Virus record (IMG/VR): IMGVR_UViG_3300035070_000157
Location: 1 to 37,264 of that record
Length of the DNA stretch: 37,264 nucleotides
Origin: a virus
Strand: one strand, 5' to 3'
Shown: piece after piece, positions 1-37,264 of the stretch
Numbering within the stretch: position 1 is the stretch's first letter
How the letters are laid out: every line of letters begins with the position of its first letter
Made by a program: the position numbers and the translations under genes
Notes under the pieces: generated by a model
The model's input: only the letters and a program-made list of their open reading frames with translations
Told to the model about the DNA's origin: nothing
Database searches by the model: none

Positions 1-129
1 ATGTCACTCTACGGTGTCAGCAAATTGCTTGGACACTCGAACACCTCAATGACAGAACGGTACGCCCACCTGTCACCGTCAGCACTGGCAGATCAAGCCG
101 TAGACATATTGGAGCAATCGCATGACTGA
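1..129 (+). CDS. int: Tyrosine recombinase (phage integrase), C-terminal fragment
   Basis: The frame is open from the first base and stops at 127-129, giving 42 residues. The text LLGHSNTSMTERYAHLSP matches the last conserved box of tyrosine recombinases: LLGH supplies the late active-site histidine, and the tyrosine at bases 61-63 is the expected nucleophile that links covalently to DNA. The ATG at base 1 is probably an internal methionine, because the rest of the catalytic domain (Arg, Lys and HxxR boxes) must lie upstream, outside the window. The enzyme would integrate the phage into the host chromosome at an att site, usually close to int. The stop overlaps the next gene's start (ATGACTGA), so the two are translationally coupled. 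Family call is firm; site specificity is unknown. Confidence 0.9.
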   Translation: MSLYGVSKLLGHSNTSMTERYAHLSPSALADQAVDILEQSHD

Positions 130-391
130 ATACAAACACGCATACGACAAGATGATCAGCACAGTGACTGAGCGTCTAGACTATTCGGAATTCATTTCGT
201 CTGTCTTTTACCATTGCGACGAAATCTTGCTGGATGGCGCAAAGTATCTCGGTGTGACCTACAAGGAACTGAACGTGTGGGTCTTTGTCGTGCTGCATCC
301 GCTGATAACGATCAGTCTTTTGTTGATCGTTCTGATCCAACAGCGGGTCCACTATCGGACCCTACGACGTGTTCTTTTAAAGAACGCTTGA
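122..391 (+). CDS. Small single-pass membrane protein next to integrase
   Basis: An 89-residue protein whose ATG overlaps the integrase stop, so it is likely co-translated with int. Residues 1-50 are polar and amphipathic. Residues about 52-73 (starting VWVFVVLHPLITISLLL) form a hydrophobic membrane segment, followed by a short basic tail (QQRVHYRTLRRVLLKNA) expected to stay cytoplasmic. I recall small proteins with a similar 'G(V/L)TY-E-(L/I)N-V/IW-FV-HP' stretch in other marine phages, where no function is established. Possible roles are superinfection control or membrane anchoring of phage factors, but nothing in the sequence decides this. No signal-peptidase site is apparent. Confidence 0.7.
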   Translation: MTEYKHAYDKMISTVTERLDYSEFISSVFYHCDEILLDGAKYLGVTYKELNVWVFVVLHPLITISLLLIVLIQQRVHYRTLRRVLLKNA

Positions 392-406
392 TTACTGTTT
401 TTTTTT
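371..406 (+). terminator. Possible weak terminator after the integrase operon
   Basis: GTTCTT (371-376) and AAGAAC (380-385) can pair around a 3-base loop, and a run of nine T (398-406) follows 12 bases later. The stem is short and AT-rich and the gap to the T run is longer than in a classical intrinsic terminator. It overlaps the last codons of the small membrane protein gene. Confidence 0.35.
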
Positions 407-479
407 GGCGCACTGTCGGACACACTTCAAGTTTACTGTACCCGACACGACGTCAGAAGGAACGTAAAAAGACAACGAC

Positions 480-567
480 TTCAAGGGACTACCAGCGACC
501 AAGTCTGTAGGTCACATTGTGTGATCTTATAACTGACCTACAGACACACAGTCTAAAGTCCCTTGAA
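480..567. repeat. Two concentric perfect inverted repeats between integrase and RNA polymerase
   Basis: Outer arms TTCAAGGGACT (480-490) and AGTCCCTTGAA (557-567) are perfect 11-base complements. Inner arms GTCTGTAGGTCA (503-514) and TGACCTACAGAC (534-545) are perfect 12-base complements. Both pairs centre on base 524. They are separated by internal loops of 12 and 11 bases that do not pair, and the central loop is 19 bases. A third dyad, TCACA (512-516) and TGTGA (520-524), overlaps the inner left arm and could form an alternative hairpin. The element sits in the non-coding stretch 392-646, which otherwise shows only a weak dyad (TGTCGG 414-419 with CCGACA 442-447) and the AAGGA ribosome binding site of the polymerase gene. 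Plausible roles are attP, an operator for the lysogeny or polymerase decision, or a structured RNA. Confidence 0.9.
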
Positions 568-646
568 ACCCTAAGAAAAATCGATACCGATCAACAGGCT
601 ACAGTAAGCTTCGATTAAAAACTTACTGAATTCAAGGACTTAACGA

Positions 647-3151
647 ATGACAAAAAATGACACACTTTTGGACACACCCGAAGATCGCGCAGTAGCTTAC
701 GACAACGCAGCGACACTCGAAGAAATACAAATAATTCACGAAATGGCTGGCATCGATGAAGGCATAAAGAAGTATCGCGATTCGCTTCTGGACCCCAAAC
801 TGAAGCTGGCAGAGACTGCCGCCGGTCGGAAGATTTTTGCCGACATGATGCGAACCTTAGTCCCTGCAATCGAAGACGCGCAAGACGACGCAATCGAAGG
901 GATCGTCAACAGCGGCAAGGGCAGTCGAGCCGTCTGGTGGTGGCACATCTCGTTCATCAGTGCCGAGAAACTCGCGATGATGACCGTCAAGACGATCTTG
1001 GGGATACGCACTGGCGACTTTTGTTACGGTCGATCAGCCACGTCGATCACCTTGGAAATCGGTGTAGCAGTGCGCCAACAGATTGAGTTCCAACGGTGGC
1101 AAGCGACGAGCAAGAAGACGTCGCAGGAGACAGGTGGTCCTGACCTTGCAGCCAAGCTTATCAGCCGCGCAAAGAATTTCAATCAGCGACAGTGGGGCAA
1201 CTGGACCCGCAAGATCGATGAGATCGAAACGCTTGATTGGTCTCGCGATCAAAGAGGACACATTGGGGCCAAACTGTTGCAGCTTGCGGTCACCAATACT
1301 GACGGCTTCTTTATTCTGAAATACGTGCAGATGCGGAACAAGACACAACGGCAAGTCTTTCTGTCGGATGATTGTCAAGCGATGATTGAAGACATCCACA
1401 GTCGTGTCGAGGTGGTCACCCCCGCAATCAAACCAATGCTTATAGCGGCAAAACCGTGGAAGTGGTGTGAGCGTCTCGGTCGCTACAAGGGCGGCTACTG
1501 TATGGTCAAACTGGACTTCATACGTGGTGGTCTGCACAAGCACACAGCGAGCCTCACTGATCCTGTCAGCCAGACGACGCTCGACGCCGCCAATAGTCTC
1601 GGTGCCGTGCCGTATTGTGTTGACGAGCCAATCCTCGATGTGGCGATGGAAATCTACAATCAGGGTCTAGAGATCATTGAGTATCTTCCAAAGCCAGACC
1701 CCGTGGCACTGCCCGACCGTCTTGAAGACGATAAGTGGGACCGCATGTCCAAAAAGGAACGGGCGCAGTGGAAATACAATCTGACCAAGCTGCACGAAAA
1801 GAACGCCAGTGACGTCAGTAAACGTGAGAGTGCGATCCGCAAGTTCCATCTGTCCAACGACCACCGTGGTCTCGAACTGTTCCACCCGATCAAGATGGAT
1901 ACCCGTGGTCGCTTCTACTACACGACCCCAGATTGGAACCCTCAAGGTGACGGGCTGGCGCGTGGGACCATGCGGTTCGCCAATGGTGTCGCGCTGGGTC
2001 CGCGTGGTTTGTACTGGTTGGCTGTTCGACTGTGTAACACCTACGGAAACGACAAGGTGACCTTTGACGAAATGCAAGTCTGGGCGTCTGAACATCACGA
2101 CCTAATCGAAGACAGCGCGACACAACCCTTCGACGGCTTCCAGTTCTGGGCGTCTGCCGACAGTCCACTTGAGTTTTTACAGACGTGCATGGAGTGGACC
2201 GCTGCCACCGGCTGTGACAACCCTGAGACCTTTTTGTCTACCCTACCGGTCCACCAAGACGGGTCGAACAATGGTCTGCAATTGATGTCACTGCTTGGGC
2301 GCGATCCGGTTGGCGCAAAGCTGACTAATTGTTCTTCTGAAGACGCACGGTTTGACATCTACAGTGAGACTGCCGACGTGGTGAACGGCTTGATCGCTGA
2401 AGACATCCGCATGGGTAAGCGAACAGAAGAGGCACACCGCTGGGTCGGCAACGTGGGTCGTGCTGAATGCAAACGTGCCTGTATGACCACGTCGTATGGT
2501 GTCACCCCAAGGGGTATACAGGACCAGTTGATCAGCGACGGGTTTGTAGACAAGCTGGACGGTGACCTGTTGAAGAACGCTGGGTACTTGCGGGACAAAC
2601 TGGTGATCGCATTGGAGCAAACCGTGGTCGCCAGCCGTCCGATCATGGATTACTTCCAGCAAGTCGCGACGGCACTAGCAGAAAAAGGTGTGGCGATGCA
2701 GTGGCGCACACCGGCGGGTACAACGATCCAGCAATCGTACTGGAACGTCAGCAAGACGGACATCAAGACCGTGATGGGGTCATACTTTTTGTGGGACGAG
2801 AACCCGCTCGGTGGTCTCAACAGTCGCAAGCAAGCACTCGGAGCGTCACCCAACGTGATCCACTCGCTGGATGCCGCGTTGATGCACCGGATGATTGTCG
2901 ATCTCAAAGTGCAGGGCGTAACGGACGTGTGTGCGATACACGATTCATTCGCAGTCCATCCTCGCAACGTGGACATGATGAGAAACAGCATCCGGTCCAC
3001 CGCTGCCGACATCTTTAAGGGCGATTGGATCGCTGATGAGTTCCACCCGTATGTCCGACGTACCGCCCAAGGTGCAGACCTACCGGAGCCCCCAGCGCAG
3101 GGAACTTTCGACCCCAAAGAGGTGCTAGAAGCCCCGTATTTCTTCGCGTAA
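647..3151 (+). CDS. T7-like single-subunit DNA-directed RNA polymerase
   Basis: An 834-residue polymerase (T7 gp1 has 883) that would transcribe the phage middle and late genes from phage-specific promoters. The catalytic motifs are present. The motif A aspartate is D418 in KMDTRGRFYY (T7 D537). K609 and Y617 lie in KRACMTTSYG, with the same 8-residue spacing as T7 K631 and Y639. The second metal-binding aspartate is D766 in IHDSFAVHP (T7 D812). A final FxA-type end (YFFA) resembles the C-terminal foot of T7 polymerase. Start chosen at 647 because AAGGA lies 9-14 bases upstream; the long leader 392-646 suggests its own host-driven promoter, which I could not pin down. A strong terminator follows at 3248-3282. 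Confidence 0.97.
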   Translation: MTKNDTLLDTPEDRAVAYDNAATLEEIQIIHEMAGIDEGIKKYRDSLLDPKLKLAETAAGRKIFADMMRTLVPAIEDAQDDAIEGIVNSGKGSRAVWWWHISFISAEKLAMMTVKTILGIRTGDFCYGRSATSITLEIGVAVRQQIEFQRWQATSKKTSQETGGPDLAAKLISRAKNFNQRQWGNWTRKIDEIETLDWSRDQRGHIGAKLLQLAVTNTDGFFILKYVQMRNKTQRQVFLSDDCQAMIEDIHSRVEVVTPAIKPMLIAAKPWKWCERLGRYKGGYCMVKLDFIRGGLHKHTASLTDPVSQTTLDAANSLGAVPYCVDEPILDVAMEIYNQGLEIIEYLPKPDPVALPDRLEDDKWDRMSKKERAQWKYNLTKLHEKNASDVSKRESAIRKFHLSNDHRGLELFHPIKMDTRGRFYYTTPDWNPQGDGLARGTMRFANGVALGPRGLYWLAVRLCNTYGNDKVTFDEMQVWASEHHDLIEDSATQPFDGFQFWASADSPLEFLQTCMEWTAATGCDNPETFLSTLPVHQDGSNNGLQLMSLLGRDPVGAKLTNCSSEDARFDIYSETADVVNGLIAEDIRMGKRTEEAHRWVGNVGRAECKRACMTTSYGVTPRGIQDQLISDGFVDKLDGDLLKNAGYLRDKLVIALEQTVVASRPIMDYFQQVATALAEKGVAMQWRTPAGTTIQQSYWNVSKTDIKTVMGSYFLWDENPLGGLNSRKQALGASPNVIHSLDAALMHRMIVDLKVQGVTDVCAIHDSFAVHPRNVDMMRNSIRSTAADIFKGDWIADEFHPYVRRTAQGADLPEPPAQGTFDPKEVLEAPYFFA

Positions 3152-3247
3152 TTGGCAGGTCAACTTTAAAGTGTGTCCGCTGTACCAAGCGGCGGCTTTT
3201 GCCAACTGTTTGGCTATCTCACTAAGCTGCAATTTCGCAGCCACCTT
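3152..3247 (+). other. Structured non-coding leader between RNA polymerase and SSB genes
   Basis: About 100 bases with no gene but several possible hairpins: TTGGCA (3152-3157) with TGCCAA (3200-3205), enclosing CCGC (3177-3180) with GCGG (3189-3192); then GCTGC (3226-3230) with GCAGC (3237-3241), which competes with TGGCT (3211-3215) pairing AGCCA (3239-3243). It leads directly into the terminator at 3248-3282. It may hold a phage promoter, an RNase processing site or a small RNA. I see no tRNA cloverleaf and no recognisable promoter. Confidence 0.5.
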
Positions 3248-3282
3248 GCCTCCGCTGATTGTCGTCAGTGGGGGCTTTTTTT
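3248..3282 (+). terminator. Intrinsic terminator after RNA polymerase gene
   Basis: An 11-pair stem, GCCTCCGCTGA (3248-3258) with TCAGTGGGGGC (3265-3275), two pairs being G-T, with a 6-base loop, followed at once by seven T (3276-3282). It would separate early polymerase transcription from the replication operon starting at 3303, implying a promoter for that operon in the gap or partial read-through. Confidence 0.85.
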
Positions 3283-3302
3283 GTATCTAAAGGATCAATC
3301 GA

Positions 3303-3848
3303 ATGGCTAAACGCCCCACGAAAATCGTAGTATCTCCACCCGCAACCGCTGCTTATGCGTGGCTAAACACTCCTGACGAGGGTCAACAGTACTCGGACGG
3401 TAAATACAAAGTCACCTTGTGTCTCAAAAAAGGTGACCCAACGGTAGAAACTTTCGTCGCGCAGATGGAAGAGTTCTCAAACGACCTCGCTGAGAAAGAA
3501 TTCGGCAGCGTACCTAAAGTTCTACGGATGCCACATAAAGACGGCGATGAGAACAAGAAGGAAGAATTCCACGGTCACTGGACGATCACATGTAAGTCCA
3601 AGTACCAGCCAGGATTTATTGATGACACCAAGAAGCCACTGCCAGACGGTATGGTCCCAATGTCAGGTGATCTGGTTCGAGCGTCATTCGCATTGAACCC
3701 TTACGAAACCGGCGGCAACAAAGGTGTGTCAGGCCAGCTTCGAAATGTGATGCTTTGCGACAAACGTAACGCTGGTAACGATGACTTTGCGGACATCGCT
3801 GCAAGCGAACAGTCCACGGACGATGACGATGACGAGTTCGACATCTAG
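3303..3848 (+). CDS. Single-stranded DNA-binding protein (T7 gp2.5-like)
   Basis: A 181-residue protein in the position and of the size of T7 gp2.5 (232). Such proteins coat single-stranded DNA at the fork and recruit the polymerase and primase-helicase through an acidic tail. Here the tail is very clear: the last residues are DDDDDEFDI, with an aromatic near the end as in gp2.5. The N-terminal part has the expected OB-fold-like look (PATAAYAWLNTPDEG, then KYKVTLCLKKGD), but I assign it by pattern and context, not by a diagnostic motif. ATG 3303 is preceded by AAGGA (3290-3294). It is the first gene after the terminator at 3248-3282. Confidence 0.85.
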   Translation: MAKRPTKIVVSPPATAAYAWLNTPDEGQQYSDGKYKVTLCLKKGDPTVETFVAQMEEFSNDLAEKEFGSVPKVLRMPHKDGDENKKEEFHGHWTITCKSKYQPGFIDDTKKPLPDGMVPMSGDLVRASFALNPYETGGNKGVSGQLRNVMLCDKRNAGNDDFADIAASEQSTDDDDDEFDI

Positions 3849-3876
3849 CGCAGTGCGTCACCTCGGAGCGGCTGCG

Positions 3877-4254
3877 TTGACAATACATCTCGCAGTCACT
3901 CCGGTCCCAGCGTCACGACCTCGCGTGTCCCGTTGGGGAACTTACTACGGCAAGACCTACCAAGCTTTTCGTCTCGCAATGCAAAAGGCTCTAGAGAACC
4001 ACGTCGCGGAACCAATGAGCGGACCTATAGACGTGGTGGTCGAAGCCGTGGTTCCAAAGCCACGCACTGGCAAACGTCAGTATCCACGAGGCGACGTCGA
4101 TAATTATGCCAAAGGTATACTCGACAGCCTCACTACACATTCTGGAATCTGGTGGGATGACGATCAGGTGAACTGTCTGACAATCAGCAAACGATACGCT
4201 GAACCGGACGAGGCACCAGCCATCGTGATCCACTACGCAAACTCAAAGGAATAA
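3877..4254 (+). CDS. RusA-like Holliday junction resolvase / endodeoxyribonuclease
   Basis: A nuclease of the RusA family, the likely functional counterpart of T7 endonuclease I (gp3): it would cut branched DNA before packaging. The signature RGDVDNYAKG...GIWWDDDQV carries the acidic metal ligands: D73, D75 and D94 or D95 in the numbering used here, plus K79. The open frame extends back to 3781, but the first conserved text is LTIHLAVTPVPASRPRVS. I therefore prefer TTG 3877, which has CGGAG 8 bases upstream and gives 125 residues, the usual RusA length. GTG 3853 is an alternative with no ribosome binding site. The longer ORF would overlap the SSB gene by 68 bases. Confidence 0.88.
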   Translation: MTIHLAVTPVPASRPRVSRWGTYYGKTYQAFRLAMQKALENHVAEPMSGPIDVVVEAVVPKPRTGKRQYPRGDVDNYAKGILDSLTTHSGIWWDDDQVNCLTISKRYAEPDEAPAIVIHYANSKE

Positions 4255-4256
4255 AC

Positions 4257-4493
4257 ATGTCGCAAATCGACACATTAAAACGTCACTTTCGGATCACCTA
4301 CCGCATTAACGATATGGAAGCGCGGAGCATGTACCGCATCCGTGCGTTGCCTCGAAGGATCAAAGACATGGAAGTCATTGGTTACTCGTTCATCAGACAA
4401 CGGAAGATCGATCCGACCGGTCAACGGTACGTGGAGTACGTGCTGAACCGCTCGGCGTCTGTCTATGAGGCGCAACAACGTGGGTTTGGTTGA
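4257..4493 (+). CDS. Small helix-turn-helix protein (HTH_39-like)
   Basis: A 78-residue protein 2 bases after the resolvase gene. The pattern IDTLKRHFRIT, EARSMYRIRALPRRIKDME, then GQRYVEYVL resembles the phage helix-turn-helix family Pfam HTH_39: an initiating helix, a recognition helix ending in R-R-I-x-D, and a C-terminal beta strand with a YVEYVL-type ending. That family is found beside phage replication genes, and its role is not established; DNA binding is the natural inference. Its 3' end overlaps the primase-helicase ORF by 29 bases. Family assignment is from memory of the pattern. Confidence 0.65.
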   Translation: MSQIDTLKRHFRITYRINDMEARSMYRIRALPRRIKDMEVIGYSFIRQRKIDPTGQRYVEYVLNRSASVYEAQQRGFG

Positions 4494-6075
4494 GACCCAT
4501 CAGCCATGCAGTGCGTGTGGTTCGTCGGACGCTCTTAGTGTCTACACGGACCACACTTTTTGTTTCTCCTGTTCGCGATACACGTCGCTCGGAGAGACGA
4601 TACGACCAACAAGGAAACAGCCAGTGAGCAACCTGATTACCAGTGGTTATTACAGCGCACTAAAGAACCGCAAGATACGTGAAGAAACCTGTAAGAAATT
4701 CAGCTACCAAATTGCTGAACAGAACGGCAAGCCGGTACACGTAGCACCTTATCGCGACCAAGCCGGTCAGCTTGTGGGCCAGAAGATCAGAGCGGCTGGC
4801 AAGCAGTTCTACACGACAGGCGACATGACTGACGTTCAGTTATTCGGACAGCATCTTTGGACCAACAAAGGCGGCAAGCGTATCGTGGTGACAGAAGGCG
4901 AAATCGACTGCCTTGCGTACCACCAAGTGAACCCGACATGGCCTGTTGTGTCGATCCCAAGCGGTGCACAGAGTAGTCCCAAAGCAGTCACCCGAAACAT
5001 TGAGTTCCTCGAAGGTTTCAACGAGGTGGTCTTCATGTTCGACAACGACCAAGCGGGTGCGGAAGCGTCCCAAAAGTGTGCCGATCTGATAACCCCAGGG
5101 AAAGCTAAGATCGCCACCACGCCGCTTAAAGATGCCGGTGAGATGCTGATCGCTGGTCGCGTGAAGGAACTAATTTCGTGTGTCTATGAAGCAAAAACCC
5201 AACGACCAGACGGTGTCGTTAACGCAAAGGAACTTTGGGATGACATTAACAAAGATATTGACATGGGCGCGCCGTACCCGTTCCCATCTTGGAATAAAGT
5301 TCTTTACGGTCTGCGTGACCGCGAACTTTTGGTTCTCACGGCGGGTAGCGGCGTTGGCAAAAGTACTATCTCGGCTCAGTTGGCCTACGATCTGGCGGTA
5401 AACCAACAGCAACCCGTCGCATACATTGCGCTCGAAGAGAGCGTCAGTCGGACAGCACTACGGTTCATGTCGCTTGCCGCAAAGAAACCACTGCACCTAC
5501 CCAACGATCTGACCGAGGCCCAGCGCAAAGACGCATTTGACTCGTCGCTTGGACACGGATTGGTGACGCTGTTTGACCACTTTGGCTCGGCAGACAGTGA
5601 CCACCTGTTAGCGAAAATGAGATACATGGTGGTCGCGTTGGGCGCAAAGTTCGTGGTGCTAGATCACCTGTCGATCTTGCTTAGTGGTGCAGACTTCATG
5701 GTCAGCAACACGGGGTCTGAGAGACAACAGATCGACTACACAATGTCAAAGCTGCGTCAGTTCAGCGAACAGTACGGCTGTTCGATCATTCTGATTAGTC
5801 ACCTTCGACGAGCGGGTGGTGACAAGGGGTTCGAAGACGGAGCCGAACCAACACTATCGTCTTTGCGTGGATCACAATCGGTGGCTCAACTCGCAGACAC
5901 CGTGGTCGCTGTGTCACGGGACGCTTCCGGTGGTGAAGACATACTGAAGGTCGCGTGTTTAAAGAATCGATACGTGGGCATCACGGGTCCAATGGGTCAC
6001 CTTGTGTACGACCACGATACAGCAACTCTCTATGAAGCAAACCCAGACAACTTTGATGACATTGAGGATATGTAA
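4465..6075 (+). CDS. Replicative primase-helicase (T7 gp4-like)
   Basis: A 536-residue bifunctional protein (T7 gp4 has 566). An N-terminal zinc ribbon, C15-x2-C18 and C33-x2-C36 (HQPCSACG, HTFCFSC), recognises priming sites. A TOPRIM primase domain has E144 in VVTEGEIDCLA and D193/D195 in FMFDNDQAG. A C-terminal RecA-like hexameric helicase has Walker A AGSGVGKST with K299, Walker B VVLDHLS with D400, and a late SLRGSQSVAQLAD motif that should contact DNA. The start is uncertain: ATG 4465 lacks a good ribosome binding site and overlaps the HTH gene, whereas GTG 4480 has GAGG 10 bases upstream and keeps the whole zinc ribbon. It works with the downstream DNA polymerase and the SSB. Confidence 0.95.
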   Translation: MRRNNVGLVETHQPCSACGSSDALSVYTDHTFCFSCSRYTSLGETIRPTRKQPVSNLITSGYYSALKNRKIREETCKKFSYQIAEQNGKPVHVAPYRDQAGQLVGQKIRAAGKQFYTTGDMTDVQLFGQHLWTNKGGKRIVVTEGEIDCLAYHQVNPTWPVVSIPSGAQSSPKAVTRNIEFLEGFNEVVFMFDNDQAGAEASQKCADLITPGKAKIATTPLKDAGEMLIAGRVKELISCVYEAKTQRPDGVVNAKELWDDINKDIDMGAPYPFPSWNKVLYGLRDRELLVLTAGSGVGKSTISAQLAYDLAVNQQQPVAYIALEESVSRTALRFMSLAAKKPLHLPNDLTEAQRKDAFDSSLGHGLVTLFDHFGSADSDHLLAKMRYMVVALGAKFVVLDHLSILLSGADFMVSNTGSERQQIDYTMSKLRQFSEQYGCSIILISHLRRAGGDKGFEDGAEPTLSSLRGSQSVAQLADTVVAVSRDASGGEDILKVACLKNRYVGITGPMGHLVYDHDTATLYEANPDNFDDIEDM

Positions 6076-6080
6076 ACAAA

Positions 6081-7814
6081 ATGGATCAACCGGATATTCT
6101 GATAGCCGACATTGAAACAGATGGACTACTCCATCAGCTAACCAAAGTGCACTGCATTTCGATTGGCACACTTGACGGAAAGGTGACGTGCTACGCCGAT
6201 CACCCTGACTACCCACCGATTTCGCACGGTCTCGCCCGACTACGCACCGCTGATCGTGTGGTATTTCACAACGGCGTTGGGTTCGATTACCCAGCCCTCG
6301 CGATGATCTACGGTGATGACGTGATGGATCGCAACTTGATCTGGGACAGTCTTATTGTCTCACGCCTCGTCCAACCCACCGGCAGACGCCACAGCCTTGC
6401 GGCGTGGGGTGAACAGTTGGGATTCGAAAAGGGAGACCACGAAGATTGGTCACAGTTCTCGACCGAGATGGCAACGTATTGCGATCAAGACGTCGCCGTA
6501 ACGACCAAGGTCTATCAGCACTTACAGACGCTGATTGATCCGACCTTAGACAACGCGATTAAACTGGAGCATGACTTCGCGTGGGTCATCCATCTACAAG
6601 AACAACACGGGTTTCGCCTCGACGTCGAAGCGGCACAAGCGTTGGCTGTTGAGATGCGTGGCGAGATGGTGGAGATCGAAGCGGAACTGCAAGAAATCTT
6701 CCCGCCCATCACGCACGAAAGGTGGAGCGAGAAGACCGGCAAGCGTCTCAAGGATCGCATAGAAATCTTTAATCCTGGTAGCCGTAAGCAGATTGCTGAA
6801 CGCCTGATCGCTAAGTACAATTGGAAACCCAAAGTCTTTACACCGGCGGGGTCACCACAGATCGATGAAGGCGTGTTGTCGATTCTCAAGTACGGCGAAG
6901 CCAAAGCACTTAGCAGATACTTTAGGTGTCAAAAGCAACTCTCTCAGATCAGCGAAGGTGACAGCGGGTGGCTCAAGTGTGTCAGCCGTCGTGGGTATGT
7001 GCACGGCAAGGTCAATACTATTGGGACAACAACGTCCAGATGCTCACATTTCGGCCCGAACATGGGGCAAATCGATAAGAAAGATCCGAGGATGCGTGAG
7101 GTCTGGAAGCCAGACGTTGGTCACCTGTTAGTTGGGATCGACGCAGACGCGCTCGAACTGAGAATGCTTGCGTCATACCTTGGTCTGTTCGATGACGGTC
7201 GGTATCGCGATCAGCTATTACTGGGCGACAAAGACAAAGGCACTGACGTCCATTCGATGACCGGCAAGCTGGTACAAATCGAAAGTCGGAACGACGTAAA
7301 ACGCCTGACCTATGCATACCTTTACGGTGCCAGTGATCGTAAACTTTCCGAAATCTTAAAGGACGCCGGTAGTCCACAAAAGGGCAAAGAGGCACGTAAG
7401 CGTATCGGTGAGGGTGTCGTAGGTCTCGGTAAGTTGTCCGACATCGTCGTTAAGAAATCCCAGAAGGGCTACATCTTGGGTGTCGATAAGCGTCGTGTAC
7501 CGACCAAGAGTGAACACTCGGCGTTAAACTTTTTGCTCCAATCGTGCGGGGCGATACTTATGAAGAAAGCCGTACAGGTTTTCCACTTCGACCTCTGCGT
7601 CAGCGAGGGACTAGTGGTGAACGACCGGCCTGTTGGCTTCCACTACTGCGCCAATGTGCACGACGAAGTCCAACTGTCGTGCGAACCACAACTTGCAGAG
7701 ACGTTGGGCAAACTCTTCGCCAAAGCGATCACCCTTGCGGGGGAACGATTAGGACTCCGGTGTCCGACCAGTGGGTCATACGACATCGGCAAATCATGGC
7801 TCGAAACTCACTAA
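6081..7814 (+). CDS. Family A DNA polymerase with 3'-5' exonuclease (T7 gp5-like)
   Basis: A 577-residue replicative polymerase, compact compared with T7 gp5 (704). The proofreading domain is intact: D10 and E12 in ADIETDGL, FHNGVGFD (Exo II) and YCDQD (Exo III). Polymerase motif A is GIDADALELR with D354. Motif B has R403, K407 and Y411, the same spacing as T7 R518, K522 and Y526. Motif C is VHDEV, H527-D528-E529. Tyrosine at 411, where T7 also has Tyr, suggests poor discrimination against dideoxynucleotides, while cyanobacterial and SAR11 phages can differ here. It starts 5 bases after the primase-helicase stop. No intein or split is seen. Confidence 0.97.
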   Translation: MDQPDILIADIETDGLLHQLTKVHCISIGTLDGKVTCYADHPDYPPISHGLARLRTADRVVFHNGVGFDYPALAMIYGDDVMDRNLIWDSLIVSRLVQPTGRRHSLAAWGEQLGFEKGDHEDWSQFSTEMATYCDQDVAVTTKVYQHLQTLIDPTLDNAIKLEHDFAWVIHLQEQHGFRLDVEAAQALAVEMRGEMVEIEAELQEIFPPITHERWSEKTGKRLKDRIEIFNPGSRKQIAERLIAKYNWKPKVFTPAGSPQIDEGVLSILKYGEAKALSRYFRCQKQLSQISEGDSGWLKCVSRRGYVHGKVNTIGTTTSRCSHFGPNMGQIDKKDPRMREVWKPDVGHLLVGIDADALELRMLASYLGLFDDGRYRDQLLLGDKDKGTDVHSMTGKLVQIESRNDVKRLTYAYLYGASDRKLSEILKDAGSPQKGKEARKRIGEGVVGLGKLSDIVVKKSQKGYILGVDKRRVPTKSEHSALNFLLQSCGAILMKKAVQVFHFDLCVSEGLVVNDRPVGFHYCANVHDEVQLSCEPQLAETLGKLFAKAITLAGERLGLRCPTSGSYDIGKSWLETH

Positions 7815-7824
7815 AGGAAATAAT

Positions 7825-8799
7825 ATGACCATTGCGTTAATTGACGCCGATATCATTGCGTATCGGGCGGCTGCAAAAACTATGGACCGCTTCGATGACG
7901 TCTTGATTGGCGACCCAAAGACCGCGATCCGCGAGGCTGACTTGTTGGTCGAACACTGGACACGGGTAGTTAAACCAAACAAAATCATCATGTGCTGGTC
8001 GTGTCCGTCGCGTGTGTACTTTCGCCACGACATCTACCCCGAATACAAAGGAAACCGCAAAGGTTCTGAGAGTCCACCGACACTCAGTGCGGTCATTGAG
8101 TACCTAAAAGACAAACATCAGTCGGTCCACTTCGCCGGTCTTGAAGCTGATGACGTGTTGGGAATTCTCAGTGGTCATCCCGACCTTGCGAACCCTGTCG
8201 TGATCTCAATCGACAAGGACATGCACACGCTTCCCACCAAGTTCTACAATCCTGATCGAATGACCAGACCACTGAGGACTAACAGAGGTATGGCTGACCG
8301 GCTGGTCTACAAGCAAGCGTTAACTGGAGACAGTGTGGACAACTACAGAGGCATTCCAGGGATTGGCCCAGCGAAAGCCGAGAAGATTTTGGACAGTGGT
8401 CGTGAGTCAAACCTCTGGCAATCCACCGTCGCGGCGTTTGTCGATAACCGGCTGACCACGAAATACGCAATCACCATGATGCAACTCGCACGGATATTGC
8501 GGTTCGAAGATTACAATTACACTACGGGAGAAGTAAAATTATGGCATCCGACAGAAACGATCTGGCACAAACCGTCAGCCCTGCCCACTACAAGTTCCGC
8601 AACGGTATCGAAACCATCGATTACAGTCTTGCAGTCTGCGAAAAACTCAAAGGGAACGAAGCGGTCTGCGTCAGCAACGTCATCAAGTACGTCAGCCGAT
8701 ACGCCACCAAAGGCAGACCGGAAGCGGACCTCCAAAAAGCGCAGTGGTATCTCCAAAGGCTCATCAAAGAGTTCAACAAAGGTCGTGAGCAATGACTAA
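7825..8799 (+). CDS. 5'-3' exonuclease (T7 gp6-like) with overprinted C-terminal extension
   Basis: A FEN/5'-3' exonuclease expected to remove primers and degrade host DNA. Seen: IDADIIAYR with D7 and D9, YPEYKGNRK, LEADDVLGIL, ISIDKDMHTLP and the helix-hairpin TGDSVDNYRGIPGIGPAKAEKIL. ATG 7825 has AGGAA 8 bases upstream; the open frame runs back to 7771 but without support. The normal end of this family, GEVKLW plus one or two residues, is reached at W240 (base 8542). The frame does not stop there: it continues about 82 residues to 8799 as a Ser/Thr/Lys-rich tail (for example SSSTSADTPPKADRKRTSKK), overlapping the whole DUF3310 gene in another frame. The core is certain; whether the tail is functional is open. 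Confidence 0.92.
   Translation: MTIALIDADIIAYRAAAKTMDRFDDVLIGDPKTAIREADLLVEHWTRVVKPNKIIMCWSCPSRVYFRHDIYPEYKGNRKGSESPPTLSAVIEYLKDKHQSVHFAGLEADDVLGILSGHPDLANPVVISIDKDMHTLPTKFYNPDRMTRPLRTNRGMADRLVYKQALTGDSVDNYRGIPGIGPAKAEKILDSGRESNLWQSTVAAFVDNRLTTKYAITMMQLARILRFEDYNYTTGEVKLWHPTETIWHKPSALPTTSSATVSKPSITVLQSAKNSKGTKRSASATSSSTSADTPPKADRKRTSKKRSGISKGSSKSSTKVVSND
8541..8795 (+). CDS. DUF3310 family protein (SaV-like)
   Basis: An 84-residue protein with the DUF3310 pattern: AHYKFRNGIETIDYSLAV, then CVSNVIKYVSRYATKG, then DLQKAQWYLQRLI. Such proteins are common beside phage nucleotide-metabolism and replication genes and are often labelled nucleotide kinase-like; their biochemical role is unproven. ATG 8541 is preceded by GGGAG (8525-8529). 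The whole gene is nested inside the exonuclease reading frame in a different phase. Its stop TGA (8793-8795) overlaps the MazG start ATG (8792-8794). The strong family match makes this frame the ancestral coding frame in 8541-8795. Confidence 0.85.
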   Translation: MASDRNDLAQTVSPAHYKFRNGIETIDYSLAVCEKLKGNEAVCVSNVIKYVSRYATKGRPEADLQKAQWYLQRLIKEFNKGREQ

Positions 8800-9220
8800 G
8801 ATTGCACTGGATAAACTGTTGTCCCGCGAAGAAACTTACAAGGAATTCGCAGAGGCTGCACGGCACCCGTTGAACGTCGAGTTCACCAAAGCTGAATGCT
8901 ACCGCCGCTTTAAATTTTTGGCTGAAGAAGTCGATGAAGTCTTAGACGCAATTGACAAAATGGACGATATTGATTTCGAGCCTGTCACGGTCGAGCAAGC
9001 CATCGAACTTAAAGCCCACTTGCTGAAAGAACTTGCTGACGTTCAGTACACCCTCAGTGGTTTTGCCGCCACGTTTGGCCTCAATCTGTCGAAAGCATAC
9101 GAGCGTGTTCACGCATCGAACATGACGAAGTTCAGTGACGATGGTGCCGTCTATAGTGCCAACGGCAAAGTCTTGAAGCCAACCACATACAGACCCCCAT
9201 ATCTTGAGGACATTTTATAA
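8792..9220 (+). CDS. mazG: MazG-like nucleotide pyrophosphohydrolase
   Basis: A 142-residue all-alpha NTP pyrophosphohydrolase of the MazG / PRA-PH superfamily. The metal-binding pattern is visible: LAEEVDEVLDA (ExxxE-type helix) and LLKELADVQYTL (ExxD), followed by LNLSKAYERVHASNMTKF, which is typical of phage versions. It would hydrolyse non-canonical or excess nucleotides, or, as proposed for cyanophage MazG, affect alarmone-linked host physiology; that second role is contested. It is coupled by an ATGA overlap to DUF3310 upstream, and its last base overlaps the ribonucleotide reductase start at 9220, so it sits in a nucleotide-supply cluster. Confidence 0.88.
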   Translation: MTKIALDKLLSREETYKEFAEAARHPLNVEFTKAECYRRFKFLAEEVDEVLDAIDKMDDIDFEPVTVEQAIELKAHLLKELADVQYTLSGFAATFGLNLSKAYERVHASNMTKFSDDGAVYSANGKVLKPTTYRPPYLEDIL

Positions 9221-11181
9221 TGAGATCACCATCGACACGCGCACAGATTATTACGCGCCGCACATACAACCGTCCTCTGGATGACGCCGGTACGAAGTTC
9301 GAAAGCTGGGAACAAACAGTTGATCGTGTGATCGACCATCAGGGCTGGCTCTGGTGTCGTGCGGCTGGGGCTAAAGAAGTCACCAACGTGATGCACAATG
9401 AACTTGCCGTTCTCAAAAGTCTAATGATGGACCGCAAAGTTTCTATGAGTGGACGGACGCTTTGGCTTGGTGGGACAGAGATCAGTAAGCGGCGTGAAGC
9501 ATCGATGTTTAACTGTAGTTTTACACATGCCAAAACTGTCAGTGACCTTGTCGATATCTTGTGGTTGCTACTGCAAGGTGCTGGCGTCGGCTTTGTACCA
9601 AAAGCTGGCACATTGAATGGCTTCACGAAACCAATGAACGTCGAGGTCAAACGGTCCAAGCGTAAAGCTAAAGGCGGCTGTGACCACAACGTCGAGCGTT
9701 GGGACGAAGACAAAAAGGTCTGGTCGATTGCTGTTGGTGACTCTGCAGAGGCGTGGGCTAAAGCTGTTGGCAAGCTGATGGCTGGTAAGTATCCAGCGGA
9801 CACTCTCGTTCTTGACTTTAGTCAAATACGTCCAGCCGGTGATCGCTTGGCAGGATACGGTTGGATATCATCTGGTGATGCTGCGATTGCTAAAGCGTTC
9901 ACAGCTATCGCGACGATCATGTCTAAACGTGCCGGTCAGTTGCTCAAGAAGATAGACATTCTGGACATTGTGAACTGGTTAGGCACAGTTTTGTCGAGCC
10001 GTCGCAGCGCAGAAATTTGTTTAGTTGAGTACGGATCAGCCGAATGGGAAGAGTTCGCTACCGCAAAGAACGAACATTGGATAGACAATCCGCAACGCTC
10101 TCAGTCGAACAACAGTTTGATCTTTAATCAAAAGCCAAGTCGCAAAGAACTCTCATCGATCTTTCAGTTAATGATCGACAGCAACGGGTCGGAGCCAGGA
10201 TTTATTAACGGTGAAGCTGCCAGAGCGAGGGCACCTTGGTTCGACGGATGCAACCCGTGCGCGGAAATTTTACTTTCTGACAAGAGCGTATGCAACCTTT
10301 GTGAGATTGACGTTAGTAAATTCGTAGGTGATACCAACAACTTACACCACGCCGCAAAGATTGTCGCCCGTGCTAACTATCGACAAACGTGTGTGAACTT
10401 TAATGACGGCATTTTGCAAGAGGCTTGGCAACAGAACAACGACTTCTTGCGGCTATGCGGTGTGGGACTAACAGGCATCGTCAGTGGTCACCTGTCGGCT
10501 TACGATCTGAAGTCACTGCGAAACATCGTGGTGCAAGCTGCGTACTCAATGAGCGACGAACTGGGAACTCCACGTCCTAAGAATGTCACGACGGTCAAAC
10601 CAAGTGGCACTTTGAGCAAGGTCATGGACTGCCCAGAAGGGGTGCACAAACCGCTTGGTCGTTACATCTTCAACAACGTCAACTTTAGTAGACACGACCC
10701 GATCTTGGGAATGCTTAAAGCTGCAAACTACAAGGTCATCCCGAACCCAATGGACCCAGATGCTGTGCTTGTGACCTTTCCGGTCGAGTGGAAAGACCTC
10801 AAGTTCGACAGCGTCGATGGCAAACAGGTGAACCTCGAAAGTGCTATCGACCAGCTACGACGCTACAAGATGCTGATGGAACACTATGTCGAACAGAACT
10901 GTTCCGTGACCATCTCTTATGATCCAAGTGAAGCTGAAGGTATTGTCGATTGGTTACTTGCGAACTGGGACTCATACGTTGGTGTATCTTGGCTGTTTCG
11001 TAATGATCCATCAAAAACGGCAGAGGACTTGGGATACAAGTATTTACCACAAGAAGTTGTCGATGCTGAGACGTTCTATGAGTACAACGACAAGTTACTG
11101 CCGGTAGACATCGAACTGTACAACACGCTCGAAGAACTCATGGACGATGAATGTGCCACTGGCGCATGTCCAATACGGTGA
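9220..11181 (+). CDS. nrdJ: Class II (adenosylcobalamin-dependent) ribonucleotide reductase, monomeric type
   Basis: A 653-residue reductase that would make deoxyribonucleotides for phage replication using a B12-derived radical. Key residues match the Lactobacillus leichmannii RTPR type: C99 in FNCSF; N345, C347 and E349 in NPCAEILL; C358 eleven residues after C347 (as C408 and C419 in RTPR); and the C-terminal pair C645 and C650 in CATGACPIR, with the same spacing as C731 and C736. GAGVGF and TVKPSGTLSK are also present. There is no second subunit gene nearby, as expected for class II. It therefore depends on host cobalamin. A NrdR-like zinc ribbon gene lies 150 bases downstream. Confidence 0.95.
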   Translation: MRSPSTRAQIITRRTYNRPLDDAGTKFESWEQTVDRVIDHQGWLWCRAAGAKEVTNVMHNELAVLKSLMMDRKVSMSGRTLWLGGTEISKRREASMFNCSFTHAKTVSDLVDILWLLLQGAGVGFVPKAGTLNGFTKPMNVEVKRSKRKAKGGCDHNVERWDEDKKVWSIAVGDSAEAWAKAVGKLMAGKYPADTLVLDFSQIRPAGDRLAGYGWISSGDAAIAKAFTAIATIMSKRAGQLLKKIDILDIVNWLGTVLSSRRSAEICLVEYGSAEWEEFATAKNEHWIDNPQRSQSNNSLIFNQKPSRKELSSIFQLMIDSNGSEPGFINGEAARARAPWFDGCNPCAEILLSDKSVCNLCEIDVSKFVGDTNNLHHAAKIVARANYRQTCVNFNDGILQEAWQQNNDFLRLCGVGLTGIVSGHLSAYDLKSLRNIVVQAAYSMSDELGTPRPKNVTTVKPSGTLSKVMDCPEGVHKPLGRYIFNNVNFSRHDPILGMLKAANYKVIPNPMDPDAVLVTFPVEWKDLKFDSVDGKQVNLESAIDQLRRYKMLMEHYVEQNCSVTISYDPSEAEGIVDWLLANWDSYVGVSWLFRNDPSKTAEDLGYKYLPQEVVDAETFYEYNDKLLPVDIELYNTLEELMDDECATGACPIR

Positions 11182-11186
11182 ACGAG

Positions 11187-11339
11187 ATGATTGATCGTGA
11201 AACCCATGCGAAGCTGCAAGAACTTTATGAAATCACAAAGAAAAATGCAGAGCGTCTCGAACAGGAGTCGAAAGACCTAGACGAGAAACTGAAGCGGACT
11301 GAAGCGCAACTCAAACTGTGGAAAGGGACCGGCCTATGA
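11187..11339 (+). CDS. Short coiled-coil protein, unknown function
   Basis: A 50-residue, highly charged helix: LQELYEITKKNAERLEQESK, then DLDEKLKRTEAQLKLW, with heptad-like leucine spacing, so a coiled coil or dimer is likely. I chose ATG 11187, just after the reductase stop; ATG 11166 would overlap that gene and add seven residues. No family is recognised. Its stop overlaps the next ATG (ATGATGA), so it is coupled to the zinc-ribbon gene. Confidence 0.6.
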   Translation: MIDRETHAKLQELYEITKKNAERLEQESKDLDEKLKRTEAQLKLWKGTGL

Positions 11340-11536
11340 TGAACCTTGTGGGCTGTAATGTGTGTGGCAATCACGCAACCAAAGTAGTCTTCACGTCTCA
11401 AGTGATGCGTAACGACGTTTATTACACCCGCCGCAAACGACAGTGTCCGATCTGTAAGGCCAGCTATCGGACACAAGAAGTTCTCGAAGAGAATTTCGAG
11501 CGGTGGAACCAAAAGGAGACTTCTGCCAATGGATGA
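11336..11536 (+). CDS. NrdR-like zinc-ribbon protein lacking the ATP-cone
   Basis: A 66-residue protein with C7-x2-C10 and C37-x2-C40. The text CNVCGNHATKVVFTSQV, then TRRKRQCPICKASYRTQEV closely follows the N-terminal zinc ribbon of bacterial NrdR (CxxC, D/TKVxxS, RRRRxCxxC, RFTTxE), the repressor that binds NrdR boxes upstream of ribonucleotide reductase genes. The ATP-cone regulatory domain of NrdR is missing, as the protein ends about 25 residues after the ribbon. It lies 150 bases after the reductase gene. AAGGGA (11323-11328) supports ATG 11336; the longer frame from 11318 is unlikely. An alternative is an Ogr-like or generic zinc ribbon, but the C-x2-C spacing and the RRKR run favour NrdR. 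Confidence 0.7.
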   Translation: MMNLVGCNVCGNHATKVVFTSQVMRNDVYYTRRKRQCPICKASYRTQEVLEENFERWNQKETSANG

Positions 11537-11702
11537 CTTACCGCTAGAAACACTCAAGTTTATTGAAGCGTTAGACAAACATCATCCACGTCGGTGCATC
11601 CAGTTCGATGAGGATGTCATCTTGGCGCATCGTTACGCAGCCGTCCGAGAATTCATCGACGGGCTTGTCCTTATTAAAGAAGACTATGAGGCCGGTGAAT
11701 GA
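11529..11702 (+). CDS. Hypothetical 57-residue protein
   Basis: ATG 11529 overlaps the end of the zinc-ribbon gene, and the TGA (11700-11702) overlaps the start of the acetyltransferase gene, so it is embedded in a coupled string. GGAG (11514-11517) lies 11 bases upstream. The protein is acidic and probably helical (LPLETLKFIEALDKHHP, then ILAHRYAAVREFIDG, ending LIKEDYEAGE), with one cysteine (HHPRRCIQF). No family is recognised. Confidence 0.65.
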   Translation: MDDLPLETLKFIEALDKHHPRRCIQFDEDVILAHRYAAVREFIDGLVLIKEDYEAGE

Positions 11703-12154
11703 TCAGACCAATGACACACAACGATCTACCGGTCGTGATGGCTCTCGCTGCTTTGATGCACTTTGAGTCACCACGCTTTAGTCAGTACTATTTCGATCAC
11801 GAAAAGGTCAAACAACTGGTACGCACCGCCATCGATAATCCACAAGATTACTGTGCGTTGGTCTGTACTAATGACTTTGTCGTGGTCGGCGGTTTCCTTG
11901 GAACAGCGTTCTCCCAGTGGTTCTCCAAGGATCGTGTCGCGGCTGATCTCGCTTTGTTTGTCCAACAGGATAAGCGCGGCGGGATCGCTGCGATGCGTTT
12001 AATTAAAGCATACGAGGCGTGGGCTAGAGACATTGGTGTCATGACAATCAGTCTCGGCGTTTCAACCGGTGTTCACCACGACCGCACCCTCGCGCTCTAC
12101 GAAACATTGGGCTTCGAAGAACCCTCAGTCGCTCTCCAAAAAAGGTTATCATAA
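11699..12154 (+). CDS. GNAT family N-acetyltransferase
   Basis: A 151-residue acetyltransferase. The acetyl-CoA binding stretch is visible as LALFVQQDKRGGIAAMRLI (the R-x-G-x-A region of motif A), followed by YEAWARDIGVMTISLGV and TLALYETLGFEE, the usual GNAT C-terminal strand-helix with Y and LGF. It would transfer an acetyl group from acetyl-CoA to an amine; the target is unknown. Phages are known to use GNAT enzymes to modify host proteins, antibiotics or DNA-linked groups, but no evidence picks one here. The start overlaps the upstream stop, and its last base is the first base of the next gene. Confidence 0.88.
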   Translation: MIRPMTHNDLPVVMALAALMHFESPRFSQYYFDHEKVKQLVRTAIDNPQDYCALVCTNDFVVVGGFLGTAFSQWFSKDRVAADLALFVQQDKRGGIAAMRLIKAYEAWARDIGVMTISLGVSTGVHHDRTLALYETLGFEEPSVALQKRLS

Positions 12155-12396
12155 TGTGCTTTCCAAAAGCCCCTCCACCGCCACCACCGGCTCCGCCTCC
12201 ACCGCCGCCACCACCCGAACTAAAAGCCCCGACAGCACCTACGCCCAGCGCAGCAATTCTCCCTGATTCACAGGCTTATACGTCGGCATCGTCCAACAAA
12301 AAAAAGGGCAAGTCTATACGCAGCAATCTCAGGATCGAACTGGGCAGCGGTAGTGCTTTAAAATCTGTTGGCACTGGGATCAATACAAACCAGTAG
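12154..12396 (+). CDS. Proline-rich small protein with VGTGINTNQ tail
   Basis: An 80-residue protein starting MCFPKAPPPPPP, with a proline-rich N-terminal third, then a basic patch (SNKKKGKSIRSNLRIELG) and a C-terminal tail KSVGTGINTNQ. Marine podophages often have a short MCF-proline protein just before the portal gene, with unknown function; a minor virion or head-tail junction role is a guess from position. The next gene ends in the same nine residues and begins MCM, so the two are related. The proline codons form a CCN-rich run at 12172-12216. Confidence 0.75.
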   Translation: MCFPKAPPPPPPAPPPPPPPPELKAPTAPTPSAAILPDSQAYTSASSNKKKGKSIRSNLRIELGSGSALKSVGTGINTNQ

Positions 12397-12407
12397 GAGA
12401 CGAAACA

Positions 12408-12788
12408 ATGTGTATGCCTAACTTGACGGGTAAAAAAGATCAGCCCCACACTCAAACTTATGCGAATGCGCGTAATGTCATGGATGAGCATTTCCCTGGC
12501 AAAGGAGATCGTCCACTTGGTTTTAGTAAAGCCCATTCCTTTAATTCAATATTAGATGGACAGATTGCTAAACAATTGGGAAACGGAAAGCCAGTATCAG
12601 ATACCACCACAACAAATAGCGGTTCTTCCATCCCTGATCAAAAACCTATGGCAGCAAGTAAGCCGACAGGATCAGTCAGGCGGGTTAAAAAAAAGACCAT
12701 AGATAGTAGCCGTGCGGGTTTGACTATAGGCCTAAACGCCAAACCAAGTAGTCAAACTGTTGGCACTGGGATCAACACTAATCAATAA
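12408..12788 (+). CDS. Paralogue of the preceding protein, VGTGINTNQ tail
   Basis: A 126-residue protein starting MCMPNLTGKK and ending QTVGTGINTNQ. The C-terminal third, KKKTIDSSRAGLTIGLNA plus the tail, aligns with KKKGKSIRSNLRIELGSG plus the tail of the upstream gene. The middle (FPGKGDRPLGFSKAHSFN) is unique and the proline run is absent. AGGAG (12395-12399) lies 8 bases before ATG 12408. No known family. Position next to the portal gene suggests a structural or assembly role. Confidence 0.75.
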   Translation: MCMPNLTGKKDQPHTQTYANARNVMDEHFPGKGDRPLGFSKAHSFNSILDGQIAKQLGNGKPVSDTTTTNSGSSIPDQKPMAASKPTGSVRRVKKKTIDSSRAGLTIGLNAKPSSQTVGTGINTNQ

Positions 12789-12799
12789 AAGGTAATACA

Positions 12800-14329
12800 A
12801 TGTCAGAAACTGCAAAGGCCCGTTACGCCAAGATGAAGGCGAAGCGCGACCCGTATCTCCGACGCGCACGGGATTGTGCTGAACTGACCATTCCGTATCT
12901 AATGCCACCTGAAGGTCACAACGAACACTCTGTAATGCCCGAACCGTACCAAGGGTTAGGCGCACGGGCCGTTGTGTCCTTGTCGGCTCGGCTAATGGTT
13001 GCGATGTATCCCCCAGGGAAACCTTCGTTCAAGCTAGACATACCACCAGAGGCGCGTATTGCACAAGGTGAGATGGCGTTAGGCTCGGACATCGTGCAGG
13101 GACTAGTGCTTTCCGAACAGTTAATCCAAGCAGAGATCGAAAGAAAACAATGGAGACGTGCAACTAACCTTGCGCTCCAGTATCTTTTGGTCACCGGCAA
13201 TGCGCTCGAAATGATGCAAGCTGACAACTCTATTCGTGTTTTTCGACTAGACCAATATTGTGTGTCGCGTGACATCACCGGTGCTGTCAAAGAGATCATT
13301 ACTGAAGAGTACCTCAGTCCAGAAGCACTGCCAGAATCCGCACGGAAACTGGTGGCGGCTGACGATTTCTCACAGAACTCTGTGCCGCTCTACACGCACT
13401 GCAAGATGGACAAGACGGGCGTTTTCGTTTGCTACCAAGAGATCAACAGCAAGAAAGTCGCTGGGTCTGAGGGTCGTTATGAAACACTCCCGTACAATGC
13501 ATTGCGCTACACCAGTGTCATTGGCGAGGACTACGGGCGCGGCAAAGTCGATGAGCATTTACCAGATTTACGCACGGTTGACGCCTTGTCCAAATCGATG
13601 CTCGACGGGGCCGCAATGGCTAGTCGCAACGTCACCATGATCCGTCCGAATGCTGCCGGTGGTCTTAACTTGCGACGTCGGTTCGCGAAGGCTGACAACG
13701 GTGACATCATTGTAGGCAACCCAGAGGACGTTGTGATGTTGCAGTTCGCCAACAACAGCGGAATGCAGTTGTGTGCTAACGAACTCGAAAGACAAACACG
13801 CGAACTGTCGGCGGCGTTCTTGATGGGCGCGGAGACCGTAAGGGACTCGGAACGTACTACAGCGTTTGAAGTCCGCAAGATGACTGAGCAACTCGAAGGT
13901 ACTCTTGGTGGTGTCTACAGCCAGCTAAACGCTGATATGCAGCAAGCCCGTATGTCTCGTCTTGTTCTCCAAATGAAACGCAGCGGACAGCTACCGCCGT
14001 GGCCTGACGGAATGGTCGAGCCGGTAATCCTGACGGGGCTCGAAGCACTGGGTCGTGAGCAAGACATCTCGCGTGTCCAAACGGCTCTCCAGTTTATCCA
14101 AGGGATGCCACCCGAAACACTGGCTTACGTTAAGTTCAGCGAACTGTTGGGCAAAGCGTTCCACGGTCTGAACCTTCCCGACGCTGTTCGATCTGAAGAA
14201 GAAGTCCAAGAAATACAACAGCAACAACAACAGCAAGCCGCGATGCAGCAAGGTGCACAAGCGATGGCGGGTGCGGCTGGTCAAGCGGTCGGCGGTATGG
14301 CTGGCGAACAAGCGATGATGCAACAGTAG
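12800..14329 (+). CDS. Portal protein (T7 gp8-like head-tail connector)
   Basis: A 509-residue connector (T7 gp8 has 536) that forms the dodecameric ring at the unique vertex through which DNA is packaged and ejected. Recognised by the opening helix (RYAKMKAKRDPYLRRARDCAE), the LTIPYLMPPEG motif, GARAVVSLSARLMVAMYPPG, and the family-wide order of segments. The C-terminus (from about 465) is rich in Gln and Ala (EIQQQQQQQAAMQQ), which may be a disordered or inward-facing tail. AAAGG precedes ATG 12800. It is followed 9 bases later by the scaffold gene, as in T7. Confidence 0.95.
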   Translation: MSETAKARYAKMKAKRDPYLRRARDCAELTIPYLMPPEGHNEHSVMPEPYQGLGARAVVSLSARLMVAMYPPGKPSFKLDIPPEARIAQGEMALGSDIVQGLVLSEQLIQAEIERKQWRRATNLALQYLLVTGNALEMMQADNSIRVFRLDQYCVSRDITGAVKEIITEEYLSPEALPESARKLVAADDFSQNSVPLYTHCKMDKTGVFVCYQEINSKKVAGSEGRYETLPYNALRYTSVIGEDYGRGKVDEHLPDLRTVDALSKSMLDGAAMASRNVTMIRPNAAGGLNLRRRFAKADNGDIIVGNPEDVVMLQFANNSGMQLCANELERQTRELSAAFLMGAETVRDSERTTAFEVRKMTEQLEGTLGGVYSQLNADMQQARMSRLVLQMKRSGQLPPWPDGMVEPVILTGLEALGREQDISRVQTALQFIQGMPPETLAYVKFSELLGKAFHGLNLPDAVRSEEEVQEIQQQQQQQAAMQQGAQAMAGAAGQAVGGMAGEQAMMQQ

Positions 14330-14338
14330 AGGTGACGC

Positions 14339-15133
14339 ATGACAGACCAAACGATCACAGAAGGTAGTTCAGAATATAACGAAGCGATGGCGACAAAGTT
14401 CCAAAATCGTGAAGTAGTCGACGTCGATCCGGTTGAGAAACTACCCGTTGAGGGCAAACCAGAAGGTGGACATGACAAGTTCTATAACGCTGAAACAGGT
14501 CAATACGATTGGCAAAATCACGCAAAAGAACTTGATTATCGGCTCAATGGTAAACCAGAAGAACCAGCGAAAGCTGAAGACACTACGCCTACTGCCGAAA
14601 CTGAGACAAACGACGAGGCTGTGGCTGACATCGTTACTACCGCCGGTCTGGACCCGTCAGAACTACAGACACAAATACAGACCAATGGTGATCTGTCAGA
14701 TGAGGCATACGCCGCATTGGCTAAAGTGGGTCTGCAACGCGAACTTGTTCAGACGTATGTCGAAAACATGGTGTACCGGCAAGAGGCCAGCACAAAGGAA
14801 GCAATCGATTATGCTGGCGGTGAAGCGGAATGGAATGCGTTGTCGAACTGGGCGAAGGACAACGTCCCAGAAACAGAACTAAATCGCTATAACGAGATGC
14901 TCGGATCGTCTGATTGGACGGTCGCAATCGACGCTCTTCGAACCCGACAACAGCAATCGACAGGTGAACCCTCGCTGTTAAACGGAACGGGCATCACCAC
15001 GTCCACATCGTCTGGCTATCGATCCAAAGCCGAAATGAAAGCGGACATGTCGAACCCCGCTTACCAGAGTGACCCAGCGTTTAGACAACAGGTCGCCATG
15101 AAAATGCAACGCGCACAATGGGATTTAGAATAA
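14339..15133 (+). CDS. Capsid assembly scaffolding protein (T7 gp9-like)
   Basis: A 264-residue acidic, low-complexity protein between portal and capsid genes, the place and character of T7 gp9 (307). The middle helix AVADIVTTAGLDPSELQTQI, then DLSDEAYAALAKVGL and the C-terminal basic helical segment (YRSKAEMKADMSNPAYQSD, then VAMKMQRAQW) follow the usual scaffold pattern; the last part would bind the capsid protein. It directs procapsid assembly and is then released. The stop TAA overlaps the ATG of the next small gene. Confidence 0.9.
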   Translation: MTDQTITEGSSEYNEAMATKFQNREVVDVDPVEKLPVEGKPEGGHDKFYNAETGQYDWQNHAKELDYRLNGKPEEPAKAEDTTPTAETETNDEAVADIVTTAGLDPSELQTQIQTNGDLSDEAYAALAKVGLQRELVQTYVENMVYRQEASTKEAIDYAGGEAEWNALSNWAKDNVPETELNRYNEMLGSSDWTVAIDALRTRQQQSTGEPSLLNGTGITTSTSSGYRSKAEMKADMSNPAYQSDPAFRQQVAMKMQRAQWDLE

Positions 15134-15264
15134 TGCCAAAGAAAAAAGGTCTCTATGCCAACATGAATGCGAAAAAGAAAGCTGGGACGTCTCGGCCTAA
15201 GTCGAAATCAACTGTGAGTGCTAAATCGTACTCAAATATGAAAAAGGGATTTCCCAAAAAATAA
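15133..15264 (+). CDS. Short lysine-rich protein between scaffold and capsid
   Basis: A 43-residue, strongly basic protein (MPKKKGLYANMNAKKKAGTS, ending KSYSNMKKGFPKK) coupled to the scaffold gene by a TAATG overlap. The KKKGLYANxxAKKK opening is familiar from many phages, where this peptide sits next to the capsid genes and has no assigned function. The charge suggests contact with DNA or with the acidic scaffold. The terminator at 15269-15295 follows at once. Confidence 0.75.
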   Translation: MPKKKGLYANMNAKKKAGTSRPKSKSTVSAKSYSNMKKGFPKK

Positions 15265-15268
15265 ACTT

Positions 15269-15295
15269 AGGGGGCTTAACGCCCTCTATTTTTTT
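15269..15295 (+). terminator. Intrinsic terminator before the capsid gene
   Basis: AGGGGGC (15269-15275) pairs with GCCCTCT (15281-15287), with one G-T pair and a 5-base loop, followed by seven T (15289-15295). It ends the portal-scaffold transcript upstream of the major capsid gene. On the other strand the same hairpin is followed by a looser T-rich run, so it may also work in reverse. Confidence 0.85.
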
Positions 15296-15486
15296 GCTTT
15301 GCGGTCGTGCTTCTGCCGAACGCACTTGCCCCGCTGACGGCAACCAGAGGTTACTGACTGAGACCGGCAAGTCTCCAAGTGACCTAGCCCTGCACTGATT
15401 ACAATTTGACCCGATACGTCGGACAATCTTTTGGAAAAGACGAAGGCGAAAAGAAACCTTTTAATCTTATTCAAATGGAGACTGAC
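15296..15486 (+). other. Capsid leader region without a + strand gene
   Basis: About 190 bases between a terminator and the capsid start. It must hold the capsid promoter if the terminator works, but I cannot identify a promoter consensus. Possible hairpins are TTGCC (15326-15330) with GGCAA (15339-15343) and GAGAC (15360-15364) with GTCTC (15371-15375); CTTGCC (15325-15330) can also pair GGCAAG (15366-15371). The minus strand carries an open frame of 62 codons (15286-15474) with a cysteine-rich end. Confidence 0.6.
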
Positions 15487-16491
15487 ATGGCCTTTGGCGA
15501 TGCATCAAGTCCAGTACGCTTTGGTAAAGGCGCGACGTCTGGTGGCTCACTAGACAACCGTAGCCTGTACCTTGATATCTTTGGTGGTGAAGTTCTCACC
15601 GCTTTTGACAACGCGACTGTGACCCTCGACAAGCACACCGTGAAATCACTCAACGGTGGTGCTAAAAGTTACCGCTTCCCGAAAACTTGGAAAGCAACCA
15701 GTGAATACCATACTCCTGGGCAAGAAATGCTCGGCAATGATTTCACAACAAGCGAACTGACAATCAACGTAGATGACATTCTTGTGTCTCACTACGCGAT
15801 TGCAGACCTCGACCGCATCTTGTCACACTTTGACATGCGTTCTATCATCTCAGCCGAGATGGGTCGCGCTCTTGCTAAAGTGTTTGACCAGAACGTGTTC
15901 CGTCAGATGATCCTTGCAGCCCGTCAAGCGGCTGTGTCACCATTTCCTGGTGGTTCATCGATAACTGACACTGGTCTCGCACCATCTGCCAGTGGTGTAT
16001 ACGACGGTAAGGAGTGGATCGAAGCGATCCGCAACGCCAACATCGTACTGTTCAACAAAGACGTCCCAGAGGACATGCCTAGGTATCTCGCTGTGACAAC
16101 TGAAGTCTTTGACGCGATCAAGTATGCTCAAGACGCTAGCAATCAGTACCTCGTTCTGAACCGTGACTTCGCGGGTCAGCCGAATTCGGGTGGTGTTGCT
16201 GGTCGTGCTGACACGATGGTAATTGACGGTGTGACGATCTGCAAATCGCGGAACATTCCGACTTCCGACGAGACGTCAACTGCGACTGTCTACAGCAAGT
16301 ATCGGGCGAACTACACGAACACCGTTGGTGTCATGTGGTGTCCGCAATCTGTTGCGACCGTCAAGCTGCTTGACATCAGCATGGAAACTGAGCGCGACGT
16401 GCGTCGTTTGGAAGACTTTATGGTCTCCAAAATGTTCGTCGGTCACGGTACTATGCGTCCAGAAATGGCAATTGAGTTCAAGTCAGCTTAA
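15487..16491 (+). CDS. Major capsid protein (T7 gp10-like)
   Basis: A 334-residue shell protein with the HK97-type fold expected for T7 gp10 relatives (345 in gp10A). Supporting text: LDIFGGEVLTAFDNATVT, KTWKATSEYHTPGQEMLG (the E-loop-like region), DDILVSHYAIADLDRIL, SHFDMRSIISAEMGRALAK, and YRANYTNTVGVMWCPQSV near the end. The open frame runs back to 15406, but ATG 15487 (MAFGDASSPV) has ATGGAG 6 bases upstream and gives the normal start. No frameshift signal for a longer capsid form (as T7 10B) is apparent: the stop at 16489-16491 is followed directly by a hairpin and terminator. Confidence 0.95.
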   Translation: MAFGDASSPVRFGKGATSGGSLDNRSLYLDIFGGEVLTAFDNATVTLDKHTVKSLNGGAKSYRFPKTWKATSEYHTPGQEMLGNDFTTSELTINVDDILVSHYAIADLDRILSHFDMRSIISAEMGRALAKVFDQNVFRQMILAARQAAVSPFPGGSSITDTGLAPSASGVYDGKEWIEAIRNANIVLFNKDVPEDMPRYLAVTTEVFDAIKYAQDASNQYLVLNRDFAGQPNSGGVAGRADTMVIDGVTICKSRNIPTSDETSTATVYSKYRANYTNTVGVMWCPQSVATVKLLDISMETERDVRRLEDFMVSKMFVGHGTMRPEMAIEFKSA

Positions 16492-16497
16492 TTGTGC

Positions 16498-16562
16498 GCG
16501 GCAAATGAGCCGCCGATCTAAGGGGCATCTGCGGGTAATTCCGTGGGTGTCCCTTTTTTTTT
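16498..16562 (+). terminator. Hairpin plus strong terminator after the capsid gene
   Basis: First a small hairpin, GCGGC (16498-16502) with GCCGC (16509-16513). Then AAGGGGCA (16520-16527) pairs with TGTCCCTT (16548-16555), with an inner GCGG/CCGT stem, and a long T run follows (16554-16562). It is in the position of the T7 late terminator downstream of gene 10. Confidence 0.88.
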
Positions 16563-16579
16563 GAATTTGGAGAAACGTC

Positions 16580-17176
16580 ATGCTGACCAAGATCGAAGCA
16601 GTCAACATCATCTTGAATGTCATTGGTGAAACACCGGTGTCTAGTTTGGCTAGTGGATTACCCGACGCTGAAGCCGCCGAACTCAAACTGGACCAGACGG
16701 TCAAAGAGGTGCTGGCGAAAGGCTGGCAGCAAAACTCAGAACTAGGCATCACGCTTAGTCGAAACAGTGACAACGAAATCATGGTCCCTGACCAGTACCT
16801 CCGAGTGGACACAGTTGGCGACGATAAGGACGTAAACGTGACGGTCCGCAAGCAGGACGGTAAACGCAAACTGTTTGATATCGGCAAGTATGTCTACACC
16901 TTCGACCGTGATCTAAAGGTAGACGTATTGATCTCGCTAGATTTCGATGCGCTAAACTTTGAGTTACAGAACTACATCGCATTCCGTGCGGCCCGTAAGT
17001 TCCAAGAGAGTGCTATGGGCAGCACATTGCTGGACAGTTTTGCCGCTCGACAAGAGCAAGAAGGCTATGCGGCTCTGATGGACATGGAAGCCGAAAATGA
17101 AGACAACAACATTCTGACTAGCAGTGCGTACATGTCTTACGCGACCTACCGCAACTCACCGATATCGGGGAGATAA
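16580..17176 (+). CDS. Tail tubular protein A (T7 gp11-like)
   Basis: A 198-residue adaptor, nearly the same length as T7 gp11 (196), that would form the ring joining portal to nozzle. The N-terminal helix IEAVNIILNVIGETPVSSL, AAELKLDQTVKEVLAKGW (rings of helices) and the later FRAARKFQESAMGS segment follow the family. TTGGAGAA (16566-16573) supports ATG 16580. It starts a new unit just after the capsid terminator and is followed 2 bases later by tail tubular B. Confidence 0.93.
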   Translation: MLTKIEAVNIILNVIGETPVSSLASGLPDAEAAELKLDQTVKEVLAKGWQQNSELGITLSRNSDNEIMVPDQYLRVDTVGDDKDVNVTVRKQDGKRKLFDIGKYVYTFDRDLKVDVLISLDFDALNFELQNYIAFRAARKFQESAMGSTLLDSFAARQEQEGYAALMDMEAENEDNNILTSSAYMSYATYRNSPISGR

Positions 17177-17178
17177 CA

Positions 17179-19497
17179 ATGGGTAAACTAGTCCAACAAG
17201 CGATCAAAACGCTATACCAAGGTGTCAGCCGACAGCCCGACCCTGTGAGGCTCCCAGGACAAGTACAAGAAGCAGAGAACGTATTGGTCTCAGTGGTCAA
17301 CGGGGGCGTCGAAAGCCGTCCATCTAGCCGACACATTTCGAACATCGCTAGTATTTCTGCTAGTCACAAACCGGCGATCTATGCGTATGCGCGTGACACC
17401 GCCGAACAATATATGATCGTGGTGAACAACAATACGATCAAAGTGTTTGATCTTGATGGCGTCGAAAAGACCGTCACCACGCCAAACGGTGTGGGTTACA
17501 TCACGGGTGCGGAACGAGACGATGTGTCTTTCGTGACACTTGCAGATTACACCGTCATTGCCAACGCGCAGAAAACTGTGGCGATGACTGCCAGCACCTA
17601 CACCGATCCGTACAAAGCGTTGATCAACTGTCGGACCACGAACAATGCGACTAGTTATTCAATCAGCATAACGACGGGTGGATCGACTAGTACCATTTGG
17701 TCTTACAGTGGGAACTCTATTAGTGGCACTGAAGTCCAATCGAACATCAATTCGAACATCTCGTTGCCCTCTGGGTTTACCCACACGGTACTCGACCAGA
17801 CCATCCTGATCCAAGGGAACGCAGCGTTCACAATCGCACACGCTGGCTCGGACGCGACGTATGGTCCGTGGAGCATGACTGAGGTCGTTTCGAAACGAGA
17901 ATACTTACCGCTGACTGCACCTACCGGATACAACATTCGCGTCGGTGCAAACGTGGACGGCGAACAGTTTGGCTACTGGGCCAAGTTTGATCCCGACGAA
18001 GGCGGTTGGGTCGAAAGTGCCGATCCTTATGCTGACAATGCGTTTGACGCCACGACCATGCCGCACTTTCTTATTCGAAACGCTGATGGAACCTTTACGT
18101 TTAAACAAGGAACCTACGCTAGTCGGATCGCTGGTGACATCGAAACGGTCCCTGATCCAGACTTTGTGGGATCGAAGGTTACCGCATTGTTTTACCACCG
18201 CAACCGTCTAGGATTTGTGTCTGGCGAAACGGTGTTCTTCAGTCAGTCCGGTAAGTACTTTACTTTTTGGCCTGACTTTTCGACACAATCATTAGACAGC
18301 GATGGGTTTGGACTAACAGTGTCCTCAGACACGGTGAACAATTTGGTCCACGCTACAGCGTTTCGTAAGTCACTCTTTCTGACATCCGACAAGGCACAAT
18401 TCGAAGTCAGCGGGTCCGAGAAGCTGGCCCCATCGACTGCCAGTGTGGATCGCGCAACGACCTATCTGACAGAACCAAAGTGCCGCCCGATTACGCTTGG
18501 TAACACGCTGTACTTTGCGGCTCAGTCGGGCAGAGACGCAGTGGTCTTTGAGTATCAATACGATGACACGTCGGTGTCAAACGTCGCTCAAGACATTACA
18601 CTTCACGCATTGTCGTATGTCCCTGCACCCATCGTAAGAATGACCGGCGATCCGACTAATGATCTCATATTTGTCCTCAGTGAGTCAGAACCAAACGCAC
18701 TCTACTGCTACAAGATGTACATGGACGGAAACACCAAGGCCCAATCAGCTTGGACCAAATGGACCTTTGGGACCGGCTCAGTCATTAAGTTCATGCAGAT
18801 CATCAACGGTGAACTGTTCATGGTCCTGACGCGCAACGGTGCGACTGTCTTTGAGAAAATCTTCTTGCGCTACGAGTTGTCAAACGAAAAGCACCCGTAC
18901 CAGATCAGCATGGATCGTCAGGTATCACTGACGGGAACCTATGCCGCCGGTACGGGTCTGACCACTTGGACCACTCCGTATCCGCACCAAGACGCCGCGA
19001 CCGTTGTGCTGTCTACCGACTTTACGACCGGCCTCGTTGGTGAAGTTCTAAACGTCTCGCACCCGACTAGCACAACGATCACAGCGGTTGGAGACTTTAG
19101 CACCGGTGCAGCTATCGTTGGGACCACGTTCACCTCTCGCGTAGTCCTCTCGAAGCTGTATCCGCGTGATCCTCAAAGTCAGCAAACGACTATTACCACG
19201 GGCCGCTTTCAGTTGAAAAACATGAAGTTCAACTTCAAGGACACGGGTCATTTCAAGGTGCAAGTCACCGCTGACTTTCGAGCCGCAAAGACCTTTCAGT
19301 TCACGGGACGGATCGTCGGGTCTGGAGCCAACCTGATTGGTGTCCCTGCGATTGCCCCCTTGGGGTCATTTAAGTGTCCTGTGATGTCACGATCAGACAC
19401 CGTCGAAATACAAATACTCAATGACACAGAGAAACCCATGAACATCACGTCGATAGATTACACAGGATTGTTCAACGAAATTACGAGAGCGGGGTAA
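17179..19497 (+). CDS. Tail tubular protein B / nozzle (T7 gp12-like)
   Basis: A 772-residue tail nozzle (T7 gp12 has 794). The opening IKTLYQGVSRQPDPVRLPGQ followed by SVVNGGVESRPSS is the typical gp12 start. Later DVSFVTLADYTVIAN, LFYHRNRLGFVSGETVFFSQ and AFRKSLFLTSDKAQFEVSG are beta-propeller signatures of the nozzle. It forms the tail channel and carries the fibres with gp11. Only 2 bases separate it from the gp11-like gene, so the two are co-expressed. Confidence 0.95.
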   Translation: MGKLVQQAIKTLYQGVSRQPDPVRLPGQVQEAENVLVSVVNGGVESRPSSRHISNIASISASHKPAIYAYARDTAEQYMIVVNNNTIKVFDLDGVEKTVTTPNGVGYITGAERDDVSFVTLADYTVIANAQKTVAMTASTYTDPYKALINCRTTNNATSYSISITTGGSTSTIWSYSGNSISGTEVQSNINSNISLPSGFTHTVLDQTILIQGNAAFTIAHAGSDATYGPWSMTEVVSKREYLPLTAPTGYNIRVGANVDGEQFGYWAKFDPDEGGWVESADPYADNAFDATTMPHFLIRNADGTFTFKQGTYASRIAGDIETVPDPDFVGSKVTALFYHRNRLGFVSGETVFFSQSGKYFTFWPDFSTQSLDSDGFGLTVSSDTVNNLVHATAFRKSLFLTSDKAQFEVSGSEKLAPSTASVDRATTYLTEPKCRPITLGNTLYFAAQSGRDAVVFEYQYDDTSVSNVAQDITLHALSYVPAPIVRMTGDPTNDLIFVLSESEPNALYCYKMYMDGNTKAQSAWTKWTFGTGSVIKFMQIINGELFMVLTRNGATVFEKIFLRYELSNEKHPYQISMDRQVSLTGTYAAGTGLTTWTTPYPHQDAATVVLSTDFTTGLVGEVLNVSHPTSTTITAVGDFSTGAAIVGTTFTSRVVLSKLYPRDPQSQQTTITTGRFQLKNMKFNFKDTGHFKVQVTADFRAAKTFQFTGRIVGSGANLIGVPAIAPLGSFKCPVMSRSDTVEIQILNDTEKPMNITSIDYTGLFNEITRAG

Positions 19498-19502
19498 ACA
19501 TC

Positions 19503-20078
19503 ATGTGTGATCCAATAACAGCCGGTCTGATGGGCTTGCAGATGATGAACGCACAGGCGGCTGAACGTGCTGCTATCACTCAAGCTAACCAAGCGGCTGA
19601 AAGAGCCAACGCGCAGTTACAGCAAGAATACGCAGCGGCCCAAGCGCAAACCAAAGCCGAATATCAAGAAACCAACAGGCAAATGGCTGACGAACAGTCA
19701 CGCGATTTTGACGAAAAGTCAGACGCTCTTCGTGCAGCTAATGAATCGCTAGGCACAATGAGGGCAACCGAAACAGCGTTGTCCGACGCAAGTCTTGGTA
19801 CGATCCTGTTTGAGGAAGCCTATGGGAATGCGTTGAACTATACGAGGCTCGACAAGACCAGCCAGAACGCGCTGTTGGCACTCGAAAGTCAAAAAGATGC
19901 TGCCAAGCAGAACTACATTAGTCGTACTACGCTGGCTCAAAATCAGACAACCAATACGCTGGCTGAAGTGTCTGCACGTAAAACCACGGCGAAACTCCAG
20001 AAGACGTCCACCATGTTGTCGATTGGTGCGAATGCTTACGGACAACAACAAACACTGAACGCGATCAAGGGAAATTAA
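19503..20078 (+). CDS. Internal virion protein B (T7 gp14-like)
   Basis: A 191-residue protein (T7 gp14 has 196) right after the nozzle gene. It opens MCDPITAGLMGLQMMNAQAA and continues as long Ala/Gln/Glu-rich helices (QQEYAAAQAQTKAEYQETNR). In T7, gp14 is ejected first and forms the outer-membrane pore of the DNA conduit. A short hydrophobic stretch is present only near the N-terminus. Assigned by gene order, size and helical composition. Confidence 0.85.
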   Translation: MCDPITAGLMGLQMMNAQAAERAAITQANQAAERANAQLQQEYAAAQAQTKAEYQETNRQMADEQSRDFDEKSDALRAANESLGTMRATETALSDASLGTILFEEAYGNALNYTRLDKTSQNALLALESQKDAAKQNYISRTTLAQNQTTNTLAEVSARKTTAKLQKTSTMLSIGANAYGQQQTLNAIKGN

Positions 20079-20079
20079 A

Positions 20080-22587
20080 ATGGCTAGAATGGCACGGTCT
20101 CAGACCAACTATCGTGGAGCCACTGGTGGTCTCGCTGGTGTCAAAACTCAATCGTTTGCTCAACAAGTTCCCGAAATACAGAGCCAAGGTGCTGGGCTAG
20201 ACCCGTTTCGCGGCGACCTTACGAATGCCTTTAATCAGTTCTTTGGTTCCGTTTCGCAAAGCATTGGTACTTTTCAAGACGCACACTTCCAGAACCAAAA
20301 GATCGAAGCGCAAGAATACGCAGTAGATATGAAGAAACAAGCGACTGTCTCCGCGACTGATTACTACATGGAGAACCCAAAGTCTCGCGATGTAGGAGCA
20401 GCGTTGAGTACTACAAGTCCCGAACAACAGGGAAATAAACATTTCGTTGACACCTTTAAGTCTAGCCTTGGTGCAAACATTGGGTCACGGATGTACAGCG
20501 ACTTTGCCCTCGCGCAAGCGCAACGTGCACCTAGCACTTTCGAAGCGAATGCCTCGCAGTATTGGCAAGACAATTACAAAGATGGCACTGGTGACCCAAC
20601 AGTAGACATGGCTATGCAGACCGCTTGGGCTTCTAACTACGAGACCCAACGGGTCACCGCCGCGCAAGAAACTGTTAGACGTCAAAAGGCGGCGTCCGAT
20701 CTAGAGTATCGACGGTCGATCTACAACAAGATGGCCCAGCCTGAGATCACGGCAGCGGCGTTCAATTCGATCCTTAAAGGTGGTACATCACGGGCTGGTG
20801 AAACGACCGGTCAACTCCAAGCCAGAAACTTGGGGATCATGGTGAACGCTGCGATGACCGGACGTATGTCACAGAACGGGATCGCTAAATTCATTGCTCA
20901 TATGAACCACCAAGCGCAAGATCCAATGGACCCGTCTGCACCTCAGATGCCGTCAATCGCTCAGAAGTTCCCCATCATGAGTGCGAAAGCAGAGACCTCG
21001 TTGATGGATGCTGTGCAACGAAACACGACAATGGCGGGACAACAGGCGTTCTCTCAGATGTCCTCAGATTTCAACACCACGTTGACAAACACTCAGGACG
21101 AATACGCAAAGCTAGCACTGATTGGGAACAGAGGGTCTGCCGTAGTCGCAAAGATGCAGAATACTCCAGGGATTTCCATGACGCAGATCGCTGCGTTCAA
21201 AAAAGACCTCAACACAGAACGCTCAAAGCTTGCTGAATACCATTTCAATCAGGTCGCAATGAACAACGTGGCTAATGGATTGCCACCCGCACCATCCTAT
21301 GATCCATCCGAAAACAAATCCGCATCCCTAGATTGGCTTAATCGTAATGCACCAATGGGTGTCGATGGCGCGTCAGTAAAGGCTGGGGCGTTCTTGAAAA
21401 ATCACGTTCAGACTTTCGGCGCGGGTAATTTCCCTAAGAATGTACAACAGAAGTTTGCGTCACACCTGACGTCGGGCGATCCAGCACAGCAATCATACGC
21501 ATTGGAAGCCTTGATGATTGCCGATCCGACCGGCGCAAGTCTAGCCTCATTGTTACCAAAGAACGACTTTGCTGCAAAACTCGGTGCAGAGGCGGCGTTT
21601 ATCGAAATGCGGAATGGTGCATCCCCACAAGCTGCCGCTGCCAAGACTTTTAATCCAGGTTTTATTGAAGCAATGCAGCAACTAGACGGCAAAGGCATGG
21701 GTGAAATCCTAGTGCCTGATGCCGCTAATGAACGTGAACGTGAGCAAACTGTCACTGAACTGTTTAACGAAGACGCAATGGGCGCGATGATACAGCGTCA
21801 GCTTTTAAATGAGTGGCGATTTACAGGTTTATGGTCATCAATTAGTGGGATTGACATTGAGACTCAACGTAAACTGAGGGCGGCTGGTAAAGTGTACGTG
21901 GCCTATCAGATGTCGCAAGATCGTGACTACAGTACTGAGGATGTCCAACAAGCGGCATTCAACGCCGTGTCAAATCAAATGTGGGTTCAAAATGGCATCG
22001 TAAAGTCTGGACGGCAAGCGACCAACACGGCTGGTGGTATCGTGCTGGGCAAAGAGGTTCTCAACACAGCCACCGGAGAAGTCGAAGACACCGTCGCGAC
22101 CTTAGAGAATGACATATTGAACATTGAAAATGGTGCGTTTTCGATCTTCACTGAAGGTACACTTACAGCGAAACCTATACCACGGCTCGGAGATAACTCA
22201 CAGATCGTGGTTAACCAAAACGGAATGCCCGTATCACTTCAAGTCGGTCAAGCGATACAAGTAGACAGCCGGTATCACCCGTCCGGTAAAGAGCGTGGCT
22301 TTTTGTCTAACTCAGCGAATTGGGAATACAGCCAGACTTTCACGGGTGATCTTGCACTAGATCGTGCAGCCGCCGTGGCAATCTTTGGACCAGGAATTCG
22401 TTTAGAGCCAATCTATAACGGTCAAAATGGGGCGATTGGTGAGTACGAATTGATTGTCATGCCAAGATTTATTGGAACACCTAAATTGACTCAGGCAGAC
22501 ATTGAGCGTCTCGCTCTTACGCCGCGTGAGTATCAACCCACCCGCTATGGTAGTGGTGGTCCCAAGCCATTTTACTTAGTTAAATAG
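20080..22587 (+). CDS. Internal virion core protein (T7 gp15-like)
   Basis: An 835-residue, largely helical protein (T7 gp15 has 747) between the gp14-like and the lysozyme-like virion genes. The N-terminus is Gln/Ala-rich (SQTNYRGATGGLAGVKTQSF), and the middle contains repeated helical blocks such as QQKFASHLTSGDPAQQSYAL. In T7, gp15 forms a tube in the periplasm during DNA ejection. AAGGGA before ATG 20080 supports the start. No enzymatic motif is seen. Assigned mainly by order and size. Confidence 0.85.
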   Translation: MARMARSQTNYRGATGGLAGVKTQSFAQQVPEIQSQGAGLDPFRGDLTNAFNQFFGSVSQSIGTFQDAHFQNQKIEAQEYAVDMKKQATVSATDYYMENPKSRDVGAALSTTSPEQQGNKHFVDTFKSSLGANIGSRMYSDFALAQAQRAPSTFEANASQYWQDNYKDGTGDPTVDMAMQTAWASNYETQRVTAAQETVRRQKAASDLEYRRSIYNKMAQPEITAAAFNSILKGGTSRAGETTGQLQARNLGIMVNAAMTGRMSQNGIAKFIAHMNHQAQDPMDPSAPQMPSIAQKFPIMSAKAETSLMDAVQRNTTMAGQQAFSQMSSDFNTTLTNTQDEYAKLALIGNRGSAVVAKMQNTPGISMTQIAAFKKDLNTERSKLAEYHFNQVAMNNVANGLPPAPSYDPSENKSASLDWLNRNAPMGVDGASVKAGAFLKNHVQTFGAGNFPKNVQQKFASHLTSGDPAQQSYALEALMIADPTGASLASLLPKNDFAAKLGAEAAFIEMRNGASPQAAAAKTFNPGFIEAMQQLDGKGMGEILVPDAANEREREQTVTELFNEDAMGAMIQRQLLNEWRFTGLWSSISGIDIETQRKLRAAGKVYVAYQMSQDRDYSTEDVQQAAFNAVSNQMWVQNGIVKSGRQATNTAGGIVLGKEVLNTATGEVEDTVATLENDILNIENGAFSIFTEGTLTAKPIPRLGDNSQIVVNQNGMPVSLQVGQAIQVDSRYHPSGKERGFLSNSANWEYSQTFTGDLALDRAAAVAIFGPGIRLEPIYNGQNGAIGEYELIVMPRFIGTPKLTQADIERLALTPREYQPTRYGSGGPKPFYLVK

Positions 22588-22596
22588 GAAATTCAA

Positions 22597-25167
22597 ATGG
22601 ACACCATAGACAACTATTTCACTGAAAATCCTATCGACATCACCACACTTAACGACGTCGGAGACCCGACTAAATACAACAGTCTGCTAAACGAAATGTA
22701 TCGCGGAGCATATCGCGACGGGGGGTTCGTCAGCCCGACGATTGGTGTGACGGTCGAGGACACGATGCTGGACCTACCACACGGCGACTACGTTGAGATG
22801 CTGGAGAACGAGGTGTACTCAAAGATTGGACCATCAGCATTTGACACTGAAGCTGGTAGATACAATCGTGATCGTTTTGATTTCATTACGGGCCATCGCA
22901 TCTTCAGTCAAAACGTGCAAAAAGACGCGATTGGTCGTAATGTAATTGGCTACGAATTCAATCTGGACAACGCTGAGAACTTTGCGCTTGCGGCGGGTGT
23001 ACTCGGAAAGACCCCCAAGCAGATGCAAGCACTAATGGACGGTACTGAAGGCGTCAGTAGTCGCGAAAGCCGTGCGCTATATGAGGCCCAAGTCGCTCAA
23101 GCAGACAAGCTGATCTCTGAGTTAACAGATGGTGCACCACTGCGCGGACCCCAGCGTATGACCTTAACGTCACTGGTGATGCACAACCCTGCGCTACTCG
23201 GTCCGAACTTAGTGAAACACATAAAGAACGGCGACGTCCAAAAGGCGATCCTTGAGATACGCGACAAGTCCAACGGAACCAAGAACAAATCGTTGGCTTT
23301 GCGTCGAAAGCAAGAAGCAATGCATTTTGGACATTATAGTATAAACGGACTCCTAGAGACCACTAGTCCAGAACTATTAGCACAAGCGGCAGACCACTTT
23401 GGGATGCCCAAGCCACGTAAAGTCACCGCCCCAGAGACCTCTTTGAAACCACAATTGAGACCCAATCAGGGCGCAAAGGTCGAAGGTGGTGGCGTCAAGC
23501 GATCATTACGTCCACGACTGAGACCAACGGTAAAGCCAGACAGTGGCTTGCAGAGTTCACTAAAACCACGCTTGAGACCTGACGATATGCCCGTACCGGC
23601 GTCGGCTGGTGGTGTCGCCAGATCGTTACTCCCACAATTGCGGCCCGACAGTGTCGGAACGGAAGCACTAGTGAGTGAGCTAGAGATTGCCTTGGGTGTC
23701 GAAAAGCCGACGCCGGTGGACACTGCGATAGACAACAACATTGTGCCTGTTGTCGTACCGGACACTGACGGTGAAATTACAGTGACGTCACTGGGTAACA
23801 CAGACACCATGCGACTGTCGGAAGAACTCGGAGCGGCGATTGAGAACGCTGGGATGTCAACTGAAATGAACGACGCGCTCAAGCAGATCAGTGGGTCAAT
23901 GAATGACAAGCTGGCAGAACTTGACGTCGATATGGACAGCGCGATGTTCTTTGACAACACCCGTGATTACATCGCTGCGAGAGACGCAGGTGAACTGGTC
24001 GAGGGCGATGAGATCGTGATTGGTACAGACGGTAATCTATCGACCTTCTTGTACACTGAAGGTCGCGACGATCCACGGAACGCCGCCCCAACGGTGGAGC
24101 CTGTCAGTCAAGAAGTATTCTTGGACGATACCAACATGACTACCGTTAGTGCATTTAAGAAAGCCGAAAGAGCGTCACGCGCGACAGCAACACAAGCAGA
24201 CACAGAGGATCGCCTATCGACGGTACAATCGGTCCTTGAGCGTAACCGTAAAGTTCTAGATAAATCGAACTACACATTTGGAACCATTACCGACACGTCT
24301 GAAGAAGACTTTGAAGTCACCATCAGTACATCTGGTGACGTCTACGATTCTGAAGGAACACTGATGGACGCATACGTCGAAGACGGTACAGTCTTCAATC
24401 GGGCCGGTGCAGTCATTGGATCGTTTGTCGAACAAGCCGCTGACCTTGCTGTTACAGGCGCGACGGTCGCAGCGGGTGGTGTCGCATTGGCGACAATTGC
24501 TGCTTACGAGGGTGTCAAAGGTATTGCGGAAGGTACTATCAATCTTGCAAAGAAGGTTAACCAAATGGGTGGGCTTGCATTCTCGACCCCAGGAAGATTG
24601 CTAATTGGTGACATTGTGCAGCCCGATTTCTTTAAAAAGAACGTCATTAAGATTGACGAGAGTTATCTTACGATGGACGAGTTTGAAGTTCTAATGGACA
24701 TCGCAAGACGTAAGGGTGCTGGTAAAGTAAATTCAAAAACAGACTATAAAGGCGCAGGGTCTATCGACGTGCGTGGCGACAACTCACCAGAACTTTCAAA
24801 TTTGTCAGGAATGAACGCAGCAAGCCGAATGCAGAAATCGTTTGGTGACGCTATGATTAAGGTCATAGACGGTCATTACTATTTGGTCGATCAGTATGAC
24901 TTTAATATTTTCGTAGACTATTCGGACACCAATGCCCAAGGTAAAGGCAAAGTGTACAACACGGAAGAGTACGAAAAGAAGTTTGGCGGTTTGGGTGTTG
25001 CAAAGGCACTTTCAATAACAATGGGGTCCGACAGAACTCTGTTTGATAAAATACACAATCTTGCATTCATTATGGGGTCGCGGGACTACGAAGGTACAAA
25101 CAAAGATGTCGGGCGTCAGGTTCGCATTAAGCTTGGACCCGTCGATAAACGTGTCGCGTCTAACTAG
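22597..25167 (+). CDS. Internal virion protein with degenerate T4-lysozyme-like (GH24) domain
   Basis: An 856-residue virion protein. Residues about 94-250 look like a T4-lysozyme/pesticin fold: ITGHRIFSQ, then KDAIGRNVIGYEFNLD, then RMTLTSLVMHNPALLGPNL and LALRRKQEAMHF. Aligned to T4 lysozyme by eye, D110 matches D20 with exact spacing, but the catalytic Glu11 position is R101 and Thr26 is V116, so activity is doubtful. Residues 282-350 carry four SLxPxLRP repeats. A hydrophobic Ala/Gly-rich stretch (AVTGATVAAGGVALATIAAY, about residues 618-637) could insert into a membrane. The C-terminal 100 residues are compact and unassigned. In T7 the murein-cleaving domain is at the N-terminus of gp16; here the equivalent is on a separate protein. 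Confidence 0.8.
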   Translation: MDTIDNYFTENPIDITTLNDVGDPTKYNSLLNEMYRGAYRDGGFVSPTIGVTVEDTMLDLPHGDYVEMLENEVYSKIGPSAFDTEAGRYNRDRFDFITGHRIFSQNVQKDAIGRNVIGYEFNLDNAENFALAAGVLGKTPKQMQALMDGTEGVSSRESRALYEAQVAQADKLISELTDGAPLRGPQRMTLTSLVMHNPALLGPNLVKHIKNGDVQKAILEIRDKSNGTKNKSLALRRKQEAMHFGHYSINGLLETTSPELLAQAADHFGMPKPRKVTAPETSLKPQLRPNQGAKVEGGGVKRSLRPRLRPTVKPDSGLQSSLKPRLRPDDMPVPASAGGVARSLLPQLRPDSVGTEALVSELEIALGVEKPTPVDTAIDNNIVPVVVPDTDGEITVTSLGNTDTMRLSEELGAAIENAGMSTEMNDALKQISGSMNDKLAELDVDMDSAMFFDNTRDYIAARDAGELVEGDEIVIGTDGNLSTFLYTEGRDDPRNAAPTVEPVSQEVFLDDTNMTTVSAFKKAERASRATATQADTEDRLSTVQSVLERNRKVLDKSNYTFGTITDTSEEDFEVTISTSGDVYDSEGTLMDAYVEDGTVFNRAGAVIGSFVEQAADLAVTGATVAAGGVALATIAAYEGVKGIAEGTINLAKKVNQMGGLAFSTPGRLLIGDIVQPDFFKKNVIKIDESYLTMDEFEVLMDIARRKGAGKVNSKTDYKGAGSIDVRGDNSPELSNLSGMNAASRMQKSFGDAMIKVIDGHYYLVDQYDFNIFVDYSDTNAQGKGKVYNTEEYEKKFGGLGVAKALSITMGSDRTLFDKIHNLAFIMGSRDYEGTNKDVGRQVRIKLGPVDKRVASN
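23440..23646 (+). repeat. Four SLxPxLRP repeats in the lysozyme-like virion protein
   Basis: SLKPQLRP, SLRPRLRP, SLKPRLRP and SLLPQLRP begin at residues 282, 303, 321 and 343, spaced 21, 18 and 22 residues. The linkers between them are Gly/Pro-rich. The codons differ between copies, so the motif seems kept by selection on protein sequence. It forms a basic, proline-rich linker between the lysozyme-like domain and the acidic middle of the protein. Confidence 0.85.
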
Positions 25168-25197
25168 TCCAGCAAATCGAGATAAACAGGAGCCGAC

Positions 25198-28100
25198 ATG
25201 GCTGAAGAACAAACGGTCCAACAGACCACGACTCAGACAAACGTCGAGACGGTCCAATCGATCCCCCGCCGGTACTCTACAGACAACGTCCAAGGTCTCG
25301 GCGTCATAGGCACAGCCGGTGAGATGTGGATGCAAGAAACGTGGATTGGCTCCACGATCCGCTACGGGTTCGACCGTGGTCGTGACGCTAACTCATGGAA
25401 CTACCGGCCCGACGAAAACTTTAATGTCTACGCGCACTGGAACGCGAACCGCGACAAAGACAACGACATGGAAGCGTTTGTCAAAGACGGTCAGTTCGAC
25501 ATGGTCTATTCGCAACAACAGTACGAGGCCCGTGTGGCGTCGTTCCGCGCACAAGTCGCAGACCGTGCGAAGCTACAAAACGGCAGCGGCTTTGGAATGC
25601 TGCTTGGCGGCATTGGGTCCATTGTTGATATCTCCACGCTAATACCTGGGGTCAACATTGCGAAGCGTTTAGGGACCGCGAGTAAAGTCGGCAAGCTAAT
25701 GAACAAGCGTCCCGCTAAGTGGGCCACGGCTGGTGCACAATTCAGCGTCGTACAAGAAGCTGGTCTGCACTTGATGAACGACGTGCGGACCATCGAAGAG
25801 AGCGTATTGAACACCGCGTTGTCTTCCGGTCTCGGCGGTGGTCTTGGGCTATTCGTTTCGGCACGACGTGGTGACAGCTTTTTGAATCCATCGAACCCGA
25901 ATTATGTCTTTAGGCCTGACAGCAAAGTCAGCATGGGCGTCCGTGGACTAGGCGAGTCACTGTCAGAAAGTGTCGTACTCAAGCGTGTCACCCGCGACGG
26001 CAAACAGGTGTACGAGGCGGTCGCAGAGACGGGTGCCGGTCGATCTGTTGGTGCGGCGGCTGTGAAGTCCAGCGAGATGGCTAAACGTGGCGCATTGATG
26101 GGCCAAGGCGTTGCCCGTGCTGGTGTCAAAGCCGTTGGTGCTGCCGGTCTCGCTGCCGTCACAAAGACGGTAGGTCGCGCATCGCCTCTCATTCGTGGCA
26201 TGACGTCCAACAGCGGCACGTTTAGAGACATTACGTCTCAACTATACAATCGCGGTGGGATGATTGACGAGGCCGCTGAAGCCGGTGTGGCAACCAGATC
26301 GATGGAAGAAGTCGCAACGAACCGCATCATGACATTCCGAATGGAAATCTTAGGGCCGGTCAACGAGGCATTCGAAAAGCTACGTTTTGATATGGCGGGT
26401 GCTGACGCCGGTCGCTTGCGGAGCGTGAAAGAAAAAGCTGCCGATCTTGGGGCTAATCTTAAAGGTCTGGCGTCTGACGTCGCGGCGGGACCAATGGCGT
26501 CCGGTGAGGCTAAAGCAGTTGAAGAAACTACCAGTGCCATCAGCAAAACCGAGTTCGAAGACATCATCGCGAAAGCGGCACATGAAGACATTGATGACGC
26601 CGTGATTGACAACCTGATCGACCGGTTTGGCAAAGGGAACGCCATGATGGTGATCCAACGAGCCAAAGAGCAAGCCAATGTGCTGCACGACTACAACTTG
26701 CGTCTGGAAGACGAACTGGTCGAACTGGGCATGATGACCGAAAAGGAACGTCTAGGTCGCAAGTTCGTATCGCCACAATTGTGGGACGGCAAGGCGATCA
26801 GACGCAGTCCGATTGCGGCTCGGAACTTCTTTATGCAACTTTTTGCAGACGATCCGACAGAAGAGTTTCTTGAAGCAACTTTTGGGATGACCAAAGAACA
26901 GTTTGGAAAGCTGGGGGTCGAAGACGTCACGGTCAAGAATTCGGATGGTGAACCAACTGTATATACGGTCGAACAAGGTGCTACCGCTAAGAACGAAATA
27001 CTGGGCGAGTGGACCGGCGACCTCTACCGGACTGACTTAAAGAAACTCCAGAAGATGGAAGAGGACGCCGATTTAGAAGCGACGGCATCGCGAAAAGAAG
27101 CTGTAAGAGCCGCTGCCGAGTTTAGGTCTACCAACTTCGACATCATCAAAGCGTCAGTCAAAGAAGCAAAAGACATTCTGCTAGAACAAATCGCAAAACG
27201 CGATCAGCGGAAATTGAACCGTGACAATCGCAAGGCCAAGAATGATCGTATGCTGGACGAGGTTCGCAAGCTGGAAGCAGAAGCCAAGCAGCGTCAGCGT
27301 GATATCGAACAGATGGTTAAGACCGGACGCCCAGGACAAAAGATGCGTCTGCAAGCTGAAGAAACCGTCAAGGAAGCTAAAGCACTTCTGGACATGGTGA
27401 ACTACCGTGGTCAAACGGCGGCTAAAAAAGAAGTGCTAGACGCTGAAGCAAATCTCACGGCGGCTGACATCGATCTGGCAAATATCGATAAGCCGATCAG
27501 AACGGATGCTGAAGGTCGTGCGAAAGCTAAACAGCCACGCAGCACACGTATCAGCTACCTACAAGGCAAGATCGATAAGAACACTCAAGTGATCAACAAG
27601 CTGGATAAAGAACTCGACAAGTTGAACGCTGGGATTGACCCACTGCAACGAAACGTCGTGGACGCTACGCAAAAGCGTAAGCACCTTTTGACCGTCCAAA
27701 AGCTACGCCGCGCAGCCATGAATGACCAAGCCAAAGGCGCACGGAAAGCCAAGCGTAAACTCAAGCAAGCCAAGCGTCTGACCAAACGTAAAGAAAACGA
27801 TCAGCCACTCGAACAATACGTTGAAGAACTAACGAATACTCTTGGGTCTCGCACAAGTTCTCAAGCACCACGCGGTGCACTATCGACTGACGTGCTGGAA
27901 TCGTCACGCCTCAAAGAGCGCATGATCAAGCTGACAAACGAACAGCGTCGGCAAGCCCAAGAGATGGGCATTTTGAAGAACGACATGTACGAAAGTCTGT
28001 ATCGCGCCAACATCGATATCGCCCAGCGCATGGCGTTTCGAAAAACCTTTGGACACTACGGTGGAAGCGAAACGGAAATCCTCAAAGGAATGATCAAAGC

Positions 28101-29487
28101 GGTCGATGACGATTATCTCGACATGATCGCAAAGGCCACCCGCGAGGGCGCGACGAAAAAGCAGATCAACAAGCTGGACAACGAGAGACTGAAGGCAACC
28201 AAGGACGTCGAACTGGGTGTCCAACGACAGCTTGGACAGCTAGACTTACCAGCCGATCCCGAATCCTTGCTGAACTTTACGATGCAAAAAGTCCGTGAGT
28301 TTAACTATATCCGCTACGGCTCTGGCTTTGTGATCCCCAGCCTGACCGACCTGTCAAACACGGCATTGACTACTGGTTTCGGCACGATGTCCTACCGCAA
28401 TCTCAAGGCACTCAATCAGACACTACGCAACATGGGCAACGCCGAGATCAAAAGTCTCGCTTACGCACTAGAACTGATGGGCCACGGTAACCGGACGATG
28501 GCGATGAACGGCGCTGACGATGCTCGACTGCAAGCTGGCGTTGGTGACTATGGGACCGTCAAGCACTACACCACAAGCAGTGTCGATAGGATCATGCGTG
28601 GACTGTCTGATACCACCTCGTATGCCAGTGGAATGATGTGGTGGAACTCACGCCTCAAAATGTTGGCGATGGTCGAAATGCAGAACAATTTCACCCGTCT
28701 CTCAAAGGATTACGACAGCTTACTCGCGGCGGCTTCTGCCAATGATCCAATAGCCAAAGGCAAAATAGCACAGCTTGCGGCGTCAGGTCTCGGATCGACT
28801 GAGATGCGTAATATCCAGAAGATGTTCAAGAAGTATCCACCCGCAGAGAACGATGCGGGTGTCTTTGAACTTGGAATGCATCGTTGGCTCAAAGAAGGAC
28901 GTGACGGACAAACTGCACATCAAGACGTTTTGATCGCTTTGGAGAACGCTGCGAACCGTGCCGTGATGACACCGTCCAAAGGTGACACACCGTTTCTGAT
29001 GTCCAACGAGTACGCTAAGATTATCGGTCAGTTTCAAACCTACGGGTTCGTGGTCATGACGAAGTTCATGGTCCCTGCGTTTCAACGAATGGCAAACTAT
29101 GGTGACATGCAAGCGTTCAGTTCGTTTGCCTTCGCACTTGCCTTGGGTACTGCCGTCGTAGGCGCGAAAGACATGCTGCGTTACGGCGAGATCAAAGAGC
29201 GGGACGCGGGTTCGTGGGCGTATGACGCGATAGATCGATCAGGATTCCTGACGTACCTATCGACACCCATCGACGCCATTGCGACCCAAACAGGATTGTC
29301 GGAAGGCGCATCACGATACAGCCGCGAGAACGCACGACTGTCTCTAGTGCTTGGGCCGTCAGCGGGTCTGCTTACCGACACCTTTAATTTGGCTTTCGAA
29401 GACAATCGTTTAGAGACCGCGCAGAAACTCCTGCCGTTCAAACTCTACCAGCAAATCTACAACGTCGCGACCGGCGGTTACAAATAG
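25198..29487 (+). CDS. Large internal virion core protein (T7 gp16-like)
   Basis: A 1429-residue protein (T7 gp16 has 1318), the last internal core gene before the fibre. Its N-terminus lacks the transglycosylase domain of T7 gp16. Residues about 125-160 (FGMLLGGIGSIVDISTLIPG) and 200-225 are hydrophobic. A long charged region, about 620-920, is predicted coiled coil (repeated KR/E-rich text such as RRAAMNDQAKGARKAKRKLK). The C-terminal 350 residues contain conserved-looking text such as LTDLSNTALTTGF and IIGQFQTYGFVVMTKFMVPA, the part of gp16 that inserts in the cytoplasmic membrane and drives DNA entry. Assigned by order, size and this C-terminal pattern. Confidence 0.85.
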   Translation: MAEEQTVQQTTTQTNVETVQSIPRRYSTDNVQGLGVIGTAGEMWMQETWIGSTIRYGFDRGRDANSWNYRPDENFNVYAHWNANRDKDNDMEAFVKDGQFDMVYSQQQYEARVASFRAQVADRAKLQNGSGFGMLLGGIGSIVDISTLIPGVNIAKRLGTASKVGKLMNKRPAKWATAGAQFSVVQEAGLHLMNDVRTIEESVLNTALSSGLGGGLGLFVSARRGDSFLNPSNPNYVFRPDSKVSMGVRGLGESLSESVVLKRVTRDGKQVYEAVAETGAGRSVGAAAVKSSEMAKRGALMGQGVARAGVKAVGAAGLAAVTKTVGRASPLIRGMTSNSGTFRDITSQLYNRGGMIDEAAEAGVATRSMEEVATNRIMTFRMEILGPVNEAFEKLRFDMAGADAGRLRSVKEKAADLGANLKGLASDVAAGPMASGEAKAVEETTSAISKTEFEDIIAKAAHEDIDDAVIDNLIDRFGKGNAMMVIQRAKEQANVLHDYNLRLEDELVELGMMTEKERLGRKFVSPQLWDGKAIRRSPIAARNFFMQLFADDPTEEFLEATFGMTKEQFGKLGVEDVTVKNSDGEPTVYTVEQGATAKNEILGEWTGDLYRTDLKKLQKMEEDADLEATASRKEAVRAAAEFRSTNFDIIKASVKEAKDILLEQIAKRDQRKLNRDNRKAKNDRMLDEVRKLEAEAKQRQRDIEQMVKTGRPGQKMRLQAEETVKEAKALLDMVNYRGQTAAKKEVLDAEANLTAADIDLANIDKPIRTDAEGRAKAKQPRSTRISYLQGKIDKNTQVINKLDKELDKLNAGIDPLQRNVVDATQKRKHLLTVQKLRRAAMNDQAKGARKAKRKLKQAKRLTKRKENDQPLEQYVEELTNTLGSRTSSQAPRGALSTDVLESSRLKERMIKLTNEQRRQAQEMGILKNDMYESLYRANIDIAQRMAFRKTFGHYGGSETEILKGMIKAVDDDYLDMIAKATREGATKKQINKLDNERLKATKDVELGVQRQLGQLDLPADPESLLNFTMQKVREFNYIRYGSGFVIPSLTDLSNTALTTGFGTMSYRNLKALNQTLRNMGNAEIKSLAYALELMGHGNRTMAMNGADDARLQAGVGDYGTVKHYTTSSVDRIMRGLSDTTSYASGMMWWNSRLKMLAMVEMQNNFTRLSKDYDSLLAAASANDPIAKGKIAQLAASGLGSTEMRNIQKMFKKYPPAENDAGVFELGMHRWLKEGRDGQTAHQDVLIALENAANRAVMTPSKGDTPFLMSNEYAKIIGQFQTYGFVVMTKFMVPAFQRMANYGDMQAFSSFAFALALGTAVVGAKDMLRYGEIKERDAGSWAYDAIDRSGFLTYLSTPIDAIATQTGLSEGASRYSRENARLSLVLGPSAGLLTDTFNLAFEDNRLETAQKLLPFKLYQQIYNVATGGYK

Positions 29488-29497
29488 AAAGGACGTA

Positions 29498-32065
29498 ATG
29501 ATGGCTAATGCCCGTGACGTTTACAATGTCGATGCCAACAAGGCTGGACTAGCTGATCCACAGAACCGGCAGTTTGACTTGTCGTTTCCGTACCTGTCTC
29601 AATCACATGTCAGCGTTACGGTCAACGGTTCAGCAACAACTGCATTCACCTTCGCGACAAGTACGCGCATCCAGTTGAACACTGGGCCAACTGCCGGTGA
29701 CGTCGTGGTGCTTAAACGTGCTACCTCACCAAACACACGGCTAGTGGACTACCAGACCGGCTCAGTGTTGTCTGATGAAATCCTCGACAAGGATAGTCTA
29801 CAAGCATTCTATCTGGCCCAAGAAGCCAACGACGTCGCAGAGATCGTGTTGTCTAAAAACGCGAGTAATCTTTACGATGCCGGTAACGAGCGGATCACAA
29901 ACGTAGCAGACCCAACAGGCGCACAAGACGTCGCGACGAAAAACTATCTAGAAAACACTTGGCTTTCCAGTAGTGACAAAACGCAACTCAATGCGTTGAA
30001 CACCACGAACCTAAACACCGTCGCGGGTTCCGTTAGTAACGTCAACACGGTTGCCGGTGCGATCACTAACGTCAACACGGTCGCAGGGAAATCCACCGAG
30101 ATCACCGCGTTGGCAACCACAGACAACATCCAGAACATGGACGATCTTGCAGCTACTGGTGTGATCGCAAATATCGCTACGGTTGCTGGTGTCGCCCCAA
30201 CGATGTCGGCAGCGGCGACTAACGCAACAAATGCAGCGGCATCTGCATCAGCGGCGGCGAACTCTGCAGCGGCAGCGGCAGCATCATTTGACACATTTGA
30301 TGACCGCTATTTAGGCAGCAAATCGTCTGAACCATCTGTGGACAATGATGGTAATGCGTTAGTTTCTGGTGCGCTATTTTTCGATTCAGCCGTTGGAAGC
30401 ATGAAAGTTTACGACGGCGGGAATTGGATACTTGCGACAAGCGCAGGTGCTGCAAGCCTGTTGGACTACGAGTTTACGGCTACGGCTGGGCAGACCACGT
30501 TTACCGGTGCTGATAACAACTCGGCTTCGCTGAGTTATTCGGCTGGCAATCTAATTGTGACGCTTAATGGTATCGTGCTGGATAACGGCAGTGACTACAC
30601 AGCGACCAGCGGAACGTCGATTGTGTTGGCTAGTGGCGCGGCACTCAATGACCATTTGGCAGTTGTGGCGTTCAAATCGTTTACGGTTGCTGACACGGTA
30701 GCGGCTTCGACGGGCGGCACGTTTGCTGGTGGTGTGACGGTTAGCGGCACAATGACCGCAACGGCTGCACAAGTGAACGGCAACATTGCAGTCACAGGGA
30801 CAGTCGATGGTCGTGACGTTGCGGCTGACGGCACTAAGCTAGACACAAACATCCCGTCATCGCTTGGAACAGCGGGACAGATTTTAACGGTAAACGCTGG
30901 TGCAACAGCGGGTGAGTGGGCTGATGCTGGCGGTGCGTTTGCGGCAAGCACGGTTACAATAACTGCCCACACAACTTTAACCACTGCACAAAACGGCAAC
31001 CTTATTCGTGTGACTGCAACCGGCGAAAAGGTTATCTCTTTGCCAGCGGCGGCAACTGGTTTGTTCTATGTGTTCAGCAATGAAACTGCTTATCCAATGT
31101 ATATTAAACCGAATGGCACACAAACAATAAATGGTATTAACGCAAGCATTATCTTAGCGGCGGGAGCCGATGGAATTATATCATGTGGTACGGCTGGAAC
31201 TAACTGGTCTAGCGTTGGCATAACTCGGAGTATGCTTGTTCATAAAGCAACAACTATTTACAACACACTAAGTAATAACGGTACAAGATTAACTGGCACA
31301 TACACGCCTTCGATTGGTTCAGCTATGCTTATTTCTGTGGGTAGTGCTACGGCTGGTTCAGCAGGAACTACAAGTACTTATGGTTATACCAGTGGTGGCG
31401 GCGGGGGTCAGTCATACGCTGAAAAGTTTATAGCTAGTCCTGCCGCAAGTTACGCTTATGAAATTTGCGCGGGTGGTGCTGGTAACCCAGACTCAAGTTT
31501 TGATAAAACAACAACTGTAGCTGGAATGACTTGTACTCGCGGCTCTGACAGTCCTTACAATTCTTGGAATAATGGAAATGGTCTTGGCAGGGGTGGTGGA
31601 ACAGCAACAGGCGGTACTGTTAACTTTACGGGTGGGGCCGGTGCAAGCCGTGTTAGTAATAGTTATCCCGGCGGCGGTGGTGGCGCAGCAACACGGGCTG
31701 GAAATGGTGGTAATGCCAACAACAGATACGGCGGCGGTACTGGCGGCAATCATGCTACAAGTAGCGCGGTTGGTGCGGCGGCAACTGCAAGAGATAGCAA
31801 TACTTACGCTGTTCCCAACAGCACATCTGAAACTTATGTAGCAGGTATTGTTGGTACTAATACTGGACACAGTAGTATAGGTTATGGTGCTGGGCCTAAA
31901 ACTGTAGTTAATTTTGGCTCTGTAAATTTTACAATAGCAGACCATGAAAAGTTAGGTGATATTGCGATGAACTACCAAAGCGGCGGCGGTTCAAGAGGTG
32001 CAAATAATGGTGGGTATATCTCAAAAGGACAGGGCGGCTATGTTACATTTGTGGAGTTTATTTAA
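29498..32065 (+). CDS. Tail fibre protein with T7 gp17-type N-terminus and glycine-rich tip
   Basis: An 855-residue fibre. Residues 1-150 match the T7 fibre N-terminal domain that binds the tail (NRQFDLSFPYLSQSHVSVTV, RIQLNTGPTAGDVVVLKR, LVDYQTGSVLSDEILDKDSL). Then come NVNTVAG repeats, an Ala-rich helix, and a GALFFDSAVGSMKVYDGGNW segment common in marine-phage fibres. Residues about 478-855 form a beta-rich then polyglycine domain (RAGNGGNANNRYGGGTGG) ending GGYVTFVEFI, a likely receptor-binding tip resembling glycine-rich phage adhesins. The tip is repeated in the next gene. ATG 29498 or 29501 may be used; AAAGGA lies upstream. The stop overlaps the next start. Confidence 0.93.
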   Translation: MMANARDVYNVDANKAGLADPQNRQFDLSFPYLSQSHVSVTVNGSATTAFTFATSTRIQLNTGPTAGDVVVLKRATSPNTRLVDYQTGSVLSDEILDKDSLQAFYLAQEANDVAEIVLSKNASNLYDAGNERITNVADPTGAQDVATKNYLENTWLSSSDKTQLNALNTTNLNTVAGSVSNVNTVAGAITNVNTVAGKSTEITALATTDNIQNMDDLAATGVIANIATVAGVAPTMSAAATNATNAAASASAAANSAAAAAASFDTFDDRYLGSKSSEPSVDNDGNALVSGALFFDSAVGSMKVYDGGNWILATSAGAASLLDYEFTATAGQTTFTGADNNSASLSYSAGNLIVTLNGIVLDNGSDYTATSGTSIVLASGAALNDHLAVVAFKSFTVADTVAASTGGTFAGGVTVSGTMTATAAQVNGNIAVTGTVDGRDVAADGTKLDTNIPSSLGTAGQILTVNAGATAGEWADAGGAFAASTVTITAHTTLTTAQNGNLIRVTATGEKVISLPAAATGLFYVFSNETAYPMYIKPNGTQTINGINASIILAAGADGIISCGTAGTNWSSVGITRSMLVHKATTIYNTLSNNGTRLTGTYTPSIGSAMLISVGSATAGSAGTTSTYGYTSGGGGGQSYAEKFIASPAASYAYEICAGGAGNPDSSFDKTTTVAGMTCTRGSDSPYNSWNNGNGLGRGGGTATGGTVNFTGGAGASRVSNSYPGGGGGAATRAGNGGNANNRYGGGTGGNHATSSAVGAAATARDSNTYAVPNSTSETYVAGIVGTNTGHSSIGYGAGPKTVVNFGSVNFTIADHEKLGDIAMNYQSGGGSRGANNGGYISKGQGGYVTFVEFI
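30011..30100 (+). repeat. Three 30-base repeats (NVNTVAG) in the fibre gene
   Basis: Three tandem 30-base units at 30011-30040, 30041-30070 and 30071-30100 encode L/VNTVAGxxxN-type repeats of 10 residues, a trimeric-fibre shaft repeat often seen in marine phage fibres. Units two and three share the 10-mer GTCAACACGG at their start. Confidence 0.85.
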
Positions 32066-33321
32066 TGACTAGAGCAAGAGACGCAGCAACAAACAGTCAC
32101 GGCAATAACATTCCCGCTGGTGGTGCATCAGGTCAAGCGTTGGTTTTTGCAAGTTCTGGTACGGCTACTTGGGGTTCAGCGGGTACACCGTTTGCTGGCG
32201 GTTATCTAGCCGTAACGAGTAATGTTACCCTCACTGCTGGACAATCTGGTTATCAAATCTACGTTACTGGTGAGCGTTTAATTACACTTCCTGCCGTAGA
32301 CCAGAGTGTGTATTATATAATAAAAAATGGTGGATCAAATAATATATACCTTAAGCCGCATGGCTCTGAAACTTTAAATGGCTTTGCGACTGCTATTAGA
32401 CTGCGCGTTTCTGCTGGGTCAGATATAATAATTATAAACGATGGCGTTAGTAATTGGCAAACAATTTCAAATACTGTTGGTTCTACTTTGGCTGAGGCTA
32501 CGACACTAACAACATCACAAACATTTACGCCAAAGAGTATCACAACGTCACTATTGGTTTGCGTTAGTGGAAGTGCTTGCGGTGCAAATTCTCCACAAAA
32601 CGTACAAAACTCCATGCAATCTGGGGGTGCTGGTGGCCCTGGATACGCTGAAAAATTTATTAGCAGTCCAGCAAGTAGTTACGTTGTTTCAATTGGTACG
32701 TTTGGCGATGTTAATGGAAGCGCGGGAACTAACACTACGGCGGCGGGTATAACTTGCCCACCTTCGGCGCATTTTGCTGCAAGATATACTTCATCAAATG
32801 GTACTGGTAAAGCGGGAGGGGCTGCTGGAACGGGTGGTGATTTTTCTGCCGCTGGAGGAAATGGCGCGAGTCATAACGGTTCATCACTCTATCAGAGGAG
32901 CGGCGGCGGTGGTGGTGCAGGAACTCGCGCTGGAGTTGGTGGTAATGCTGGTGCCAACAGTGGGGGGTCTGCACATTTTTCTCACGGAGGAACAAACGGC
33001 GGAACGGGTGGAAATCATGGTGCTGATAATCAAGCTGGATATGCTGGCAGTGGTTATAATGGAGTTGCCGCTACAGCTAAAGCGTCTGGTGCTTATACCG
33101 TTTCGAGCGTGACGTCAGAAACATACCAATCAGGAGACTCAGGCACAGGTGGTGCTGGCGCACAAACAATAATGAACTGGAACGGCGGGACTTTTATAAT
33201 TGCTGAAGGGAGAACCGTAGGAGGAACGGCTGGAATAAAATATAACGGGCATGATTTAAATCAGAATAATGGAGCGTATGGCGGTTTAAGCGGCACTGTA
33301 ACATTCGTGGAGTTTTTCTAA
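32065..33321 (+). CDS. Second glycine-rich fibre-tip protein, paralogue of the fibre C-terminus
   Basis: A 418-residue protein whose residues about 42-418 parallel residues 478-855 of the preceding fibre: VTLTAGQSGYQIYVTGERLI with TTLTTAQNGNLIRVTATGEK; IYLKPHGSETLNG with MYIKPNGTQTING; GYAEKFISSPASSY with SYAEKFIASPAASY; and TVTFVEFF with YVTFVEFI at the end. It lacks the tail-binding domain and starts with a short MTRARDAATNSHGNNIPAGG leader. It may be an accessory adhesin attached to the fibre tip or an alternative tip. Parts are noticeably AT-rich (for example 32310-32350), unlike the genome around. The start overlaps the fibre stop (TAATG). Confidence 0.85.
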   Translation: MTRARDAATNSHGNNIPAGGASGQALVFASSGTATWGSAGTPFAGGYLAVTSNVTLTAGQSGYQIYVTGERLITLPAVDQSVYYIIKNGGSNNIYLKPHGSETLNGFATAIRLRVSAGSDIIIINDGVSNWQTISNTVGSTLAEATTLTTSQTFTPKSITTSLLVCVSGSACGANSPQNVQNSMQSGGAGGPGYAEKFISSPASSYVVSIGTFGDVNGSAGTNTTAAGITCPPSAHFAARYTSSNGTGKAGGAAGTGGDFSAAGGNGASHNGSSLYQRSGGGGGAGTRAGVGGNAGANSGGSAHFSHGGTNGGTGGNHGADNQAGYAGSGYNGVAATAKASGAYTVSSVTSETYQSGDSGTGGAGAQTIMNWNGGTFIIAEGRTVGGTAGIKYNGHDLNQNNGAYGGLSGTVTFVEFF

Positions 33322-33593
33322 TGGTTAGAATAGCAGCAATAGTAGCAGCAGACGGAAGTGATACAAACAGAATAGTAATTGGCGATGATTACATTCCCGA
33401 AGGCTATACTGAAATCTTCCCGTTTGTAGAGAGTACTGTGAGAGCGCGGCGTGACGAACTCTTAGCGGCGTCTGACAGCATGGCATTAGCTGACCGCATT
33501 ACCGACGAATGGCGAACGTACAGACAGGCACTCAGAGATTTACCACAACAGGACGGGTTTCCTGACGTGGCCTTCCCGACCCCACCAAGCTAA
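33321..33593 (+). CDS. Tail fibre assembly chaperone-like protein (Phage_tail_APC type)
   Basis: A 90-residue protein. The second half, RARRDELLAASDSMALADRI, then EWRTYRQALRDLPQQDGFPD and VAFPTPPS, is the hallmark of the phage tail assembly chaperone family Pfam Phage_tail_APC, found directly after fibre genes and thought to help fibre folding. The start overlaps the stop of the fibre-tip gene (TAATG). The N-terminal half (GDDYIPEGYTEIFPFVES) is variable in the family. Confidence 0.82.
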   Translation: MVRIAAIVAADGSDTNRIVIGDDYIPEGYTEIFPFVESTVRARRDELLAASDSMALADRITDEWRTYRQALRDLPQQDGFPDVAFPTPPS

Positions 33594-33597
33594 CAAC

Positions 33598-33798
33598 ATG
33601 ATCCATGTGTTTTCCCTGATGTTGTTCATCGGGGGGAACCTGATCGAACCCCCCATGCATTTCCATAAGATCGAAACGTGTCTGTATTACGCAGAACGCG
33701 CAGTCACTCGGTATGGAACAATGGAAACCCAAAAACATTTTGGTCTCGCTTACTGTGTACCCACGGTGGTCGATCCGAACAAAACAACGGTGTACTAA
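33598..33798 (+). CDS. Small protein with hydrophobic N-terminus
   Basis: A 66-residue protein: a hydrophobic start (MIHVFSLMLFIGGNLIE), then a soluble part with two cysteines (ETCLYYAERAVTRYG, AYCVPTVVDPNKTTVY). The pattern, a short signal-like segment, a Tyr/Ala helix around a Cys, and a YCVP-V-DP-TVY end, recalls small proteins found in the same place in other marine phages. It could be secreted to the periplasm with one disulfide. The function is unknown. Its stop overlaps the next start (TAATG). Confidence 0.7.
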   Translation: MIHVFSLMLFIGGNLIEPPMHFHKIETCLYYAERAVTRYGTMETQKHFGLAYCVPTVVDPNKTTVY

Positions 33799-34049
33799 TG
33801 GACCACAGAGACAAACTAATTCACGCACCGCTAATCTTTGGCCTTGTGGTTCAAGGGGCCGCTATAGTGTGGACCGTGAGCATGATGATGTCTGACATCC
33901 ATCGTAACAGCGAGGACATCGATGCGATGCAAATGCGCGTCGGGTCACTTGAAAGTTCCACGCAAGATCAAGCAGTGGCAATAGCCCGAATTGAAGAAAA
34001 CACAAAGAGCATCATGGCAGCAATCGAAAGGCTAGCGACACGACCGTGA
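33798..34049 (+). CDS. Small membrane protein with coiled-coil tail
   Basis: An 83-residue protein. One membrane segment at about residues 8-30 (IHAPLIFGLVVQGAAIVWTV) is followed by a helical coiled coil (EDIDAMQMRVGSLESSTQDQ, VAIARIEENTKSIMAAIERL). This architecture, one TM then a coiled coil, occurs in pinholins, inner-membrane spanins and phage-exclusion proteins. No lipobox partner is seen. Located in the stretch between fibre and holin genes. Confidence 0.7.
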   Translation: MDHRDKLIHAPLIFGLVVQGAAIVWTVSMMMSDIHRNSEDIDAMQMRVGSLESSTQDQAVAIARIEENTKSIMAAIERLATRP

Positions 34050-34064
34050 CTAAAGGAGATCAAA

Positions 34065-34520
34065 ATGGCGGTGGCAGAAATCTTAACGGGCATCGCACTG
34101 ATCACCAAGTCGGTCGAGTTCTTAAAGTCAACCTTGGGAACTGCGAAAGATATCTCAAGCGTTGCCAAACAAATAGACGATCTCTTCGAAGGCTCTAAGC
34201 AACTAAAAGTTGAAGAGCGTAAAGCACGGCAGAACGGGCAGTCAGTCACAGAAATCGTTATAAACCAACAGCTTGCTGCGGAACACATCGCAGAAGTCAA
34301 AAAGTTAATCATTGGGCGTTTCGGTTACTATGCATGGCAAGACATCTTAAAGTTGCAGCGCGAAGCACAACTAGAACAGAAAGCCCGTGCCGCTGCAAAG
34401 CGTAGACAACAAGAAGCACAAGCCGAAATTCGCGGAGACATGGCGGTCGTTGGGACATCCGTTCTGATTGGCATTCTGATCATCGCCATTGTGGCGGCTG
34501 TGCTTCTCGCAATCCTATAG
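34065..34520 (+). CDS. C-terminally anchored membrane protein, unknown function
   Basis: A 151-residue protein: an amphipathic N-terminus, a charged helical middle (LKLQREAQLEQKARAAAKRR) and a C-terminal membrane anchor at residues 126-151 (VVGTSVLIGILIIAIVAAVL). AAAGGAG before ATG 34065 is a strong ribosome binding site. I recall similar FGYYAWQD-type proteins with a C-terminal anchor near the lysis genes of marine phages, without a known role. It could be part of lysis timing or membrane attachment during assembly. Confidence 0.7.
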   Translation: MAVAEILTGIALITKSVEFLKSTLGTAKDISSVAKQIDDLFEGSKQLKVEERKARQNGQSVTEIVINQQLAAEHIAEVKKLIIGRFGYYAWQDILKLQREAQLEQKARAAAKRRQQEAQAEIRGDMAVVGTSVLIGILIIAIVAAVLLAIL

Positions 34521-34529
34521 GAGTCATTA

Positions 34530-34934
34530 ATGTTAAACTTAATTACGTCGTTGTTACCCCAAGTCCTTGCGACGGTAGACAAAGTGATACCGGACGCTGA
34601 CGCAGCGCAAAAAGCCAAGCAGACAATCGAACTCGAATTGATCAAAGCGGCTAACGACATCAACTTGGCACAAGTCGAGACCAATAAAACAGAAGCAGCA
34701 CATCGATCTGTGTGGGTCTCTGGCTGGCGTCCCGCTGTCGGGTGGTGCTGTGCGCTGGGCGTCTTCTGGATGTTCATTGGCGCACCCGCTGCACAGTGGA
34801 TCGCTGTAGCCAACGACTACCCCCTAGACAAACTACCCGTGTTCCCCACCGATTTACTGTTTGAGTTGCTCTTCGCACTCTTGGGTATGGCTGGGCTGCG
34901 TAGTTTCGAAAAGATGAAAGGAATAGCTAAGTGA
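34530..34934 (+). CDS. Holin of 3 transmembrane segments (GTA-holin-like)
   Basis: A 134-residue protein with the pattern of the Pfam family 'holin of 3TMs, for gene-transfer release': an N-terminal helix ending VIPDADAAQKAKQTIELELI, then VWVSGWRPAVGWCCALGVFW, and a last segment DLLFELLFALLGMAGLRSFEK. Hydrophobic segments are at about residues 69-93 and 103-126. It would permeabilise the inner membrane so that the endolysin (37167 onward) reaches murein. AGGAG lies 9 bases before ATG 34530. Overlaps the next gene by 4 bases. Confidence 0.85.
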   Translation: MLNLITSLLPQVLATVDKVIPDADAAQKAKQTIELELIKAANDINLAQVETNKTEAAHRSVWVSGWRPAVGWCCALGVFWMFIGAPAAQWIAVANDYPLDKLPVFPTDLLFELLFALLGMAGLRSFEKMKGIAK

Positions 34935-35146
34935 AAGACACCGGACCCCTCAGAGACAAGCTGTTAAACCGCTTGAACACCATCGTCGCAGACACCTCGG
35001 AAGAACTAAGTCCGTCTATGGTGTCAGCATGTGTGAACTTTTTGAAGACGTTCCCGCCAGAAGCAGACCTGACTGACCTTGGGTCCAGCGTGAAGCTGGC
35101 TGACAGTCTCCATGCGTACAGCAAAGAAATGCCGTTCCGGTCATGA
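34931..35146 (+). CDS. Probable small terminase subunit (T7 gp18-like)
   Basis: A 71-residue protein between holin and large terminase, where T7 has gp18 (89 residues). It reads PLRDKLLNRLNTIVADTSEE, then LSPSMVSACVNFLKTFPPEA and ends DSLHAYSKEMPFRS. The two-helix character with SPxM and NFLK fits short terminase small subunits of marine T7-like phages, which recognise DNA ends or concatemer junctions. I recognise it mostly by position and pattern. ATGA overlap with both neighbours shows strong coupling. Confidence 0.6.
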   Translation: MKDTGPLRDKLLNRLNTIVADTSEELSPSMVSACVNFLKTFPPEADLTDLGSSVKLADSLHAYSKEMPFRS

Positions 35147-35307
35147 AGATCATTAAGTTCCCCGACCGGTCGCAGCGCGTCCAGCCGGTGTGCGACGTGG
35201 CGCGACAAGAGTTCGAACTGAAGCAACAAGCGGAAATCATCCGACAGCAAGCTTTAGAAATCAGAAAGAGACGTAAAGATGCTGAAAGAACTGGTGATAA
35301 ACGATAA
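35143..35307 (+). CDS. Small basic coiled-coil protein in the terminase region
   Basis: A 54-residue protein: MKIIKFPDRSQRVQPVCDVA then a Gln/Arg-rich helix (FELKQQAEIIRQQALEIRKR) ending in RRKDAERTGDKR. It overlaps the small terminase stop (ATGA) and the large terminase start by 29 bases. It sits where T7 carries the Rz-like gene 18.5, but has no membrane segment or signal peptide. It could be a terminase accessory factor. No family recognised. Confidence 0.65.
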   Translation: MKIIKFPDRSQRVQPVCDVARQEFELKQQAEIIRQQALEIRKRRKDAERTGDKR

Positions 35308-37132
35308 GGCCCACTGGGAAACTAACGCACCACCACATGTGTGGGCCGCATACGAGGACTTTCGAAACTTTCTGTACCTCACATGGCAACACTTGGGATT
35401 ACCAGAGCCTACCCCTGCCCAGTATGAGATCGCTTATCGTCTCCAATACGGCGTGGACACCACTGAGTCACCAGACGATCTCGCAAGTGGACCCAGGGAA
35501 GACATCATCAGGTGCTTCCGGTCGCTGGGCAAGTCGTACATCACCAGTGCCTACGCGATCTGGCGTCTCATGCGGAACCCTCGCGACGAAAAGATCATGG
35601 TCGTGAGTGCCACGGGTAGTAAATCCAAAGAGTTCGTGGCGCAAACTAAAGGTATCTGCCAATCGATGCCCCTCGTACAGTGGTTACTCGAAGGTCCGAG
35701 AGACAACGGCGCGACACGACGCGACATGGCAGAACAGTTTGACGTCGCTGGGGCCAGTTTGTCTCAATCGTATTCGGTCGTGGCGCGGGGTATCACTGGG
35801 CAGATCACTGGGTCACGGGCCACGTTGTTAATCGCTGATGACATCGAAGTAGAACGGAACTCACTGACTGAAGAAGCTAGACGTCGAATAGTTAAGATCG
35901 TGCAGTCAGATTTCGTTCCGATCACCAAGACAGAACACGGCAAGGGCGACATCATATTCCTTGGGACACCACAGACCGAGGAGAGTGTGTACAATACGCT
36001 GGTCAAAGAGATGGGCTTCCGGTGCTTCACGATCCCCGTCAGGTTCCCAACAGCCGACAAACTGAAGAACTACGTACTGACAGACAATCAAACGGGGCGT
36101 GAAGTAAATATCCTAGCGCACTACTTGCGTGATCTATTCGACAACAACAAGATCAAGCATGGTGGACCCACAGACAGTCGCTTTGCAGAAGACGAACTGA
36201 TGCATATCGAAGCGAAAGGCAAATCGTCCTTTGCGCTACAGTACATGCTCGACACGTCCCTCAGTGACGCAGAGCGTTACCCGCTGAGACAGTCCGATCT
36301 GATCGTGATGTCGTGCAATCCCCTTAAAGCACCACTGACTGTGCAGTGGGGAAGACACAACGATAAGCACAATCTGGTCAAAGACATACCAAACGTGGGC
36401 TTCTCTGGAGACCATATGCTGCGTCCGCTCTTTGTGGACACAGAATGGGAACCTTACGAGTCCAAGGTGCTATTCGTTGATCCATCAGGACGTGGTAAAG
36501 ACGAAACGGCGTGGGCCATCGTAGGTGCACTCAATGGGATACTGTATGTCCTACAGTGTTGTGGCTTTGCGTCCGACCCCGCCGAGGCAATGGCACGGAT
36601 CGCGGTAGACGCGAAGAAATACAATGTGAGTACCATAGAGGTCGAGCCGAACTACGGGCAAGGCATGTGGACCGTAGCGTTCCAACCGATCTTGTCGAAC
36701 ATATGGCAGGGCGGCTGCACCGTTAAGGAGTCCGAATGGGCTAAAGGTCAAAAGGAAGGCCGTATCATCGACACGTTGGAGCCGGTCATGGCGCAACACA
36801 GGCTGGTACTGGACGAAGACCTAGCGAAACGTGAAGCACGTACAGAGGACCACACGTTCTCTCTACTGTACCAGCTAACGCACATCACAAGAGACCGTGG
36901 TGCACTGCGTCACGATGATCGCCTAGACGCTCTAGCAGGAGCCGTCGCGCACTACATGAGATCAATGGGTCAAGACGTCGATGAAGCAGCCAAAGGCGTA
37001 CTACGACAGCGCATGGATGACGAAATCGATGACTTCATGGAGTTCATGGAGGGCGGTGCGATCATGGGACGATCCCGTGGTGTCCGCAAGAACGGTCAGA
37101 GGACTGAAGTGTGGTCCACAGACCGGTCGTAA
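35279..37132 (+). CDS. terL: Large terminase subunit (T7 gp19-like)
   Basis: A 617-residue packaging motor (T7 gp19 has 586). The ATPase domain has a variant Walker A, CFRSLGKSY with K85 (compare the FRGVAKS type of T7), and Walker B TLLIADDIE with D187 and D188. A coupling motif is suggested by DIIFLGTPQT. The nuclease domain has D401 in VLFVDPSGRGKDET and D546, D547 and D550 in RHDDRLDAL. It would pump DNA into the procapsid through the portal and cut concatemers. AAGAGACG (35268-35275) lies upstream of ATG 35279. The gene is intact. Confidence 0.97.
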   Translation: MLKELVINDKAHWETNAPPHVWAAYEDFRNFLYLTWQHLGLPEPTPAQYEIAYRLQYGVDTTESPDDLASGPREDIIRCFRSLGKSYITSAYAIWRLMRNPRDEKIMVVSATGSKSKEFVAQTKGICQSMPLVQWLLEGPRDNGATRRDMAEQFDVAGASLSQSYSVVARGITGQITGSRATLLIADDIEVERNSLTEEARRRIVKIVQSDFVPITKTEHGKGDIIFLGTPQTEESVYNTLVKEMGFRCFTIPVRFPTADKLKNYVLTDNQTGREVNILAHYLRDLFDNNKIKHGGPTDSRFAEDELMHIEAKGKSSFALQYMLDTSLSDAERYPLRQSDLIVMSCNPLKAPLTVQWGRHNDKHNLVKDIPNVGFSGDHMLRPLFVDTEWEPYESKVLFVDPSGRGKDETAWAIVGALNGILYVLQCCGFASDPAEAMARIAVDAKKYNVSTIEVEPNYGQGMWTVAFQPILSNIWQGGCTVKESEWAKGQKEGRIIDTLEPVMAQHRLVLDEDLAKREARTEDHTFSLLYQLTHITRDRGALRHDDRLDALAGAVAHYMRSMGQDVDEAAKGVLRQRMDDEIDDFMEFMEGGAIMGRSRGVRKNGQRTEVWSTDRS

Positions 37133-37166
37133 CGAACGATTAAAGTACAGTAAGAGGAACTAAACG

Positions 37167-37264
37167 ATGACATTCAAGTTGTCTAAGCGGTCTATGGGCC
37201 GTCTCGAAGGCGTACACCCAGACCTCGTTGAGGTCATCACAGAGTCAATCAAACGAGTACCGAT
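37167..37264 (+). CDS. Endolysin, M15-type peptidase, N-terminal fragment
   Basis: The first 32 residues run off the end of the window. MTFKLSKRSMGRLEGVHPDL, followed by EVITESIKRVP, is the usual opening of phage L-alanyl-D-glutamate / D-Ala-D-Ala peptidases of the M15 (VanY-like) family; the catalytic zinc-binding His and Asp residues would follow outside the window. AAGAGGA (37152-37158) lies 8 bases before ATG 37167. It would cut the peptide stem of peptidoglycan once the holin has opened the inner membrane. Confidence 0.8.
   Translation, partial: MTFKLSKRSMGRLEGVHPDLVEVITESIKRVP

Follow-up and report, generated by a model that had tools for sequence, protein, structure and literature searches.

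The window, i.e. the whole 37,264 nt stretch of IMG/VR virus record IMGVR_UViG_3300035070_000157 (positions 1 to 37,264), is from a T7-like phage that encodes an RNA polymerase of its own, a primase-helicase, a DNA polymerase, a gp2.5-like SSB and a ribonucleotide reductase. Features of the window are on the + strand unless stated otherwise. An exonuclease open reading frame starts with ATG at position 7825 and is stop-free up to the TAA at 8797–8799, giving 324 codons and a translated sequence of 324 aa. The body of the protein (residues 1–240, positions 7825–8544) is a T7 gp6/FEN-like 5′-3′ exonuclease with GEVKLW at its C-terminal end. It matches PF02739 (E-value = 6e-14) and phrog_107 (E-value = 8e-57) in searches with Pfam and PHROGs profiles. 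The N-terminal resolvase-like domain displays the conserved acidic residues of T7 gp6-like 5′-3′ exonucleases (5_3_exonuc); the invariant Asp/Glu columns include D7, D9, E107, D109, D110, D130, D132, D169 and D172. AlphaFold, run on 25 aligned sequences, gives a pLDDT mostly >90 for the body and about 96 for the block that extends to residue 250. The predicted body has a FEN-like fold, with Foldseek matches to ExoIX, T5 FEN and T4 RNase H (E-values of about 1e-10 to 1e-8).

The last residue of GEVKLW is W240 (8542–8544), and base 8544 is where the original prediction had placed the end of the conserved region. A short end after ..LW is usual for phrog_107 proteins, although not defining; the window sequence has 84 extra codons. 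These encode a C-terminal tail at residues 241–324 (8545–8796), two residues longer than the 82 first reported, and the frame does cross the whole of the downstream DUF3310 gene in another phase to the TAA at 8797–8799, as had been described. The tail has no match in Pfam or PHROGs. For its first ten or so residues, HPTETIWHKP (8545–8574), AlphaFold predicts an ordered structure and, at residues 246–248, a short strand that is already within the overprinted part. Residues 256–324 (8590–8796) have a pLDDT below 50 and are predicted to be disordered, and a Lys/Arg-rich stretch, KADRKRTSKKRSGISKGSSKSSTK, is found at 8710–8781. The initial description of a Ser/Thr/Lys-rich tail, overprinted through a long same-strand overlap, stands, with disorder as a predicted property.

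The DUF3310 gene (8541–8795) encodes 84 aa and is nested in the exonuclease open reading frame in the other frame. Its translated sequence matches PF11753 (E-value = 6e-16) with 58.6 bits, well above the curated Pfam cut-off of 24. The ATG (8541–8543) is located within the exonuclease Leu-Trp codons (TTA TGG), and a Shine-Dalgarno-like sequence, GGGAGAAG, is found at 8526–8533 in the Gly-Glu-Val codons. Sequences of the GGAG/GGAA type are present at the equivalent position in other lineages. The nesting of the start codon in ..TATGG is common to many related phages, and thus it is older than the tail. In many T7-like phages the segment that encodes the GEVKLW end (8526–8543 in the window) also supplies the gene that follows with its Shine-Dalgarno sequence and start codon; its codons are therefore twice constrained, also outside of the clade with tails. 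Inspection by eye did not reveal a slippery heptamer at the start of the overlap that could serve a programmed frameshift into DUF3310.

A MazG-like pyrophosphohydrolase gene (PF03819/PF01503) follows at 8792–9220, with the exonuclease stop falling among its first codons. Since the exonuclease terminates beyond both the DUF3310 stop and the MazG-like start at 8792, the ATGA at 8792–8795 is used by all three forward frames: by the exonuclease, as the DUF3310 stop and as the MazG start. An antisense open reading frame of 91 codons is also present over DUF3310 (8517–8792, − strand). The equivalent antisense frame contains hardly any stops in most lineages (five in total, in 4 of 14 lineages) and is probably a by-product of the rarity of TTA, CTA and TCA codons.

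Relatives were gathered by IMG/VR searches with the exonuclease. Long tails are present in 32 distinct sequences that represent 14 lineages, the window group and 13 others, and these are on separate contigs of uncultured T7-like phages from many metagenomes. The tail frame is open in 10 of 10 window-group contigs, whose exonucleases are 95%–97% identical. Identity is 68% for L091 and 59% for L108, and falls to about 42% for the most diverged tailed lineage; the other tailed lineages are L284, L266, L109, L110, L112, L280, L111, L279, L114, L115 and L283. Tails are 52–114 aa long with overlaps of 163–300 nt, and the phase is identical in every case. Depending on the lineage, the overlap spans all of the partner gene or half or more of it. 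More distant exonucleases outside the clade, all examined isolates included, end 2–38 codons past the conserved ..LW, and the cultured or fosmid phages examined are likewise short-ended after the motif. The original prediction had looked to relatives that end near base 8550 as counter-evidence; no close or intermediate relative does so, only these much more distant exonucleases. A search with the L109 tail against 50,697 phage records gave no match.

In a tree of 75 exonuclease bodies the long tails are found in 14 rows, which form two adjacent and well-supported groups. A single long-tail clade is not rejected (p-AU 0.575); the tail may have had one origin, or two, i.e. one in the L283/L114/L115 group and one in the rest. 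Near relatives (L163, L208, L116, L155 and L185) have extensions of 13–26 residues, which may be intermediates or losses. DUF3310 is widespread, so the partner frame is the older of the two and the long tail has the restricted range expected of an overprinted extension. In another relative, L107 (Pelagibacter phage HTVC131P, OR420738.1, 12827–13579), the exonuclease is annotated in two pieces, 12827–13201 and 13244–13579, with a gap between them; this is possibly due to a frameshift or a sequencing error.

When DUF3310 was resampled synonymously with the codon usage of the window, the tail frame was open in 1.2% of draws. For the window alone this is unusual and not decisive; the result becomes decisive only across relatives. 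With each partner resampled by the codon usage of its own contig, the probability of an open frame is 0.0006–0.21 per lineage, which multiplied over the 14 lineages comes to about 1e-24, although the lineages share ancestry and are not fully independent. The tail frame has no stop in 1,133 overlapped codons, while the third sense frame has 37. The gene beneath the tail is a clear DUF3310 (PF11753) member; outside of the clade no exonuclease tail lies over such genes, and the same +1 frame is open in 0 of 134 of these control genes, with a mean of 5.5 stops. In each lineage 10–23 single changes that are synonymous in the partner would create a stop in the tail. At the rate of fourfold sites in the exonuclease body, about 23 tail stops are expected in three close groups and none is observed. 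Permutation of codons within the gene often gives an open frame (0.11–1.0); this null is uninformative on selection because the gene's own codons are already biased.

Synonymous divergence, which the original prediction had proposed to compare, is lowered about 2- to 4-fold in the overlap. In the window group pS is 0.108 in DUF3310 vs. 0.242 in the exonuclease body and 0.285 in MazG. In the L112 group it is 0.052 in the overlap vs. 0.237, and 0.176 once past the exonuclease stop; in the L110 group it is 0.220 in the overlap vs. 0.380. The comparison omits a DNA polymerase control, which was misaligned between contigs, and the row for the gene after the overlap in L109/L265. Codon choice is also altered. 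Inside the overlap, each of the 14 lineages has C in place of T at the third codon position of the partner (Fisher p 1e-13 to 0.02). A T at this position cannot give a stop in the tail, but it gives a hydrophobic residue there. The bias is absent from the exonuclease body and from other genes of the same contigs. In L111 and L279, where the exonuclease stops inside the partner, third-position T jumps to 0.31–0.38 past that stop in the same gene, and stops appear.

The clearest signals in the tail composition are enrichment of Ser/Thr and depletion of hydrophobic residues. Hydrophobic residues make up 0.07–0.17 of the tail across lineages vs. 0.25–0.38 in the stop-free null, roughly 2- to 4-fold less, and 0.13 vs. 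0.30 expected in the window. With a pN of 0.044, the tail changes more quickly than the body (0.026), thus its composition is under stronger selection than its exact sequence. In about half of the lineages the tail has a basic block in excess of the synonymous null, with a combined P = 6e-8 over 14 lineages; the block of the window (P = 0.16) and those of several other lineages are within the null. Specific selection for net positive charge finds no overall support; most DUF3310 lineages are at or below the expected net charge. The same nucleotides are accordingly coding in two selected frames, as in an overprinted C-terminal extension.

In L111 (3705–4022) and L279 (4711–5037) the downstream gene is a DUF6378 gene in place of DUF3310, and a tail of 52–56 aa is kept. 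Here the overlap covers 163–175 nt out of about 320, and the exonuclease ends midway through the partner. The starts of these tails (HPTKKTLW and HPSKKDIW) resemble those of the DUF3310 lineages, and the partner leader VAPNEENLMD of L279 is similar to MAPNEDRMDE of the L280 DUF3310. These similarities point to an exchange inside the overlapping gene, in which the partner domain seems to have been replaced downstream of a retained leader. The tails of L111, L279 and L280 are the richest in Lys/Arg. A separate case is L266 (1365–2432), where the exonuclease body is 82% identical to that of L109, and the tail and DUF3310 are of the L284 type. Tail and partner appear to have moved together, by recombination near the junction of LW and the start codon.

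Two explanations treat the open frame as something other than an old, selected extension. Loss of the stop that is recent or tolerated, or an assembly error, in this genome only had been the alternative offered at the outset. It has nothing in its favor except the window itself, and it is ruled out by the relatives that carry the same tail: an identical layout in 32 distinct sequences on separate contigs, down to about 42% exonuclease identity, and no stop where about 23 are expected within three close groups, leave it a negligible probability. Scarcely more credible is an artefact of base composition, in which high GC and C-ending codons open the +1 frame without selection. High-GC DUF3310 genes do have fewer stops and a lower third-position T, and the frame antisense to DUF3310 is nearly open as well. 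However the codon bias is local to the overlap and, in L111 and L279, ends where the exonuclease stops although the partner gene continues, and control genes at GC 0.42–0.55 average 3.0–4.5 stops with none open. The synonymous nulls, the natural controls and this within-gene control together rule out openness by chance or by codon bias.

The other two explanations give the peptide no role. In one, the open frame persists because ribosomes that come from the exonuclease and cross DUF3310 adjust its level of expression or shield the mRNA, and the tail is only a by-product that must be benign. The nested downstream start with its Shine-Dalgarno-like sequence in the lineages and the short coupling overlap at the same site in phages of the ancestral type fit such ribosome traffic, which would also account for stop avoidance and a benign composition. 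Nevertheless a full crossing is not needed, since the exonuclease of L111 and L279 stops midway in the partner, and neither the basic blocks nor the ordered first segment are predicted by it; we consider it unlikely. Slightly less likely again is a tail that arose by chance stop loss and has no job, with selection merely purging hydrophobic or toxic versions. The main composition signal, fewer hydrophobic residues and more Ser/Thr, is what such purging would leave and fits the composition of benign peptides in E. coli (PMC9210321), and the tail sequence is only loosely conserved. But none of the truncating changes that are free for DUF3310 has been fixed, the tail has outlasted replacement of its partner gene, and the basic blocks are in excess in about half of the lineages. 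These two are the main rival explanations.

A genuine overprinted C-terminal extension of the exonuclease, maintained by selection, is thus left as a highly probable explanation, a judgement that applies to the extension and does not include the tether function. An ancestor would have lost the exonuclease stop that related phages have a few codons past LW, and translation would then have continued in the +1 frame through the downstream nucleotide-metabolism gene. The rates and codon patterns show both frames to be under selection since that loss, as judged from the aligned sequences. The extended protein is very likely made because there is no stop in frame; with none after GEVKLW, every exonuclease molecule should carry the tail. 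DUF3310 would be made by separate initiation at the Shine-Dalgarno-like sequence and the ATG nested in the GEVKLW codons. By prediction, the tail starts with an ordered segment of about ten residues and continues as a disordered chain that is rich in Ser/Thr and includes a basic stretch.

Related to possible function, the likeliest role of the tail, put forward tentatively, is to tether the exonuclease flexibly, either to nucleic acid or to the acidic C-terminal end of the phage SSB. This SSB is of the gp2.5/Enc34-like type (3303–3848; phrog_112, E-value = 9e-37; PF10991, E-value = 2e-21) and its terminal sequence, ...DDDDDEFDI, is a candidate partner of the tail. A tether would hold the nuclease on nucleic acid or SSB during removal of primers or flaps and degradation of host DNA. 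Support for such a role is weak because in the window, as in several other lineages, basic charge does not exceed the null. Within the ordered segment Trp247 is conserved in 11 of 11 group-A lineages. At this site the partner has Met, Val or Leu, in each case encoded by NTG before G, and the conservation of Trp247 could come from selection in the tail frame or from the use of NTG as an alternative start codon by DUF3310. In FEN1-type nucleases flexible C-terminal tails bind DNA or the clamp. These enzymes belong to the same catalytic fold family, and a disordered basic tail past the core of the phage exonuclease would act similarly. Unlike theirs, the phage tail arises by overprinting, and the likeness does not imply a sequence relation between the tails.

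Extension of a protein at its C-terminal end by overprinting is already known. The C-terminus of phiX174 protein A over gene K is described as a de novo overlapping extension of an older protein (PMC8227390), and it is on the same strand, as is the exonuclease tail. However phiX174 is a small ssDNA phage and its gene K is also new, whereas here the partner is older and widespread and the phage is a tailed dsDNA phage. The phrog_107 exonucleases of Pelagibacter, Prochlorococcus, Roseobacter and Rhizobium podoviruses are the same enzyme in the same neighborhood, often with the nested start in LW, but they stop within 2–26 codons of LW and none of the examined isolates is long-tailed. Overprinted viral products are biased to disorder and have a narrow phylogenetic range (Rancurel; Willis and Masel, reviewed in PMC8227390), and the exonuclease tail, with its predicted disorder and restricted distribution, is similar. 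The overlap of 163–300 nt is more than tenfold longer than the median of 14 nt (IQR 8–26) for +1 overlaps over all viruses (PMC8903798). A published description of this exonuclease/DUF3310 overlap was not found in the literature searched, and the long tail over DUF3310 is a new instance of a known process.

In dsDNA phages long overlaps on the same strand are rare, and they are readily taken for artefacts. The gene finder Prodigal caps same-strand overlaps at 60 bp (PMC2848648), thus one of two such overlapping genes would be lost or truncated. The present overlap has persisted through deep divergence, both of its frames are clearly under selection, and the swap of the partner gene provides an internal control. 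The lineages, including the short-tailed sisters as possible intermediates, form a natural series for the birth of a disordered region by overprinting, and are also suited to asking what a tail does for a replication nuclease. More broadly, the tail may well be, at close to an even chance, a conserved functional module of a T7-like replication nuclease. Such a module would be selected strongly enough to shape codon choice in any nucleotide-metabolism gene that it overlaps, would have survived the change from DUF3310 to DUF6378 in L111 and L279, and may have arisen twice.
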